From Colwellia sp. D2M02 (GTDB taxonomy: Bacteria > Pseudomonadota > Gammaproteobacteria > Enterobacterales > Alteromonadaceae), in contig NZ_JAHKPW010000058.1 of the NCBI RefSeq assembly GCF_018860755.1, forward strand, positions 1 to 64,000: a stretch of 64,000 nt of DNA, given 5' to 3'. Positions 1-64,000 of the stretch are shown piece after piece (position 1 is the stretch's first letter; the number at the start of each line of letters is the position of its first letter). A program made the translations under genes and the position numbers. A model generated the notes under the pieces. That model did not search any database. It worked only from the letters and a program-made list of their open reading frames with translations, and was not told the origin of the DNA.

Positions 1-32
1 GCCGATGACAGTCTCATATCATCGGCGTTTTT
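1..32 (+). terminator. Rho-independent terminator of a gene left of the window
   Basis: A perfect 8-bp stem (GCCGATGA at 1-8 and TCATCGGC at 19-26) with a 10-nt loop is followed by GTTTTT. It would end a plus-strand transcript that enters from outside the window. Positions 33-279 hold no gene or clear signal that I can support. Confidence 0.75.
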
Positions 33-279
33 AGTTAATCTGAACTCGGTTTAAGAGATATTTAACAAGTTGAAATATTAGCAAAAATTACTTTTCTGAA
101 TCGCTGGCTTGATAGTTTTTCTTCTTTTTATATGATAAGCAAGGCAAACTTCGCGTCAATAGCTGGCCCATTGCAAGTAAATTTGACGAAGAAGCTAGGA
201 AAAGTAGCTGCAAGAGAAACATTTGTTAAGCCGAACTCTGGTTGGTTAAGATAAAGCAGTAGCTAATGCTTACGGCTGT

Positions 280-1638
280 TTACACTAAAAACAAGGTGGC
301 AGTCCCTAAAAAGGCAAAAATACCAACAACATCGGTAACCGTGGTAATAATTACACTTCCCGCTAAGGCTGGATCTATATTCATCCGCTTTAACAGTAGC
401 GGAATAGCAACCCCAGCCAAACCAGCCGCTGTCATATTCATTAACATCGCAAAGGCGATAACGCCGCCTAGCATTAAATCTTGTTTCCAAATCGCCACTA
501 CACTGGCAATCAGCACTGCCCAAATAATGCCATTTAAAAAGCCAATAGCAACCTCTTTATTTAGTAATGCTCTGGCGTTACTACCACCGACATGACCAAG
601 TGCCATACCGCGTATAACAAGTGTTAGGGTTTGGTTACCTGCAACACCACCCATGCTTGGCACCAAAGAATTCAGTACCGCTAAAATGGCGAGTTGTTGA
701 AAAACCCCTTCAAACATGCTGGTAACTGCAACCGCAAGTAGTGCAGTAATCAGGTTAACGCCAAGCCATAATGAGCGTTGTTTAGTACTTTTAATAACGG
801 GCGCAAAGGTGTCGGCCTCATCATCTAAACCTGCCATACTCATCATTGAGTGCTCGGCATTTTCACGAATAATATCAACCACATCATCAATGGTGATACG
901 ACCTAATAGATGCCCTTCTTCATCAATGACCGGCGCTGAAAACCAATCATGTCGCTCAAATAATTGGGCAACATCTTGCTCGTGCATATCGGCTTGTACC
1001 GCTTCAATTTCGGCATTAATTAAGGTTTTTATAATCACATTAGCCTTAGCGGTAACAAGAGCCGCTAAAGACACTGCGCCAATAAAGCGGTTATCTCGAT
1101 TAACAACATAGAAGGAGTCGGTAGACTCAGGTAGCTCGCCTTTAAGGCGTAAATAACGTAATACTACATCAACGCTTACATCGGGACGTAAGGTGATTGT
1201 ATCGGTATTCATAATACCGCCAGCGGTATCTTCTTCGTATGAGAGTGCTGCTTCAACTCGACTCCGATCTTGGGAGTCCATCGAATTTAGAACTTGCTTA
1301 AATACAGCATCAGGTAGTGTACGTAGTACTTCAGCAAGATCATCTACGTCCATGCCTTCGGCAACAGCAGCAAGCTTTTCGGGCTGCATGCTTTTAAGAA
1401 TACCTTTTCGTACTTCTTCGTTAAGCTCTTCGAGTACGTCGCCGTGAAAGTCTGGGTCGATAAGTTGCCATAATACAGGGCGGCTCTTAGTGGTTGAAGA
1501 TTCTAATATCAGAGCGAGGTCATAAGCGGGCATATGTTGCAAAAGCTTGCGAACATAAACAAACATGCCGCTACCTAATGCTTCATTAACTTGCTGTAAT
1601 TTTTTTTGACTGTAATCTTGCTCTGATATCTCTGGCAT
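280..1638 (-). CDS. mgtE: MgtE-family magnesium transporter
   Basis: The 452-residue protein has the MgtE domain order: an N-terminal superhelical domain of repeats (about 1-130), a CBS pair (about 135-260) and five hydrophobic segments after residue 285. The membrane part includes the 'PSMGGVAGNQTLTLV' stretch typical of the MgtE pore. The family forms homodimeric, Mg2+-gated channels in the inner membrane, and the cytosolic N and CBS domains close the pore when Mg2+ is high. The gene lies downstream of the PTS gene ptsO with a gap of about 175 bp, so it may be the last gene of that transcript or have its own promoter. Full length for the family; the function is well supported by sequence type, the ion preference by family knowledge only. 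Confidence 0.93.
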   Translation of the reverse strand: MPEISEQDYSQKKLQQVNEALGSGMFVYVRKLLQHMPAYDLALILESSTTKSRPVLWQLIDPDFHGDVLEELNEEVRKGILKSMQPEKLAAVAEGMDVDDLAEVLRTLPDAVFKQVLNSMDSQDRSRVEAALSYEEDTAGGIMNTDTITLRPDVSVDVVLRYLRLKGELPESTDSFYVVNRDNRFIGAVSLAALVTAKANVIIKTLINAEIEAVQADMHEQDVAQLFERHDWFSAPVIDEEGHLLGRITIDDVVDIIRENAEHSMMSMAGLDDEADTFAPVIKSTKQRSLWLGVNLITALLAVAVTSMFEGVFQQLAILAVLNSLVPSMGGVAGNQTLTLVIRGMALGHVGGSNARALLNKEVAIGFLNGIIWAVLIASVVAIWKQDLMLGGVIAFAMLMNMTAAGLAGVAIPLLLKRMNIDPALAGSVIITTVTDVVGIFAFLGTATLFLV

Positions 1639-1812
1639 AGCGGCCCTGCTCGTTAGTTCTAGCGGTCTTAAGGTATCGCTTTAACTCAAGCGAATATTTA
1701 GCTGTGGGAAAGTCTCCTTGGAAGTTGTACTAAGTTTATCGTAACGTAGTGTTTTTATCAGCTATTCTGTGATTATTTATTATAAATTATGCAATAAAAT
1801 TTGTGGCTTAGC

Positions 1813-2088
1813 TTATTCATCTTCGTCAAATTTATCAGATATTAGCTGGCATATTTCTGCTAAAGCGAGCTCTGCATCATCACCTGTTGCGGTTATATTA
1901 ACCGACTTACCTTTTCCGCCAGCGAGTAACATCAACGCCATAATACTGTTTGCATTCGCTTCTTTCTGATTTAATTCTAAGGTGATATCAGCACTAAATT
2001 TTTGACTTAATTGGGCGAGTTTGGTTGCGGCTCTTGCATGTAAACCTAGTTTATTACAAATAGTGACGGTTTGTTGGTGAGTGGTCAT
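1813..2088 (-). CDS. ptsO: Nitrogen-PTS phosphocarrier NPr (HPr family)
   Basis: A 91-residue HPr-fold protein. The phosphorylatable histidine is His17 within 'KLGLHARAA', and the second conserved region is 'NANSIMALMLLAGGKG', around the serine that is regulatory in Gram-positive HPr. In the PTS-Ntr chain NPr takes phosphate from PtsP (EI-Ntr) and passes it to PtsN. It sits in the usual place after rapZ and ptsN, about 67 bp from rapZ, and its ATG follows AAGGAAG. The acidic tail (DKFDEDE) is a small peculiarity. The call is secure because both motif and gene order agree. Confidence 0.95.
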   Translation of the reverse strand: MTTHQQTVTICNKLGLHARAATKLAQLSQKFSADITLELNQKEANANSIMALMLLAGGKGKSVNITATGDDAELALAEICQLISDKFDEDE

Positions 2089-2155
2089 AAATCTTCCTTA
2101 TTACTCAATTATTAATGTCGCTATTTCTTGCTAACCATAGCTAAAGCTGGCCTAT

Positions 2156-3010
2156 TTAGGTTGATTTTACGTCGATATCTCGGTGATGAGTTTGTACATC
2201 ATCACGCTCTTTGCGAAAGTTTTTTGCTAATAATTCTGCAATATATACTGAGCGGTGTTTACCGCCGGTACAACCTATTGCTATGGTGACATAGCTACGA
2301 TTATTGCGCTCTAAGTGTGGTAACCAGGTCATCATAAAGCTATTTATTTGCCAAACAAACTTAGTGACTATTGGCTGACTTGCTAGAAAATCTTTCACCT
2401 CTTGGTTTTGACCTGTGTGCTCTTTTAAGTTTTTTTCCCAAAAAGGGTTCGGTAAAAATCGTGCATCAAATACATAATCAGCATCAACGGGGATGCCATG
2501 TTTAAAGCCAAAGGATTGAAAAACAAGTACCATAGTACCGGTTTTCTTACCTAAAATGCGCTCCCTTACTAAGTCAGCTAGTTGGTGTGGAGACAATTGA
2601 CTGGTATTAATGTATAAATCAGCGCTCACTGAAATTGGCTCGAGTAATTTTTTCTCTAAGGTAATTGCTTGATCTAGTGCTAAGTTTTCTTTAATCAGTG
2701 GGTGAAGACGACGGGTTTCACTGAAGCGGCGAATTAAATCGTTATCATCAGCATCAAGAAATAAAGTGGTTACGTCAACCGCTTTGGGTAAGTACGCGAT
2801 TATTTCTGGAATATCTTGTGGATCTTTCGGTAAATTACGTACATCTAAACTAACCGCAACAGTTTCATAATCGTTAATTACGGTATGAGTTAAGGCCGGT
2901 AATAAGTTTACCGGTATGTTATCAACGCAATAATAACCTAAATCTTCAAGCACTCTTAGCGCAACCGATTTACCTGATCCTGAGCGGCCACTGACGATAA
3001 TTAATTTCAT
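2156..3010 (-). CDS. rapZ: RNase adapter protein RapZ
   Basis: P-loop nucleotide-binding protein of the RapZ/YvcJ family. The Walker A sequence GRSGSGKS is at the N-terminus and the C-terminal domain ends with the conserved 'IGCTGGKHRSVYIAE' region. In enterobacteria RapZ guides RNase E to the sRNA GlmZ and so tunes glucosamine-6-phosphate synthase. I start it at the ATG at 3010, which gives 284 residues, the usual family length, and has GGGGA about 8 nt upstream. An in-frame TTG at 3028 would add six residues without support. It sits 29 bp after ptsN, so the two are probably cotranscribed. Confidence 0.94.
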   Translation of the reverse strand: MKLIIVSGRSGSGKSVALRVLEDLGYYCVDNIPVNLLPALTHTVINDYETVAVSLDVRNLPKDPQDIPEIIAYLPKAVDVTTLFLDADDNDLIRRFSETRRLHPLIKENLALDQAITLEKKLLEPISVSADLYINTSQLSPHQLADLVRERILGKKTGTMVLVFQSFGFKHGIPVDADYVFDARFLPNPFWEKNLKEHTGQNQEVKDFLASQPIVTKFVWQINSFMMTWLPHLERNNRSYVTIAIGCTGGKHRSVYIAELLAKNFRKERDDVQTHHRDIDVKST

Positions 3011-3039
3011 TTTACGCTTTCCCCACAACTCATTAGCGT

Positions 3040-3492
3040 TTAACTTGCTTGTTGAATAACATCGAACAGTTCTTGGTTGCTAGTGCACTTACGGACATTC
3101 TTTATGACCTTTTTATCACTAAATAATTTAGCAATACTTTGTAGCGTATTAAGGTGCTCTTGGCAGCTATCTTCAGGAACAAATAGACTGATAAAAACAT
3201 CGACACTGCGGTTGTCAATAGCATCAAAGTCAATGGCGTTTTCGGTTGTAACTAGTACCGCCACCGCTTTACTGCTATTTGGCAAACGACCATGAGGTAT
3301 CGCTATGCCATTTCCAATACCTGTGCTACCCATTTTTTCTCTATCAAGTAAACTATCGAGTAGTTCGTCTTGATCGAGCTCGGTAACCTTATTAGCGGCT
3401 AATTGGCAAATCTCTTCTAAAATTCGCTTTTTACTGGTGGTTTTTATTGCACATAAGGTACAGTCGAGGGTTAAAATCTCTGATAATTTCAT
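3040..3492 (-). CDS. ptsN: PTS IIA-like nitrogen regulatory protein PtsN
   Basis: A 150-residue EIIA domain of the fructose/mannitol class. The phospho-acceptor histidine lies in 'GIAIPHGRLP'. PtsN receives phosphate from NPr (ptsO, two genes downstream) and in other gammaproteobacteria regulates K+ transport and sensor kinases by protein contact. It is part of the conserved rpoN-hpf-ptsN-rapZ-ptsO series on one strand. A perfect hairpin separates it from hpf, so its expression relative to hpf and rpoN may be set after transcription starts. Confidence 0.95.
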   Translation of the reverse strand: MKLSEILTLDCTLCAIKTTSKKRILEEICQLAANKVTELDQDELLDSLLDREKMGSTGIGNGIAIPHGRLPNSSKAVAVLVTTENAIDFDAIDNRSVDVFISLFVPEDSCQEHLNTLQSIAKLFSDKKVIKNVRKCTSNQELFDVIQQAS

Positions 3493-3512
3493 AAATTGCT
3501 AAAAGTAAGTGG

Positions 3513-3535
3513 AAGAGCCCATAGATTGGGCTCTT
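3513..3535 (-). terminator. Intergenic hairpin between hpf and ptsN
   Basis: Perfect 8-bp inverted repeat (AAGAGCCC/GGGCTCTT) with a 7-nt loop, between the hpf stop and the ptsN start. No U-run follows it in the minus direction, so a processing or attenuating stem fits better than a full terminator. Confidence 0.4.
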
Positions 3536-3580
3536 ATATTAAGGTGATTTAAGGCTTTATGCTACGCGACTTTTGTCGAA

Positions 3581-3868
3581 TTAATGTTGCGCTGCTTTGC
3601 CTTTGTGTTTAAGAATTTGCCTATCTAACTTATCAACTAAAGTATCAATCGCGGCATACATGTCAGTATTAATAGCCGAAGCGAATACTTCACCGCCTTT
3701 TATATGAAGGTTTGCCTCTGCTTTTTGCTCAAGCTTTTCAACGGTTAAGATAACATGAGAGTTATTTATTTGATCAAAATGTCGCTCTAGCTTAGTAAAC
3801 TTAGTATTTACATACTCACGAAGCGCATCAGTAATGTCGACATGGTGACCGGTAAGATTGATTTGCAT
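3581..3868 (-). CDS. hpf: Ribosome hibernation-promoting factor, short form (HPF/YhbH)
   Basis: A 95-residue S30AE-fold protein beginning MQINLTGHHVDITDALREY, the standard start of the short HPF family. HPF binds the decoding region of the 30S subunit and promotes 100S dimers in stationary phase. The His-rich C-terminus (KGKAAQH) is short, so there is no long-form dimerisation domain. It lies directly after rpoN (25 bp), its normal position, and its ATG is preceded by AAAGGAT. Cotranscription with rpoN is likely. Confidence 0.94.
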   Translation of the reverse strand: MQINLTGHHVDITDALREYVNTKFTKLERHFDQINNSHVILTVEKLEQKAEANLHIKGGEVFASAINTDMYAAIDTLVDKLDRQILKHKGKAAQH

Positions 3869-3893
3869 AAGCGTTATCCTTTTGATGAGTTAC

Positions 3894-5408
3894 TTAAAGT
3901 AAGCTTTTTCGTTGATTTGAAGGAGGAATAGATAATGACTCTCTATATTTAGCTATTGTGCGTCTTGCAACGTTAATACCTTGTTCGGCTAATAAGTCAG
4001 CCATTTTACTATCACTCAACGGTTTAGCAGGTGTTTCTGCCAAAATAAGTTTCTTGATTAGCGATCTTATTGCTGTAGAAGAACACTCTCCACCATTCTC
4101 AGTACTGACATGGCTTGAAAAGAAGTATTTAAGCTCAAAAATACCACGAGGGGTGTGCATGTATTTTTGCGTGGTAACACGTGAAATGGTTGACTCATGC
4201 ATTTCAACGGCTTCGGCAATATCGTTCAGAACCATTGGACGCATAGCTTCTGGACCATGCTCTAAAAAGCCTTGCTGGCGTTGTACAATACAGTTCGAAA
4301 CTTTTAATAAAGTATCATTGCGCGATTCTAAACTTTTTATAAACCATTTTGCATCTTGTAAATTGGCACGAATGAATTGCCCATCAGTAGAGGACTTCAT
4401 ACTCTTGCTCATTGCAGCATATTGCTGATTTATGCTGAGCTTAGGTGCGGTATCTGAATTTAGTTCAACCACCCAACGACCATTTTTTTTCTCAACGGAA
4501 ACATCAGGAATAACATACTGATCATCGCCAGTAATAACCGCATCACCTGGTCGAGGGTTTAAGCTCTGAATTAAGCGCATTACTTCACGTAATTGATCTT
4601 CTTTTAATTTCGTTTTGCGCATTAATTGGCGGTAATCTCTATTGCCAAGTAAATCAATATGCTCGCTAATAATTTTCTTACTTTCAGCTAAATAAGGAGT
4701 GTTTTTATCAAACTGGTTTAATTGAATGAGTAAACACTCAGGTATTGAGCGTGCTGCTACGCCGACAGGATCAAACATATTGATGCGTTTTAATACTGCT
4801 TCAACTTCATCTAATTCGACGTCTTCAATACCAACACTTTCTAGAATATCTTCTGAGGAAACCGTTAAGTAGCCAGCGTCATCTACCGCTTCAATAATGG
4901 CGGTTGCAATAGTGCGGTCGGTATCTGAAAAAGGGGTTAATTCCATTTGCCATAACAAATGACCTTGAATTGAGTCGGTCGTTTCTCCTTGGTAAGTGTA
5001 ATCTTCACTTGCGCTGCTCACAGCTCCTGTATTAGAAACGCCTGCGCTGTAACTTTCTTCCCAAGTAGTATCAATATTCAATTCTTCAGGAATATCACTT
5101 TTCTCTAGCGCTTCACTAGTACTTATTTCGTCAATATTAGCCTGTTGGTCTTCACTACCATCACTGCTGTTATTATCACTTTGTGCATCATTAGAGTTTG
5201 CAGAGAATGCATCTTCTAAACTATTTTTTTCGTCGTTGCTATCGCTTTGGCTGCTTTCGTCAATTTCTAATAACGGGTTGCTCTCTAGCACTTCTTGAAT
5301 TTCTTGTTGTAACTCTAACGTTGATAATTGCAGGAGCTTGATAGCTTGCTGCAATTGTGGCGTCATGGTTAACTGTTGTCCAATACGGAGCTGTAATGTA
5401 GGGCGCAT
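3894..5408 (-). CDS. rpoN: RNA polymerase sigma-54 factor
   Basis: A 504-residue sigma-54. Region I is glutamine- and leucine-rich ([20 protein letters not shown]) and contacts enhancer-binding activators. Region II (about 50-130) is acidic and Ser/Asn-rich, as expected of this variable linker. The core-binding and DNA-binding domains follow, and the protein ends with the diagnostic RpoN box [10 protein letters not shown], which reads the -24 promoter element. It lies downstream of lptB and upstream of hpf, the order seen in many gammaproteobacteria. A 96-bp gap to lptB leaves room for a separate promoter. Confidence 0.96.
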
Positions 5409-5504
5409 CGATGTTATGTGGTTTCCTGTTATTATTTTTAATGGTTATGGTGTGACCAATAACCCATTGAACACGTTTTTCTACGATTCGGATTGATACT
5501 ATAA

Positions 5505-6239
5505 CTATAGCGTGAATTGTTCGCCAAGGTATACATCTCTTACTTTTTGATTGGCAAGAATTTGATCCGCATCACCTTGAGCGATAATTTCACCATGACT
5601 AACAATATAAGCATGTTCACACACATCTAACGTTTCACGTACGTTATGATCAGTTATTAATACACCAATTCCTCGTTGCTTTAAGTGTATGATGATTTTT
5701 TTAATGTCGCCAACTGAAATCGGATCTACACCGGCAAAAGGCTCATCAAGTAAAATAAATTGTGGATCGGCGGCTAATGCTCGTGCTATTTCTACGCGTC
5801 GACGCTCACCACCAGATAAACTCATGCCCAAGTTATCGCGAATATGACAAATATTGAACTCTTCTAATAAGTGCTCTAGTTTTTCTAGGCGCTGTTGTTC
5901 GTTTAACTCTTTGCGTATTTGTAAAATAGCCATGATGTTATCAGTTACTGAAAGCTTGCGAAAAATTGACGCTTCTTGTGGTAAGTAACCGATACCTTGT
6001 CTTGCTCTTTCATGCATAGGCGATAATGTAACGTCTTGGTCGTTAAGTATTATTTGCCCATCATCGTTAGGTACAAGCCCTACTATCATGTAAAAAGAGG
6101 TGGTTTTTCCTGCTCCGTTAGGTCCAAGCAAGCCAACAATTTGCCCAGTGCTGACGGCTAAGCTAACATCTTTAACAACTTGTCGGTCTTTGTATGACTT
6201 AGCAAGTCCACTAGCAACTAATGTATTAACCTTCGACAC
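5505..6239 (-). CDS. lptB: LPS export ABC transporter ATP-binding protein LptB
   Basis: Cytoplasmic ATPase of the LptB2FG complex, which extracts LPS from the inner membrane and pushes it along the Lpt bridge. Visible motifs are Walker A GPNGAGKT, signature [15 protein letters not shown], Walker [14 protein letters not shown] and switch His in [10 protein letters not shown] choose the GTG at 6239 (244 residues; E. coli has 241). It follows AAGGTGA at good spacing and overlaps the end of lptA by 14 bases. The longer open frame reaching 6317 would run deep into lptA and add a basic tail not seen in the family. Tight coupling to lptA supports cotranscription. Confidence 0.95.
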
Positions 6240-6876
6240 TTGAGTCACCTTCTTCTTTAGTCGCTTCTCCAGGTGCTTGCTCAGTAGTCTCACTGACTGT
6301 CTTTGGCTCTTTATCAAGGTCGCTCTTAGCTTTATCTTTTAGTGCTTTTTGCTTTTTCAGTAAGGTTGGCTGTAATATGGTGGTGACTGTTTCGTTATTA
6401 TTACTTTCGGCTTCAAGTTTCTCACTTAATGTATTATAAATAATTTTGCTGCCGCTAACTTCGCTACCTGCTTGTTTTACTACGGCATTTCCTGCCACAG
6501 TAATTATATTTAAGCTTGGTTGATATTTTATTTCATCGGCTTGTAAGCTAATTAAGCTGCCATCTTCAAGCTCTTGCTGAAATAAAGCGGGAGAGCCTTT
6601 AGCTAAATAGACATCAGACTTTTCATCGCTGTTTTCATCTTTGTTACTAAAAACTTGTACTAAGTCTGCAGAAATCAAAATAGAGCCTTGTCTGATACTT
6701 ACACTACCTAAGTAACTCGCTATTTTATTTTTTAAATCGGCAGCTGTTTTTTTAGAGTCAACGGTGATCTCTTGATTTAAGTCTTTTTTGGCAGCATAAA
6801 CTACGTTAAGTGACGCTGTGAAAAACAAAGCGCTACCAAGTAATAAGCTAAGTGGCGTATTAAATTTTTTATTCAT
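6226..6876 (-). CDS. lptA: LPS transport periplasmic protein LptA
   Basis: Periplasmic bridge protein of LPS transport. From the ATG at 6876 there is a signal peptide of about 28 residues (hydrophobic core [15 protein letters not shown], cleavage after VVYA). The OstA/LptA beta-jellyroll follows, recognisable in '[19 protein letters not shown]' and '[16 protein letters not shown]'. The start overlaps the lptC stop by 8 bp; an upstream in-frame ATG at 6903 would place extra residues before the signal peptide and is less likely. At 216 residues it is about 30 longer than the E. coli protein because of a charged, low-complexity C-terminal tail of roughly 45 residues rich in Lys, Glu and Ser. Confidence 0.92.
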
Positions 6877-7435
6877 GATTTTTCTTATAAAGGGTACGTA
6901 CATGTTCAGTTAGCGTCATCTGTTTAGTGTTTAAATCGATAATCAGTCCAGAACCATACATGGTAAAATCTTTACCGATTATTACAACGGTTTGATCTGA
7001 ACTAATAATATTTGTATTTAAGTCTAGCTCTAAATACTTACAATGAACTTCTTCTATTAAACTATCTTGTTCGGTTGATTTTAAGCGGACACGGTGATTC
7101 AACACGACTCGGTTATTTTTATATAATATCGCTTCTTTTGCACTCGCTTTCCAAGGTGCCTTACTACTTTTAGGGTATAACGTATAATTGGGTAACTCAA
7201 AGCGTGTTAATTCTTGCTTTGAATAATGCTCCATACGATCTGCCTCAATAGTATGAGATAATTTCCCTAAGTCAGTGTAGATATTACTTTTTAAAGCCTC
7301 GGCAATAAAGTCAGGTGTTTCTTCACTATCAATAATATCGTCTGGTTGAACAAGTTCTCCTTTCCAAACGATAATGCCATATATAGTGGCACTTAATACT
7401 AAAATAAAAAAGGCTAGGCTGTTTAACCTATTCAT
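6869..7435 (-). CDS. lptC: LPS export bitopic protein LptC
   Basis: A 188-residue protein with one N-terminal membrane anchor (about residues 5-23) and a periplasmic LptC-type jellyroll, e.g. 'RMEHYSKQELTRFELPNYTLY' (in two parts of the domain edge) and the late 'VVIIGKDFTMYGSGLIIDL'. LptC links the LptBFG extractor to LptA. Its ATG overlaps the kdsC stop by 4 bp (ATGA type) and its end overlaps lptA by 8 bp, so kdsC-lptC-lptA-lptB looks translationally coupled. The sequence is less conserved than its neighbours; gene order makes the assignment firm. Confidence 0.92.
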   Translation of the reverse strand: MNRLNSLAFFILVLSATIYGIIVWKGELVQPDDIIDSEETPDFIAEALKSNIYTDLGKLSHTIEADRMEHYSKQELTRFELPNYTLYPKSSKAPWKASAKEAILYKNNRVVLNHRVRLKSTEQDSLIEEVHCKYLELDLNTNIISSDQTVVIIGKDFTMYGSGLIIDLNTKQMTLTEHVRTLYKKNHE

Positions 7436-7977
7436 ACACTAGCGCCCGTAACACATGTTAAGGTGTTTTGACTTTGCATGATTAAGTCACACACTTCTCT
7501 TACTGCGCCAAAGCCACCGCGTGTAAATGTTATGTAATTTGCAGCTTGTAGCGTTAAAGGGTGAGCGTCTTGTACAGCTATGCCTAATCCTACCGCGTTA
7601 ATACAGGCAATATCAGGTACATCGTCACCAATGTAAGCTATTTGTGTTAACGGTAAATTAAGTTCAGTTGCAAGGGCGGTTAACGCGGGTAACTTATCTT
7701 CTTGCCCTTGAATAATATGTTTAACATTTAAAGCCGTCATACGGTTCTTTACGATAGCTGAATTGCGGCCAGTAATTATTGCTACGGCTACACCAGAACT
7801 ACCAAGTGACTTTATGCCTAAGCCGTCTTTGGTGTGAAAAGCTTTTAGTTCTTCACCATCATTACCTAAGTAAATACGACCATCAGAAAAAACTCCATCG
7901 ACATCGCACACTAATAGTTTTATGTTTTTAGCTTGTGCTAGGGTGTGACTGTTAACTTCGCCATATAGAGTATTCAA
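7432..7977 (-). CDS. kdsC: 3-deoxy-D-manno-octulosonate 8-phosphate phosphatase KdsC
   Basis: HAD-superfamily phosphatase without a cap domain, 181 residues. Motif I is 'LLVCDVDGVFSDG', with nucleophile and acid/base aspartates, and motif IV is 'YIGDDVPDI'. It removes phosphate from KDO-8-P, the last step before CMP-KDO activation, and acts as a tetramer in the cytoplasm. The start is a TTG at 7977 immediately after the kdsD stop codon, with AGGAG about 9 nt upstream inside kdsD; no ATG lies before the catalytic motif. It is coupled to kdsD upstream and lptC downstream. Confidence 0.95.
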   Translation of the reverse strand: MNTLYGEVNSHTLAQAKNIKLLVCDVDGVFSDGRIYLGNDGEELKAFHTKDGLGIKSLGSSGVAVAIITGRNSAIVKNRMTALNVKHIIQGQEDKLPALTALATELNLPLTQIAYIGDDVPDIACINAVGLGIAVQDAHPLTLQAANYITFTRGGFGAVREVCDLIMQSQNTLTCVTGASV

Positions 7978-8943
7978 TTACAGCACTCCTGATTTTAATA
8001 AGTCATGCATGTTCATTGCACCAATTGGTTGATTTAATTCATTGACGACAATTAAACCATTAATTTTATTATCTTCCATTACCTTTAACGCTTGCGCAGC
8101 TAGCATATCAGCATGAGCTGTACGAGGTTTTTGGGTCATAACGCTAGCAATAGTATCGTGATGGATATTCACTTCTTCATCAAGAATACGGCGTAAGTCA
8201 CCGTCGGTAAACAACCCTGTTAGGACATTATTTTTATTAACAACGGCGGTCATACCAAGACCTTTGAGCGACATTTCTACCAGTGCATCTTTAATAAACG
8301 CAGTATCGGCAACCACAGGAATACGTTCTTCTTGATGCATAATATCTTCAAGGCGGAGTAATAAACGCTTACCTAAACTGCCACCAGGGTGTGATAAAGC
8401 AAAATCATCAGCGGTAAATCCTCGGGCATTGAGTAAAGCGACGGCAAGTGCGTCGCCCATTACTAAGGTTGCTGTGGTACTTGATGTTGGCGCTAAGCCA
8501 AGTGGGCATGCTTCGGTGCTTACTTTAATACAAATATGAGTGTCTGCTAATTTAGCGAGAGTTGAATCTGCATTACCCGTCATAGAAATAAGCTTGGCAC
8601 CAATACGTTTAATTACGGGAATAATTGCGAGTACTTCAACGGTTTCACCAGAATTTGAAATAGTTAACACTACGTCGTCGCTAGTAATCATGCCTAAATC
8701 ACCATGACTGGCTTCACCAGGGTGAACAAAAAAAGCGGGAGTGCCAGTGCTGGCTAATGTTGCCGCTATTTTCCCACCAATATGCCCAGACTTACCCATA
8801 CCAATAACAATAACACGACCTTTACAGTGATACATTAGTTGGCAGGCAAGTTCAAAATCATCATCAATGTATTGTAATAATTCAGTAATCGCTTGCTGTT
8901 CTATATTGATAACATTTTTTGCTAATTGTTTAAAATTTTGCAT
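7978..8943 (-). CDS. kdsD: Arabinose-5-phosphate isomerase KdsD
   Basis: A 321-residue sugar isomerase. The N-terminal SIS domain (about 30-180) carries 'GMGKSGHIGGKIAATLASTG' and 'SNSGETVEV'. Two CBS domains follow from about residue 205 to the end. It converts ribulose-5-P to arabinose-5-P for KDO synthesis. It is adjacent to kdsC, the phosphatase of the same pathway, and downstream of the antiporter yrbG, the gene order of E. coli. Length and domain order are normal. Confidence 0.96.
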   Translation of the reverse strand: MQNFKQLAKNVINIEQQAITELLQYIDDDFELACQLMYHCKGRVIVIGMGKSGHIGGKIAATLASTGTPAFFVHPGEASHGDLGMITSDDVVLTISNSGETVEVLAIIPVIKRIGAKLISMTGNADSTLAKLADTHICIKVSTEACPLGLAPTSSTTATLVMGDALAVALLNARGFTADDFALSHPGGSLGKRLLLRLEDIMHQEERIPVVADTAFIKDALVEMSLKGLGMTAVVNKNNVLTGLFTDGDLRRILDEEVNIHHDTIASVMTQKPRTAHADMLAAQALKVMEDNKINGLIVVNELNQPIGAMNMHDLLKSGVL

Positions 8944-9017
8944 GTTAGCTCGATTAATACCTGCTGATCCGTTAATGATGATTCTGTTAAGGTGGCTTGT
9001 ACAGTTAGCGACACTTT

Positions 9018-9989
9018 TTAATTAAATAGTAGTACTTGATAAGCCGCGAAACTGATTAATAATAAAGCCCCTTTACCACGGGTTATTCTAAAGTAACCTA
9101 ACTTACGGCTAAAACATAAAATAAAGAGTAACAAAGTTACACCAAGCATGTAAGGCGCGTCACGTGTTGTTGCTAACGGGTCGATGTCTCCTGGTGCAAT
9201 GAGTGCTGCAATTGGTAATACGGCTAAAATATTAAAAATATTGGAGCCAATAATATTACCTAGTGCTAAGTCGTCTTCTTTTTTAATGATACTGGCAATG
9301 CAGGCAGCAAGTTCAGGCAAGCTAGTACCAATAGCAATAATAGTAAGTCCGATAACTAAATCGCTAATGCCAAACTCTTTGGCAATGAACACTGAGGATT
9401 CAACTAAATAACCTGCACTTAATGGCAATACTACCATACCGATAACTAGCCAAAATATTGATGATTTTAGCGGCGCAGCAGGTGGTACATCTTTTTCTGC
9501 TTCTAAAATTAAAGGATCATCACTGGGCTTATCTTTGGTTTTTTGTAGGGTAATAAACAGTAGCGCAAGAATGTAAACGGCAAAGCCAATAACTAAAATG
9601 ACCCCTTCAATAAAACTAAAGTGTTGATCATAAAGCACATAATAAGCGAGCGCGGTAACGCCCAATATGAGTGGAATTTCTCGTTTAACGGTTTGAGATG
9701 AAACCGTTAATGGTTTTAATAACGCGGTAACCCCTAATACTAATGCAATATTGGTAATGTTTGAGCCAATAGCGTTACCAATAGCGGTATCAACATTACC
9801 TTGCAAAGAAGCTGTTGCCGCTACCATCATTTCAGGTGCTGATGATCCCATAGCTACAATGGTTAAACCGATAATCATAGGCGAAACGCCCAAGTTTCTC
9901 GCTAATGAAGAAGCGCCAAATACAAATTTGTCTGCACTCCAAACAAGTGCAACAAGGGCAAGTAATAAAATAATAATTTGTTCTAACAT
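9018..9989 (-). CDS. yrbG: Calcium/sodium antiporter of the CaCA family (YrbG-like)
   Basis: A 323-residue inner-membrane protein with about ten hydrophobic segments in two inverted halves. Each half has an alpha-repeat: 'AMGSSAPEMMVAATAS' and 'AIGTSLPELAACIAS', the ion-binding signatures of the K+-dependent Na+/Ca2+ exchanger group. A hydrophilic loop (about 150-175) separates the halves. It heads the minus-strand kds/lpt series and is divergent from mlaF, exactly as yrbG and mla are arranged in E. coli. Transport of Ca2+ is family inference; the physiological role is not settled. Confidence 0.92.
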   Translation of the reverse strand: MLEQIIILLLALVALVWSADKFVFGASSLARNLGVSPMIIGLTIVAMGSSAPEMMVAATASLQGNVDTAIGNAIGSNITNIALVLGVTALLKPLTVSSQTVKREIPLILGVTALAYYVLYDQHFSFIEGVILVIGFAVYILALLFITLQKTKDKPSDDPLILEAEKDVPPAAPLKSSIFWLVIGMVVLPLSAGYLVESSVFIAKEFGISDLVIGLTIIAIGTSLPELAACIASIIKKEDDLALGNIIGSNIFNILAVLPIAALIAPGDIDPLATTRDAPYMLGVTLLLFILCFSRKLGYFRITRGKGALLLISFAAYQVLLFN

Positions 9990-10063
9990 GATAACTCCAC
10001 TTTCGTAAGGTTAAATTGTCGCTGGTTGTGAACTAAAACAAAAGCAAATAATGCCCGATGAAG

Positions 10064-10086
10064 AAAAAAAAAAGCAGATTGCTGCT
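10064..10086 (-). terminator. Terminator-like hairpin in the yrbG-mlaF divergent region
   Basis: In the minus direction a short stem (AGCAG/CTGCT, loop CAAT) is followed by ten consecutive T. It lies about 75 bp before yrbG, so it could act as an attenuator of yrbG or block leftward read-through. The rest of the 334-bp gap (9990-10323) is AT-rich and must hold the divergent promoters, but I see no convincing -35/-10 pair. Confidence 0.35.
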
Positions 10087-10323
10087 GTTTTACGCAATTA
10101 ACTCGCTAGCTAATGTAAAATAAAAGTAATAAATGATCATTTTCTTACAATTTAGGCCGCTAATCTTACATTAAATTGTCCTTTAGCTTACTTTTTCTAA
10201 TGAACAATTGCCGCCGCTCAGGTAAAATCAATTGATATTCTGAAGAATTTTTATTGCTGTTTCCGTGTCTTTAACAAAACACAACTTATAGCGAATAAAT
10301 TAAACAACATTGATGTTAATTAA

Positions 10324-11157
10324 ATGCCCAATTCTGAACAGCCTGAAAAATTAGTACAAATCGAAAACCTTACCTTTAAACGAGGTGAACGTGTTATTTA
10401 CGATAATATTAGTTTGTCTATTCCTACTGGAAAAGTTACTGCCATTATGGGGCCTAGTGGTATCGGAAAAACGACACTGCTACGTTTGATTGGCGGGCAA
10501 ATAAAACCTGAATCAGGCAATATTTATTTTGCTGAACATAATATTCCCAAATTATCACGTAATGATCTCTACGAAGTACGTAAACGTATGAGTATGTTAT
10601 TTCAAAGTGGTGCGCTATTCACCGACATGAGTGTTTACGATAATATTGCTTTCCCTATCCGCGAACATTGTAATTTACCAGAATACTTAATTGAAAAAAT
10701 TGTTTTAATGAAGCTAGAGGCCGTAGGGTTGCGTGGTGCCAAACACTTGCAGCCAAGTGAACTTTCAGGTGGCATGGCTCGAAGGGTTGCCTTAGCGCGC
10801 GCCATTGCTTTAGATCCTGAATTAATTTTATATGATGAACCTTTTGCTGGCCAAGACCCGATCTCAATGGGGGTAATTGTACGTTTAATTCGCTCTCTTA
10901 ATGATGCGCTTGGTCTAACGTCGGTTGTTGTCTCGCACGACGTACCCGAAGTGATGAGTATCGCAGATTATATTTATATTATCGCGGATAAAAAAATTAT
11001 TGGTCATGGAACGCCAGAGCAAATTCGCCAAGCAACTTCTCCTTTAGTGCAGCAATTTGTTCGTGGTGAAGCGGACGGAGCTGTGCCGTTTCATTACGAC
11101 GCGCCAAATTATAAAGATGAACTCATTAAACCAAGTAGTGCTGGAGGTGCTAAATGA
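10324..11157 (+). CDS. mlaF: Phospholipid ABC transporter ATP-binding protein MlaF
   Basis: A 277-residue ATPase with Walker [13 protein letters not shown], signature '[15 protein letters not shown]' and Walker B '[13 protein letters not shown]'. It powers the MlaFEDB complex, which moves phospholipids between inner membrane and the periplasmic carrier MlaC to keep outer-membrane asymmetry. The C-terminal extension after residue 250 resembles the tail that in E. coli MlaF reaches around the partner subunit; that is inference. First gene of mlaFEDCB, overlapping mlaE by 4 bp. Confidence 0.95.
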
Positions 11158-11933
11158 TAACGCAAATACAGCAACTTGGTCGAAATACGCTGGGCGTTAT
11201 CAGTGGTTTAGGGCGAGCAGTAATGCTATTGGTTTCTGCGTTAATGCATGTGCCAAATTTTAAGAAAGGAACCCCCTTATTAATTCAGCAATTACACAGT
11301 GTTGGTGTAATGTCACTATTGATCATCATCGTGTCAGGGGCATTCATTGGCATGGTATTAGCGTTACAAGGTTATACCATTTTAGTGGGCTATGGTGCTG
11401 AAGCAAGTTTAGGGCCTATGGTCGCGCTTTCTTTATTACGTGAATTAGGTCCTGTGGTTGCGGCGCTTTTATTTGCGGGTAGAGCAGGCTCCGCACTTAC
11501 GGCTGAAATTGGCCTAATGAAAGCTACTGAGCAATTATCAAGTTTAGAAATGATGGCTGTTGACCCGCTGAGACGCGTTATTGCGCCACGTTTTTGGGCT
11601 GGCTTTATTGCACTACCTTTACTTGCCGCTATTTTTTCTATGGTTGGTATTTTAGGGGCGCATTTAGTTGGTGTTGACTGGTTAGGTGTTGACGGCGGTA
11701 CCTTTTGGTCGGTAATGCAAGGACAGGTCGATTTCCAAAAAGATATTCTTAATGGTGTGATTAAGAGTGTGGTTTTTGCTTTCGTGGTTACTTGGATAGC
11801 GGTATATAAAGGTTACGATTGTGAACCAACATCAGAAGGTATTAGCAGAGCAACGACCTCAACGGTTGTACAGTCATCTTTATTAGTTTTATGTTTAGAC
11901 TTTATTTTAACGGCTTTAATGTTTGCAAGGTAA
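11154..11933 (+). CDS. mlaE: Phospholipid ABC transporter permease MlaE
   Basis: A 259-residue MlaE/YrbE permease with five to six hydrophobic segments and the family signatures '[17 protein letters not shown]' and '[13 protein letters not shown]'. It forms the dimeric membrane core of the Mla transporter. The start codon overlaps the mlaF stop (ATGATAA), indicating translational coupling. A 141-bp gap then separates it from mlaD, larger than elsewhere in this operon; I see no clear terminator or promoter in that gap. Confidence 0.95.
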
Positions 11934-12074
11934 GCCATTTTAAAAATAAATAGGTTAAATAGGTTAGTTTAAGTTCAATAGTATAGCTACAGTAATGTAA
12001 CCCCCGTTACCTTATATTAGTTGGCTACTATTATTAATTTGTCATTTATAGGTAATTAAGGCGTTGGTGAAGAC

Positions 12075-12548
12075 ATGGTGTCGAAAAAAACAGAGTTATT
12101 AGTTGGAATATTTGTAGCGTTAGGGATTCTTGCCTTATTAATGTTATCACTGAAAGTGGCTAACACTGGTATTTCAGGAGGAGGGGAAACTTACCAACTT
12201 CAAGCAAAGTTTGATAATATTGGTGGTCTGAAAGTACGCTCACCAATTAAGGTTGGTGGCGTTGTAGTGGGACGAGTGAGCAAAATATCATTAGCGAATG
12301 ATGATTATACTCCCGTCGTTACATTAGATATTTATACGCAATATAATAACTTTTCTGAAGCAACTTCAGTGGCTATTTTAACTTCAGGGTTATTAGGTGA
12401 ACAATATTTAGGGATTCAGCCAGGCTTTGTTGATGAGTCTTTAGATACATTAAAACCAGGTGACTTTATTGAAGACACTAAACCTGCATTAGTTTTAGAA
12501 GAGTTAATAGGTCAATTTTTATTTAGCCAAGGAAGTGGTGATGAATAA
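12075..12548 (+). CDS. mlaD: Phospholipid transporter substrate-binding MCE protein MlaD
   Basis: A 157-residue protein with one N-terminal membrane helix (about 7-25) and one periplasmic MCE domain (about 38-115: 'YQLQAKFDNIGGLKVRSPIKVGGVVVGRV'-type core, split here by residue 50). MlaD forms a hexameric ring over MlaE through which lipids pass. Short form, as expected for MlaD rather than PqiB or YebT. Its last codons overlap the start of mlaC. Confidence 0.94.
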   Translation: MVSKKTELLVGIFVALGILALLMLSLKVANTGISGGGETYQLQAKFDNIGGLKVRSPIKVGGVVVGRVSKISLANDDYTPVVTLDIYTQYNNFSEATSVAILTSGLLGEQYLGIQPGFVDESLDTLKPGDFIEDTKPALVLEELIGQFLFSQGSGDE

Positions 12549-13308
12549 CATGGTAAGCAATACAGTGAGTAAAGCAATGACATTAAAGAGCATTCTTTGT
12601 GCAATAGCACTAACATCAGTAAGTTATAGTAGCCAAGTGTTTGCAATAGGTGAGCAAGCAGAAGAAGCAACAAGCCAAAGCGCTAGTGCAAATCTTGTTG
12701 ATCAAAAAAATCCTTACAAAATGATTGAAGAAGTAGCAAGCCTTACCTTTAAACGCTTTGCTGATGAACAAGAAAATATTAGAAAAAATCCTAATATTCT
12801 TAAAGATATTGTTCGTGAAGAGTTGATGCCTTATGTGAATTATCAATATTCAGCGTTTAAAGTAGTAGGACAGCACTTAAGAAATACCACTAAAGAAGAG
12901 CGCAGTGAATTTGTCCCTGTTTTTAAGGAGTACCTAATTACTTCTTACGCGCAAGTTTTTACACTCTATGATAATCAGCAAGTTATTTTTGAACGTGAGA
13001 GAGACTTTAAAGATAATAAAATTATTGCTGTTAATACGCGTGTTATTATGCCTGGGCGTGATGATATTGATGTTTCTTTTAAAGTGCGAAGAAACACTAA
13101 AGACGATACATGGCAAGCATTTGATATGATTGCAGAAGGTGTAAGCTTACTCGACTCTAAACAAGCCGAGCTTGGCAGTATTATTAGGCAAAAAGGGTTA
13201 GCCTACGTTACTGAGTTATTAAAAAAGAAAAGTGAACGTAACATTGTCTTCAAAGACGGCGCAGATAAAGACGCTGTGGTTGATAGCTTTAATGATGAAA
13301 AAGGTTAG
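12541..13308 (+). CDS. mlaC: Periplasmic phospholipid-binding protein MlaC
   Basis: A toluene-tolerance Ttg2D/MlaC family protein, the soluble shuttle between the outer-membrane MlaA complex and MlaFEDB. A signal peptide ends near 'SSQVFA'. The mature domain shows 'YVNYQYSAFKVVG' and 'YAQVFTLYDNQQV', and a lysine-rich tail. I use the ATG at 12541, six bases after AAGGAAG; it overlaps the mlaD stop by 8 bp. The open frame extends two codons further upstream and another ATG lies at 12550, so the exact N-terminus is uncertain by a few residues. Confidence 0.92.
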   Translation: MNNMVSNTVSKAMTLKSILCAIALTSVSYSSQVFAIGEQAEEATSQSASANLVDQKNPYKMIEEVASLTFKRFADEQENIRKNPNILKDIVREELMPYVNYQYSAFKVVGQHLRNTTKEERSEFVPVFKEYLITSYAQVFTLYDNQQVIFERERDFKDNKIIAVNTRVIMPGRDDIDVSFKVRRNTKDDTWQAFDMIAEGVSLLDSKQAELGSIIRQKGLAYVTELLKKKSERNIVFKDGADKDAVVDSFNDEKG

Positions 13309-13311
13309 CAT

Positions 13312-13617
13312 GTGAGTAGTGTTAATTTAACAATTGCAGATAAAGTATTATCGATTAATGGTGAATTAAGTCGCCATAGCCTTGCTCTTATTAACAAGAA
13401 CAATTATTCTAACTGCTTTTCGTTTGATCATGTTACGGTAGACTTAAGCGCCGTCACTAAAGTTGATACTGCAGGTCTTGCTTGGTTATTTTATTTGCTT
13501 GAACAAAGCATCGCACACTCTTGTGAAATAACCTTTATGCATTTACCCGAAAAATTATACAAACTAATAGCGTTAAGCGGCGTTAACGGTCTATTGCCGG
13601 TAACCGTAAGCGAATAA
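13312..13617 (+). CDS. mlaB: STAS-domain protein MlaB
   Basis: A 101-residue single STAS domain. The conserved 'VDLSAVTKVDTAGLAWLFYLLE' region (first 20 residues define it) carries the Asp-Thr/Ser pair typical of the fold. MlaB binds MlaF and is needed for transporter assembly and activity. The start is a GTG at 13312, three bases after the mlaC stop. Short and weakly conserved, but position and STAS signature make the call firm. Confidence 0.9.
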   Translation: MSSVNLTIADKVLSINGELSRHSLALINKNNYSNCFSFDHVTVDLSAVTKVDTAGLAWLFYLLEQSIAHSCEITFMHLPEKLYKLIALSGVNGLLPVTVSE

Positions 13618-13644
13618 CACACAGAATAATGTAGGAGAATTCGC

Positions 13645-13911
13645 TTGGAAATAAGTGAAGTAGAAGTACTAATTAAGCAACGTGTAACTGAAGCACTCGA
13701 ACTTGATGAAATACAAGTAAAATTTGATGGCTCGCAATGTCGTATTATCGCTGTAAGTGATATGTTTGATGACTTAAGTCGAGTTAAGCGTCAACAAGCG
13801 GTATTAAAGCCTTTAGCTGAGTTAATTAAAGACGGTAGCGTGCATGCTGTTTCAGTGAAAACATACAACAAAGCGCAGTGGCAACGAGATAAAATGTTTA
13901 ATAGCTTATAA
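13645..13911 (+). CDS. ibaG: BolA-family protein IbaG
   Basis: An 88-residue BolA-like protein with the late signature 'AVSVKTYNKAQW'. IbaG/YrbA partners with monothiol glutaredoxins in Fe-S handling and is tied to acid stress in E. coli. The start is a TTG at 13645, eight bases after TAGGAG. The gene lies between mlaB and murA, the conserved E. coli position. The HxGD-type BolA core is present only loosely, which is normal for this branch. Confidence 0.88.
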   Translation: MEISEVEVLIKQRVTEALELDEIQVKFDGSQCRIIAVSDMFDDLSRVKRQQAVLKPLAELIKDGSVHAVSVKTYNKAQWQRDKMFNSL

Positions 13912-13962
13912 GCTGTTGAGTTTACTTCGTTGATTTAATTTTAGTTTAAAAGAAAGTAGTGA

Positions 13963-15234
<1,272 letters not shown>

Positions 15235-15291
15235 CTTTAAATAATACTTAACGTTTATTAGTTACATTTAGGTTAAAAAATAATATTTATC

Positions 15292-15323
15292 GCCCGATTA
15301 ACGAGAGTTAATCGGGCTTTTTT
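15292..15323 (+). terminator. Rho-independent terminator after murA
   Basis: Perfect 11-bp stem (GCCCGATTAAC/GTTAATCGGGC), GAGA tetraloop, then six T. It ends the plus-strand mla-murA unit just before the stop of the converging accessory operon. Confidence 0.93.
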
Positions 15324-15358
15324 ATACTTTTAAAGCAAAAAAGTTGAGTTTAGGTTAA

Positions 15359-17032
15359 CTAGCGAGGGTTGTAGCGCCCTTGACTTAATATGTGGTTGGG
15401 ATCAAGAGCGTCTTTGATAGCATTAACGGTTTGCCAAAAAGGTGTCTCTTTATTTAGTAACCATTGCTGTTGATCTATATTTAAACGATAAGGCACAAAG
15501 CCTTTTTTTAAGCCGTTTTCTACTAAGTCTTTTAAGCAGTTATGTGCATCGCTAACCGCTTGAGGGTTGCTTAAGTCAAAGACTATTGGAATGGTACTAT
15601 CAACACAATCATGTCGTAAATTAGTAAATGTTATAAAAGGCTCGATATTATACTTAGGGCAAGTATCACGAATAAAATCAACAAATTCACGCATTTTGCC
15701 TGCTTTCATTGTAATTAAAGGAGCGTACCAAAGCAGTCCGCAACCATCTTTGCTAGGCGATAATGCCGCTTTATCAAATGAGGATGCTTGTGGGTGTCGC
15801 CAATAAGCAAGTTTTAAGGCGACTTTATTTGGCTTACCCAGCATGATCTCTTTCCCCTTGTTGAAGGAGTTTAGTTGCTCACTAATAACCTTTAAAGGGG
15901 CGACTTTTTCAATTAACCACTGAGGTAATGCCGATATTACTTTATTGGCACAGGTAATCAGCAAACTATTTGAATAAACACGTTTACAAGGAAGGTTTTT
16001 GAAGAGGGCGTTTATCTCACATTTTACGGCACTAACCACCGCTTTACTGCCGTAAATAGTGCCGACAATAGTCCAGCACGGTGCTTGTAATTCTTTGCCT
16101 AGTCGGAGAATATCTTTTTGATGCATAACACTATGTGTATCTTCGCCATTTGGGTTTGTGGCAAACATCGACAAAATACGTCGCTTATCCATTAAATTAA
16201 TTGAGCCGACAATACCTTCATAATCTTGCAGTACTTGCCTTATCAGAGGAACAACATCTTCAAGTTGATTGTCATCGTTTAGCTGGATGAAAAAAGAAGT
16301 GAAATCGGGTTTTTTCTTCGCTAAACGAAGTGTCATTTGACTAACTACGCCTAAGTTTGACTGAGTAAATAAACCATCTAAATATGGGCCTACACCCCAT
16401 TTAAATGTTTTATCAACAAACTGCTCTTGAGATTGATCAAGTTCATTGACCGCAGATTGAAAAGGGCTGCCATTTGCCCAATAGCCTTGAATACTGGTGA
16501 CCGCACTAAAATGGTCAGTATAAGGGGTAATACCGTAACCTCGTTCTAATGCATTTGACAGTATTGAACAGTCTGGCCCAGCTCCTGTTACTGGTACCAT
16601 GTAACTATCGCCAAGCGAAATTAAGTAGTCACTGAGCTGTTGTTGGGTAACGCCGGGTTCAAGTGTAATTAAACCAAGTTCAGCATCAAAATCTATAATT
16701 CTAGTTAGCTGACTGAGATCAAGTATTATTATATTTTCGCCTTTCCCGGCAGGTTGAGATGTGCCGTAACCCCAGTTATTTCCAGTGCTCACTGGGTATA
16801 GAGAGAAACGTAAAGCCTCATCTTTAGCGTAATGGTTTGCTAAATCAAGTAGCACTTTAATTTCAGAGGATTTTTTGATGATAATAACCGCCAACAGTTG
16901 TCGTTTTTTTTCTGAGAAGTTATCCAGTCCTTCTGTTCCTTGAAGGTACTGTGAAATAACGGTGCTATCGGCAGACAATGTTGAATCTATAGATAGTTTT
17001 TCTTGGATTAGCGCTAATAATGCAGTGTTCAT
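15359..17032 (-). CDS. FAD-linked oxidase of the p-cresol methylhydroxylase/vanillyl-alcohol oxidase type
   Basis: A 557-residue flavoprotein. The PCMH-type FAD domain lies in about residues 60-260: 'NWGYGTSQP', 'ILDLSQLTRI' and 'LEPGVTQQQLSDYL', with 'LERGYGITPYTDHF', which resembles the same region of p-cresol methylhydroxylase and vanillyl-alcohol oxidase. The substrate domain follows, and the end 'LDPNHILSQGRYNPR' matches the family's C-terminal signature. Known members oxidise para-substituted phenols or other alcohols; the substrate here is unknown. It is last in the four-gene minus-strand operon, 22 bp after the acyltransferase, so it may act on an acylated amine. No cytochrome subunit is adjacent. 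Function beyond 'flavin oxidase' is inference. Confidence 0.75.
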   Translation of the reverse strand: MNTALLALIQEKLSIDSTLSADSTVISQYLQGTEGLDNFSEKKRQLLAVIIIKKSSEIKVLLDLANHYAKDEALRFSLYPVSTGNNWGYGTSQPAGKGENIIILDLSQLTRIIDFDAELGLITLEPGVTQQQLSDYLISLGDSYMVPVTGAGPDCSILSNALERGYGITPYTDHFSAVTSIQGYWANGSPFQSAVNELDQSQEQFVDKTFKWGVGPYLDGLFTQSNLGVVSQMTLRLAKKKPDFTSFFIQLNDDNQLEDVVPLIRQVLQDYEGIVGSINLMDKRRILSMFATNPNGEDTHSVMHQKDILRLGKELQAPCWTIVGTIYGSKAVVSAVKCEINALFKNLPCKRVYSNSLLITCANKVISALPQWLIEKVAPLKVISEQLNSFNKGKEIMLGKPNKVALKLAYWRHPQASSFDKAALSPSKDGCGLLWYAPLITMKAGKMREFVDFIRDTCPKYNIEPFITFTNLRHDCVDSTIPIVFDLSNPQAVSDAHNCLKDLVENGLKKGFVPYRLNIDQQQWLLNKETPFWQTVNAIKDALDPNHILSQGRYNPR

Positions 17033-17054
17033 TTGCTATGATCTTCTTATTAGA

Positions 17055-17966
17055 TTATTTAAGTAGCTCTAACTGCTTAAGCTGTTTTTTTATATCTTTT
17101 TCTATGGTTGTGTATAGGCTTTTAAAGCCAGGAGACAAGTTTTTCATAAATATCTCTGGATTAATATAATAAGGGGCGCGTAAGCCATGATAATCAACAG
17201 GAGGGCCTAGCTGTTCAAAAGCAATACCAATAAAGCGCATGCTTCTTGCTAATCTTGGCTCCATCATCACGTAAACGTGCCTTATCCCTGTGTTCATCCC
17301 CATAGTAGCGGCAGCCATGTATAAACCAATAGCGATAAAAGGGAAGCAACGTAATTCAGTTTCAGAATAGCTTACTTCGCTGATAACCCCGGTTGCGGAG
17401 CCTTTATAGTGATCGGCTTTACGGCGTCTGAAATCTGACTTAACCGCCAGCCGTGATATTTCAGCGATTTCATTACGGTTAAAACGCTCAGGGCTTAGGT
17501 TAGTATTGGTTATAGAGTGCAAACAATATTTTTCAATAGGTAGCAATTGACCCGGCTTTTGTGAGGTGACTAAACGAACGCAGCTGGTAAAAGTGTCCGT
17601 TGGCTTGTGCTTAATTAATGAGAAAATTGACTGTTCGTCGAACTCATCTTTTTCTTGACCGTCTGGCTTAATATCTTCAAATGCAAGTTCTTCGCAGTAA
17701 ACGTTGTGTCTAATTTTAAATGCTTCTTCTTTTAACGTTTGATTAACGGCTATGTGAGGTTGTAAAAATTGAGTAAAATGATCTGAAATGCTATGCGCTT
17801 CCCTGCTTGCTTTTATCGAAACAATTTTTTTGGTGATATCACCAATAATTGGGGTGTTAAGTAAACGTTTATTCCAGTTCATTAGTCTTCCATATTGTTT
17901 AAGTAAATAATGACAAACGATTATTTGACCTAAGGTCTGCTCGAATATTGCACTATGTGCGTTCAC
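17055..17966 (-). CDS. LuxI-fold N-acyltransferase, PEP-CTERM/exosortase-associated type
   Basis: A 303-residue GNAT-like acyltransferase related to acyl-homoserine-lactone synthases. The motif 'EEAFKIRHNVYCEELAFE' (about 81-97) matches the LuxI-type N-terminal 'R..V..E' region, and 'EISRLAVKSDFRRRK' the later catalytic strand. It fits the family usually called PEP-CTERM/exosortase system-associated acyltransferase (TIGR03694 as I recall it). Such enzymes are expected to move an acyl group to an amine. The start is a GTG at 17966; a later ATG at 17882 is possible. A TATAATTATA palindrome at 17983-17992 could serve as an internal -10. The upstream gap to the decarboxylase is 90 bp. It should not be taken for an AHL synthase: no LuxR gene is near. 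Confidence 0.78.
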   Translation of the reverse strand: MNAHSAIFEQTLGQIIVCHYLLKQYGRLMNWNKRLLNTPIIGDITKKIVSIKASREAHSISDHFTQFLQPHIAVNQTLKEEAFKIRHNVYCEELAFEDIKPDGQEKDEFDEQSIFSLIKHKPTDTFTSCVRLVTSQKPGQLLPIEKYCLHSITNTNLSPERFNRNEIAEISRLAVKSDFRRRKADHYKGSATGVISEVSYSETELRCFPFIAIGLYMAAATMGMNTGIRHVYVMMEPRLARSMRFIGIAFEQLGPPVDYHGLRAPYYINPEIFMKNLSPGFKSLYTTIEKDIKKQLKQLELLK

Positions 17967-18056
17967 ATTAAAAGCGTATTGGTATAATTATAGTCCGATA
18001 CTTTGAATAACCCTCAATTAATATATTTTTAACTCCTTGAATGACTGAAGTGCAGC

Positions 18057-19316
18057 TTATAGCAGAACCTCTTTAAGCTCAGGTTGGCTTAGAAAGTCTT
18101 TTGGGCTTGCTGATGCGCCATAGGCTCCCGATTGAAATACCACCACATAATCATCAATTGTTGCTGTGGGTAAGGTGACCTTATCTGCCAAAATATCTAA
18201 CGGTGTACATAATGGGCCGACAATCGAAACTTGTTCTCGTTCATCTCCTGCAAGCTTGTTACCTATAGCAACAGGGTAATTCTTACGAATAACCTGACCA
18301 AAATTACCTGAATTAGCTAAATGATGATGTAAGCCGCCATCACAAACTAAATAGCTTGTGCCACGAGATACTTTTTTATCAATAACTTTCGTGACATAAA
18401 TACCAGCATCACCTACTAGATAACGACCTAATTCGAGAATCACCTCAACATCGGCAAATTTCGATTTAAATGATTTGAGCACCGTTGTAAGTTGATTGCC
18501 AAGGTACTCTATATCTAAAGGTTTTTCATTCTTAAAGTAAGGAATACCTAAGCCGCCCCCCATATTAATATAATCAATTTTTGTCGGGTTATATTGTTGT
18601 GCTAATGTGATGAGTTTCGTTGCTAAGGATAATGTTTGTTGTTGCGTTGATAATATCGCGTCAGCGTTAAGGTTTTGTGAACCTGAATAAATATGGAAGC
18701 CGCGTAAGTTGATATGCTCAAAAGGTAATTGAGGAATTAATTCAGGTAGTGCTTCTTCATCAATACCAAAAGGTTTAGCACCACCAGACATTTTCATACC
18801 AGAGTGCTTTAATTCAAACTCAGGGTTAACCCTAATTGCTATATTTGCTCTTAGTGAAAGTTGTTGCGCAGTATTTGCTACTCGACTTATTTCCGTGGGT
18901 GATTCTACGTGTAGGGTAACTCCTGCGATAATGGCTGCGCTAATGTCTGCGATTGTTTTTCCTGGGCCAGCAAAGCTAATGTTGTTTGCAGGCATACCGG
19001 TTTGTAGTGCTAGTAACATCTCCTTTTTAGATGCAACATCAAAGCCACTTACTTGTTGAGCAAGTAAATTAACAATCGGTTGATAAGGATTGGCTTTTAT
19101 CGCGTAATGCAAGGTTATATCGCTAGGTAGAGCGGCTTTTAACGAGGCTACTTTTTCGGTAATGATTTGTTTGTCATAAGCATAATAAGGAGTACTACCG
19201 AGTAATAATTCAATATTGGTCAAACTTAAGCCACCAAGTAGTAGTTTATTATTATCATGCTTGAACTGTTTAGGAATGGCTCTGGCTTCCGTTAGTTTTT
19301 CGCTATTTTTTATCAT
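18057..19316 (-). CDS. PLP-dependent decarboxylase, exosortase A system-associated type
   Basis: A 419-residue fold-type III (alanine-racemase-like) decarboxylase of the ornithine/diaminopimelate group. The PLP lysine is Lys74 in 'HYAIKANPYQP'; the phosphate-binding glycines are in 'GGGLGIPYF'; the cross-dimer cysteine region is 'GPLCTPLDIL'; the C-terminal 'QSGAYGASASPKDFLSQP' completes the pocket. It resembles the exosortase-A-associated family (TIGR03099 as I recall). The natural substrate is unknown; a basic amino acid or diaminopimelate is the family expectation. It sits 35 bp after the acyl ligase and before the acyltransferase, so a product amine could be the acyl acceptor. Confidence 0.82.
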   Translation of the reverse strand: MIKNSEKLTEARAIPKQFKHDNNKLLLGGLSLTNIELLLGSTPYYAYDKQIITEKVASLKAALPSDITLHYAIKANPYQPIVNLLAQQVSGFDVASKKEMLLALQTGMPANNISFAGPGKTIADISAAIIAGVTLHVESPTEISRVANTAQQLSLRANIAIRVNPEFELKHSGMKMSGGAKPFGIDEEALPELIPQLPFEHINLRGFHIYSGSQNLNADAILSTQQQTLSLATKLITLAQQYNPTKIDYINMGGGLGIPYFKNEKPLDIEYLGNQLTTVLKSFKSKFADVEVILELGRYLVGDAGIYVTKVIDKKVSRGTSYLVCDGGLHHHLANSGNFGQVIRKNYPVAIGNKLAGDEREQVSIVGPLCTPLDILADKVTLPTATIDDYVVVFQSGAYGASASPKDFLSQPELKEVLL

Positions 19317-19351
19317 TGTTTATCTCTATAACGCTCTGTGATGTTATTAAC

Positions 19352-20995
19352 TTACTGAGAAGTATTGTCATACTGTTGTTTAAGTAAATTACGGTCAAGC
19401 TTGCCATTAGCATTTTTAGGTAAACTATCGAGTATTATGAACTTCTTGGGCACCATGTAATTTGCTAATGATAAACTACAATGCTGCTGTAATGTGCGCT
19501 CAATTACTTTATTTTCGTCAAGTGGACTATTATCAAGGAGCGATAGTACAGCAATAATAGCTTGGCCTAATTCTTTGTCTTGAATGCCTAAAACAACGAC
19601 CTCGTTAATATTAGCTTGTTGTAAAATAACTTCTTCTACTTCACTTGGACTAACACGATAGCCAGAGGTTTTTATCATTTCATCTTGGCGGGCAATAAAA
19701 TATAAAAAACCATCAGCATCACGTTTAACGAAGTCACCGGAATAAACCGCTAGTGGTGATTTTTCGCAATTAATGGCAAGTGAGGGAGTCGCTTTAAAGC
19801 GCTGTTTAGTTGCCTCAATATTTTGCCAATAACCTAAACTAACTAACGGGCCAATATGCACTAATTCACCAACTTCATTAACTTCACATTCACTACCATC
19901 AGGCCTTAATACTAACACTTCGGCATTAGGGATTGCTTTTCCCATAGAGCCAGTTTTATTATCAATTTCATCGGGTGATAAATAAGTTGAGCGAAAAGCC
20001 TCTGTTAAACCATACATTAAATAAGGTTTAGCTTGAGGTAGGTATGATCGTAGCTGTTTAATAACCACTACGGGTAATACCCCACCAGAGTTTGTGAAAT
20101 ATCTTAATGATTGGGTTGAGTATTCATGCCACTTAGTCTTTATAAGTTGTGCCCATAACGGTGGCACGCCTGCAAGACCTGTAATTTTATACTTCGCGAC
20201 AGCTTTAAGTACGTCATTAGCAAACAAGTAATCTAACAAAACACAGCGCCCGCCCACTAGAAACATGGTAGTTAATTGGTTTAAACCATAGTCAAAACTT
20301 AGCGGTAATACAGCTAACAGTCTGTCTTCTTCGGTGTTTTCTAAGTATTTACTTACGGATTGAGCGCCCAAAATCAGATTTTTATGGCTAAGCATAATAC
20401 CTTTAGGTTTACCGGTGCTACCTGAGCTATATAAAATAGCGGCTAATTGCTCTGATGGGGCTAATATAGTTGAGTTATTTGAGCTTAACCCCTGTGTGGT
20501 TAGTTCGTGCGTATCAGTGGTATTCTGTTGGGCTAAATTACGCCAGCAATGAATTTTAACTCCATCAATGCTATCAACCTTTTTTATATTATTATCGTTT
20601 AAGTCGGTAATAATAATGTGTTTAATACTTTTTAGCGCAATGAGTATCTCTTGTAATGCTGTGAAGCGTGCAATATTTGTAACCAGCACTGATATTTGAC
20701 AGTCGTTAATAATGTGCTGAACTTGTGGGGCTTTTAACACTGGATTAATAGGCACAAAGACCGCATTAGCTTGACTACAAGCAAACATCGCTTCGACATT
20801 ATAAAAATTTTTGGCTAAATAAATACCGATACGATCACCTGCTTTTACATTCAGCGACTTATAAACATTAGCCACGCTGCTTATATGAGAGTTTAATTCT
20901 TGATAAGTAAGCTGCTGATCTTTTTGTTGTAATGCGATGCTATTAGGTGTTTTTTTTGCAGAATTACTGATGAGTTGGTGTACGAGAGTAGTCAT
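19352..20995 (-). CDS. AMP-forming acyl-CoA/acyl ligase, exosortase A system-associated type
   Basis: A 547-residue ANL-superfamily adenylating enzyme. The P-loop is 'ILYSSGSTGKPKGIMLSH', the A5-type motif 'YLMYGLTEAFRSTYL', the hinge Asp is in 'VYSGDFVKRDADGFLYF', and the catalytic lysine is in 'LPKNANGKLDRN'. It would activate a carboxylic acid as acyl-AMP and pass it to CoA or a carrier. It is first in the operon, so it likely supplies the acyl donor for the acyltransferase. No acyl-carrier-protein gene lies in the operon. The upstream gap of 157 bp to the kinase gene probably contains the operon promoter. Confidence 0.82.
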   Translation of the reverse strand: MTTLVHQLISNSAKKTPNSIALQQKDQQLTYQELNSHISSVANVYKSLNVKAGDRIGIYLAKNFYNVEAMFACSQANAVFVPINPVLKAPQVQHIINDCQISVLVTNIARFTALQEILIALKSIKHIIITDLNDNNIKKVDSIDGVKIHCWRNLAQQNTTDTHELTTQGLSSNNSTILAPSEQLAAILYSSGSTGKPKGIMLSHKNLILGAQSVSKYLENTEEDRLLAVLPLSFDYGLNQLTTMFLVGGRCVLLDYLFANDVLKAVAKYKITGLAGVPPLWAQLIKTKWHEYSTQSLRYFTNSGGVLPVVVIKQLRSYLPQAKPYLMYGLTEAFRSTYLSPDEIDNKTGSMGKAIPNAEVLVLRPDGSECEVNEVGELVHIGPLVSLGYWQNIEATKQRFKATPSLAINCEKSPLAVYSGDFVKRDADGFLYFIARQDEMIKTSGYRVSPSEVEEVILQQANINEVVVLGIQDKELGQAIIAVLSLLDNSPLDENKVIERTLQQHCSLSLANYMVPKKFIILDSLPKNANGKLDRNLLKQQYDNTSQ

Positions 20996-21152
20996 TTTAC
21001 GTCCAGATAAATTTCTTACTACGTATTAAAATGCGTTAATTAACCCAATTAAGAGGTTAATCAGTTAATAATAATGAAGCAATATACCTTGGCTGCGGTA
21101 TTTTAACAACGCTATTGAGCAGACATCAGTGATTGTTTGCAGTTAAGTTGAA

Positions 21153-23255
21153 CTAGGCGTCTGTAATTGTGATTGGTAGTGTTATTTTAAAAAGGGTGGT
21201 GCCAGCGTCAGACTCTTCACAGCTAATTGTTCCTTGCATTAGTTGAACGACTAAATTATAAACCACACTTAAGCCTAAACCGATATTATGACCACCCATT
21301 TGAGTAGTATAAAATGGATCGAATACTTTACCCATTAAATACTTATCAATGCCCTTGCCATTATCTTGATAGGTTATCTCTAAATGCTCAGTGTGCGCTT
21401 TCGGAGCGTTTTTATGCTTTACGGCAATATCAATAATAAGATTTTTTCCCTCTTGTTGGCCATGTTCTCGTGAATTATTGATTAAATGCTCTAACACTTT
21501 CTGCAATGCGGTAGGGTAGCCTTCTATGCTTATATTATCGCCATGTATATTTACTTCATCTTGATGAGTAAGTAGGTTAGTTGCTATAGCCTCACCCTGA
21601 CTTTGTAATTGCGTTAATATATTAAACTTCTCTTTTTTGTCTCCAGCGAGTTGGGTTGATAGCAGCTTAAAGTGGCTGACTAACTCAGCAGCAGTGTTCA
21701 TATTATTCAATGCTAAGTTGCAGCTTTGCTCTAATGTGGTAATAAACTCTGTGAACGTGTTTTTAGTGATCTGGTTAGCTTCAACCTGTAGAGAAAGGTT
21801 TTTAGTCATATATGCTATATGGGAAATTGCCGTGACGCTATTCCCTAGCGGCGTGTTTATTTTATGTGCAACACCTGAAACAAGAATGGTTAATGCGGAC
21901 ATTTTTTCAGACTCAATTAACTTTGCTTGCGTAGTGCGTAGATTTTCTAACGTGATTGATAGGTTTGTGTTTATATTTTGTATTTTTTTACGTCGGCTAT
22001 GTAATAACCCTAGAAAAACGCTCAAAATAATAACGATTATACTGCCGAAAATAATAATAAGAGTGCTACGCTGCTCAACATTATTTATTTTTAACTGTTT
22101 AATCTCGTTGGCTTTATTTAAAGATAAAATATCTAAGTTTTTGGTTACAGTACTTAGCTTTGTGATGTAGCTAGTTAACTCTGCATCATTAATATTCAGC
22201 TGTATTTTGGCGAGTATATTTTGGTAGTTGTGCAAGGCATGAAAAGCTTCTTTAAATTGTTTACGTTTCTCATAGCGTTGTGTTTGTAATTTATAAGCCT
22301 CTGCGAGGGTTGTGTATTTTTTTTCTTTTTCGGCGATAAGAATAATATCTAATAATAAGTCTTCACTTGCTTTGTCTTGCTCGGTTTCATTATATAATTT
22401 CGCTAGCTCTAGTTGGCTGGCGAGTAGCCCTTTAATAAAATGGTTCTCTTTTCTTATTTCTATCGCTTTAAGTAAGCTCAGCTGAGCCTTTTCAGGCTCA
22501 TTTTTTACTTTGTAAATAAGCCCTAAATTATGGTACGAGTAGGAAGAGTGGAAAGTTAACTTGTTTTTAAGTCTTATTGCTAAGGCTTGTTGATGTAATT
22601 CTGCTGCTTTCTCATATTGTTCTAAGCCAAAATAAGCTTCCCCTAAATTGTTATAGGCCTGGCCTAAATATATAGGATCATTGCGTTTCTTATTAAAGTT
22701 GAGTGAATCAGTTAAATAAGGGATAGCTTCTTTATAAAAGCCCAACTTAACAGAAATATAGCCAAGCGCATTTTCGGTGTTGGCGCGCTCGTATGTATAG
22801 TTTTGATGGGGTTTAATAAAGTCATAAGCTTTTGCGTAATGCTTAATGGCTTGATTACCTTGCTCGGTGTGCCAGTAACTGGTTCCTTGAATATAGTGCA
22901 GTTTCCATTGAGCTAATGGCGATGGATTATTTTTAACTACGTTTGCTATTTCTTCTATAACAGCAAAAGCCTCGGAATATTTATTAGTATATAAATAAGA
23001 GTAAACTTTGATTTCTAATAAATTAAGAGTTTGATGAACGGTGTTTTTTTGTTCAAGCAAATAGTTAGCCTGAGTTAATGCTTTGCTAGGGTCTGATATT
23101 AATATTTTCTTTAAGGCTAAATACTCATCTGTATAAAGAGGCGCTTCATTGCTCAAAGCGGTTTGCTGTACACTTGCTAATGAATACAATAAAAATATAC
23201 AAACGTACGTTATGTGTCGTGACGTATTACAACGATAATCTTTTAAAAAATACAT
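21153..23255 (-). CDS. TPR-containing membrane sensor histidine kinase
   Basis: A 700-residue protein. Order: an N-terminal signal or anchor segment, tetratricopeptide repeats (about 80-390, e.g. 'AQAYNNLGEAYFGLEQYEKA'), a membrane helix (about 395-416), a coiled coil, a phospho-acceptor region with His near 462 ('GVAHKINTPLGN') and a HATPase domain ('LINNSREHG', 'DNGKGID', 'GGHNIGLGLSVVYNL'). The TPR part would be periplasmic. It is 11 bp downstream of the patatin gene on the same strand, so they are probably cotranscribed. No response regulator is nearby and no receiver domain is fused; its partner is encoded elsewhere or unknown. Confidence 0.88.
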   Translation of the reverse strand: MYFLKDYRCNTSRHITYVCIFLLYSLASVQQTALSNEAPLYTDEYLALKKILISDPSKALTQANYLLEQKNTVHQTLNLLEIKVYSYLYTNKYSEAFAVIEEIANVVKNNPSPLAQWKLHYIQGTSYWHTEQGNQAIKHYAKAYDFIKPHQNYTYERANTENALGYISVKLGFYKEAIPYLTDSLNFNKKRNDPIYLGQAYNNLGEAYFGLEQYEKAAELHQQALAIRLKNKLTFHSSYSYHNLGLIYKVKNEPEKAQLSLLKAIEIRKENHFIKGLLASQLELAKLYNETEQDKASEDLLLDIILIAEKEKKYTTLAEAYKLQTQRYEKRKQFKEAFHALHNYQNILAKIQLNINDAELTSYITKLSTVTKNLDILSLNKANEIKQLKINNVEQRSTLIIIFGSIIVIILSVFLGLLHSRRKKIQNINTNLSITLENLRTTQAKLIESEKMSALTILVSGVAHKINTPLGNSVTAISHIAYMTKNLSLQVEANQITKNTFTEFITTLEQSCNLALNNMNTAAELVSHFKLLSTQLAGDKKEKFNILTQLQSQGEAIATNLLTHQDEVNIHGDNISIEGYPTALQKVLEHLINNSREHGQQEGKNLIIDIAVKHKNAPKAHTEHLEITYQDNGKGIDKYLMGKVFDPFYTTQMGGHNIGLGLSVVYNLVVQLMQGTISCEESDAGTTLFKITLPITITDA

Positions 23256-23266
23256 AGGCAGTAAGT

Positions 23267-24085
23267 TTAATGTGCGATTTTAATGGGGATAATTTCCATA
23301 GCGGTTTGAAATCCTATTTTATAAAGCTCATGTTTTTGTTCTTTGGTCATTTTAAAGTCAACGGCAGAGTGTTCACCAATATTAATGACAATGGTGTTAT
23401 GCCAAAAACTTTCATTAATATACTCACGAGAAATTGTTGTCATAAAGGTGCGAATTAATAGTGTTACGTAGTTATAAATGGGAAAAAAACCATTAACCTT
23501 TAAATGATCGTATTCGTGCTCGCCACGTAAACGAAAGCATAAAACGGGGGTACCTTTGTTATCCCAGTCTCTATGCAAAGCATCTTCAGATAAAATACTC
23601 CCATCGACCATAATCCGTTTACCAAAAGGTTTAAAACTAAACACGAGGGGAATTGACATGGAAAAGCGTACTGCAGTTGATACTTTCATGTCAGGAGTTA
23701 AATCGGCATTAAAAATAACGGGTTTACCGTTAGTGACATCCGTTGCCACTATGTGTAGTTTTTTTTCTAACTGAGAAAAGGTTTTCCCTTCTAAGTGACT
23801 ATCAACCCAACGCTCAAAGGCATCGCCAGAGCTTAAACCGCCGTGACGTATTAGCTTGAGTAGTGAGAACTCTCTAAATTGCTGATAATTAGTTTTTAAG
23901 GCAATGTTTTTAATTTGATTAATTGGCATGCCAGCGGCATAAAAACTGGAGATAATACTGCCCCCTGATACGCCAACTAAATCCTTAAAAGGAACATCAA
24001 GTAACTCTAGTGCTTTTAATACCCCTAAATGAGCAGGCAGGCGTGTACCACCGCCAGCAAAAATAGGTACTATCGCTTTAGTCAT
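23267..24085 (-). CDS. Patatin-like phospholipase
   Basis: A 272-residue patatin-domain protein with the catalytic dyad visible: oxyanion loop 'FAGGGTRLPAHLGVL', nucleophile serine in 'GVSGGSI', and the aspartate in 'VDGSI'. Members hydrolyse acyl esters of lipids. There is no signal peptide, so it is likely cytoplasmic or peripherally bound to the inner membrane. The ATG follows GGAAG. It is upstream of the sensor kinase in a probable two-gene unit, an unusual partnership hinting at lipid-related signalling (inference). Divergent from the secreted protease at 24245. Confidence 0.88.
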   Translation of the reverse strand: MTKAIVPIFAGGGTRLPAHLGVLKALELLDVPFKDLVGVSGGSIISSFYAAGMPINQIKNIALKTNYQQFREFSLLKLIRHGGLSSGDAFERWVDSHLEGKTFSQLEKKLHIVATDVTNGKPVIFNADLTPDMKVSTAVRFSMSIPLVFSFKPFGKRIMVDGSILSEDALHRDWDNKGTPVLCFRLRGEHEYDHLKVNGFFPIYNYVTLLIRTFMTTISREYINESFWHNTIVINIGEHSAVDFKMTKEQKHELYKIGFQTAMEIIPIKIAH

Positions 24086-24244
24086 TTAGCTTCCTATTCG
24101 GTATGAGACTATAGGTGTCTTTTATTTTATTCAATTAAGTATGGCTAATGTTTGGTTTTTTGCGAAAGATATTGTGTATTTATTCTGAGCTAGGTAGGCT
24201 AAATTATTAATACTTTCTATTAACACGAGTATTCAAGGAATATT

Positions 24245-25018
24245 ATGAAACTCTTTAATCGTATTGTTGTTTTTTTAAGTTTATTTATTGTGAGTTATAG
24301 CAGCCAGGCAAATGATAACTTTGTTAATGTTGTCGCGAAAAATAAGCTTTCTGTTGTAGGTATTGGTATACATACACCAACCAGTCGCCCACAGAATATT
24401 TTAAGGGGGACGGGCTTTGTTATAGGCGATGGTACTTATGTGGTCACTAATGCTCATGTACTGCCTGATATGCTAGATGAGAGTTTGCGACAAGAAATGG
24501 CAGTATTTATTGGCTCTGGTAAAGAAGCTAACGTTAGAAAAGCTGAAATTGTAATTACTTCCAGCCTTTATGATCTTGCGGTGTTAAAGCTATCAGGGAG
24601 TCCATTACCCGCAATGACACTCGCTGCTGACGAGTTTTATCCTGATGGTAGCTATATTGCTTTTACAGGGTTTCCCATTGGTGCAGTATTAGGCTTATAT
24701 CCGGTAACGCATCGCGGTATTATTGCCAGTTTAACTCCCACAGTGATTCCTGCACCATCAGCAGGGCAGTTAAGTTTGAAAATGCTCAAGAGTATGCGTA
24801 ACCCTTATTTAATTTACCAGTTAGACGCTACTGCTTACCCCGGCAATAGTGGTAGTGCGATGTACGATATGAAAACAGGTCAAGTAGTTGCCATTATAAA
24901 CAAAGTGTTTGTACAAGAGACTAAAGAAGCGGTGATCAGTAAACCTAGTGGCATTACTTATGCTATACCTGTGAAGTATTTACGAAAAATTTTACGTGAG
25001 CAAAAAATTAATCTTTAA
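24245..25018 (+). CDS. Secreted trypsin-like serine protease
   Basis: A 257-residue protein with an N-terminal signal peptide (cleavage near SSQA/ND) and a DegP-like S1C protease domain. The triad is readable: His71 ('VTNAHVLP'), Asp110 ('SLYDLAVLKL') and Ser202 ('AYPGNSGSAMYD'). There is no PDZ domain, so it is a short periplasmic or secreted protease rather than a full DegP/DegQ. The gene stands alone between divergent and convergent neighbours. Substrate unknown. Confidence 0.87.
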   Translation: MKLFNRIVVFLSLFIVSYSSQANDNFVNVVAKNKLSVVGIGIHTPTSRPQNILRGTGFVIGDGTYVVTNAHVLPDMLDESLRQEMAVFIGSGKEANVRKAEIVITSSLYDLAVLKLSGSPLPAMTLAADEFYPDGSYIAFTGFPIGAVLGLYPVTHRGIIASLTPTVIPAPSAGQLSLKMLKSMRNPYLIYQLDATAYPGNSGSAMYDMKTGQVVAIINKVFVQETKEAVISKPSGITYAIPVKYLRKILREQKINL

Positions 25019-25056
25019 TGTGAATGTATAATACGCTTTGCTCGGTGTACACATTA

Positions 25057-25818
25057 TTAGTCACTTGCTACTAGCTCAGAGCCGGTGAGATTTTTAGCAG
25101 GGTATAAGCTTGATAAAGGTACCAACTCAATATTATTCTGCTTTAAGGTAGGAATGAGTTTGGTGAGTGCGCTTACTGTCTCTGGGTGAGGATGAGCAAT
25201 CGCAATCGCAAACTTTTGCTTTTTAGCGTAACGAATAAGATGTTGAAATTGCTTAGTAATATATTCGTCGGTTAATTCATTGTCTAAAAATACATGGCGC
25301 GAGTTAACAGGAACACCAATATCGACAGCTGCTTTTACTGCTTGGGAGCTAGGGCTGGTTTTACTGTCTAAAAATAATAAATCTCGCTCTTTTAGAAAAC
25401 TCATCGTCCAAGTCATAGGTTTATAAAGTTTAGTTAAGTAACTACCCATATGGTTATTAATACCAATAGCAAAAGGTATATCATTAAATGACTCGGTTAG
25501 GCTTTTGTGAACGGCTTGTTCATTCATTGCGCTAGTGATAGCCCCGGGCCCTAGATATTTTCTATTATTTGCTTCCATAGGAATATGGATAATAACGTCA
25601 TTTTTTTGCTCATTTGCCTTTATTGCCAGCTTTTTACCATAAGTAGTATGAGGGAGCATTGCATAAGTTACATTACCAGGTAGCGAGAGTGCTTTTTCGT
25701 CGGTGTACCGATAACCCATATCATCAATAACTATGGCAACTTTCACTGTTTCAGCAGATAAGAACGGGCAATATATAGTAAGAGAAATCGATAGGGCGAT
25801 TAAGAATTTTTTTATCAC
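25057..25818 (-). CDS. Divergent polysaccharide deacetylase family protein (YibQ-like)
   Basis: A 253-residue protein with a signal peptide and a NodB-like fold: 'VAIVIDDMGYRYTDEKAL' near the start with the Asp-Asp metal pair, 'IHIPMEA', 'GINNHMGSYLT' and 'AIAHPHPETVSAL'. This is the divergent polysaccharide deacetylase 2 family represented by YibQ. It follows envC on the same strand, as in E. coli (gpmI-envC-yibQ order), which supports the call. The enzymatic substrate of the family is not established; periplasmic glycan trimming is a guess. Confidence 0.85.
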   Translation of the reverse strand: MIKKFLIALSISLTIYCPFLSAETVKVAIVIDDMGYRYTDEKALSLPGNVTYAMLPHTTYGKKLAIKANEQKNDVIIHIPMEANNRKYLGPGAITSAMNEQAVHKSLTESFNDIPFAIGINNHMGSYLTKLYKPMTWTMSFLKERDLLFLDSKTSPSSQAVKAAVDIGVPVNSRHVFLDNELTDEYITKQFQHLIRYAKKQKFAIAIAHPHPETVSALTKLIPTLKQNNIELVPLSSLYPAKNLTGSELVASD

Positions 25819-25957
25819 GGCTTAGAATACTTATTTTTATAATAGTTATAGAGTAACAATAAAATATAGCCGATTGAAGCGTATTATATTGATTTTATTG
25901 TTATGTAATATAACAGGCTTGGTTTACTTGTTTAGGTTACTTAGAATATATTGGCGC

Positions 25958-27157
25958 TTATTTACACCAAAGTTTTGGGTTTACTGCTTCGCCACGATGG
26001 CGTATTTCAAAATATAACCCTGTTTGATCTTGCCCGCCACTTTGTCCAACAAGGGCAATGGGTTCACCCGTTTCAACGCGATCACCTACAGATTTAAGTA
26101 AAGCTTGATTATGCGCATAAAGACTCATATAACCATCACCATGGTCAATAACAGTAAGTAACCCGTAGCCTTTAAGCCAGTCTGAAAATAAAATAGTACC
26201 GCTGTGAATAGTTTGTACTTGCCTACCCACAGGAGCAGATAATAAAACACCTTTCCATTTTAAATAGCCTTGTTTATTGCTACCAAAGCGATGCAGCATT
26301 CTTCCTTTAACAGGCCAAGATAGTTTGTTTTTTAGCTTACTTAAGCCAACGAGATCGGCTTCAGCTTGAATTTGTTTGGCTAGCTTTTGTAAGGCAAGGT
26401 TTAAGTTACTTTCTTCCATTTTAAGTTTGGCTAGCTGCTGTTGACTTGATAATAGTGATTTACTGAGCTTGCTCAAGGTATCGCTACGCTGACTTTTTCG
26501 CTCTTTTAACTGTTTACTTTGTGTCAGTTGTTTGTCTTTTAATACTTGTAACTGCTCAATTTTTTCTTGATGTTGGTGCGTGACTTTTTGCAGCTCGATG
26601 ATGGTACTTTCAAATTGCTCAATTTCAGTGATACGCGCTTTATTAAAATATTGATAATAACTAATCGTGCGCTGTATCTTTTCACTTTGCTCTTGGTTTA
26701 AAAGTAACTTTAAGTAGTCGTGTTGCCCTGTGGTATAAGCTGAACGGAGTTGTTGTGCGAGTAAACTTTCTTGGTGAATTTTATCTTGGGTGAGTTGCTT
26801 TTTCTCTTTAGCAAGTTCAGTGATTTTTTTTTGGGTTGTTGATAATTGTGTTTCAATATCATTAATTTTTTTTGCGGTACTGGCAATGGCTAAATCATCA
26901 TTTTTTAGCTGTAACTCTAAAGCGGATCTTTTCTTATTGGTGTCATAAATGTTAGATTCTTGCTTGGCGATAGCTTGTTGAATATCACTGAGCTTGGCTT
27001 TGTTCTTTTGCTGACTTTCTTGATAATCGTTACTTTGCTCACCTTTAGCGTAAGACAAGTGACTTATTACCAGGCTAATTAAAGCTAAGCCTAGTAATAA
27101 GTAATGATTTATAAAACGTCTTTTGCTAATAAATTGCAGACTAGTCAATAGTGCCAT
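25958..27157 (-). CDS. envC: Murein hydrolase activator EnvC
   Basis: A 399-residue protein: an N-terminal membrane or signal segment (about 15-37), a long coiled coil (about 40-265) and a C-terminal LytM/M23-like domain. The metal-binding residues of active M23 enzymes are changed: 'LHRFGSNKQGYLKWKG' lacks the His/Asp pair and 'TGLYFEIRH' replaces the usual HLHFE. This is as in EnvC, which does not cleave murein itself but activates AmiA/AmiB at the division septum. It is 40 bp downstream of gpmI, the conserved order. Confidence 0.93.
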   Translation of the reverse strand: MALLTSLQFISKRRFINHYLLLGLALISLVISHLSYAKGEQSNDYQESQQKNKAKLSDIQQAIAKQESNIYDTNKKRSALELQLKNDDLAIASTAKKINDIETQLSTTQKKITELAKEKKQLTQDKIHQESLLAQQLRSAYTTGQHDYLKLLLNQEQSEKIQRTISYYQYFNKARITEIEQFESTIIELQKVTHQHQEKIEQLQVLKDKQLTQSKQLKERKSQRSDTLSKLSKSLLSSQQQLAKLKMEESNLNLALQKLAKQIQAEADLVGLSKLKNKLSWPVKGRMLHRFGSNKQGYLKWKGVLLSAPVGRQVQTIHSGTILFSDWLKGYGLLTVIDHGDGYMSLYAHNQALLKSVGDRVETGEPIALVGQSGGQDQTGLYFEIRHRGEAVNPKLWCK

Positions 27158-27197
27158 AACTAAGATGAGGTAATTTAATTGTTAAAAAACAAATATA

Positions 27198-28751
27198 TCA
27201 CTTAGTTAATGGCATTAATACTCTCCCTGTCATTTCTACCGGCTGCTCTATGCCCATTAAGTGTAAAATGCTTGGTGATATATCACTAAGTGTGCCTGTC
27301 GCTTCGGGAACTGCACTTCTGCCAACGTAAATTAAAGGTACAGGTTCACAAGTATGTGCAGTGTGAGCTTGACCCGATACTTCATCTAACATTTGTTCTG
27401 CATTACCATGATCGGCAGTGATTAAACACTCACCACCAGTTTGTTGTAAGGCATCAACAACGCGCCCAATACAAGTATCTACGGCTTCACAAGCTTTAAC
27501 CGCCGCATCAAAACTACCTGTATGTCCGACCATATCGCCATTCGGGTAATTACAAACAATAAAGTCATACTTACCACTGTGAATTGCTTCAACTAGTTTA
27601 TCGGTTAACAAAGTTGAGTTCATTTCTGGTTGTAAGTCATAGGTGGCGACGTTAGGCGATGGGATTAAAATACGTTCTTCACCATCAAAGGTGTCTTCTT
27701 TACCACCACTAAAGAAAAAGGTAACGTGAGCGTATTTTTCGGTTTCAGAAATACGTAATTGTGTTTTATTATGTTTAGCTAACCATTCACCCATAACATT
27801 ATTTAATGCGGCTGGTTCGAAAGCACTCGGGGCATCTATATCAGCAGAGTATTGAGTTAACATGACAAAATTAGCGATGTTAGGTATTTTTTTACGGGTA
27901 AAACCGTCAAAGTTGTCTTCGGTAAAACAACGGCTAAATTGACGCGCTCTGTCAGCTCTGAAATTCATAAAAATTAGTGAGTCACCATCATTAATTTGCA
28001 CGGTATCTCCATTTGGCTGAGTAATAGCACTGGCACCAACAAACTCATCATTTTCATCTCGCTGGTAAGCGTCAGCTAACGCGGTAAGTGCATTATCGTA
28101 TTGGTGAAGTCCTTCACCGCTTACCATCAAGTTATAGGCGGCTTCAACGCGATCCCAACGTTGATCTCTATCCATTGCAAAGTATCGACCAATAATTGAA
28201 GCAATTTGTCCATTGCCATTAGGGAACAGCTCTGCAAATTTTTGTTGTGCTTTTTCTAATGAGGACTTGGCACTGCGCGGTGGAGTATCTCTGCCGTCTA
28301 AAAATGCGTGCAAATAAACTTTGCTTGCACCACGTTGTTGAGCAAGCTCTATCATCGCAAAAATATGTTCTTCGTGGCTGTGTACACCACCAGGTGATAA
28401 TAAACCGAATATGTGGACGGCTTTGTCATTTGCTACTGCCGAGTCTACTGCTTGGCATAGAGTAGGGTTTTGAGAAAACTCCCCATCTGCAATTGATTTA
28501 GTAATGCGAGTAAAGTCTTGGTAAACCGTACGACCTGCACCTAAATTAACATGACCAACTTCAGAGTTGCCCATTTGTCCATCAGGCAAGCCAACAGCCA
28601 TACCTGAAGTGTTTATCAGCATGTTAGGATAATTAGCTTTTAAATTATCTAATACTGGCGTGTTAGCGCTCAATATGGCGTTAGAGCTTGAGTCTTCTCT
28701 GTATCCCCAACCATCTAATATCATTAGAACCATAGATTTTTTATGTGCCAT
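27198..28751 (-). CDS. gpmI: 2,3-bisphosphoglycerate-independent phosphoglycerate mutase
   Basis: Glycolytic enzyme interconverting 3- and 2-phosphoglycerate with two Mn2+ ions; alkaline-phosphatase superfamily. Motifs include '[12 protein letters not shown]' with the first metal Asp, '[14 protein letters not shown]' with the phosphorylated serine, 'GRDTPPRS', '[12 protein letters not shown]' and 'ADHGNAEQM'. I start at the ATG at 28751 after AGGAAAC, giving 517 residues; the open frame continues 22 codons upstream without similarity to the family. Upstream (28752-28959) a TATAAT at 28915-28920 may serve the divergent gene yibN. Confidence 0.96.
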
Positions 28752-28959
28752 GTTGTTTCCTATCACTGAATGCTGAATTACTTTAGGGTCTGTTGAATAA
28801 CTATTGTACACAGTCATTTCGGGATATTCACTAAGGATTTACAGGAGAAATATTCCATAGTGAGTTACTAAATTTTCAATAAAGGGTTAAGCTCGCATTT
28901 CTAAAAGACTTGGGTATAATATGCCGATTAAAATTATTAATAATAATGGTTACTAAACA

Positions 28960-29388
28960 ATGGATGAATTAATTACTTTTGCGGGCAATAACGGCATGTT
29001 AAGTGCTATCTGGGTTGCACTTGTTGTGATGATTATTGTGACAACTATTCGCATGAAAATGTCACCGATTAAGCAAATTAGCCCACAAGATTTGACATTT
29101 TTAATGAACAGAGAAGAAGGTATTGCTTTAGATATACGTACAGATAAAGACTTTAAAGCTAATCATATTCTTGATGCTGTTAGTTTATCTAATGAAAAAA
29201 TTACTAAAAACGGTTTCGCTAGCCTTGAAAATAAAAAAGACAAGCCCATCATTGTAGTATGTAGTGCTGGATTAAGCGCTGTTAAAGTTGCTAATGATTT
29301 ATCAAAGGCAGGTTTTGAACGCGTTAGTATTTTAAAAGGCGGCATGAACTCATGGACTAGCGCCGGCTTACCACTAACCAAAAAATAA
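28960..29388 (+). CDS. yibN: Membrane-anchored rhodanese-like protein (YibN)
   Basis: A 142-residue protein with one N-terminal membrane helix (about 14-32) and a single rhodanese domain. The active-site cysteine is in 'VVCSAGLSAVK' and the domain ends with 'LKGGMNSWTSAGLPL'. Rhodaneses carry sulfane sulfur; the precise role of YibN is not settled. It heads the yibN-grxC-secB-gpsA series, the same order as in E. coli. A TATAAT lies about 40 bp upstream of the ATG. Confidence 0.9.
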   Translation: MDELITFAGNNGMLSAIWVALVVMIIVTTIRMKMSPIKQISPQDLTFLMNREEGIALDIRTDKDFKANHILDAVSLSNEKITKNGFASLENKKDKPIIVVCSAGLSAVKVANDLSKAGFERVSILKGGMNSWTSAGLPLTKK

Positions 29389-29463
29389 AAGCTAATAAAT
29401 AAAACTCTACTATAGCTGCAATATGCACTAAGAGTCTTGTTATAAAAAATTGAGGTGAGAACA

Positions 29464-29724
29464 ATGGCGAAAGTAGAGATTTATACCAAAGCATACTGCC
29501 CATACTGTAGTCATGCTATTGCGTTATTAAAACAAAAGTCAGTTAGTTTTGATGAAATAAAAATAGATGATAACCCTTCATTACGCAGCGTAATGATTGA
29601 ACGAAGTCAAGGTGCCTATACAGTACCACAAATTTTTATTGGCGATAAACACATCGGTGGCTGTGATGATTTAGTCGCATTAGATGCTAAACAGCAGCTC
29701 GATACACTACTTACTACACCTTAA
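29464..29724 (+). CDS. grxC: Glutaredoxin 3
   Basis: An 86-residue dithiol glutaredoxin with active site 'AYCPYCSHA', cis-proline region 'TVPQIFIG' and 'HIGGCDDL'. It reduces protein or ribonucleotide reductase disulfides with glutathione. The ATG at 29464 has GAGGTGA about six bases upstream; a GTG three codons earlier is in frame but would overlap that ribosome-binding site. A terminator-like hairpin follows before secB. Confidence 0.95.
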   Translation: MAKVEIYTKAYCPYCSHAIALLKQKSVSFDEIKIDDNPSLRSVMIERSQGAYTVPQIFIGDKHIGGCDDLVALDAKQQLDTLLTTP

Positions 29725-29735
29725 TAAATGTTATC

Positions 29736-29767
29736 TAACAGCGAGTCATTAGCTCACTGTTATTTTT
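29736..29767 (+). terminator. Terminator-like hairpin after grxC
   Basis: TAACAG at 29736-29741 pairs with CTGTTA at 29757-29762 and the inner GAG with CTC, with one C/A mismatch, followed by five T. It may partly separate grxC from secB. Confidence 0.55.
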
Positions 29768-29830
29768 AATTTTTAGTTGTTATGGCTTATGCGAGCCAAA
29801 CAAAAAATCATATAAAAAATAGGAATTATC

Positions 29831-30325
29831 ATGTCAGACGAGAACCAAGCAGTATCAAATGAAGAAGCACCAACAGCAGAATTTGCTATTCAGCGTATTT
29901 ACACCAAAGATGTATCATTTGAAACGCCTAATTCACCAGCTATTTTTCAAGCTGAATGGAAGCCTGAGATAAAGTTAGATTTAGATACGCGTTCAGCTAA
30001 GCTAGGTGATGATACCTATGAAGTTGTATTGGCTGTGACTGTTACTGCGACTGTTGAAGGTAAAACTGCCTTTTTAGCAGAAGTTCAACAAGCGGGTATC
30101 TTTACTATTGGTAATCTTGCAGAAGCACAGTTAGCACATACTATTGGTGCATTCTGTCCAGCAACATTATTCCCTTATGCGCGTGAAGCTATTGCGAGTA
30201 TGGTTAATCGTGGTTCTTTCCCACAATTTAATTTATCACCAGTGAACTTTGAAGGGTTATTTACTTCATATATGCAGCAACGTGCAGCGCAGGCACAAGT
30301 ACCTGAAAGTAGCGAAACGCATTAA
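29831..30325 (+). CDS. secB: Protein-export chaperone SecB
   Basis: A 164-residue SecB with the family core '[17 protein letters not shown]' and '[12 protein letters not shown]', and the late '[13 protein letters not shown]'. The tetramer keeps secretory proteins unfolded and hands them to SecA. Start ATG is preceded by TAGGAAT. It sits upstream of gpsA by 42 bp, the conserved pair. The acidic, alanine-rich ends are typical. Confidence 0.96.
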
Positions 30326-30367
30326 TCGTTTTTAATTTATTTCACAAGTGATAATTAGGTAGTATTA

Positions 30368-31372
30368 ATGACCCTTTCTGCAGATATAACCGTACTTGGC
30401 GCTGGCTCTTATGGTACGGCTTTGGCTATTTGTTTAGCTCGAAATGGTCATAAAACACTATTGTGGGGGCGCGATCGAGAACATGCGGTAGCGATGAGTC
30501 AGGCCAGAGAGAATGTTAAATATCTTGGTGGTTGCCCTTTTCCTAAAAGCTTATTGGTTGAAGCTGATTTAACATCAGCGGTACAGGCGAGTAATAACAT
30601 TCTTGTTGTTGTGCCGAGTCATGCCTTTGGCGATATGCTTAAACAAATAGCGCCAATGTTAAATAGTAACAGCCGTATTGCTTGGGCAACTAAAGGACTT
30701 GATCCACATACCGGAGCATTATTGCACACGGTTGCTCGCGATATTTTAGGGCAAGATATTGCCCTCGCTGTCTTATCTGGGCCTACTTTCGCCAAAGAAA
30801 TGGCCTCAGGCTTACCCACCGCAATTTCATTATCATCAACTGATGATGTTTTTGTCGCAGAGTTGTCTGATTTGTTGCATTGTGAAAAACGTTTTCGAGT
30901 TTATTCGAATAACGATTTTATTGGTGTGCAGCTTGGTGGTGCAGTTAAAAATGTTATTGCTATTGCAGCGGGTATTGCTGATGGTATCGGCTTTGGTGCC
31001 AATGCAAGAACTGCATTAATTACCCGTGGTTTGGCTGAAATGACCCGTTTAGGATTAGCATTAGATGCTCAAGCGTCAACGTTTATGGGTATGGCTGGCT
31101 TAGGTGATTTAGTCTTAACATGTACTGATAATCAATCCCGCAACCGTCGCTTTGGTTTAGCACTAGGTAAGGGTGATGAAGTTGAGCAAGCTATATCAGA
31201 AATTGGCCAGGTTGTTGAAGGTTATCGCAATACCAAAGAAGTTTATATGCTTGCTCAACGAGTTGGTGTAGAAATGCCAATCGTTGAACAAGTTTATGAA
31301 GTACTCTATCGAGGTTGTGATGCTAAAACCGCAGCCGCAAACTTGCTTTCTAGAGACAGGAAGTTTGAATAG
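30368..31372 (+). CDS. gpsA: Glycerol-3-phosphate dehydrogenase [NAD(P)+]
   Basis: A 334-residue enzyme making sn-glycerol-3-phosphate from dihydroxyacetone phosphate for phospholipid synthesis. The Rossmann motif is '[12 protein letters not shown]'; other signatures are '[17 protein letters not shown]', '[16 protein letters not shown]' with the catalytic lysine, and '[20 protein letters not shown]'. Last gene of the yibN-grxC-secB-gpsA group and followed by a hairpin terminator. Confidence 0.96.
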
Positions 31373-31393
31373 TCCGTTATAAAAACAACTTAT

Positions 31394-31440
31394 AAAAAAG
31401 CTAAATAAGACGATATATTATGGTTCTATTTAGCTTTTTT
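31394..31440 (+). terminator. Terminator after gpsA
   Basis: AAAAAAGCTAAATA (31394-31407) pairs perfectly with TATTTAGCTTTTTT (31427-31440) around a 19-nt loop. The A- and T-rich ends make it potentially bidirectional, fitting its place between convergent gpsA and trmL. Confidence 0.7.
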
Positions 31441-31463
31441 TATTTCTGCTTTTTTTATTTCTG
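31434..31463. repeat. Perfect 15-bp tandem duplication
   Basis: CTTTTTTTATTTCTG occurs twice head to tail (31434-31448 and 31449-31463), followed by a further CTTTTT. It overlaps the T-tract of the gpsA terminator, so it may have arisen by slippage there. The remaining gap to 31615 shows nothing I can name. Confidence 0.8.
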
Positions 31464-31615
31464 CTTTTTAATTAAAAGTTATACGCTTTGGTATAGGCTA
31501 TTAACCAGAACTCAGGATAATAAAATTATTTCAAGAGGTTATATTCATCATTAACCACGTTGGGTTTACTTGCAATAGACTTGCTATTAAATCCCTTAAG
31601 CCAAGCTCAGGTTAT

Positions 31616-32080
31616 TTAGACTGCATTAGGAAAGCCTAATTGTCGCCATGCATCATAAACAATCACTGCGGTAGCATTTGACAAGTTCATACTGCGACTC
31701 CCTTCAAGCATAGGGATGCGTATCTTATCTTCATCAGGGATTTTAGACCGAACTTCTTCAGGTAATCCACTAGTTTCAGAGCCAAAAAGTAAGTAATCCC
31801 CTTTAGTGAACTTCACATCACCATAGTAATTGTTAGTTTTAGTGGTTATGGCTAAAACACGTTGAGGCTGCTCACTTTCAATAAATGCACCGTAGTTTTC
31901 GTGGCGCTGTATTGCGGCAAATTCATGATAATCTAAACCTGCTCGACGTAACTTTTTATCGTCTAAATCAAAACCTAATGGTTCAATTAGGTGTAGTCTA
32001 AAGCCTGAGTTTGCGCAGAGACGAATAATATTACCGGTATTGGGTGGGATTTGTGGTTGAAAAAGAACTACATCTAGCAT
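31616..32080 (-). CDS. trmL: tRNA (cytidine/uridine-2'-O-)-methyltransferase TrmL
   Basis: A 154-residue SPOUT-family enzyme. Family features: '[17 protein letters not shown]' near the start, '[14 protein letters not shown]' and '[18 protein letters not shown]', which form the trefoil knot and bind S-adenosylmethionine. TrmL methylates the wobble nucleotide 34 of two tRNA-Leu isoacceptors. Single gene, converging on gpsA and divergent from fieF. Length is standard. Confidence 0.94.
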
Positions 32081-32169
32081 AACAATAATGGCTCTGATAA
32101 ATTTTTGCTATTATAACCAGTAATAGTTATGAGTTACAGTCGATAGTTTATTTAGAGCAGGGAGGAGTT

Positions 32170-33075
32170 GTGGTCAATCATACAAAAAAGAATAATGATT
32201 ATGCGCTATGGGTACGAATGGCTGCGATAGTATCGACTAGTGTTGCTTTATTATTAGTACTAATAAAGTTATACGCGTGGCTAGTTACCGACTCTACTGC
32301 GATTCTTGCTTCAACAACTGATTCATTATTAGACTTGTTCGCATCATTAATGAATATTGTTATTTTGCGTTTTGCATTGGCACCTGCCGATAAAGAGCAT
32401 ACTTTTGGCCACGGTAAAGCTGAAAGTTTAGCTGGACTAGTACAAGCTGCATTTGTACTTGGATCTGCTATTTTGCTTGTTTTTAGTGGCATTTCTCGTG
32501 TTATTAACCCTCAAGTTATTATGCAAGGTGAAGTAGCTATTTGGGTGACAATTATCTCGATAGCGTTAACGTTAGCATTGGTTATATTTCAGCGCTTTGT
32601 GATAAAAAAAACAGGGTCCATTATTATTAGTGGCGATGCTTTACACTACCAATCAGACCTATTACTTAATTTTGGCGTTTTAGTAGCTATTATTTTAAGT
32701 CAAGGGATCTGGCTGTATGCCGATGGTATTTTTACGATTATTATTGCTTTATACTTATTTGTCGGCGCTGGAAAAATTGTATTACAAAGTGTTAAACAAT
32801 TAATGGACACAGAATTAAGTGAAGATGAATTAGCGCAAATCAAAGCAGTTGTTGCTTCTCATAACAAAGCCTTGGGTATACATGATTTAAGAACTCGACA
32901 AGCGGGTGTACAACGTTTTATTCAGTTTCATTTAGAATTAGCCGATGAGTTATCTTTATTAGAAGCGCATAGTATTGGTGAAGCAATTGAAAAAGAGATA
33001 TGTAAGCGTTTAGCACCTTGTGAGGTTTTTATTCACCATGATCCTAGCTCAACGGTAAACCATAGCGTTATCTAA
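32170..33075 (+). CDS. fieF: Cation diffusion facilitator FieF
   Basis: A 301-residue CDF transporter with six membrane helices and a cytoplasmic C-terminal domain. The metal site residues are seen as 'DSLLDLFAS' in helix 2 and 'HYQSDLLLN' in helix 5; 'EHTFGHGKAESLAGL' is the conserved loop after helix 3. The FieF/YiiP group exports Zn2+, Fe2+ or Cd2+ against H+. Start GTG at 32170 follows GGAGGAG. Its stop codon overlaps the stop of the convergent hydrolase gene by four bases. Confidence 0.93.
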   Translation: MVNHTKKNNDYALWVRMAAIVSTSVALLLVLIKLYAWLVTDSTAILASTTDSLLDLFASLMNIVILRFALAPADKEHTFGHGKAESLAGLVQAAFVLGSAILLVFSGISRVINPQVIMQGEVAIWVTIISIALTLALVIFQRFVIKKTGSIIISGDALHYQSDLLLNFGVLVAIILSQGIWLYADGIFTIIIALYLFVGAGKIVLQSVKQLMDTELSEDELAQIKAVVASHNKALGIHDLRTRQAGVQRFIQFHLELADELSLLEAHSIGEAIEKEICKRLAPCEVFIHHDPSSTVNHSVI

Positions 33076-34196
33076 TGAGAGTGCAGCTCAAACCAGTCTA
33101 ATAATGTGTTTAATGTTTCATTACGATAGATATCTTTTTCGAAGAAAAGCTCATGTCGTGCACCTTCGATTAATACTGGCTTACTTGTAGGGCATGATTG
33201 CGGGTGAACTGTATGCAGCTTTTGGCAAAAATAATCTTGCGAGGCGTTATCTATAACAGTATCCTCACCAGCTTGTAATACTATAGTGGGTGTAGTTAAC
33301 GCAGTTATGTTTGAAAAAATAGCTTTTTGCGCGTTAATTCCCTCAACTAACCATTGCAAGGTTACCCCTCCTAATTGAATTTCTGGGTTTTCTTCCTGCA
33401 GTTCAGTGAATATTTTAAAGCGTACTTTTGACTGAGTTAACTCATTATCAGTAAACTTTGCTACTTGGTAATCTTGCTGGCTTATTAAATACCAAGGTGT
33501 ATCATCAACAAGTCGGTTGAAGCCGTTAAGTGCTTTTATTAAGCCTCTTGCAATAACATTGGGCGCCGCTCCGGTATTAAACCCTAGCATAGGAGCACTT
33601 AAAACTGAGGCTTGTATTTTTTCAGGATAGTCTTGCATAAAACGAGCTGCAATAGCACCACCCATAGAGTGCGCTAATAAATAAGGCTTACTTTGACAGT
33701 GTGGTGTGACCACGTTATCAATAAAGCCATTCAGATCATTGACATAATCCTGAAAGCTCTCTACATAACCTTTATATTCTGATTTTAATAATCGTTCTGA
33801 TAAGCCTTGACCACGGTGGTCAAATAGAAAAACTTGAAACCCTTGCCGAGTAAGATCATAACTTAATTCTTGGTACTTTAAGTAACTTTCATTACGTCCG
33901 TTAACAATAATTAGGCACTTTTGCTGAGGAGAAGTAGCAAAATAAGCGTAATTAATACGAGTTTTTTTCGCTCCTTTAAAAGAAGAAAATGTGCCCTGCT
34001 GCCAGAATTCCGCAATTTCATTAGTGATTTTTTGCTTAAGTGATGATTCTTGGGAAAAGCTGCGGGTATTGTTCATCGTACTGTTTCCAATGCTAATTTC
34101 TGTTAATGTACTACGAGCAAAAGCTGTGTTTATTAGCGTAAATATAGCTAAGTAACAGGTTAGCCTTACTAGGTTATTTGTCTTACCTGCGAGCAT
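33072..34196 (-). CDS. Exported alpha/beta hydrolase, lysophospholipase (PldB/monoglyceride lipase) type
   Basis: A 374-residue serine hydrolase. N-terminal signal or anchor (about 8-28, ends INTAFA), then an alpha/beta fold with 'FLFDHRGQGLSERL', nucleophile Ser177 in 'LLAHSMGGAIAARF', acid in 'AGEDTVID' and His in 'GARHELFFE'. This is the Hydrolase_4 group, which includes PldB and monoacylglycerol lipases. The signal segment suggests a periplasmic or membrane-bound enzyme, unlike E. coli PldB. It is 12 bp downstream of the M56/BlaR-like gene, so it may belong to that regulon (inference from spacing). Confidence 0.82.
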   Translation of the reverse strand: MLAGKTNNLVRLTCYLAIFTLINTAFARSTLTEISIGNSTMNNTRSFSQESSLKQKITNEIAEFWQQGTFSSFKGAKKTRINYAYFATSPQQKCLIIVNGRNESYLKYQELSYDLTRQGFQVFLFDHRGQGLSERLLKSEYKGYVESFQDYVNDLNGFIDNVVTPHCQSKPYLLAHSMGGAIAARFMQDYPEKIQASVLSAPMLGFNTGAAPNVIARGLIKALNGFNRLVDDTPWYLISQQDYQVAKFTDNELTQSKVRFKIFTELQEENPEIQLGGVTLQWLVEGINAQKAIFSNITALTTPTIVLQAGEDTVIDNASQDYFCQKLHTVHPQSCPTSKPVLIEGARHELFFEKDIYRNETLNTLLDWFELHSH

Positions 34197-34208
34197 AAAT
34201 CAGTTAAG

Positions 34209-36293
34209 TTAACCTTGTAAACTGAACGAGAATATCTTGGACATTTGGCTTTCTACTACTTTATTATCTACTTTTGCTGGCATGAAACGCCATTGTCTCA
34301 TCGCGGTACGAATTGCACTTTTAAAATAATTTAGACGACTTTGTTGTGAAAAATTAATGTCTTTCACTTCGCCATTGCGATCTATAGTGAAGCGTACCTT
34401 TACTTCTATTTCTATTCCTTTACGTTTAGCTAAGCTAGGATAAACAGGATCTACAGAAGTGAGCTGCTTAGCTTCATATTTGCGTTGGGCACTACTAATA
34501 CTGTGCTGTACTGTACTTGATTGTTTAAATTTACGCTCTATAGGTTTTTCTTCTCTTTGAGTAAGTGCTAGCTCATAACTTTGATAAGGCTCGGTTGAAA
34601 TAATATTATCTAGGCTAATATTTTCGCTTATACGCTCAACTTTATTTGCTACTTCATTCTTTTGTGTCTTAATAGGCTTAGCCGATTTTACTAAAAGAGT
34701 GTTATTTTCCTGCTGGTTGTTAAGGTAAGTAGTCTCTCCTTGAGACTCAGCTAACAATGTTTGTCGGGGTAATATTTGAGTTACTTTTTCTGCTTTTAAT
34801 TCCACTTTTAATTCTTTTGGTAACTGCTTGATTGAAGAAAGATTTACTGCTAAATCAAGATCATTAATAGCGTATTCATGATCTAAACTTTGCTTAGTGG
34901 CTAATAAGTTATCTGTACTTATACTCTGATTACCCAAGTTGGTATTGAAGACTTTAATTGTTTTATCACTACGAGATAGTGTATTTGCAACTAAATCAGT
35001 GCCTACTATATCATTAGTAGGTATAACATCCGTTGCTACACTATCAATACTAGTGCTAGAGATTGTTAAGCTAGTTTCAATACTCGGGCTCTGTTCTTGC
35101 TTTTGATGTGCACTATCACCTGGTCCTAGTAATAATTGCTGTGCTATAGAGTCTGTAGTGATAATACTGTCGTCTAAGCTACTCTCAAGACTTGCGATAT
35201 AAGGGCTCTCTGTAGAGGCTAAATGTTGAGCTTGCCATGGTAGGTGATAAACCCAACGTGGAGAATAATTACTTGCAAACAATTGCTGTATAAAAAATAT
35301 TGCAATAAATAATAGTAGGGTCATGGCTGCAAACCATTTGCCAATATCATTTTTTGGGGCGCAGTGATGATCAACTAAACGTACCACCCTTTCTTTTAAA
35401 TCACCACCAGAAGCCGCCATAGCCATATTAGGGATCGTGTGTTGATGAAGGCATAGTGTTGCGGTATCGGTTAGTGTATGCGCATAAGCGATGGGGTCGC
35501 CGCAATGTTTGACTGCAATATCATCACTGCAATACTCTCGCTCATTTCGCATATTTTTTGCGAGCCAGTGAACGCTAGGATGAAAGAAAAATAACAGTTC
35601 AATAATGGTCTGTAAAAAGTTAACTAAGTAATCATGTCTGCGAATATGAGCAAGCTCATGTAACAGTAACATTTCAAGTTGTGCAGGGGATAACCCTGTT
35701 ACCATAGTGACTGGAATCAGTACAACAGGTTTAAATATACCAATAGCCATAGGAACTTCGGCTTTCATAGAGATAAGCAATGTAGGTATTCTGGTTAATT
35801 TAACTTGCTGACTTAATTCGATAAATCGACGCTGTAATTGTTTTTCTGGCAATTTACTAGCGTGTTGTGGCAATAGATTTACATTACGTATTTCAATTAA
35901 CAATTTAACCGTTAGCACAAGTATGATCGCTAACCAAGCCAAAGACAGATATGGCAACACGTAAGCTAATAATGACGGCAGTAACTCTTGATAACCTGAT
36001 AACGATGAAGTTAACTCTATATCGGCAGTCAGGTTGTTTAATGCCAATGAGGGAGTGCTACTATTTAATAAGTCACTCGTTGGCAATATAATATTAAAAG
36101 TAATAATTGCTGTACATAAATTGGCTAGCATTGCCGCTGCACATAAAACATAGCGTATTTGGGGTCTGCTTTTATCAATAAATAACAAGACAAACTTTAC
36201 AATAGCCGCGATCAATAACCCTTGCCACAGAAAATGCAGCAAAGTTAACGCTAAGCTATATAAAATTGGTGTGTTAAATAATGGCGCTAGCAT
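34209..36293 (-). CDS. BlaR1-like M56 metallopeptidase with C-terminal TonB domain
   Basis: A 694-residue membrane protein. Four membrane helices are visible (about 10-30, 38-58, 105-130, 318-338). A cytosolic M56 peptidase domain carries the zinc motif HELAHIRRH at about 213-221. After the last helix comes a long, low-complexity periplasmic linker of some 250 residues, then a TonB-type domain (about 610-694: 'DPVYPSLAKRKGIE', 'VRFTIDRNGEVKDI', 'AMRQWRFMPAKVD'). Classical BlaR1 has a penicillin-binding sensor here; this protein has a TonB fold instead, so a beta-lactam sensor role is not supported. It forms an operon with the BlaI-like repressor 9 bp upstream. Predicted role: signal-induced cleavage of that repressor. 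Confidence 0.85.
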   Translation of the reverse strand: MLAPLFNTPILYSLALTLLHFLWQGLLIAAIVKFVLLFIDKSRPQIRYVLCAAAMLANLCTAIITFNIILPTSDLLNSSTPSLALNNLTADIELTSSLSGYQELLPSLLAYVLPYLSLAWLAIILVLTVKLLIEIRNVNLLPQHASKLPEKQLQRRFIELSQQVKLTRIPTLLISMKAEVPMAIGIFKPVVLIPVTMVTGLSPAQLEMLLLHELAHIRRHDYLVNFLQTIIELLFFFHPSVHWLAKNMRNEREYCSDDIAVKHCGDPIAYAHTLTDTATLCLHQHTIPNMAMAASGGDLKERVVRLVDHHCAPKNDIGKWFAAMTLLLFIAIFFIQQLFASNYSPRWVYHLPWQAQHLASTESPYIASLESSLDDSIITTDSIAQQLLLGPGDSAHQKQEQSPSIETSLTISSTSIDSVATDVIPTNDIVGTDLVANTLSRSDKTIKVFNTNLGNQSISTDNLLATKQSLDHEYAINDLDLAVNLSSIKQLPKELKVELKAEKVTQILPRQTLLAESQGETTYLNNQQENNTLLVKSAKPIKTQKNEVANKVERISENISLDNIISTEPYQSYELALTQREEKPIERKFKQSSTVQHSISSAQRKYEAKQLTSVDPVYPSLAKRKGIEIEVKVRFTIDRNGEVKDINFSQQSRLNYFKSAIRTAMRQWRFMPAKVDNKVVESQMSKIFSFSLQG

Positions 36294-36302
36294 AATAGTC
36301 GT

Positions 36303-36683
36303 TTATTTATCCAAAGAGTCTAAAAGCTGACGAATATCATTGATTTCTTTAGCGCTGGTGGAGTCATCAATAGCGCGCATGACTAATTTAGAGGTTGAAC
36401 CACCAAATGCTTTACTAATAAGGTCTTTAATTAATGAGGACTGTGTGTGTGTTTCGCTATTAGCTGCAGCATATACATGAGCACGATTACTTTCATCACG
36501 TATCACTAAAGCTTTTTCATGCATAATTTGCAATATCTTTAATACAGTAGTGTAGCCTGTTTTCTGGTAGTTACTAACTTCATCGTGAACTTGTCTAACC
36601 GTTGCAGGACCCATTTTCCACAATACATTTAATAATGTTAACTCTGCTTCTGTTGGCTTTGCTGCAGGACGTGCATTGACCAT
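36303..36683 (-). CDS. BlaI/MecI-family transcriptional repressor
   Basis: A 126-residue winged-helix repressor. 'EAELTLLNVLWKMGPATVRQVHDEV' spans the start of the DNA-binding domain (recognition region just after), with 'GYTTVLKILQIMHEKALV' the wing region. The C-terminal helix bundle (about 85-126) would dimerise. BlaI repressors are inactivated by cleavage by their M56 partner, which is the next gene. The start ATG follows AAGGAAT. An array of TRTA repeats in its promoter region is a candidate operator. Confidence 0.9.
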   Translation of the reverse strand: MVNARPAAKPTEAELTLLNVLWKMGPATVRQVHDEVSNYQKTGYTTVLKILQIMHEKALVIRDESNRAHVYAAANSETHTQSSLIKDLISKAFGGSTSKLVMRAIDDSTSAKEINDIRQLLDSLDK

Positions 36684-36715
36684 TTAGTATTCCTTCATTT
36701 AAATTAATATCAGGC

Positions 36716-36744
36716 GTATAGCTATAAGTGTATGTTGTATAGTT
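36716..36744 (-). promoter_or_regulatory. Candidate operator of the blaI-like gene
   Basis: Four TRTA elements occur in a row on the plus strand (TATA, TATA, TGTA, TGTA) at 6- to 7-base spacing, starting with the palindrome TATAGCTATA at 36717-36726, about 35-60 bp before the repressor start. BlaI/MecI proteins bind TACA/TGTA-type sites, so autoregulation is plausible. Weak evidence. Confidence 0.3.
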
Positions 36745-36814
36745 TTACTCTTAAACGTACTTTTCTCTTGGTATTTTTTACGAAATATAATAAATATTTC
36801 ATAAAAAACACAAA

Positions 36815-36832
36815 ATACGAACTTAATCGTAT
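36815..36832 (-). terminator. Possible weak terminator after psd
   Basis: A 6-bp stem ATACGA/TCGTAT with 6-nt loop, followed in the minus direction by TTTGTGTTTTTT. Placed about 40 bp after the psd stop. Short stem, so tentative. Confidence 0.35.
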
Positions 36833-36872
36833 CTTGTGTAGATTAAATGAGCAACCTTTTTATAATCTTAGT

Positions 36873-37766
36873 CTATTGTGTATCAAGAGACTTCAACATA
36901 GCGTAAGGCTCACCCAGGCGAGTTGTAGTACCAGGACCCGCTTCAGGTGTAAACTCTTCCAGCATATTAGGAGAAAAAGCACAAACAACGGTTGAGCCTA
37001 GTTTGAAGCGACCCATTTCATCCCCTTTTTTGAAGCTGATGGTATTGATGCCACTTTTAGGGTATTGCCACCTAAAAATATCTTTACCTGCCGGTGGGGT
37101 GATAGTACCTGCCCATGTTGTTTCAATACTAGCAACTATAGTTGCTCCAACTAATACCATAGCAAGTTCACCAAATTCAGTATCGAAAATGGCTACTACA
37201 CGTTCATTGCGTGCAAAAAGATCAGGAACATTTCGCGCTGTTAGTGGGTTTACTGAAAACAACTCACCAGGAACATAGATCATTTCACGTAATGTTGCGT
37301 CCATCGGCATATGTATGCGGTGGTAATCTTTTGGGGCTAAATAAATACATGAGAATTTCCCACCTTGAAAAGGTGCTGAAGTACGAGCGTCACCACCCAA
37401 TAAAGAAGTGAGGCTGTAATTAAAGCCCTTTGCTTGAATCAGTTGGCCGTCAACAATATCTCCTTGCTGACTAATGGCACCATCAACGGGATAACATAAG
37501 TTTGAACCGGCTTCGATTGTACGAGCGCCGTCGGCTAACTCTCGTGTAAAAAAATCATTGAAACTGGCAAAGTCACTGGCATTTTTCAGTTTAGCTTCTT
37601 GCATATTAATACCGTAAGCCTTAATAAACTTGCTTATAGCAAAGGTGGTGAGCCAACCCATTTTTGCGGCGGCAAACTTTCCCGTTAGGCGAGAAATTGC
37701 GTGCTTTGGCATAAGGTATTGTAAGGTGATTTTAACTTTGTCCATTAAACTATTTTCTGAAGACAC
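36873..37766 (-). CDS. psd: Phosphatidylserine decarboxylase proenzyme
   Basis: A 297-residue inner-membrane-associated enzyme making phosphatidylethanolamine. The self-cleavage motif LGST is near residue 256 ('RFKLGSTVV'); cleavage before the serine gives the pyruvoyl group. Other signatures are '[14 protein letters not shown]', '[11 protein letters not shown]' and '[15 protein letters not shown]'. It is 9 bp downstream of rsgA, the conserved gammaproteobacterial pair. Length is normal. Confidence 0.95.
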
Positions 37767-37775
37767 TGGGTTTCC

Positions 37776-38834
37776 TTAATCATTAAAACGTGAGGTTAAT
37801 TTATTTTCATCTAAACTAGCTAAAATTCGTTGAAAGCTTGCTAGACGTTTATCGGAAATTTTTTGCTCGGTACTTGCTGCTATAAGGGCACAACCGGGAT
37901 CGGCTTGATGCTTACAGTCGCGAAACTTACATAAGCCAATATAAGGTTCAAATTCAATAAAGCCATTACAGACCTGTTCTGGAGTTAAATGCCATAAACC
38001 AAACTCCCTAATACCAGGGGAGTCTATTAAATCCCCCCCTTCACTAAAGTGGTATAAACGGGCAACAGTAGTAGTGTGTTGCCCTAACCCTGAGTTTTGA
38101 GAAACTTCTTGTGTTAACACCCCAAGGTTAGGCATGAGCGCATTAACTAGTGTTGATTTACCAACGCCTGATTGACCTACAAAAATACTAGTATGCTCAG
38201 CTAGCTGTTCTCTTAACTCACTAATTCCATCACGTGATTGGCTGCTAGCAAATAATATTTGATAGCCAATATCACGATAAATATTTAACTGCTCTGTAAT
38301 CGCGTTCTGTTCTTCTTGTGAAATACTATCTAATAAGTCTATTTTGTTGAGCACAATAACAGGAGTTATCCCTGTTTGTTCGGCGGCGACTAAATAGCGG
38401 TCAATAATGTCACTATTAAAAGCAGGTAGCACTGAAGAGACAATTAGAATTTGACTGATATTAGCCGCAATAGGTTTTACGCCATCGTAAACATCTGGGC
38501 GACTTAACACCGACTCTCTTTCATGAACGGCTTCAATAACCCCTGTAATGCTATGTTGGGTTTCTTTCCCTAGTCGCCACAAAACCTTATCACCACAAAC
38601 TAAAGACGTTATTGAACGACGTAAGTTGCAACGATAAATGTTGCCTTGCGTACACTCAACGTCAGCATGTTGACCAAAACGGCTTACAATAACGCCTGAT
38701 TGAGCGGCGCCTAAGTCATCATCTTGCCACTGAACTTTGTCTTTTTTAGACGGCGTTTTACTCTGTAATTTTTTATCATGATTGGCTTGAATGCGCCTTT
38801 GCTGACCTTTAGTCAGTTTTTTGGCCTTAGCCAC
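37776..38834 (-). CDS. rsgA: Small ribosomal subunit biogenesis GTPase RsgA
   Basis: A 352-residue circularly permuted GTPase. A basic N-terminal tail and OB domain come first, then G4 'VLNKIDLL', P-loop 'GQSGVGKSTLVN' and G3 'DSPGIREFGLW', and a C-terminal zinc knuckle 'CKFRDCKHQADPGCAL'. RsgA acts late in 30S maturation and releases RbfA. Upstream of psd and divergent from orn, an arrangement common in gammaproteobacteria. Confidence 0.95.
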   Translation of the reverse strand: MAKAKKLTKGQQRRIQANHDKKLQSKTPSKKDKVQWQDDDLGAAQSGVIVSRFGQHADVECTQGNIYRCNLRRSITSLVCGDKVLWRLGKETQHSITGVIEAVHERESVLSRPDVYDGVKPIAANISQILIVSSVLPAFNSDIIDRYLVAAEQTGITPVIVLNKIDLLDSISQEEQNAITEQLNIYRDIGYQILFASSQSRDGISELREQLAEHTSIFVGQSGVGKSTLVNALMPNLGVLTQEVSQNSGLGQHTTTVARLYHFSEGGDLIDSPGIREFGLWHLTPEQVCNGFIEFEPYIGLCKFRDCKHQADPGCALIAASTEQKISDKRLASFQRILASLDENKLTSRFND

Positions 38835-38933
38835 GGGAGTAATTCATATGATTTTTTATTTGATCCAACGTATTTCTGACGTATTATACTAACAATTATA
38901 TATGAATGCTCGTGCATTTTTTAAGGGAACTTT

Positions 38934-39479
38934 ATGACCTGTAGCGATAGTAATTTAATTTGGCTTGATTTAGAAATGACAGGACTCGAGCCTGCAGAAG
39001 ATGTAATTTTGGAAATAGCGACCATCGTTACAGATAGTCAGTTAAATATTTTAGCGCAAGGTCCTGTTTTTGCTATTCATCAAACTGATAATGTTTTAGA
39101 TAACATGAATCCTTGGTGTATTGAGCAACATGGCAAATCGGGGTTAACTCAACGTTGCAAAGACAGTGATGTGAGCCTAGCTCAAGCAACTCAAGAAACG
39201 TTAGCTTTTGTCAAAAAGTGGGTGCCAGCAGGTAAGTCGCCAATGTGTGGTAATAGTATTGGTCAAGATAGGCGTTTTGCGCATAAGTACATGCCTGATT
39301 TTGAAGAGTTTTTTCATTACAGAAATATTGATGTTAGCACAATTAAAGAACTAGCAAGACGCTGGAAGCCTGAAGTGTTAGATAAAGTTGTTAAAACAGG
39401 CGCTCATTTAGCGTTAGATGATATTAAAGAATCTATTGCTGAATTAAAAACTTATCGAGAATTTTTCTTTAAAGAGTAG
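38934..39479 (+). CDS. orn: Oligoribonuclease
   Basis: A 181-residue DEDDh 3'-5' exonuclease. Motif I is '[11 protein letters not shown]', motif II '[11 protein letters not shown]', and motif III ends in '[14 protein letters not shown]' with the catalytic His and Asp. Orn degrades very short RNAs including pGpG, the product of EAL phosphodiesterases, so it completes c-di-GMP breakdown. That is notable beside the GGDEF/EAL cluster that follows, although orn next to rsgA is an ancient arrangement. Confidence 0.96.
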
Positions 39480-39523
39480 GTTAATTGCCTAGCAATCAGT
39501 TATCGCTAAATTAAAGGGGGTAA

Positions 39524-40501
39524 TTAGGTTGCTAGGGTTGATTCAATTTTTGTCTTTTTTAAAAAGTCGTCAATATTCTCACCTTCCTCCATATGATTAA
39601 CGCTAAATTGGCTATTAATTTGTGGTAATTTAATATCTGACTTTATACTGACAAAGCGCATTTTTCGTATACTTTGGATTATTTTTGTGCCGATTTCTGT
39701 CGCTGTTTGATGCGAAGCCTGTGGTAATAATAATATAAATTCATCGTAATTAAAGCGTACAGGTAACCCACTGTCGTGTATATAACTTGCGATCTTATGC
39801 GCTATTTTGGTGAGTATTACATCAGAAAATAGTACGCCAAAGTCACGTTCTATCTTATTGAACTCTTCTATCTTAATCGAAATGGCGGCGATATTGCACG
39901 GCGTATACTGTTGTTGCCATGCAGATATATGGCTACTAATTGCTTTTTTGTTAAATAAACCGGTTACCTTGTCTAAGTTAATTTGATAGCGTGCTTGAGT
40001 GAGCTCTGCGGAGAGTCTCTGGCTGTCTTCTTGGTGGCACTCTAACTGCTTTGATAAATGTAGTATTTGTGCTTTGAAGTCTTCAGTCGCTGTTGTTAAT
40101 GAGCTAATTGCATTTTTAACGTTATTTGGCTCTGAAGATGAAAGTTGTGTAATGTTTTTTTCGAGAGTGTGTATTAACGCTATAGAGGAGCTTGTTAGTT
40201 CTTGCTGATTATGATGAGAGTCGTTAATTAACGTACTGAGGTCTGTAAGAATTTCTTCTCTGAATTCACTTTTTTCAAGCACTGTTTCTTTATAGAGGTT
40301 CTCCATAAAGAAACCATTCAAACTTTCATTTACTAATAGCTCTTTTTCAATAGCAGCGGTGAGTTGTGCATTGGACTTTTTATAATACTCATAAACAACA
40401 GCATAATTAATTGGGTTAATCGCAAGTTGCCACTTTTTGAGTTGAGCAACCACCAAGCGCATAATTTTGTCGGCGGTTTCAATAGAGTCGTGATACTTCA
40501 T
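39524..40501 (-). CDS. Degenerate GGDEF-domain protein under a c-di-GMP riboswitch
   Basis: A 325-residue soluble protein. The N-terminal part (about 1-90) contains 'LAINPINYAVVYEYYKKSN', found before many gammaproteobacterial diguanylate cyclases; a coiled-coil region follows (about 95-175), then a GGDEF-fold domain (about 176-320). The catalytic signature reads NYDEF at 251-255 ('VRFNYDEFILLLP') in place of GGDEF: both glycines are lost, so cyclase activity is doubtful. There is no clear RxxD inhibitory site. A GEMM riboswitch on the same strand lies about 255 nt upstream, suggesting control by c-di-GMP. It may be a receptor or scaffold; function unknown. It converges with orn. Confidence 0.8.
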   Translation of the reverse strand: MKYHDSIETADKIMRLVVAQLKKWQLAINPINYAVVYEYYKKSNAQLTAAIEKELLVNESLNGFFMENLYKETVLEKSEFREEILTDLSTLINDSHHNQQELTSSSIALIHTLEKNITQLSSSEPNNVKNAISSLTTATEDFKAQILHLSKQLECHQEDSQRLSAELTQARYQINLDKVTGLFNKKAISSHISAWQQQYTPCNIAAISIKIEEFNKIERDFGVLFSDVILTKIAHKIASYIHDSGLPVRFNYDEFILLLPQASHQTATEIGTKIIQSIRKMRFVSIKSDIKLPQINSQFSVNHMEEGENIDDFLKKTKIESTLAT

Positions 40502-40680
40502 TTATTTATTCACTTCTATGCATTTTTATCATTACAAATTAAGCAAGCTAAGTAGCTTAATTATTATCTCTATCGGAGGAGTTATACGGTACAGTGAGAT
40601 AATCAAATGGGATTAGTAACATAACGTTAATCCATTTAATAGTAATTTTATTTAAATGCTAATATTTTAAAGAAAGAGAG

Positions 40681-40700
40681 AGGGCACGCAAAGTTAACGG
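40681..40700 (-). promoter_or_regulatory. Anti-aptamer segment of the riboswitch leader
   Basis: The minus-strand RNA here contains CCGUUAACUUUGCGU followed by GCCCU. It can pair at 14 of 15 positions with the aptamer core ACGCAAAGUUACCGG encoded at 40788-40802, and GCCCU can pair with the aptamer's AGGGC. A pyrimidine-rich tract (CUCUCUUUCUUU) follows. This looks like a mutually exclusive expression platform; whether it terminates transcription is inference. Confidence 0.6.
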
Positions 40701-40756
40701 AAGAAATTGATAGAGAACTAAAAGATGAAGATAAGCCCCCACTATATCTAAATTTT

Positions 40757-40838
40757 GCAGTTCCGCTATCATAGGTTTCCCATTAGACCGGTAACTTTGC
40801 GTCCTTAGCTTTCACTAAGTTTGCCCTTGTTAAGCATT
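40757..40838 (-). ncRNA. Cyclic-di-GMP-I riboswitch aptamer (GEMM)
   Basis: Read on the minus strand, the segment has the GEMM-I hallmarks in order: AAGGGCAAAC, a 6-bp stem (CUUAGU/GCUAAG) capped by a GAAA tetraloop, GGACGCAAAG, CCGGUCUAA as the tetraloop-receptor side, and GAUAGCGGAACUGC as the 3' strand. These match the conserved core of the Rfam GEMM family as I remember it. It senses c-di-GMP (or, in rare variants, cGAMP) and should control the degenerate GGDEF gene whose ATG is at 40501. The P1 closing stem looks weak, and a covariance-model search would settle the exact ends. Confidence 0.88.
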
Positions 40839-40851
40839 GAAGCTTACGCTC

Positions 40852-40879
40852 ATTATAGATAAAAATGAGTGAATGTAAA
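40852..40879 (-). promoter_or_regulatory. Sigma-70-type promoter of the riboswitch transcript
   Basis: On the minus strand TTTACA (40879-40874) and TATAAT (40857-40852) are separated by 16 bp. A start near 40845 would put the GEMM aptamer at the very 5' end of the RNA, where such riboswitches normally sit. Confidence 0.65.
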
Positions 40880-40982
40880 TATAAAATATTGATAACAAAA
40901 AGGAATAAAGTAAAAATAAAGTAACATTTTAGTTTTTTTATGTGAAAAGCTAAGGTAACTGATTGTTTTTATATTTTAAATT

Positions 40983-42869
40983 ATGTATAGAATTTTTTTA
41001 CTGTTTATTTTATTAGGAGCTCCATATTTCTGTGGGGCAAACGAGGCGAACCTGAAAGGTTTGTCGAGTAAAGAAATAGAGATCTTAACAATTCAGGTGG
41101 AGCAGCTATATTACCTCGACCATGAAGCTATAATGTATGAAAAGGTAGAGAAAATAGCGCAACAGATTCTTCCTTATTCTCAGTATTACTCTGTTGATAT
41201 TCTCGCTAAATTATATTTACTACTTGCTATTGTAACGAGTAACAAGAATGAGATAGATAAGGCTTTTACTTATGTACAATCGGGATTAAATGTAGATCTA
41301 GAAGATCAGAAAGTTAGGCTTGCGTTATTACTTAAGCTAGCTAATGTGCATATGGCTAAAAAACAATTCCAACAATTACTTAATATAGCAGAAGATTTAG
41401 TAGCCCTTACTCTAGGTGAATCCCATGAGCAGTATAAACTGCTGGCGTTGAGTTATCGTAGTGTTGCGTTCGCTATGTTAGGGCAATATGAGCAAGCACT
41501 TGCTGACTTAATGCTACTCGATAAAACCGTTGATAAAAGAAGTGTCTCTATCGAGCATATTGAATTTTTTACTATTTTAGCTACGGCTTATCATTATTTA
41601 GGCGATTACCAAACGGCATTAACGATACAATTAAAAGTTCTTAAATTACGTTTTGATTTAAATAAAAAAGAAAATATTGACCAAACTTATCTTTATATTG
41701 GGTATGCATATTTATATTTACAACGCTTTGATGATGCTTACAGTGCTTTTTGGGAAGCAAAAAAGTATGCTCAACAGAGGAAAAAGCCTATAGGAGTTGC
41801 ACTAGCTGATAAAGGTGTCGGTTTAAGTTTTTTTAAATTACAACAATTTGAAGAAGCCGATAGGGCACTTACTCAAGCTGCAGAAACCTTTAAAAACAAC
41901 AATGTTATTACGGAATACATTGAAACCTTAGTCGCTTTAGCTAGTATCAAGATGAGTTTACAGGAGAAAGATAAAGCTTACGATATACTGCTAAATGTTT
42001 TGTCTTTATTAAAAGGTGAAGAGATTTCTTTAGAGTATGTTGGATTTTACCGGATGCTAGCAGAAATGTATTTTGACCAAGGTGATTATCAACAAGCCTA
42101 TTTGATAGCACAAAAGCATAGTCAGCTCTTGTGGTTTAAGTTTGAGAATAAGAAAAAAGAAGCAAAGTACACTCACTATTTTTACAATCAGACGCTAACG
42201 CAAGCTCTAAAGAAAGACTCTCTTGGTAAGGGAAAGAAGTTAGCGATTAAGCTTGCGGGAAATAGTGAAATGATTACCTCATTTCAGCGCAAGTATCATA
42301 AGCAACATACGATTATTCTTATACTATTAAGCTTGCTTATGTTATTTGCCTTTGGCGCGTTAATTTACTATTTCAGGTTGCGCGCGAATAAGGCCGAAAA
42401 AGCTTATGAAGAGTTAGATGAATACCGTATTATTACTAACGCACAAAAAACTAAGTTGTATTATCAAGAGGCCTATCAAAAAGCGAGAAAATTTCAGTAT
42501 CCGCTTTCAGTGTGTTATATCTCCATTGAAAATTGGCAAGAGTTAGTTTTCACATTTAATAAAAAGCAAGTTGCTGAAGTTAAGGGGATCATGGTTAGTA
42601 TTATTCAAGAACAATTAGCCGAATTTGAATTTGCTGGTGTATTGAATGAAGGTGAGTACCTTTTATTGTTTGAGCATCAAAGTGAGTTAGATGTCTCTGG
42701 TAAAGCTGAAAAGTTAGTTGAAGCCTTAAACTCATTATTTTTTGGTAGCTTGGGCGATTTCTCGTTAATGATAAAATTCAAACTTGATTCACCTACTTTT
42801 AAGGATATAGACCCTTTTAGTTTCCTTGCAAAATTAACTGATACAGCTAAAGCAAAATCACAATCGTAG
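40983..42869 (+). CDS. TPR membrane protein with vestigial GGDEF-like domain
   Basis: A 628-residue protein: signal peptide (about 1-19), tetratricopeptide repeats in the periplasmic part (about 60-400, e.g. 'AMLGQYEQALADLMLL', 'YLGDYQTALTIQLKVL'), one membrane helix (about 438-460), then a cytoplasmic domain of about 150 residues with the strand pattern of a GGDEF fold. The signature loop reads 'GVLNEGEYLLLFE', so no GGDEF residues remain. The architecture recalls TPR-type diguanylate cyclases that have lost activity. No ribosome-binding site is obvious before the ATG at 40983. It is followed 19 bp later by a small membrane protein gene, probably in the same unit. Function unknown. Confidence 0.72.
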   Translation: MYRIFLLFILLGAPYFCGANEANLKGLSSKEIEILTIQVEQLYYLDHEAIMYEKVEKIAQQILPYSQYYSVDILAKLYLLLAIVTSNKNEIDKAFTYVQSGLNVDLEDQKVRLALLLKLANVHMAKKQFQQLLNIAEDLVALTLGESHEQYKLLALSYRSVAFAMLGQYEQALADLMLLDKTVDKRSVSIEHIEFFTILATAYHYLGDYQTALTIQLKVLKLRFDLNKKENIDQTYLYIGYAYLYLQRFDDAYSAFWEAKKYAQQRKKPIGVALADKGVGLSFFKLQQFEEADRALTQAAETFKNNNVITEYIETLVALASIKMSLQEKDKAYDILLNVLSLLKGEEISLEYVGFYRMLAEMYFDQGDYQQAYLIAQKHSQLLWFKFENKKKEAKYTHYFYNQTLTQALKKDSLGKGKKLAIKLAGNSEMITSFQRKYHKQHTIILILLSLLMLFAFGALIYYFRLRANKAEKAYEELDEYRIITNAQKTKLYYQEAYQKARKFQYPLSVCYISIENWQELVFTFNKKQVAEVKGIMVSIIQEQLAEFEFAGVLNEGEYLLLFEHQSELDVSGKAEKLVEALNSLFFGSLGDFSLMIKFKLDSPTFKDIDPFSFLAKLTDTAKAKSQS

Positions 42870-42888
42870 AATAACCTAAGGTATTTTA

Positions 42889-43416
42889 ATGTTTTTTATA
42901 TTAATCATCACTGCAATTTTTATTGGCGTCAGTATTTTTTTCTCGATACGTTCCGAAAAACTGCAACGTTTATTAATTACTCAGCAAAGAGAGAACAGTC
43001 AAACTCGTAAAGAAAGCAAAGCGATGCAAGACTCAATGGCGGTTATTGCATCGCGCTATGAAGAGTTTATTAAGGCTAGGTTACTTACTATGAAGGCACA
43101 AGCGGAGCAATATGATGATAAAGATCTGATAAAGCACCTGGACTTGATTAGTCCATTGATTAATAACTACAGCATTATTTTTAGGGACTGCTTAAAAGGT
43201 AAAGGTCGACTAAAAAAAATCAGCCAAAAATGTTTTGATAGTCATGACCCTTATGCTTTTAAACAGTTTATCGCATGGATGGTAACCAGTGACACCTCAC
43301 TTAAACGTTTTTGGTCAAGTGACAATTTAAACGGTTACCTTCACTTAGTTAATTTATTATTAACTAATGCCGATAAAGCGTTAATTACGGCTAAAGGGGC
43401 TGCTATTACCAAGTAG
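42889..43416 (+). CDS. Small membrane-anchored protein of unknown function
   Basis: A 175-residue protein that I do not recognise. It has one N-terminal membrane helix (about 2-19), a charged coiled-coil-like stretch (about 22-75) and a C-terminal alpha-helical domain with 'YAFKQFIAWMVTSDTSLKRFW'. It is 19 bp downstream of the TPR/GGDEF-like gene and upstream of a degenerate GGDEF-EAL gene on the same strand, so it probably works with them. No catalytic motif is visible. Confidence 0.65.
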   Translation: MFFILIITAIFIGVSIFFSIRSEKLQRLLITQQRENSQTRKESKAMQDSMAVIASRYEEFIKARLLTMKAQAEQYDDKDLIKHLDLISPLINNYSIIFRDCLKGKGRLKKISQKCFDSHDPYAFKQFIAWMVTSDTSLKRFWSSDNLNGYLHLVNLLLTNADKALITAKGAAITK

Positions 43417-43478
43417 GATTTTGGTTGCTTGTTCAAGCTATAAAAAATAGATAAATATGCTTGCCCTGAATAATTTAG

Positions 43479-43517
43479 AGGTATAGCTTAAAGGTATAGT
43501 TTAGAAGTATAGCTTCG
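43479..43517. repeat. Three-copy 13-bp tandem repeat
   Basis: Units AGGTATAGCTTAA, AGGTATAGTTTAG and AAGTATAGCTTCG lie head to tail, with a more degenerate fourth (CTGTATATTTAGT). They fill part of the gap between the unknown membrane protein and the GGDEF-EAL-like gene and could be protein binding sites or simple slippage. Confidence 0.7.
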
Positions 43518-43570
43518 CTGTATATTTAGTACGCTTATGATACTCCCCTCATAAGCTGGTTTATAGGTAG

Positions 43571-45154
43571 TTGTTAAATATGAGTCGTTTTAACATTAGA
43601 GTAGTCTTTTTATTGTCCATTATTGTCGTGACATCAGGGCTGTCATTTTTATTTGTACAGTTATACCGTGATGGCTTGTCATTAACGTCGATTTCTATTT
43701 TCGTTTATTTAAGTGTACTACTTTTTAGTAGTTATATTTGTTGGTGGCTAAGCTTAAAGCTATTTAACTCTGTTAAGGGTGGTAGTAAAACGGAAATAAT
43801 CACAAAAAAAACGACAGAGATATCTTCATTGGATACGGTAACTAATTTACCTACCGCGCAGTCTGCTTTACAAGTTTTCGAACAAGCGATAACTCAAAAT
43901 AAGAATAAACCGCTAGCTGCTATTGTGCTGAAACCTATAAATTTTGAACAAGCTAATACGTTATTAGGTCATCATAATTCTGACTTGTTATTACTGCAAT
44001 TAGCGTACTGCCTACAGTTGAGCGTCGCTAATAATGAAGCGTTGTTGAGCTTTTCAAGTGTCGGAGAGCCTGTACGTATTGCTCGTTTACAAGGCTTAAA
44101 TTTTTTAGTGGTGATTAATTTAGCGGGTAATAAATATGATGATAAGAGCGTTATTAATGATATTTGTGTTCAGTTAACTAAGAGTGTTCCTGAGGCGATG
44201 AGTTTTAAAAGTTTTTCATTAAACTTTGAACTTGCTTTTGGGGTTGCACTACATCAAAAAAACGGTAATACCGCTCATGAGGTCGTTGCGCATGCTGGAG
44301 ATGCGTTGTTAGATACTTCAAGCTCTCAGCAAAATATTCGATACTTTAATAACGAAAAACTACGTCATACACAGCATCAGTTGGCGCGTATGGAGCAATT
44401 GAGAAGCGATGTTCTTGATGAAAAGCTTCATTGGTATATTCAACCACAAGTGAATATTGATGATAACAGTATATTAGGCTTTCAGTTACGAGTGCATTGG
44501 TATGAGTTACAATCCACTACGCCACTTGAACTTGAAGATTTTACTTTACTGGCGAAGCATAGCGGTGAAATGTATATACTTGCTAAGCAAATGTTGAAAT
44601 TTGCATTCATGACTTTAGCTGTTTTGCAAAAAAATAATCATAAGCAGCCAATATCAATTAGCCTCCCTAGTAACTGTTTATTTCAACCTGACTTGGTCGA
44701 TTATATTGAGCTACAAATTAAGCATTATAATATTTCAGGGCGCTACTTAATTGTTGAACTGAATGAGAATGTACTACTTGAAGATATTGACCGCGCTAGA
44801 AGTATTATCAATCAATTAAAGTCTCTTGATATTACTATTGCTATTACCGACTTTTCAGGTAGCTATCAAGCTTTGCGTTATATTCGAAAAATGGCTATTC
44901 ATCAAATTAAAATTAACTGTCAGCAATTAACAAATGATAGTGAAAACAGAGTAGATAAAGCAATTACTCATGCATTAATAACACTTACACGTACAATGAA
45001 GCTACCGTTAATTGGTACTGATATTGATAAGCGAGATGCAGCCGATGCATTCTCTACAATGGGCGGGAAGTATGTTCAAGGAAACATTATTAGTCCCGGC
45101 ATTGCATTAGATGAAGTAGAGCTTTGGCTGGAAAAATGGTATAAAAATCATTAG
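43571..45154 (+). CDS. Doubly degenerate GGDEF-EAL protein
   Basis: A 527-residue protein with two membrane helices near the start (about 8-30 and 36-58), a GGDEF-like domain (about 88-255) and an EAL-like domain (about 275-520). The GGDEF signature reads 'RLQGLNFLVVI' and the EAL signature 'GFQLRVHW' (Glu-Ala-Leu replaced). The usual DDFGTGYSSL loop reads 'TDFSGSYQALRYI' and loses a metal aspartate. Neither cyclase nor phosphodiesterase activity is expected; a binding or regulatory role is likelier, in the manner of CsrD-type proteins (comparison only). The start may be TTG 43571 or ATG 43580. It converges on rraA. Confidence 0.78.
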   Translation: MLNMSRFNIRVVFLLSIIVVTSGLSFLFVQLYRDGLSLTSISIFVYLSVLLFSSYICWWLSLKLFNSVKGGSKTEIITKKTTEISSLDTVTNLPTAQSALQVFEQAITQNKNKPLAAIVLKPINFEQANTLLGHHNSDLLLLQLAYCLQLSVANNEALLSFSSVGEPVRIARLQGLNFLVVINLAGNKYDDKSVINDICVQLTKSVPEAMSFKSFSLNFELAFGVALHQKNGNTAHEVVAHAGDALLDTSSSQQNIRYFNNEKLRHTQHQLARMEQLRSDVLDEKLHWYIQPQVNIDDNSILGFQLRVHWYELQSTTPLELEDFTLLAKHSGEMYILAKQMLKFAFMTLAVLQKNNHKQPISISLPSNCLFQPDLVDYIELQIKHYNISGRYLIVELNENVLLEDIDRARSIINQLKSLDITIAITDFSGSYQALRYIRKMAIHQIKINCQQLTNDSENRVDKAITHALITLTRTMKLPLIGTDIDKRDAADAFSTMGGKYVQGNIISPGIALDEVELWLEKWYKNH

Positions 45155-45166
45155 GTAATATTGAAA

Positions 45167-45191
45167 GTAGTAACTAAGGAACAGTTACTAC
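45167..45191. terminator. Hairpin between converging genes
   Basis: Perfect 9-bp stem (GTAGTAACT/AGTTACTAC) with 7-nt loop between the GGDEF-EAL-like gene and rraA. No T-run on either side, so it may be a transcript-end stabiliser rather than an intrinsic terminator. Confidence 0.4.
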
Positions 45192-45198
45192 GGTTAAC

Positions 45199-45684
45199 TT
45201 ACTTAATATCTAGAGGGTCTGGCGATAGTACAATGCCAGTATTGTCAGCATAAATATAATCGTCAGGTAAAACAGTCACGCCTGCAAAATTGATTGCTAC
45301 ATCGGTTTCGCCTATTTCATCTTCATTAGCACCAACAGGAATCGCAGCGATAGCTTGGATACCTATATCTATAAGCTCTATCGTGTCTACATCGCGAACA
45401 CTGCCATAGCAAATAATACCTTGCCAATGATTATGTGCAGCGCACTGCGCAATACTTGCATCTATAAGAGCGCGTCTAGTCGATCCGCCACCATCAATGA
45501 CAAGCACTTTTCCAGTACCATCTATATTTGTTAACTGCTTAACAATACCAGTACTTTCGAAACACTTTATGGTGACCACTTGACCACCAAAAGAGCTTTT
45601 TCCCCCGTAGTTACAGAAAATAGGGTCAATTACATCTACCAAGTCACCATAAAAGTCGCAAAGCTCAGAAGTGTTGTAATACAT
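45199..45684 (-). CDS. rraA: Ribonuclease E activity regulator RraA
   Basis: A 161-residue protein of the RraA/menG-like fold, beginning [14 protein letters not shown]. The conserved '[19 protein letters not shown]' and '[14 protein letters not shown]' regions are present. RraA forms a ring-shaped trimer that binds RNase E and slows RNA decay. A related family has aldolase/decarboxylase activity, but the N-terminus and length fit RraA. Its insertion among GGDEF/EAL genes looks coincidental. Confidence 0.94.
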
Positions 45685-45868
45685 AATTTATCCCTTTAAA
45701 GTAACACTATAAATTAGTTACCAGTATATCTATTTATAGTGAAAAGGAAACACATTATATAGGCAGGAGGTTACTTGAATTCAAAGGTGAAACACTCTTT
45801 AATAAAGACCGTTTTATCAAATGTTTTTTGTATTTATATAAATGTCGTTTTATAACGCTAGGTTATTT

Positions 45869-47869
45869 ATGATTGAACACCTCACCGAACGAACCTTTTT
45901 ATTTACAACACAAGCTGTTGTATTCTCTATTTTATCGTTCGTGTTTTTTATGTATTACCGTACATTTAAACGCCAATATGTGGGTTACTGGCTAATAAGT
46001 TTAGTATCACTTACAGCAACATATTTCTTGAAGGCTATTGTTCTGCATATGCCTCATACCCTAGAGGTTGATGTAGAGTTAGTTATTATTGAAACCTTAC
46101 ATTTAAGTTTACTGTTTAGTTTCTTATTTTATTTAACGTTAGGTGTGTTAAGCGCCAAAAATAAAAAAGTACTGTCTTTTAAACAAACCTGCAGCTTTAT
46201 TGTGTTTATTTTTGCTTTTAGTGTGGTATTGATAACAGTAGAGCATACGGACTCTTTCAATCATTTTTATTTAACAGTAAGTCTGCCTAGTTTTATTTTC
46301 GGTTGCATATTTTTCGCTTTAGCGACATTGCTTTTATTTGATAAAAATAGCCATTTGTCGAATAGAATTTTAATGTGGTTTTTCTTTATTGTCGGTTTTC
46401 GGTATTTGTTTTACTCCTTTATTTCTATTGTTGCATTAACAGATCTATGGTTTCCCACTTTTGAAGCGTTTTTAGTTTTCTTTAATGTTGCTGCAGAGAG
46501 CATTCTTGGCTTTACTTTATTAGTTTGGATGCAAGGTGCTGAACGATTATCAGCATTAAATGCAATTAATCGGGCACAATATTTAGGTGAGCATGACTCA
46601 CTTACCGGGGCATTAAACCGAACACAAGTCATGGCTAAGTTATCCGAAAAAATAAGTGGTTTTGCTAGCGAGCATAAAAAAAATAATAAGCTTGCGGTCT
46701 TCTTAATTGATATTAAGCAATTTAAATTTATTAATGATACTTATGGTTTGAAAGTCGGAGATTATATTCTAGGCGAGATTGCTGCACGTTTAAATTCAAG
46801 CGTATTTTTGCCCGTTGCTGTTGGTCGCTTGAGTGGTGATTCATTTATGTTTGTGATTGAGTTTGAGCAGCAATCACATATTGATAGAGCTGCTCAGCAT
46901 ATTCATGAACTTATTGAGCGCTCCTACCGCTTTGAACAAAATAAAGTCAATATTCAAACAAGCATCGGGTATTGTTGTTATCCAATTGATGCTGTTAATG
47001 CTGAAGATTTATTGCAAAAAGCTAATTTAGCTTTACATCATGCAGAAACTAATGACATAGCTACTGTCGGTTTTGAGGGCGGCATGCAGGCCCAAGGTCG
47101 TCGCTTATTGTTAATGAAAGCTGCTTTACTTTCTGCTTTAAAAAATGACGAGTTTGTACTGCACTTTCAGCCGCAACTTAACTTGTTTACGAATAAACTT
47201 GAAGGCGTTGAAGCTTTGGTTCGTTGGCAACACCCTGAGCGAGGATTTTTAATGCCAGCAGATTTTCTTGATGATATTGAAGCATTAGGCATGCATAACG
47301 AGTTTGATAATTACATTTTAACTAAAGCCTGCCAAATAAGTGCTCGCTTGTTCGATCTTTGTAAGCGTCGCGTCGCCATTGCTATTAATATAACCGCTGT
47401 TGAGTTTCAAGATGTGCAATTAGTGACTAATATTCAAAAGCTACTCGAAGAACATAAAATTCCCTCTAAGTACATCGAATTAGAAATAACAGAGAATGTT
47501 GTTATGACTGATATTGAGAGAGCAATGAATAGTATAGTGAAAATGCAAAGCATGGGTATTAAGGTTTCTATAGATGACTTTGGTACCGGTTATTCTTCGT
47601 TGGCTTATTTAAGAAAACTACCTATCGATAAAATTAAAATAGATCGCAGTTTTATTGCAGAGGTTGCAACTAATGACTCTGACTTGACTATTGTAAAATC
47701 AATGGTCGATCTTTCACATGGTCTGGGGAAGCGGGTTTTAGCTGAAGGTGTAGAAACTATTGAGCAACTTAATATACTACGTAACTTAGGTTGTGATGCA
47801 GTACAAGGCTATTTTATTAGCAAGCCTATTTCTGAAGCGGAATTAGTTCGACATTTAACTAAGAAATAG
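45869..47869 (+). CDS. Membrane GGDEF-EAL phosphodiesterase with degenerate GGDEF
   Basis: A 666-residue protein from the ATG at 45869, six bases after TAGG; an in-frame ATG at 45842 lacks such a site. Seven to eight membrane helices (about 10-220) precede a GGDEF domain whose signature is SGDSF (322-326), so cyclase activity is unlikely. The EAL domain looks complete: EALVRW (448-453), 'AINITAVEFQD', 'LEITENVV', 'DDFGTGYSSLAYLRKLP', 'KIKIDRSF' and 'LAEGVET'. I expect an active c-di-GMP phosphodiesterase producing pGpG. The membrane part resembles a small-ligand sensing bundle, ligand unknown. It is the only clearly intact catalytic domain in the signalling island. Confidence 0.88.
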   Translation: MIEHLTERTFLFTTQAVVFSILSFVFFMYYRTFKRQYVGYWLISLVSLTATYFLKAIVLHMPHTLEVDVELVIIETLHLSLLFSFLFYLTLGVLSAKNKKVLSFKQTCSFIVFIFAFSVVLITVEHTDSFNHFYLTVSLPSFIFGCIFFALATLLLFDKNSHLSNRILMWFFFIVGFRYLFYSFISIVALTDLWFPTFEAFLVFFNVAAESILGFTLLVWMQGAERLSALNAINRAQYLGEHDSLTGALNRTQVMAKLSEKISGFASEHKKNNKLAVFLIDIKQFKFINDTYGLKVGDYILGEIAARLNSSVFLPVAVGRLSGDSFMFVIEFEQQSHIDRAAQHIHELIERSYRFEQNKVNIQTSIGYCCYPIDAVNAEDLLQKANLALHHAETNDIATVGFEGGMQAQGRRLLLMKAALLSALKNDEFVLHFQPQLNLFTNKLEGVEALVRWQHPERGFLMPADFLDDIEALGMHNEFDNYILTKACQISARLFDLCKRRVAIAINITAVEFQDVQLVTNIQKLLEEHKIPSKYIELEITENVVMTDIERAMNSIVKMQSMGIKVSIDDFGTGYSSLAYLRKLPIDKIKIDRSFIAEVATNDSDLTIVKSMVDLSHGLGKRVLAEGVETIEQLNILRNLGCDAVQGYFISKPISEAELVRHLTKK

Positions 47870-48153
47870 TCGTTTATAGTGACTTTACATTGACGCCTCT
47901 ATATTACCTTTCTCTTAATCTATTAAATTAACTTAATTATAAAAAAAAACTCATAAAAAAGTGGCGCTGGTCGATATAGGACTATAATAACTATTGGAAC
48001 ATATATAGTTACGCTTCACAGCTTAAGCTTAGCTAGATTTGTAAACCCCTATTTAAACGTAAAAATAAAAAGCTAATACACAAGGAACATGGTAATTAGT
48101 TGTTCTTTTTATTAGGAATATTATACTCATCTGTACACTAAGGTTGCCACTAT

Positions 48154-50013
48154 ATGCTTATTAAACATAAACTTATCGCAAATTCCGTTATTTTGGTTTG
48201 TGCGCTAACGCTCATGTTGCTGTTATTAACTTACGCCAGTAATGGCTTACAAAAAGACATTAACATTGCCGAAAATATTGGTAGAGTCAGTGCCTCAGTA
48301 CTCGAGCTTAGAGCTAATGGTAATGACTTTATTAATCATAAAGATGTTGCTTATGCGGAATTGTTTACCAAACGTATTGAAAGGCTAAATACAGAAGTTG
48401 CTAAACTTGATGGTGACTTCACTTCAATAGGCTTAGTATTGCCTGAAATTAAAACATTGCGTAAAGAGTTGGATGAGTATGTTGCAGCATTTGAAAAAGT
48501 TGTGGATATGCAAAAGCGCATAGGTTTAGACCCCAAAGATGGTTTGTATGGCAAACTTAGAGCGGCAGTACACAACATTGAATCATTGCTTGGTGATGAT
48601 AATAATTTATTGTTAAGTGGCATGTTGCAGCTTAGACGTAATGAAAAAGACTTTATGTTACGCCTTGATGAAAAATATGTTGGTAGGTTAAATAATAATG
48701 TAGCTGTTTTAGCTAGCAATATTCAACAGAGTGGCTTTTCATCAGGCAAAAAGCAACAACTTAATACCCTATTAACAAACTATAAAAATGCTTTTGGCGA
48801 TTTAGCTGAATTACAAAAAAGCCTCGGTTACCATAAAGAAATGGGGCTTTTGGCTGAAATGACTGAAAGTGTCAATCAAGTTAATGCAACATTGCCAGTG
48901 TTAATGAAAAAGAGCGATGAAATTGTTGCTGATGACGTTAAATTTATTAACCTATTAGCTTACAGCCTATTTTTAGTTGTATTAGTTATAGCGTTAGTTT
49001 TTGCTTGGTTAGTAGGGAAAAGTATTTTAGAGCGCATTAGTACGCTACAACATACGATGAGCGATATTGCCAAAACGAATAACCTAGGTATTGAAGTAGA
49101 CGTTAGAGGTAATGACGAGCTATCGGATATGGCGACGGTATTTAATCAAATGCTTAATAGCTTTAGAACACTTATTCTGCAAGTTAATGAGTCAGTTACT
49201 ACCTTAAATGCAGCAACAGATAGCTTAACGAATAATATTTTTAATGCCAACTCGGGCGTTGAAACCCAAATGCAACAAACTGATTTAGTGGCAACTGCGG
49301 TCACTGAAATGGTTGCTACGGTTGACGAAATTGCAACGAATACCCGAGAAGCCGCATATAAAGCAGAGCTTACTAACAGTAATGCTGAAAAAGGTAAAAT
49401 AGGTGTTGAGCAAACTATTAATCAAATAGGGCAATTATCAGAGAAATTAATGGACTCTGAAAATGTTGTGAAAGAGTTAGAGAAAGAAAGCGTTACCATT
49501 GCTTCTGTATTAGGTGTTATTCGCGGTATTGCAGAGCAAACTAACTTACTGGCACTTAATGCCGCAATAGAAGCCGCTAGAGCTGGTGAGCAAGGGCGTG
49601 GTTTTGCGGTAGTTGCTGATGAAGTAAGAACCTTAGCTAGTAGAACTCAAGACTCAACACAAGAAATAGAAACCATTATTAACCTTTTACAAAAAAGAAC
49701 TCAAGAGATTGTGGTGTTAATGGCGCAGTGCCGTAGTCAAGGTGAAGAGAGTGCAGACCAAGCAAGCTCAGCAGGAGCTATGCTTGATGAAATAACGCAA
49801 GATGTATCACTTATTATGGATATGAACAGCGCTATTGCGATTGCGATTCAAGAGCAAAGTACGGTGGCATCTGAAGTTAATGAACATGTGGTTATGATTC
49901 GAGATGTGACGGAGCAATCTGCTGAATCAGCAAGAGAAAATGAACGCATGAGTAAAGAGTTATCAGAACAAGCAGATGTGTTAAGTAGTGAGGTCAGTCG
50001 CTTTAGTGTTTAA
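48154..50013 (+). CDS. Methyl-accepting chemotaxis protein
   Basis: A 619-residue chemoreceptor: membrane helix 10-27, a long helical periplasmic sensor (about 30-262) of the helical-bimodular kind ('[14 protein letters not shown]', '[11 protein letters not shown]'), membrane helix 264-287, HAMP (about 290-343) and a cytoplasmic signalling domain with the hairpin tip '[26 protein letters not shown]'. It senses an unknown ligand and signals to CheA. The 284-bp upstream gap contains no clear promoter that I can confirm. A strong terminator follows. The repeated LR.N..DF motif in both sensor halves supports the HBM assignment. Confidence 0.92.
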
Positions 50014-50048
50014 GGCAGTTAGTGCTTAGTGATTTAATAGGTCTATAG

Positions 50049-50085
50049 AAAAAGCCAGAACGCTTGTCAGAGTTCTGGCTTTTTT
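50049..50085. terminator. Bidirectional terminator after the chemoreceptor gene
   Basis: AAAAAGCCAGAAC (50049-50061) pairs perfectly with GTTCTGGCTTTTT (50072-50084), loop of 10 nt. The A- and T-tracts serve the chemoreceptor gene on plus and the DUF971 gene on minus. Confidence 0.92.
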
Positions 50086-50126
50086 GTTTCGTATGCGATA
50101 ACAAAGTAATTTAATGCTTACCTTTA

Positions 50127-50489
50127 TTATTGAACCTGCTTGATTTCAATCATGGCCTCTCTAGAGTGGCCGCTATTAGCTAGTTGTGCTAAGTAATCTT
50201 GCCAGCGGATATCATGTTCAGTCGCTAGTTGTAATAAATACTCAGCTGAATAAATAGCGCTATGATTATCATTAAAAAGTAAGCGGTAACCATGTTTAGC
50301 CACACACTCTATTGCTGATAACTGCACTTGCTTTTTGTGGCAAATCAGCTCTTTTACACCTTTACTGTTTTTCACACTAGGTGAGCTAATACGCAAATAT
50401 TCATACGGTAACTGATAGCTACTTGAGTTATCAAAATCAATAATTAAGATCTTGTTTTCGTTGTTTAATGTAAAACGTTTTATGTTCAT
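50127..50489 (-). CDS. DUF971 / gamma-butyrobetaine hydroxylase-like N-terminal domain protein
   Basis: A 120-residue single-domain protein. 'YQLPYEYLRISSPSVKN' is the hallmark of the DUF971 (GBBH-like N) family, followed by 'GYRLLFNDNHSAIYSAEYLLQL'. The domain occurs at the N-terminus of gamma-butyrobetaine hydroxylase and alone in bacteria, and has been linked with Fe-S metabolism. It sits 50 bp downstream of hslU, where this family is often found. No catalytic residues are apparent. Confidence 0.85.
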   Translation of the reverse strand: MNIKRFTLNNENKILIIDFDNSSSYQLPYEYLRISSPSVKNSKGVKELICHKKQVQLSAIECVAKHGYRLLFNDNHSAIYSAEYLLQLATEHDIRWQDYLAQLANSGHSREAMIEIKQVQ

Positions 50490-50538
50490 GGTGTTTACTC
50501 AAGTAGCGCTGGTTATTATCTTTATCGTTCAGTGATAA

Positions 50539-51867
50539 CTAAAGGATGAAGCGGCTTAGGTCTTCATCTTTAATTACGTCACTTAAGATATTATTAACGT
50601 AACTTTTATCTATATTAATCGTTTCACCACTGCGCTGATCAGCGTTAAATGATAAGTCTTCAACCAGACGCTCCATCATAGTATGTAAACGGCGGGCACC
50701 AATGTTTTCAGTACTTTCGTTAACTTGCCATGCTGCATTGGCAATGGCTTGAATACCATCGTCACTAAATTCAACGTTTACACCTTCAGTTGCCAATAGC
50801 GCACTATATTGTTCGGTTAATGAGGCAAAAGGTTCTGTTAAAATACGCACAAAGTCATTAGCACTTAACGCTTGTAGTTCAACTCTAATAGGTAAGCGAC
50901 CTTGTAACTCAGGAATTAAGTCAGAAGGTTTTGCCATTTGAAACGCGCCAGAAGCAATAAACAAAATATGGTCAGTTTTAATCATGCCGTGCTTAGTGCT
51001 CACGGTTGAGCCTTCAACTAATGGTAATAAGTCACGTTGTACCCCTTCACGAGAAACATCAGGGCCAGAGCTGTCACCACGCTTACAAATTTTGTCTATT
51101 TCATCAATGAAAACAATACCATTTTGCTCTACAGCATCAATCGCTTTTTGTTTAATATCATCTTGATTAACAATTTTAGCGGCTTCTTCTTCTTGAAGTG
51201 CTTTAAATGCATCTTTAATTTTTAATTTACGCTTTTTAGTTTTTTCGCTCGACATGTTTTGAAACATGCTTTGTAGCTGAGAAGTCATGTCTTCCATACC
51301 TGGAGGAGCCATGATTTCAACGCCAACTTGTGGGGCGGCTAAGTCGAGTTCGATTTCTTTATCATCGAGCTTTCCTTCGCGTAATTTTTTACGGAATATT
51401 TGACGCGTGTTGGTATTTTCGCTGGTTTCATCGTTACCAAAATTATCACGTGCAGGTGGTAGTAAAACGTCGAGAATACGCTCTTCAGCAGCTTCTTCTG
51501 CTAAATGCTTAACACGTTCCATTTCGTCTTCTTTCACCATTTTGATTGCCATATCCGCAAGATCACGAATAATGGTTTCGACTTCTTTACCCACATAGCC
51601 TACTTCGGTAAATTTAGTCGCTTCAACTTTAATAAAAGGTGCGCGCGCTAATTTAGCTAAACGACGAGCAATTTCAGTTTTACCAACACCTGTTGGGCCA
51701 ATCATTAAAATATTTTTAGGCGTTACTTCAGTGCGTAAATCGGTATTTAATTGCATACGTCGCCAGCGGTTACGCAGTGCAATAGCAACAGCGCGTTTGG
51801 CGTCGCTTTGGCCAACAATATGGCTATCTAATTCATGAACAATTTCGCGGGGAGTCATATTTGACAT
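50539..51867 (-). CDS. hslU: ATP-dependent protease ATPase subunit HslU
   Basis: A 442-residue AAA+ unfoldase. Walker A '[15 protein letters not shown]', Walker B '[12 protein letters not shown]', the pore loop '[10 protein letters not shown]', and the HslV-docking C-terminus 'DLSRFIL'. The I-domain (about 110-240) is present. With HslV it forms the heat-shock protease. It is downstream of hslV by 99 bp on the same strand. Length is standard. Confidence 0.97.
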
Positions 51868-51966
51868 AGTATTTTCCTCGGTATTGCCTAATAAATAACT
51901 TAGGCAATCATCATTAGGTCTATTTTATAGGGGATTGCACACAGTCTGATGAGCAGACTATATTAC

Positions 51967-52485
51967 TTATAATTCATCAATTACGTGAGTTTGGTTTGTG
52001 AAAACACAAATATCACCCGCAATTTTTAGCGATTTTTCTACAATTTCTTTCGCGCTTAAATCGGTGTTTTCTAATAAAGCGGTTGCGGCTGATTGCGCAA
52101 AATTACCACCGCTACCAATGGCGATTAAATCATGCTCTGGCTGAACAACATCACCGTTACCGGTAATAATTAAAGAGGCTGTTTCGTCGGCAACTGCGAG
52201 CAACGCTTCAAGTTTTCGTAAGGCGCGATCGCTGCGCCAGTCTTTGGCAAGTTCTACAGCAGCTTTGGTGAGGTGACCTTGATGTTGTTCTAATTTACTT
52301 TCAAAACGCTCAAATAAGGTAAAAGCATCAGCAGTACCACCAGCAAAGCCAGCCAGTACTTTACCGTTATATAAACGGCGAACTTTACGGGCGTTGCCCT
52401 TCATTACAGTATTGCCTAGTGATACTTGGCCATCGCCACCAATAACAACCTTGCCATTGCGTCTTACGGAAACAATAGTAGTCAT
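51967..52485 (-). CDS. hslV: ATP-dependent protease proteolytic subunit HslV
   Basis: A 172-residue proteasome-like protease. After removal of Met1 the nucleophile is Thr2 ('[19 protein letters not shown]'); the catalytic lysine is in '[10 protein letters not shown]'. '[17 protein letters not shown]' and '[13 protein letters not shown]' are conserved. It forms a double hexameric ring capped by HslU. Gene order ftsN-hslV-hslU is as in E. coli. Confidence 0.97.
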
Positions 52486-52573
52486 ATAAACCTCGAAAAT
52501 TAACAGAATGCTTGAATGTTAATTAAGTTGGGGGTTATCTGCTTTTTTCAAGGAGCAAGCGTAATTATTTCAA

Positions 52574-53146
52574 TTAACGCCATAACCAAATTTGACAATG
52601 GTTAATGTTATTACGTCTGAGGTTGTGCTTGTCTTTTTCAGCCAAGCGCTTACGTTGATAAGGCCCAAGAAACACTTTATACCAAGTGCCATTGGTGCCA
52701 TCTACTTTTTGAATGGTAGATTCAAGCCCTGCAAAAGCAATATTGGCTTTAAGTACTTCAGCCTGCTTTTGAGTTCTAAACGAGCCACACTGCATTTTGT
52801 AAGGGCCTTTTTCTTTGACTTCGTATTGGCCCACTTCAACTTCTTTTTGCTCTAAGCCTTTAACGTAACTCCACTTTTCTTTTGGTGGCTCTGGTAGTGT
52901 TTTGGCTTCGTTTTCGGGGGCTGTTTGAGGCTTTTCAGTCACAGGTACTTTGGTGCTTGGTGCTGTTTTTAACGCCCATAAGCCGTAACCAAATGCGCCA
53001 ATACATAATAAGGTAACTAATATGATTACTTTACTTTTAAGAGGTAGTGTCGCTTTTGCTGGAGCACTATTTTTTTTAGCTTTAGCTGAGCCTTTAGGGC
53101 TTTTCTTTTTTGTTGGTTTACGGGAAATATAATCTTGATTTGGCAT
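52574..53146 (-). CDS. ftsN: SPOR-domain cell-division protein (FtsN-like)
   Basis: A 190-residue bitopic protein: basic cytoplasmic N-terminus (about 1-33), membrane helix (about 36-56), proline-rich periplasmic linker and a C-terminal SPOR domain (about 112-190; 'MQCGSFRTQKQAEVLKANIA', 'WYKVFLGPYQ'). SPOR domains bind denuded glycan at the septum. It lies between priA and hslV, the place of ftsN, but it is shorter than E. coli FtsN (319 residues) and I cannot be sure of the essential periplasmic helices. The symbol rests mainly on position and the domain. Confidence 0.82.
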   Translation of the reverse strand: MPNQDYISRKPTKKKSPKGSAKAKKNSAPAKATLPLKSKVIILVTLLCIGAFGYGLWALKTAPSTKVPVTEKPQTAPENEAKTLPEPPKEKWSYVKGLEQKEVEVGQYEVKEKGPYKMQCGSFRTQKQAEVLKANIAFAGLESTIQKVDGTNGTWYKVFLGPYQRKRLAEKDKHNLRRNNINHCQIWLWR

Positions 53147-53282
53147 GAAGGCTTAACATAGTTAACACAAAGTAATTGTCGGTATTCTAACTGACAATAA
53201 GGTAAAAATCAGCCAATGTATTCACAAATATGATCAATAATGTTTCTCACCATGAGCTGATTTTATTTAATGACTTAATAAA

Positions 53283-55499
53283 CTACCAATTAAGATCAAT
53301 TGGGTCGACATCTAAGCTCCAGCGTACTTTATTAAGCCATTCACTTTGTGGTATTTGCATCAGTAATTGTTGAATAGCGCCGTGAAGGTGTTTTCTGGTT
53401 TTGGCTTGAATAATCAAATGATAGCGAAATTTTCCTGCCTTTTTCTCCATTGCCGCAGGTACGGGTCCTGCAAACTCACAGCTTACTAAAGGCTGCATAG
53501 TTAACCCTCGTAAGAACTTTTCAGGATAAGAAGGGTAGTTTGCTTCAGCCCGTATTAATGCTTGGTAGCTAAATGGTGGTAATAAGGCCTGCTTTCGCTC
53601 GGTTAATGCTTGGTGAGCAAAGTGATGATAGCCATTGTGTACTAAATCTTGTAACAATGGATGATCAACAAAGTTAGTTTGTACTAATACCTTGCCGGGT
53701 TTACTCGCTCGACCAGCACGCCCGGCTACCTGAATTAATAATTGAGCCATTTGTTCACTGGCTCTAAAATCAAAACTAAATAATGCACCGTCAACATCAA
53801 GCACCGCAACTAAAGTAACATCAGGAAAGTGGTGCCCTTTAGCTAACATTTGCGTACCGACTAATAATTGATGTTTTTTATCGCTAACTTCTTGTAGTAA
53901 CTTCGCCAACTCGCCTTTTTTCCGCGTACTGTCTCTGTCTATTCGAACAATACTGGCATCAGGAAATAATTCATCAAGTCGATTTTCTAACTGCTCGGTT
54001 CCTTGCCCTAAAGGCACAATACGTACGCTGCCACAAGATGGACATTGTGGTGGAATACGCTTTTGGCTGCCGCAATGGTGACAAATAAGTAATTGCTGCT
54101 TTTGATGTAAGGTATAAGGTTTATCGCAGCGCTGGCAGTCTGCAATCCAGTGGCATTCTTTACAGTTAATTGCCGGAGCATAGCCGCGGCGGTTTAAAAA
54201 GAGTAGTACTTGTTCACCACGGCTCAGTGTTTGTGTTATTTCATGTTTTAACGTACCAGATAAACCAAACTCGACTTGTTGATGATTCATGTCAATAAGC
54301 GCAATTTTAGCTTTACTGCTGTTACCTGCGCGCTTTAATAATTGATGGTAGTTATATTTACCTGACAACGCATTTTGCAAGGTTTCAAAGCTCGGAGTTG
54401 CGCTACCAAGCACAATAGGGATATTAAGCTGTCGAGCACGTAAAATGGCCATGTCACGACCATGATACCTAAAGCTGTCTTGTTGTTTTAATGATGAGTC
54501 GTGCTCTTCATCAACAATAATTAAGCCTAAATTATGCAGAGGACTAAAAATAGCCGATCGGGTACCTATAATAATGGCAGCGTTACCTTGCTGTGCTGTT
54601 AACCAAGTATTTAAACGTTCGGTATCATTAAGGCCTGAGTGATGTAGTGCAACAGGTACATTAAAGCGTTGCTCAAAGCGACTCAATGTTTGCGGGGTTA
54701 ACCCAATTTCAGGCACAATCACTAGTACTTGCTGGCTTTGAGCTAGTACGGTTTCCATGGCCTGTAAGTAAACTTCAGTTTTTCCGCTACCAGTAACACC
54801 ATCAACTAAATGACATGAAAAACTATTAAGGGATTGTTCAATTGCTGTGACAATAATGGCTTGTTCGGTTGATAGCTGTAATTTGTCTTGTTGATTTAAA
54901 AAACTGTCTTGCCAAGTAAAAGCTTGAGTGGTTTGCTCTACTTCTTCAATTAATGCTTTGGTATGTAAAGCGTTAAGTTGTGCTTTGTTATAGCCTAAAG
55001 TGCGTAACTCAGCCCAGCTGATGCCACTATGTTGTTTAATGATTTGATAAAGGTTGAACTGTTTAATGGCTTTGCTTTTGAGTTTATTGATGGTGTCATT
55101 CGTATTATCAGCATCTTCAAAGTCACTTGTTTGCCAAACCATAGGCGGAGTTAGCGTTACTTTTTCTATTTTTCTTAATAACACAGGTAGCGCTTGTTGA
55201 AAAACATCACCAACAGGGTGGTGATAGTAATGCGCACAAAGCTGTAAGTAATCAACTAGAGATTGACTCAAATGAAAGCTGTCGTTTAATCGACTCTCAA
55301 TGTTTTTTAGTTTTTTTTCATCAACATCGCTATGAGCGTCAGTTCCCATAACAATACCAATAACTTTTCGTGCACCAAAAGGTACCACTACTCGTTCGCC
55401 AACTACTATGGCTGGGCTTTGAAGCTGCTCAGGTACTAAGTACGTAAATAGCTGGCGCATTGGCACCGGAATAGCGACTTGAATGTAATGGTTAGACAC
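53283..55499 (-). CDS. priA: Primosomal protein N' (PriA helicase)
   Basis: Replication-restart helicase. Walker A 'GVTGSGKTEVYL', DEEH box 'LIIVDEEHDSS', the zinc-binding cysteines 'CKECHWIADCQRCDKPYT' and 'CHHCGSQ...CPSCGS', and motifs V/VI 'QVAGRAGRA'. I start at GTG 55499 (738 residues; E. coli has 732), where 'VSNHYIQVAIPVPMRQLF' matches the conserved N-terminus. The frame is open to 55574 but those 25 residues are unlike the family. It restarts collapsed forks by loading DnaB through PriB/DnaT. Confidence 0.94.
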   Translation of the reverse strand: MSNHYIQVAIPVPMRQLFTYLVPEQLQSPAIVVGERVVVPFGARKVIGIVMGTDAHSDVDEKKLKNIESRLNDSFHLSQSLVDYLQLCAHYYHHPVGDVFQQALPVLLRKIEKVTLTPPMVWQTSDFEDADNTNDTINKLKSKAIKQFNLYQIIKQHSGISWAELRTLGYNKAQLNALHTKALIEEVEQTTQAFTWQDSFLNQQDKLQLSTEQAIIVTAIEQSLNSFSCHLVDGVTGSGKTEVYLQAMETVLAQSQQVLVIVPEIGLTPQTLSRFEQRFNVPVALHHSGLNDTERLNTWLTAQQGNAAIIIGTRSAIFSPLHNLGLIIVDEEHDSSLKQQDSFRYHGRDMAILRARQLNIPIVLGSATPSFETLQNALSGKYNYHQLLKRAGNSSKAKIALIDMNHQQVEFGLSGTLKHEITQTLSRGEQVLLFLNRRGYAPAINCKECHWIADCQRCDKPYTLHQKQQLLICHHCGSQKRIPPQCPSCGSVRIVPLGQGTEQLENRLDELFPDASIVRIDRDSTRKKGELAKLLQEVSDKKHQLLVGTQMLAKGHHFPDVTLVAVLDVDGALFSFDFRASEQMAQLLIQVAGRAGRASKPGKVLVQTNFVDHPLLQDLVHNGYHHFAHQALTERKQALLPPFSYQALIRAEANYPSYPEKFLRGLTMQPLVSCEFAGPVPAAMEKKAGKFRYHLIIQAKTRKHLHGAIQQLLMQIPQSEWLNKVRWSLDVDPIDLNW

Positions 55500-55578
55500 G
55501 AATATTATTTTACCTAATGTAAACTTAGTAATATTCTGCCCGTTGAAATAATGCCTGCCAAGTAACATTGGCATTTAA

Positions 55579-55725
55579 ATGAAAAATAGCCGCGACATTG
55601 TATTTTTTATCAGCATTATTGTTATTTTTGTTGCAGTTGTTTTGGCGATGATTTATCATTCGGCCCCATTAATTTTTAACTACGTATGGTGCTTGGCGTT
55701 TTGCTTTATTCTTACTAAAAGATGA
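55579..55725 (+). CDS. Possible 48-residue small membrane protein
   Basis: An open frame of 48 codons from ATG 55579 between priA and rpmE. It would encode a short polar start (MKNSRD), a strongly hydrophobic helix (about 8-25, 'VFFISIIVIFVAVVLAM') and a second hydrophobic part ending in TKR. No ribosome-binding site is clear and the T-rich composition could be chance. I include it as a candidate only; conservation would decide. Confidence 0.25.
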   Translation: MKNSRDIVFFISIIVIFVAVVLAMIYHSAPLIFNYVWCLAFCFILTKR

Positions 55726-55781
55726 AGTCTTAATGGCGAAGTGGCGATGCGCCCAAATTCTCAAATGAGATAGAGGTCCCC

Positions 55782-55994
55782 ATGAAAGAAGGTATTCACC
55801 CAACTTACGCTGAAATAAAAGCGAATTGTTCTTGTGGTAATGTTGTAGTAACTCGTTCAACTTTAGGTAAAGATATTCACCTAGACGTATGTTCTGCATG
55901 TCACCCATTTTACACTGGTAAGCAGAAAGCTGCTGAGTCTGGTGGTCGTGTTGATAAATTCAACAAACGTTTCGCTGTATTGGGTAAGAAGTAA
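55782..55994 (+). CDS. rpmE: 50S ribosomal protein L31
   Basis: A 70-residue zinc-binding (C+) L31: zinc ligands in 'NCSCGNV' and '[15 protein letters not shown]', and the end '[17 protein letters not shown]'. The C+ form is used when zinc is ample. It is divergent from priA, as in E. coli. A strong terminator follows 22 bp after the stop. AT-rich leader upstream. Confidence 0.97.
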
Positions 55995-56016
55995 TTCTTA
56001 TTTTACAGTAAACGAG

Positions 56017-56042
56017 AAAAAGCGCCTAAGGGCGCTTTTTTT
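56017..56042 (+). terminator. Rho-independent terminator of rpmE
   Basis: AAAAAGCGCC (56017-56026) pairs with GGCGCTTTTT (56031-56040), TAAG loop, and the T-run continues. Clear intrinsic terminator in the plus direction. Confidence 0.93.
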
Positions 56043-56095
56043 ATGTCTGAAAATCATGTGGTAAACCGCTACAGTGAGAGGCTAGCTAATAACAA

Positions 56096-56121
56096 AAAGC
56101 CAGTAGAAAACTACTGGCTTT
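56096..56121 (-). terminator. Rho-independent terminator of the metalloprotease gene
   Basis: Perfect 11-bp stem AAAGCCAGTAG/CTACTGGCTTT with a 4-nt loop; in the minus direction it is followed by TTGTTATT after the stem's own T-run. About 48 bp after the metalloprotease stop. Confidence 0.8.
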
Positions 56122-56168
56122 GTGTTTGGCTTGGCTAGAATAAAAAGCCTGTCTTTATTACAACAAAG

Positions 56169-58718
56169 CTACACTTTTAATGCTTTTTGGATCATTAAAC
56201 TGATGTAAGCATCGTGTGCTTTAGTGGCACTGTTTTTACCAAAACCTAGCGAGCTACTGTTATCTAATATCTCGGTTAGTTGTCCTAAAGCGGCAGTTTT
56301 TGCTAAGTTATCGTAAGCCGAAGGCTTAACTACGCCAGCAATAGTAATCAAGCGTTTTACATACTCAATTTGAATATTATGATTTAACGAGTTGGCTTGC
56401 TTTTTATCAACAAATATTGCCTTAGTTAAGTCAGTTAACACTTCATTCAAGGTGTAATCATTACCGTATAAACTCGTATCTGAAATACGTTTTAACACAT
56501 TAACATGCAGCAGTTGGCTTAAAACTGATTTTTGCATATTTAAGATCATGCTATGAACTTTAGGGTCTTCATTTTTACCATAGTGATTGAAACCACGGCG
56601 CTGGTGTTGTAAATAGCTATAAAGCGGTTGCATGCTTTCTAAGGTATTACCAGCAAAAACATGGTCTGTTAGTGCTTGCATTGCCGCTTGTTGTGTTGCT
56701 TTAGGCACAGGAGTGTAAGGTTTCGTTTGTGTTTTTGTGTTGCTATCAACAAAATGACGCTCTACATAAACACCACCAATTTGGCGAGAAATGATATTCG
56801 CCTGACTACGGTATTGACCAAACAGCGAGTTAGCTGAAATTAATAGTTGCTGATACGATTGACCATCGATTAAGGTCTTATCTTTTAGTTCACCTAACAA
56901 GTGGTTAATTAGCCCCATACGGTCAACAGCGTAGGCTACTGGGTTTGATGATAAATCGCGAGTCATTATTCTTGGGTCAATGTGGCGACCTGGCGCGCGC
57001 ATATCATCAGCATCGTTACCAAAAGCTAAGCCTTTTTCTGTTGAGCGGCTTAAAATTTTATTTAAACGGGCTTGCTCTTGCTCGGCACTTTCTAGTGTAG
57101 TTGAATAACCATACTCAATAGCCCAGTCATCGTAAGGTCCCGGTTTAGTTTGGAAGTAATCGCCTTGACTAACGCCAACAGGTGCTGCGTTAATAGGCGC
57201 ATAGTCCATTACTGAACCCGTTAAAATGCCCTGAGTTTTTGACTTGTCATGAACCTCTTTTTCATCCCATAAAATAGATGCTTTCATGTTGTGGTTTAAG
57301 CCTAAGGTATGACCTACTTCATGTAATACTAACGAGCGTAAACCTTCTTTTAATAGGGCTTCGTGCTCTATATCATTAGTGTTGGTCATGGCTTGCGCTA
57401 AAATGAAGTCTTGCTGTAATTCATGGCCTGCACTGCAATGTAACTTTTCACTATGCTCCGCTGAGTTTTCATTGTGTTCAGCCGTTAAACTACTTGCGCC
57501 TTGACTATATAGGCTGTTGTAGATCCAACGATTTTTCATGAAAATAAACTCAAGCATAATGTCAGAGCCAAGCATTTCACCGGTTAATGGGTTTGCTAAT
57601 GATGGGCCATAGCCGCCAAAACGTGGGTTTGGTGACGAGGTCCAGCGAAGTACATTGTAGTTAAGATCTGCAGCGTCCCATGTGGCATCGTCAGGTTGAA
57701 TCTTTACTTGTAACGCATTTTTAAAGCCTGCCTTCTCGAATGAACTATTCCACGCAAGTACGCCTTCTTTAATAGTTTCACGCCATTCAATGGGAGTGGT
57801 ATTTTCTATCCACCAAACTACAGGCTTTACTGGTTCAGATAACGCGGCCACAGGGTCTTTTTTGACTAAGTTCCAGCGTTTGATAACATCTTGATAAGGT
57901 GCCCATTGGCTTGAAGTCATTTGGTCATATTGATGCGTAAAGTAACCGACACGTGCGTCATCATAACGTGGCGCAAATTCATCTTTAGGTAATTCAATAA
58001 ATGAGTGTTGTAACTTGATAGATACTGAACGAGGATCTGACACTGCTTTAGAGCCAAAAACACTAGGGTTAGGATTGTTGAAAACGTAATCAACCACAAT
58101 ATCAACATTATTATCGTATGCACGCTTTGCTAAAATACGTGATTTTTTGTCATTTAACTTACCAATTTTAAAGCGTTTTTTGGCATTTTTATCATTAACG
58201 CGGGCCCATGGTGATACTTTATGTAAGGCTTCACTTAAAAATAACTTATTTACTTTTAAGGCAATTTGTCCGTCTTGCTCTTTTTCTATTTTTACACTGG
58301 CAAGTACCGCTTCACTGATATTGGCATCTTTGGCACGACTTATTGGATTGTTTTCATCAAAAAGGTAGCGCTGTGTTTTGGCTACAATATCAATACGGTC
58401 GAAATATTTTCTAAACTCAATAACTTTGCCACCACGGTAACCACCTCTAAAGTGGCCAACATCAGAAACACCATCAATGGTTTGGGCAAAATGCAAGAAA
58501 GGCGTATCAAGCTGACTTTCATTAATTAACATTAAAGTTTCGCCGGTTTTTTCATCTTGATAAAAATCGAATAGCCCTTCAGTGGCTATTTTTTTCTCAA
58601 TAAGCTCAGCAATGGTTTTTTCTTTCTTTTTCTCAGTAGATTTCTTAGCGTCATCAGCAAGGGCTAATTGACTGCTAAGCGCTAGGGTAATTGCTAGCGT
58701 TACACAGGTAAGTTTCAT
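56169..58718 (-). CDS. Secreted zinc-dependent metalloprotease (DUF5117/DUF4953 type)
   Basis: An 849-residue exported protein. Signal peptide (about 1-21, ending LALA), an N-terminal DUF5117-like domain (about 80-270; 'LDTPFLHFAQTIDGVSDVG'), and a metzincin-like catalytic domain with HEVGHTLGLNH at about 466-476: three zinc histidines and the Glu base. 'GSVMDYAP' further on fits a Met-turn. The C-terminal third (DUF4953-like) is helical. Such proteins are common in marine Gammaproteobacteria and Bacteroidetes; substrates are unknown. It is divergent from the ECF sigma gene, sharing a 253-bp gap (58719-58971) in which I see no defined promoter. Confidence 0.88.
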   Translation of the reverse strand: MKLTCVTLAITLALSSQLALADDAKKSTEKKKEKTIAELIEKKIATEGLFDFYQDEKTGETLMLINESQLDTPFLHFAQTIDGVSDVGHFRGGYRGGKVIEFRKYFDRIDIVAKTQRYLFDENNPISRAKDANISEAVLASVKIEKEQDGQIALKVNKLFLSEALHKVSPWARVNDKNAKKRFKIGKLNDKKSRILAKRAYDNNVDIVVDYVFNNPNPSVFGSKAVSDPRSVSIKLQHSFIELPKDEFAPRYDDARVGYFTHQYDQMTSSQWAPYQDVIKRWNLVKKDPVAALSEPVKPVVWWIENTTPIEWRETIKEGVLAWNSSFEKAGFKNALQVKIQPDDATWDAADLNYNVLRWTSSPNPRFGGYGPSLANPLTGEMLGSDIMLEFIFMKNRWIYNSLYSQGASSLTAEHNENSAEHSEKLHCSAGHELQQDFILAQAMTNTNDIEHEALLKEGLRSLVLHEVGHTLGLNHNMKASILWDEKEVHDKSKTQGILTGSVMDYAPINAAPVGVSQGDYFQTKPGPYDDWAIEYGYSTTLESAEQEQARLNKILSRSTEKGLAFGNDADDMRAPGRHIDPRIMTRDLSSNPVAYAVDRMGLINHLLGELKDKTLIDGQSYQQLLISANSLFGQYRSQANIISRQIGGVYVERHFVDSNTKTQTKPYTPVPKATQQAAMQALTDHVFAGNTLESMQPLYSYLQHQRRGFNHYGKNEDPKVHSMILNMQKSVLSQLLHVNVLKRISDTSLYGNDYTLNEVLTDLTKAIFVDKKQANSLNHNIQIEYVKRLITIAGVVKPSAYDNLAKTAALGQLTEILDNSSSLGFGKNSATKAHDAYISLMIQKALKV

Positions 58719-58971
58719 GTAAGTTCCTTAAATGGGCTTGGTGCGGTTATCGCTTTTGTTATAATTATGTTAAGTTTTGGTCACTTTACTGTATTAGTTT
58801 AAGCGAATAGCCGTTAACTTAACACCGCAAAAGGTAACAACATATTAATGACATTTTATTTTATTATTGTTTAAACCTTTTTCGTAACCTATGTATCTTA
58901 ATCAAAGTAGCCGCCAGATAAATGTTGCTGCGTTACTCTCAACCCTATTATTAAAATAAGAGACTGAACAT

Positions 58972-59616
58972 TTGAATTTAACTAAGGTCATTAATGACCC
59001 GCGACAGCAGCTTAATATAGCTGATGGTGATGCCGTTAATCGTGGTAGCGACCTTGAAAGCCAATGGGTTTATCAGGCTAAGCAAGGCTCGCAGCACGCG
59101 TTTCACCATTTATATCAAAGCCACCATAAACGTATATATGCGTTATGTTGGCGCATGCTGGCAGATAAAGACAGTGCCGAAGATGTCTGCCAAGAGGTGT
59201 TTGTAGTGTTGTGGCAAAAAATTACGAATTTTCGAGGTGAGAGTAAATTTAGTACTTGGCTTCATAGCGTTGCCACCAATGTTATTTTAGGGCACTTACG
59301 TAAACAAAAGAATTGGTTACAGCGAGTATTTAGCATTGAAGAGCAAGTGAGTAATCTGGTTGAGCCAAGCGAAAAACTAACTGACAACTCAACATTAGAA
59401 AGTCTAGATAAACATATTGCCCGTTTACCTGAGCGAGCACGTTTAGTATTTGTACTCTTTGCGGTTGAGGGGTATCGGCATGAAGAAATTGCCAGCATGT
59501 TAAAAATGGCGGTCGGTTCAAGTAAGTCTCAGTACCATAGAGCAAGAACATTATTAAAAGAGTGGCTAGAAATAGAAGGTTATGACGCTGTGACACCTGA
59601 AAGTGGAGACGCATAA
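58972..59616 (+). CDS. ECF-type RNA polymerase sigma factor
   Basis: A 214-residue sigma-70-family factor with region 2 ('DKDSAEDVCQEVFVVLWQ', 'FRGESKFSTWLHSVATNV') and region 4 ('LPERARLVFVLFAVEGYRHE', 'SSKSQYHRARTLLKEWL') and no region 3. The start is TTG at 58972; no in-frame ATG lies before region 2. It is coupled to the next gene by a one-base overlap (TAATG), the usual arrangement of an ECF sigma factor with its anti-sigma. Promoter target unknown. Confidence 0.92.
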   Translation: MNLTKVINDPRQQLNIADGDAVNRGSDLESQWVYQAKQGSQHAFHHLYQSHHKRIYALCWRMLADKDSAEDVCQEVFVVLWQKITNFRGESKFSTWLHSVATNVILGHLRKQKNWLQRVFSIEEQVSNLVEPSEKLTDNSTLESLDKHIARLPERARLVFVLFAVEGYRHEEIASMLKMAVGSSKSQYHRARTLLKEWLEIEGYDAVTPESGDA

Positions 59617-60212
59617 TGAGTAACGAAGTAATAAATAATTTAAAAGCACAAAGTAGCTCGACGAAAATCGTCGATAGCGAGCAGCATTTAACGCAGAGTA
59701 TTACAGCATTGCCATGTGAAATGCAGCCCGAACGTGATTTATGGTCGGGTATTGAACGAGCCATTCACAATATGCCTCAGCAGCCAGCAACAAATATTGA
59801 AAACGTTTCAGCATTTAAAAAATTTACATCGGCAGTGCCTATGGCTTGGGCTGCTTCTTTAGTGTTAGCTGTTATGGTGAGTTGGTTTACTTTTGCACCA
59901 TCAATGCTAACCCAGCCTAATGAACAAATTGCTCACAGGGGAGCCGTTACAGAAGATCTAGTGCAATATATGGAGCAAAACTTCATTCAACAAAAACAAG
60001 CAATGCAGGTTAGTTTCAGACAGCCAAATCTGACAAACTTACCCATTGAAATGCAAAATGAATTAACCAAACTAGCTGAAGCGCGTAAAACGATTAGTAA
60101 AGCACTACTTGCTGATAAACATAATGTTGATTTGTTAAATTTATTAGACTTTACCCAGCAGCAAGAGTTGAAACTACTAGAGCAACTATATCGCCAATAT
60201 CAAGTGATATAA
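59616..60212 (+). CDS. Putative membrane-bound anti-sigma factor
   Basis: A 198-residue protein with an N-terminal cytoplasmic part (about 1-73, containing 'ERDLWSGIERAI'), one membrane helix (about 75-95) and a periplasmic coiled-coil-like region. No HxxxCxxC zinc motif is visible. The 'RDLWxGIE' feature before the helix occurs in proteins annotated as anti-sigma partners of this type. The call rests on overlap with the sigma gene, topology and that motif; it is not a sequence match I can prove. Confidence 0.65.
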   Translation: MSNEVINNLKAQSSSTKIVDSEQHLTQSITALPCEMQPERDLWSGIERAIHNMPQQPATNIENVSAFKKFTSAVPMAWAASLVLAVMVSWFTFAPSMLTQPNEQIAHRGAVTEDLVQYMEQNFIQQKQAMQVSFRQPNLTNLPIEMQNELTKLAEARKTISKALLADKHNVDLLNLLDFTQQQELKLLEQLYRQYQVI

Positions 60213-60254
60213 CGTAACCAATATAAGCAAACACCAGACAAGAGAGAATTGATA

Positions 60255-61208
60255 ATGACAAAAGTTAAAGTATTTTTATTACCCTTATTAATAATGAGCA
60301 CGTTAATACACACCAGTAACGTTATGGCTGGTGAAGAAGTTTCACGCAGTATTTCTAGTGAAAATATTACGAACGTAATGATTGATAATCGCAGTGGCTC
60401 AGTAAATGTTGTTGGTTGGGATAAAGATAAAATAAGCTTAAGCGGTGAGTTAGGTGATGAGGTTGAGTCGCTAACTTTTAAACAAAAAGGGGCACAAGCT
60501 TATATTAAAGTTGAATACCCTAATACCAGTGGTTGGAATTCATCTGGGTCAGCGTTAACTATTTTCATGCCTAAGCATATTAGCGTTGATTTTACTGGTG
60601 TGTCGAGTGAGTTGGCACTGAGTAACTTACATGGTGGTATTGAAGCAGGTACGGTAAGTGGTGATATTGTGGCTAAAGACTTAAGTCATAATATTGAGCT
60701 TAGTAGCATCAGCGGTAATATTAGCAGCTCTGATTTATCAGGGAAAATTAGTTTATCTGTGGTTAGCGGTGATATTGACGATAATAACTCTCAAGGTCGA
60801 TTACAAATAAAAACGGTAAGTGGCCACATTGTTAGTGAGTCGGTCGCAAGTGAAGTATCACTTAATATTGTTTCAGGTGATAGTGATTTAAGTCTAGCTG
60901 ATGTAGTGGAATTAAGAGTGTCTACGGTCAGTGGCGATGTTGATGTTAAGTTAGCCTTAAAAGATAAAGGTTTATTAAAAGCATCAAGCGTTAGTGGCAA
61001 TTTGCAGTTTATTTTTCAAAAAGATATTAATGCAGATTTTGCTCTTGAGTCTAATGTTGGTGGCGACTTAATCAATAAGCTTAGCGATGTTAAAGCTAAA
61101 GAAGCGAAGTACGGACCAAGCTCAACCCTTAACTTTCAAATGGGGGATGGCAGCAGCACAGTTCGTGTTAATACCGTTAGTGGTAACGTGATTGTTAAAG
61201 GTGATTAG
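60255..61208 (+). CDS. Exported DUF4097 repeat protein
   Basis: A 317-residue protein with a signal peptide (about 1-25, ending NVMA) followed by a regular repeat of about 18-25 residues, each centred on [VI]SG[DNH] ('TVSGDIVA', 'SISGNISS', 'VVSGDIDD', 'TVSGHIVS', 'IVSGDSDL', 'TVSGDVDV', 'SVSGNLQF', 'TVSGNVIV'). This is the DUF4097 pattern, expected to fold as a beta-solenoid in the periplasm or at the surface. I start at ATG 60255 after AGAGAGA rather than the in-frame TTG two codons earlier. Third gene of the sigma/anti-sigma unit; a strong terminator closes it. Function unknown; possibly the envelope-stress output or sensor of the sigma system. Confidence 0.85.
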   Translation: MTKVKVFLLPLLIMSTLIHTSNVMAGEEVSRSISSENITNVMIDNRSGSVNVVGWDKDKISLSGELGDEVESLTFKQKGAQAYIKVEYPNTSGWNSSGSALTIFMPKHISVDFTGVSSELALSNLHGGIEAGTVSGDIVAKDLSHNIELSSISGNISSSDLSGKISLSVVSGDIDDNNSQGRLQIKTVSGHIVSESVASEVSLNIVSGDSDLSLADVVELRVSTVSGDVDVKLALKDKGLLKASSVSGNLQFIFQKDINADFALESNVGGDLINKLSDVKAKEAKYGPSSTLNFQMGDGSSTVRVNTVSGNVIVKGD

Positions 61209-61246
61209 TACCACTAATGTAAGTACATATAGCGTATAATTTTATC

Positions 61247-61287
61247 AGCGTTTAAGTGACTATTTCTTCACTTAAACGCTTTTTTTA
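61247..61287 (+). terminator. Rho-independent terminator of the sigma/DUF4097 operon
   Basis: Perfect 13-bp stem AGCGTTTAAGTGA/TCACTTAAACGCT (61247-61259, 61268-61280), 8-nt loop, then seven T. Confidence 0.95.
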
Positions 61288-61435
61288 TTGATGACGATAT
61301 TAAAAATTATCTACAGAGCAAAGACTAGGGACTGTAGGTTACTCGATAGTAATTATTGATGTTCCCGCTTAGCAATTTCTGCTACATTACTCACCTCAGT
61401 TAATTTCAAATCAGCAGCAGCAAGAGGCTAAGTAA

Positions 61436-62854
61436 ATGGCAGAAAGAAAGCCACGTAAATTTGCCAAAGAACAGCAATTTATTAAAGATAAACAAATCGA
61501 CGAATTAAAAATTCCCCCTCACTCTCTTGAAGCGGAGCAGTCGGTACTCGGTGGTTTACTACTCGATAATGAAACTTGGGATAAGGTCGCAGAAAAAACG
61601 GTTGCTGCAGATTTTTACTCACGATCACACCGTTTAGTTTTTGAAACCATTGGCGCACTCATTGAGTTAGGTGAACCCGTCGATTTAATTACTCTCTCTG
61701 AAGCTTTAGAAAACGATCAAAAGCTCGATGATGCTGGTGGTTTTGTTTATCTTGCAGAGATGATGAAAAACACGCCGAGCGCCGCCAATATTACCGCTTA
61801 TGCAGATATTGTGCGTGAACGAGCTGTTACTCGTGAAATGATTAGTGTTGCTAATGAAATCGCTGAAGCAGGGTACGATACTCAAGGCCGTAGTAGTGCC
61901 GACTTACTTGATTTTGCTGAAACGAAAGTTTTTGCCATTGCTGAAAAGCGAGCGAACAAATCTGAAGGTCCTGAAAACCTTAATTCAGTATTAGAAAAAA
62001 CCGTAGATCGTATTGAAAAACTTTGTTCAACCCCATCTGGCGGTGTTACCGGTGTACCTAGTGGTTTTGCTGATTTAGATAAAATGACGGCAGGCCTACA
62101 AAAATCAGACTTGATTATTGTAGCGGCACGTCCATCAATGGGTAAAACCACTTTTGCGATGAACTTGGCAGAACACGCTGCCATGACTCAAGATTACCCA
62201 GCACTTATTTTCTCGTTAGAGATGCCGTCAGACCAAATCATGATGCGTATGTTGGCATCATTGGGTCGTATTGACCAAACTAAAATTCGTACCGGCCAGC
62301 TCGATGATGAAGATTGGGCGCGTTTGTCGTCAACCATGGGCTTGTTAATTGAAAAGGGTAAAATGTATATTGATGACGCTGCAGGCTTAACGCCAACAGA
62401 AGTTCGTTCTCGTGCGCGTCGTATTCATCGTGACCATGGAGGCATTAGCTTGATCATGATCGATTACTTACAACTGATGCGTGCACCACAATTTTCAGAT
62501 AACCGTACCTTAGAAATTGCAGAAATCTCTCGTTCACTTAAAGCCCTAGCTAAAGAATTACAAGTGCCTGTTGTCGCACTTTCTCAGCTAAACCGTGGTT
62601 TGGAGCAACGTTCAGATAAACGTCCAATTAACTCGGATTTACGTGAGTCGGGCTCAATAGAGCAAGATGCCGATTTAATCATGTTTATTTATCGTGATGA
62701 GGTTTATCACGACGATTCAGAGTTTAAAGGTATGGCTGAAATAATTATTGGTAAACAACGTAATGGCCCAATAGGGCGAGTACCGTTAACCTTCCAAGGT
62801 AAGTTTTCACGCTTTGATAACTACGCTGGTCCGCATGTGTTAGAAGAAGATTAA
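61436..62854 (+). CDS. dnaB: Replicative DNA helicase DnaB
   Basis: A 472-residue hexameric 5'-3' helicase. N-terminal domain 'PPHSLEAEQSVLGGLLLDN', linker, and RecA-type motor with Walker A 'ARPSMGKTTFAMN', 'LIMIDYLQLM' (Walker B), 'LSQLNRGLEQR' and 'DLRESGSIEQDADLIMF'. No intein is inserted at the P-loop. The chromosomal form: normal length and native codon style. Downstream are two hairpins separating it from the amidohydrolase. Confidence 0.97.
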   Translation: MAERKPRKFAKEQQFIKDKQIDELKIPPHSLEAEQSVLGGLLLDNETWDKVAEKTVAADFYSRSHRLVFETIGALIELGEPVDLITLSEALENDQKLDDAGGFVYLAEMMKNTPSAANITAYADIVRERAVTREMISVANEIAEAGYDTQGRSSADLLDFAETKVFAIAEKRANKSEGPENLNSVLEKTVDRIEKLCSTPSGGVTGVPSGFADLDKMTAGLQKSDLIIVAARPSMGKTTFAMNLAEHAAMTQDYPALIFSLEMPSDQIMMRMLASLGRIDQTKIRTGQLDDEDWARLSSTMGLLIEKGKMYIDDAAGLTPTEVRSRARRIHRDHGGISLIMIDYLQLMRAPQFSDNRTLEIAEISRSLKALAKELQVPVVALSQLNRGLEQRSDKRPINSDLRESGSIEQDADLIMFIYRDEVYHDDSEFKGMAEIIIGKQRNGPIGRVPLTFQGKFSRFDNYAGPHVLEED

Positions 62855-62864
62855 TGTTAACGCC

Positions 62865-62902
62865 TTTAGCTCTATAGTGTCCTTTAAGCATATAGAGCTA
62901 AA
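62865..62902. terminator. First hairpin after dnaB
   Basis: Perfect 12-bp stem TTTAGCTCTATA/TATAGAGCTAAA with 14-nt loop, but without a good T-run. Confidence 0.5.
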
Positions 62903-62916
62903 TAATATTTTAAGGT

Positions 62917-62971
62917 AAGTTAAGAGCCGCGGTATAATAATTGTTAAGTGAGTACTGCTCTTAACTTTTTT
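62917..62971. terminator. Second hairpin, terminator between dnaB and amidohydrolase
   Basis: AAGTTAAGAGC (62917-62927) pairs perfectly with GCTCTTAACTT (62957-62967); the loop is 29 nt and T continues to 62971. Good plus-strand terminator; the loop length is unusual. Confidence 0.7.
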
Positions 62972-63011
62972 GCTTTTGAATGGTTTTATTACTTAATAGC
63001 TCGAGTTTACC

Positions 63012-64000
63012 TTATTCTGGTTGTTTAAATACCACACCTGACTTCATCACAAAACCCACGGTTAGTAGCGCTTTTATATCTTGTAATGGGCTCTCATTGG
63101 TAGCAATAATATCGGCAACTTTACCTACTTCTAGAGTTCCTAAATCGTTTGTTCGACCAATTAAATCAGCAGCATGAATTGTGGCTGACTTTAATACATC
63201 TTGAGGTGTCATGCCAGCATTGAACATTAACACCGCTTCTTTAGCATTAGAGCCATGACGAGATACGCCGCTATCGGTGCCGTAGGCTATTTTTACGCCC
63301 GACTTATAGGCACGTTTAAAGTTTTTGATCATATCGCCACCAACTCGAATTGCTTTGGCGCTAATCGCTGGCGACATAAACTCAGTGGTTTTCGCTAAAT
63401 TAACTACGGTATCACCAGCCATTAAGGTTGGAACTAAGTAAGCACCATGTTGTTTAAATAGTTTGATGCTTTCTTCGTTAGCGTAACTGCCGTGTTCGAT
63501 GCTATCAACACCTGCACGTAAAGCAGCATTGATACCCGCAGCAGCATGCGCATGGCTTGCCACTTTTCGTCCTAAAGCATGCGCTGCGTTTACCACTTCG
63601 GTTAACTCGTCATCAGCCATTTGTTGGCCTGTACCGGTATTTGTATCAGATAACACACCGCCAGTAGAAGTTATTTTGATAACATCAGCACCAAACTTTA
63701 TCGCACGTCGTGTCGCGCGGCGACAATCATAAGGGCCATCACAAACAGTTTTTGCGGTATGCATTTCTAATAAATCGGGGCTCATACCATCAACATCACC
63801 ATGACCACCAGTAACGGCAACACTACTGCCAGCGGCGATAATTCGTGGCCCTGGTAAATAGCCTTTTGCAATACCATCGCGTAATGCAAAGCTCTGCTCA
63901 GCGCTGCCACCGAGGTCTCTTACTGTGGTAAAGCCTGCCATCAAGGTTTTATTAGCAAAATAGGCGCTTTTAACTAGTCTGTCAGCGTCTGACATTCTTA
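63012..64000 (-). CDS. Metal-dependent amidohydrolase (imidazolonepropionase-like/Xaa-Pro dipeptidase type), 5' end outside window
   Basis: At least 327 residues of an amidohydrolase-superfamily protein; the frame continues past the window edge, so the Met encoded near 63995 is internal and the N-terminal HxH metal site is missing from view. Visible are the bridging lysine region 'DVIKITSTGGVLSD', metal histidines in 'SHAHAAAG' and 'SIEHGSY', the catalytic aspartate in 'IAYGTDSGVSRHG', and the closing 'GTLEVGKVADIIA'. This subgroup includes secreted prolidase-like enzymes of marine bacteria. Whether it carries a signal peptide cannot be seen. Confidence 0.85.
   Translation of the reverse strand, partial: RMSDADRLVKSAYFANKTLMAGFTTVRDLGGSAEQSFALRDGIAKGYLPGPRIIAAGSSVAVTGGHGDVDGMSPDLLEMHTAKTVCDGPYDCRRATRRAIKFGADVIKITSTGGVLSDTNTGTGQQMADDELTEVVNAAHALGRKVASHAHAAAGINAALRAGVDSIEHGSYANEESIKLFKQHGAYLVPTLMAGDTVVNLAKTTEFMSPAISAKAIRVGGDMIKNFKRAYKSGVKIAYGTDSGVSRHGSNAKEAVLMFNAGMTPQDVLKSATIHAADLIGRTNDLGTLEVGKVADIIATNESPLQDIKALLTVGFVMKSGVVFKQPE

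Follow-up and report, generated by a model that had tools for sequence, protein, structure and literature searches.

A Colwellia operon that may join two accessory modules of an exosortase A/PEP-CTERM surface system

The window analyzed here, the whole 64,000-nt stretch of Colwellia sp. D2M02 DNA, carries a four-gene operon that we interpret as joining two accessory modules of an XrtA/PEP-CTERM surface system, at a site apart from the main XrtA/EPS locus; we place the probability of this interpretation at about one-half. The first module (module A) consists of a ligase (LIG), a decarboxylase (DEC), and a dedicated carrier protein. LIG would activate an amino diacid (most likely aspartate) by adenylating its side-chain carboxylate and would load it onto the carrier; DEC would then strip the alpha-carboxylate to give beta-alanyl-S-carrier, by analogy with VinN/VinL/VinO, BtrK, and the proposed BolO/BolC/BolN route. 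The second pairs an acyltransferase (ACT) with a flavoprotein (FLA): ACT would join a fatty acyl group to an amino acid such as tyrosine through an amide bond, and FLA would oxidize the para-hydroxyphenyl side chain of the ACT product, for example converting N-acyl-tyrosine to N-acyl-dehydro- or beta-hydroxy-tyrosine, or to an oxidized, decarboxylated form. Both modules would serve the envelope/EPS system.

The operon and the exosortase system elsewhere in the genome

All four genes are on the minus strand: LIG (19352..20995), a stand-alone adenylation enzyme of the ligase_PEP_1 family; DEC (18057..19316), a fold-III PLP decarboxylase (dCO2ase_PEP1); ACT (17055..17966), a LuxI/FeeM-fold N-acyltransferase (exosort_acyl) and putative N-acyl amino acid synthase; and FLA (15359..17032), a VAO/PCMH-type flavoprotein of the 4-phenol oxidoreductase type. 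The intergenic gaps are 35, 90, and 22 nt in that order. As the original prediction proposed, the first three match their families, with LIG and DEC over the curated cut-offs of TIGR03098 (729.8 versus 592.35 bits) and TIGR03099 (597.8 versus 478.45 bits) and ACT over that of TIGR03694 (283.7 versus 111.95 bits); the NCBIfam entries for the LIG and DEC families, which accompany exosortase A, are hypothetical equivalogs. The operon is confirmed as real, and it is not a chance arrangement: in 48 of 80 FLA loci, ACT is the immediate neighbor of FLA (47 on the same strand, 41 with a gap of <100 nt), a synteny that spans several genera. These 80 are the best of 554 and therefore close relatives, and Fisher values ignore relatedness. 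Translation of ACT probably begins with the ATG at 17882 and not with the GTG at 17966, since the protein then has 275 aa, versus 274 aa in Colwellia relatives (e.g., locus L105).

Upstream of LIG are a TPR-sensor histidine kinase gene (21153..23255, minus strand; TPR and HATPase_c domains), then PAT, a patatin-like phospholipase gene (23267..24085, minus strand), and a divergent gene for an HtrA-like trypsin-family protease (24245..25018, plus strand), with the patatin-type and HtrA/DegP-family matches of the latter two below cut-off. PAT and the protease are recurrent neighbors of the ACT-FLA module, with relatives in 39 and 58, respectively, of the 69 loci that also hold ACT among the best 80 of 554. 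PAT adjoins LIG directly in 11 of the 17 loci among these best 80 that hold both (L104, L110-L114, L117, L118, and L120-L122), and the two are seven genes apart in the remaining six. The kinase gene between PAT and LIG is apparently a lineage-specific insertion and no conserved part.

As predicted, neither an exosortase nor a PEP-CTERM protein is encoded near the operon, and the dedicated carrier is not encoded there either. The operon is on contig C21, XrtA is on C5, the carrier, PrsT, and hydrolase genes are on C19, and none of the 13 PEP-CTERM places in the genome (12 over cut-off) is on the window's contig. The operon is thus not physically in the XrtA locus, although these are separate contigs of a 92-contig assembly that gives no real distances. 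XrtA, the only exosortase match in the genome, is within an EPS locus (TIGR03109, 338.9 bits versus a cut-off of 208), and there are three PrsT matches over a cut-off that one of 14 control genomes also passes, a hydrolase 1 gene, and a hydrolase-2-like gene just below cut-off (193.3 versus 202.75 bits). A stand-alone, exosortase-free pathway, as first proposed, is therefore rejected for this genome, because XrtA and the other parts of the system are present. The parts correspond to the known XrtA/PEP-CTERM accessory set (ligase_PEP_1, dCO2ase_PEP1, exosort_acyl, hydrolases 1 and 2, and PrsT), but here are distributed over three contigs and are joined by a flavoprotein that has no NCBIfam model.

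An exosortase and EPS locus elsewhere was one half of what the original prediction named as telling against it, and co-regulation with that locus was the other, for which we found no sigma-54-type support. When the window was searched with a pattern, no sigma-54-type site of convincing quality emerged ahead of LIG; the closest candidate, at 21189-21204 on the operon strand, is inside the kinase gene and has two mismatches in the TTGC part. There are 48 matches in the window versus 36 expected, and 7 of 100 shuffles reach 48, so the matches are near chance and sigma-54/PrsR co-regulation with the XrtA system is without support.

A ligase and decarboxylase that travel with a carrier protein

The nearest structures to the LIG core are chains 3wv4 and 3wvn, identified as VinN. 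LIG residues D235, S303, and R335 align with D246, S315, and R347 of chain 3wv4 (VinN D230, S299, and R331, plus 16), whose roles are described in passages of PMC7756342. Among 48 LIG proteins (47 distinct, all of at least 400 aa), D235 and R335 are kept in all 48 and S303 in 47, and the triad is missing from two OSB-CoA ligase sequences and a 4-coumarate ligase in the same comparison. The predicted substrate of LIG is an amino diacid such as aspartate, which it would load onto a carrier protein via the side-chain carboxylate. For DEC, the closest solved protein is BtrK, the L-glutamyl-[BtrI ACP] decarboxylase (E 6.4e-68), and DEC is predicted likewise to act on a carrier-bound amino acid. Its motif GPLCTPLD is present in 26 of 26 proteins examined, a set smaller than the 36 genomes with DEC, versus GPVCETGD in one paralogue of the same genome. 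Compared at the DAP decarboxylase residue that contacts the distal amine, this BtrK-type motif disfavors formation of a free diamine, as by a lysine, ornithine, or DAP decarboxylase. The motif alone is no proof of substrate, because a second DEC relative in this genome, on contig C1, carries GPLCTSMD.

A dedicated free-standing carrier protein gene is on contig C19, away from the operon. In a survey of 247 genomes, with sameness across searches judged by identical size and matching handles, DEC and this carrier occur in the identical 36 genomes. DEC was counted at E 1e-100, with three of the 36 (G064, G082, and G098) just under the curated cut-off, and the carrier at E 1e-6, with weak matches (1e-4 and 9e-4) in DEC-less G090 and G214. 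This exact co-occurrence supplies the likely missing partner of LIG and DEC, and we infer that module A converts an amino diacid, probably aspartate, to an omega-aminoacyl-carrier. In their VinN triad, BtrK-type motif, and dedicated carrier, these proteins are like VinN/VinL/VinO (vicenistatin), BtrK (butirosin), and BolO/BolC/BolN (bolagladin), but here the carrier is on another contig, and there is no PKS or NRPS gene in the stretches examined around LIG/DEC and around the carrier. In several genomes, a gene for a GNAT/FemAB-like protein is beside the carrier gene.

In 20 of the 36 DEC genomes, no exosortase is found at E 1e-10, and none of these 20 has ACT (over cut-off) or FLA (at E 1e-20); the stand-alone idea therefore survives for the LIG-DEC half in other genomes. 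Among the exosortase-less genomes, some have module A alongside PrsK/PrsR or EPS genes, which suggests that module A chemistry serves a polysaccharide or the envelope rather than protein sorting itself.

The acyltransferase and its flavoprotein partner

ACT is the sole match of its kind in the genome at E 1e-3 and also exceeds the PF21926 (FeeM) cut-off (29.6 versus 27 bits). Its predicted structure (pLDDT 84.7) matches AHL synthases, FeeM 2g0b (Z 15.1, rmsd 3.2, 175 aligned), and other GNAT enzymes. AHL synthases (Z to 16.9) and the general GNAT enzyme 5jph (Z 15.7) rank above FeeM in these model comparisons, all within about 1 to 2 Z units; a LuxI-type AHL synthase was nevertheless rejected, because the scores are below the AHL family cut-offs (PF00765, 23.8 versus 24; TraI models, 23.6 and 17.2 versus 292 and 250). 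A link between N-acyl amino acid synthases and PEP-CTERM/exosortase systems is already published (passages of PMC7293339, PMC4897644, and PMC11072679, citing Craig et al. 2011), and ACT resembles those synthases in family, fold, and exosortase linkage. In the 247-genome survey (exosortase, E 1e-10; FLA, E 1e-20; ACT, over cut-off), all 46 genomes with ACT have an exosortase; the 46 exclude two matches under cut-off (G103 and G171), for which no exosortase was detected in the genome. FLA is present in 19 genomes, of which 17 also have ACT and two have neither exosortase nor ACT. ACT differs from the published synthases in that its frequent partner is a 4-phenol oxidoreductase.

FLA exceeds the PF01565 cut-off and no NCBIfam family cut-off, and its best profile match is a 4-cresol dehydrogenase flavoprotein (4.5e-107). 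In searches with its predicted structure (pLDDT 89.0), ranks 1 to 47 are all 4-phenol oxidoreductases (E 1.1e-35 to 1.9e-27; next family, 2.8e-20), with 19 to 22% identity in the fold alignments. Phenolate-site residues Y89, Y515, and R516 are kept in 44 of 44 proteins of one alignment (the window and, of the 79 long FLA proteins that the best 80 of 554 loci encode, 43; L163, where FLA is in pieces, was omitted) and in 18 of 18 of another (18 of the 19 FLA genomes, omitting a partial match in G240); the alignments overlap in the window and in three or more other proteins, three FLA proteins being common to the 247-genome and named-locus sets. In EUGO, the cognate Y91, Y471, and R472 bind phenolate, and passages of PMC11148156 describe the cluster as conserved in the 4-phenol oxidoreductase family. 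FLA is accordingly a predicted oxidizer of a para-hydroxyphenyl compound, and because the Tyr/Tyr-Arg site is kept, a phenolic product such as N-acyl-tyrosine is its suggested substrate.

At the flavin, FLA departs from both subtypes of its family. According to passages of PMC7617285, oxidases have an acidic residue plus Leu at the flavin-N5 site, and dehydrogenases a small residue plus Pro or Ile. The site in FLA, placed by profile alignment, is Gly150-Ala151 in 44 of 44 proteins, which is not the acidic-Leu pair and, though a small residue is present, lacks the Pro/Ile; the region of the covalent FAD residue (His or Tyr) falls outside the profile alignments. A cytochrome partner was sought as a CxxCH protein, and the best 80 of 554 loci have none up to three genes away from FLA. 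FLA is thus like vanillyl alcohol oxidase, eugenol oxidase, and p-cresol methylhydroxylase in fold and phenolate-binding Tyr/Tyr-Arg, and unlike them in its low identity, Gly-Ala site, absence of a cytochrome partner in those loci, and genomic context, which is mostly synthase/PEP-CTERM.

Stieleriacine, thalassotalic acid, and tyrazolone-type gene sets, as described in passages of PMC12479983, also place an N-acyl amino acid synthase beside a flavoenzyme, one thought to oxidize the acylated tyrosine. However, the flavoenzyme of those sets is of the nitroreductase family with a ThiF-like partner, whereas that of the window is VAO/PCMH-type, and no ThiF-like or nitroreductase gene is directly beside ACT, whose direct neighbors are DEC and FLA.

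Alternative readings and implications

The order LIG-DEC-ACT-FLA recurs in 14 of the best 80 of 554 FLA loci in addition to the window, which could reflect a single linear pathway of the bolagladin kind. LIG and DEC would make beta-alanyl-carrier, ACT would attach a fatty acyl group to the beta-alanyl amine, and the N-acyl-beta-alanyl unit would then be desaturated by FLA, much as the authors of PMC7756342 propose, in the passages available, for VinN-, carrier-, and BtrK-like BolO/BolC/BolN followed by N-acylation and a flavin dehydrogenase. We regard this as unlikely: 31 of the 46 ACT genomes have no DEC, none of the 20 exosortase-less DEC genomes has ACT, of the 69 loci where both ACT and FLA are found (among the best 80 of 554), 41 have neither LIG nor DEC within the 8-kb flanks (more distant genes would be missed), and FLA is a 4-phenol oxidoreductase with its phenolate site intact, not an acyl-CoA dehydrogenase.

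It is somewhat less probable again that FLA is an unrelated phenol oxidase of aromatic catabolism merely located in the operon. In ten of the best 80 of 554 FLA loci, the available stretch contains neither ACT nor a PEP-CTERM-like gene nor PrsT; one is a 3.3-kb fragment (L124), and seven of the other nine are from Shewanella, where the FLA partner in the one locus tested (L166) has no NCBIfam or Pfam match. A 60%-identical FLA (L128) is among CoA-transferase and beta-oxidation-type genes, in a catabolic-looking operon. Against this, FLA is repeatedly beside ACT in several genera, the ACT-FLA pair occurs without LIG and DEC in L116 and L119, Paraglaciecola and Alteromonas-type loci have PEP-CTERM-like genes separating ACT from FLA, and, by a home-made pattern, 38 of the best 80 of 554 loci have such a gene no more than three genes from FLA.

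The scheme of the original prediction, in which an acid, fatty or otherwise, is activated by LIG, DEC gives a free amine from a free amino acid, ACT joins the two, and FLA oxidizes the product as a stand-alone signal or lipid, is compatible with the enzyme classes at a coarse level, but is very improbable given the amino acid-binding Asp and VinN triad of LIG, the carrier-dependent nearest relative of DEC and its exact sharing of genomes with the carrier, the presence of XrtA, and the separation of the modules across genomes. A small-molecule pathway ending in flavin oxidation is still plausible; the resemblance of LIG to VinN and of DEC to BtrK, together with the dedicated carrier that accompanies them across genomes, favors a carrier-bound amino acid route over free-amine chemistry followed by N-acylation.

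Returning to the two-module interpretation, we tentatively extend it as follows, while thinking the combined proposal more doubtful than not. The LIG and DEC families and their carrier would supply a beta-alanyl (or related omega-aminoacyl) group, and the GNAT/FemAB-like protein would pass this group to an acceptor, either EPS or a lipid, in a process separate from protein sorting. Alongside this, ACT-FLA would be a hitherto unrecognized envelope-lipid module in which a 4-phenol oxidoreductase, of a family known from the breakdown of phenolics, tailors N-acyl-tyrosine-type lipids in place of the nitroreductase of N-acyl dehydrotyrosine pathways. We found no publication on the flavoprotein partner or the VinN/BtrK reading in one open-access collection, which lacks most subscription journals. 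The VinN/BtrK-type reading gives one testable reaction each for LIG and DEC. The physiological role of exosortase-linked N-acyl amino acids is called unclear in passages of PMC4897644; the ACT-FLA pair suggests a possible fate for them, and provides a second candidate type of flavoenzyme in the formation of modified N-acyl tyrosines.

The operon and the exosortase system of the same genome

The genes coding for the ligase (LIG, 19352-20995), decarboxylase (DEC, 18057-19316), acyltransferase (ACT, 17055-17966), and flavoprotein (FLA, 15359-17032) are codirectional on the minus strand, with intergenic gaps of 35, 90, and 22 nt. LIG, DEC, and ACT score above the curated cut-offs of TIGR03098, TIGR03099, and TIGR03694, and FLA carries the FAD-binding domain PF01565, in agreement with the original prediction of these four enzymes on one strand; by sequence, FLA is closest to p-cresol methylhydroxylase, eugenol oxidase, and vanillyl alcohol oxidase. 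A sequence pattern search found no convincing sigma-54-type site upstream of LIG. A TPR-sensor histidine kinase gene (21153-23255) separates LIG from a patatin gene (23267-24085, minus strand), and appears to have been inserted in this lineage, because the patatin gene and LIG directly adjoin in 11 related loci (e.g., L117 and L120). Beside the operon on the opposite strand (10324-15234), translations read by eye indicate Mla-type lipid transport genes, a BolA-like gene, and murA; gene sizes in L117 and L120 match this order.

The operon had also been proposed to be a stand-alone pathway lacking an exosortase, which is not borne out by the remainder of the genome (4.01 Mb, 92 contigs, completeness 100). 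There is a single exosortase, on another contig, and it is exosortase A (XrtA; TIGR03109, 338.9 bits against a cut-off of 208), with neighbors that each exceed their cut-offs: an XrtA-type amidotransferase, a TIGR03013 glycosyltransferase, a deacetylase, a FemAB protein, an ATPase, a TIGR03016 protein, and PrsR. The PEP-CTERM model matches 13 places in the genome, 12 of them over cut-off. A third contig, C19, codes for PrsT (803 bits), hydrolase 1 (332 bits; cut-off, 168), and a carrier protein of 85 residues, along with a hydrolase-2-like protein slightly below cut-off (193 bits; cut-off, 203) and a protein whose end is PEP-CTERM-like. Because these components lie on other contigs, the best view is of an XrtA system dispersed over three or more loci, with the operon as one detached piece. 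In the carrier/PrsT locus L188 (7902-10184), a 760-aa open frame, read by eye, resembles a fusion of UDP-sugar epimerase and UDP-sugar dehydrogenase.

Two separable modules

We searched 247 genomes of the order for DEC, exosortase, FLA, ACT, and the carrier, and found them in 36 (33 over cut-off), 66, 19, 48 (46 over cut-off), and 36 genomes, respectively. An exosortase accompanies ACT in all 46 genomes where ACT is over cut-off and in neither of the two where it is under, and 17 of the 19 FLA genomes have both ACT and an exosortase. The carrier set is identical to the DEC set (36/36), with the other 211 genomes having neither. An exosortase was undetected in 20 of the 36 DEC genomes, and none of these 20 has FLA or ACT over cut-off. 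ACT and FLA occur in eight genomes that lack DEC, and all four occur in nine. Fisher values for these co-occurrences are tiny, although they ignore relatedness of the genomes. From this distribution, we conclude that LIG, DEC, and the carrier (module A) and ACT and FLA (module B) are separable units.

In the group of genomes labeled f7, DEC is present in 18, none of which has a detected exosortase. We mapped the carrier surroundings in seven of these (L199 to L205), five with the genus label g17 and two with the label g76, where no exosortase match was found at an E value of 1e-10. In all five g17 genomes a PrsK-like and a PrsR-like gene come after the carrier, both over their NCBIfam cut-offs in L199, the sole g17 locus tested; in both g76 genomes the carrier region includes XrtA-type FemAB, deacetylase, and EPS genes, with FemAB and the deacetylase confirmed by family search in L202. 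The mapped f7 genomes thus retain parts of the system, either regulators or polysaccharide genes, without a detected exosortase.

Predicted chemistry of module A

Among solved proteins, 3wv4 and 3wvn, both of which we take to be VinN, score best against the LIG core; with whole LIG, large peptide synthetases come first (linear gramicidin synthase at the top), and 3wvn is the best-scoring short enzyme. At the positions of the VinN Asp/Ser/Arg triad, LIG D235, S303, and R335 are conserved in 48/48, 47/48, and 48/48 proteins, and their equivalents are absent from the 2-succinylbenzoate and 4-coumarate CoA ligases in the same alignment output. The VinN-type match and these conserved residues point to side-chain activation of an amino diacid by LIG, rather than to activation of a fatty acid.

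The nearest solved protein to DEC is BtrK, the L-glutamyl-[BtrI acyl-carrier protein] decarboxylase. The motif GPLCTPLD is present in all 26 DEC proteins examined, with GPLCTPED as its BtrK counterpart; a DEC paralogue on contig C13 of the same genome has GPVCETGD, and a further relative in this genome (L016, G000:C1:68018-69115) has GPLCTSMD, not CETGD. Decarboxylation by VinO requires prior thioester formation (PMC11284099). The likeness to BtrK, the VinO requirement, and the co-occurrence of DEC with the carrier make conversion of an amino diacid to an omega-aminoacyl-carrier the best reading of module A from sequence, with aspartate to beta-alanyl predicted as likeliest and glutamate to gamma-aminobutyryl as the alternative. 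A gene for a GNAT-domain protein (PF13480) adjoins the carrier gene in all five loci tested (the same genome, L134, L211, L212, and L213), which suggests, as a lead only, that an acyl or aminoacyl group is transferred; none was noted beside the carrier in L208 or in any of the seven mapped f7 genomes.

The acyltransferase-flavoprotein pair

A scan of named genomes yielded 554 FLA relatives, and all counts in this paragraph refer to the best 80 of these 554, which include loci of Colwellia, Alteromonas, Paraglaciecola, Arsukibacterium, Rheinheimera, Shewanella, and Marinobacter. ACT is present in 69 of the 80 loci; it adjoins FLA in 48 (47 on the same strand, 41 with a gap of <100 nt), whereas the distance is two or three genes in 19 and six genes in two. 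LIG and DEC are found in 25 and 28 loci, respectively, and both are missing from 41 of the 69 ACT-holding loci, within 8-kb flanks that include some early contig ends. The direct order LIG-DEC-ACT-FLA occurs in 14 loci, all within L104 to L123, and in some Colwellia loci (e.g., L116 and L119) the ACT-FLA pair occurs with neither LIG nor DEC. PrsT-type genes are present in 41 of the 69 ACT-holding loci. Four Paraglaciecola and Alteromonas-type loci (L139, L141, L164, and L167) code for one or two proteins with PEP-CTERM-like ends between ACT and FLA; the sole one tested (L139) scores over cut-off for an exosortase-dependent surface protein domain. As evidence against this linkage, no ACT, PEP-CTERM-like, or PrsT partner was found in ten of the 80 loci: L124 (a 3.3-kb fragment), L126, L127, L128, L130, L166, L171, L173, L174, and L178.

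In L128 (1190-9656), an FLA relative 60% identical over the match lies in an operon with CoA-transferase, enoyl-CoA hydratase, thiolase, and dehydrogenase-like genes, read by eye, resembling ring or side-chain catabolism. In Shewanella loci L166 (6814-7776) and L171 (6856-7782), the gene preceding the FLA relative codes for a 308- to 320-aa protein with a similar opening sequence; the L166 protein has no Pfam or NCBIfam match, and this protein may be an alternative FLA partner.

Fold matches to the ACT structural model (pLDDT 84.7) include AHL synthases (Z up to 16.9, with an rmsd of 3.0 over 197 aligned residues), a GNAT acetyltransferase with a Z of 15.7, and FeeM with a Z of 15.1 (rmsd of 3.2 over 175), so that the modeled fold by itself does not choose among them. 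In family model searches, ACT reaches the FeeM cut-off and does not reach the AHL cut-offs. For FLA (pLDDT 89.0; pTM 0.89), fold matches 1 to 47 are all 4-phenol oxidoreductases, followed by D-lactate dehydrogenase (2.8e-20). In sequence alignments, FLA Y89 and Y515-R516 align with Tyr95 and Tyr473-Arg474 of PCMH, and are kept in 44/44 and 18/18 proteins of two overlapping sets (alignments A4 and A1). The corresponding EUGO residues bind phenolate, in a cluster conserved family-wide (PMC11148156). The fold and these conserved residues make a para-substituted phenol the probable FLA substrate. At flavin N5, all A4 proteins have the pair Gly-Ala, while in A1 the Gly is joined by Ala in 11 proteins and by Ser in 7; neither the oxidase nor the dehydrogenase rule for 4-phenol oxidoreductases (PMC7617285) fits these pairs.

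A linear scheme, in which LIG, DEC, ACT, and FLA would act in succession, has an analogy in bolagladin biosynthesis, but we rate it lower because the modules are separable and FLA retains the phenol site. The ligase/decarboxylase/acyltransferase trio families and the synthase-exosortase link are already known; in searches of one open-access library, which has few subscription journals, we found no paper on the flavoprotein partner, nor one placing the LIG and DEC families in aspartyl-carrier chemistry. FeeM-type synthases are reported to make N-acyl-tyrosine (PMC4897644), which for the TIGR03694 member ACT is a candidate product only. In Thalassotalea, Massilia, and Stieleria, known sources of modified N-acyl dehydrotyrosines, the candidate partners are a nitroreductase and a ThiF-like protein (PMC12479983); the putative pair here, ACT-FLA, would carry out similar tailoring with different enzymes.
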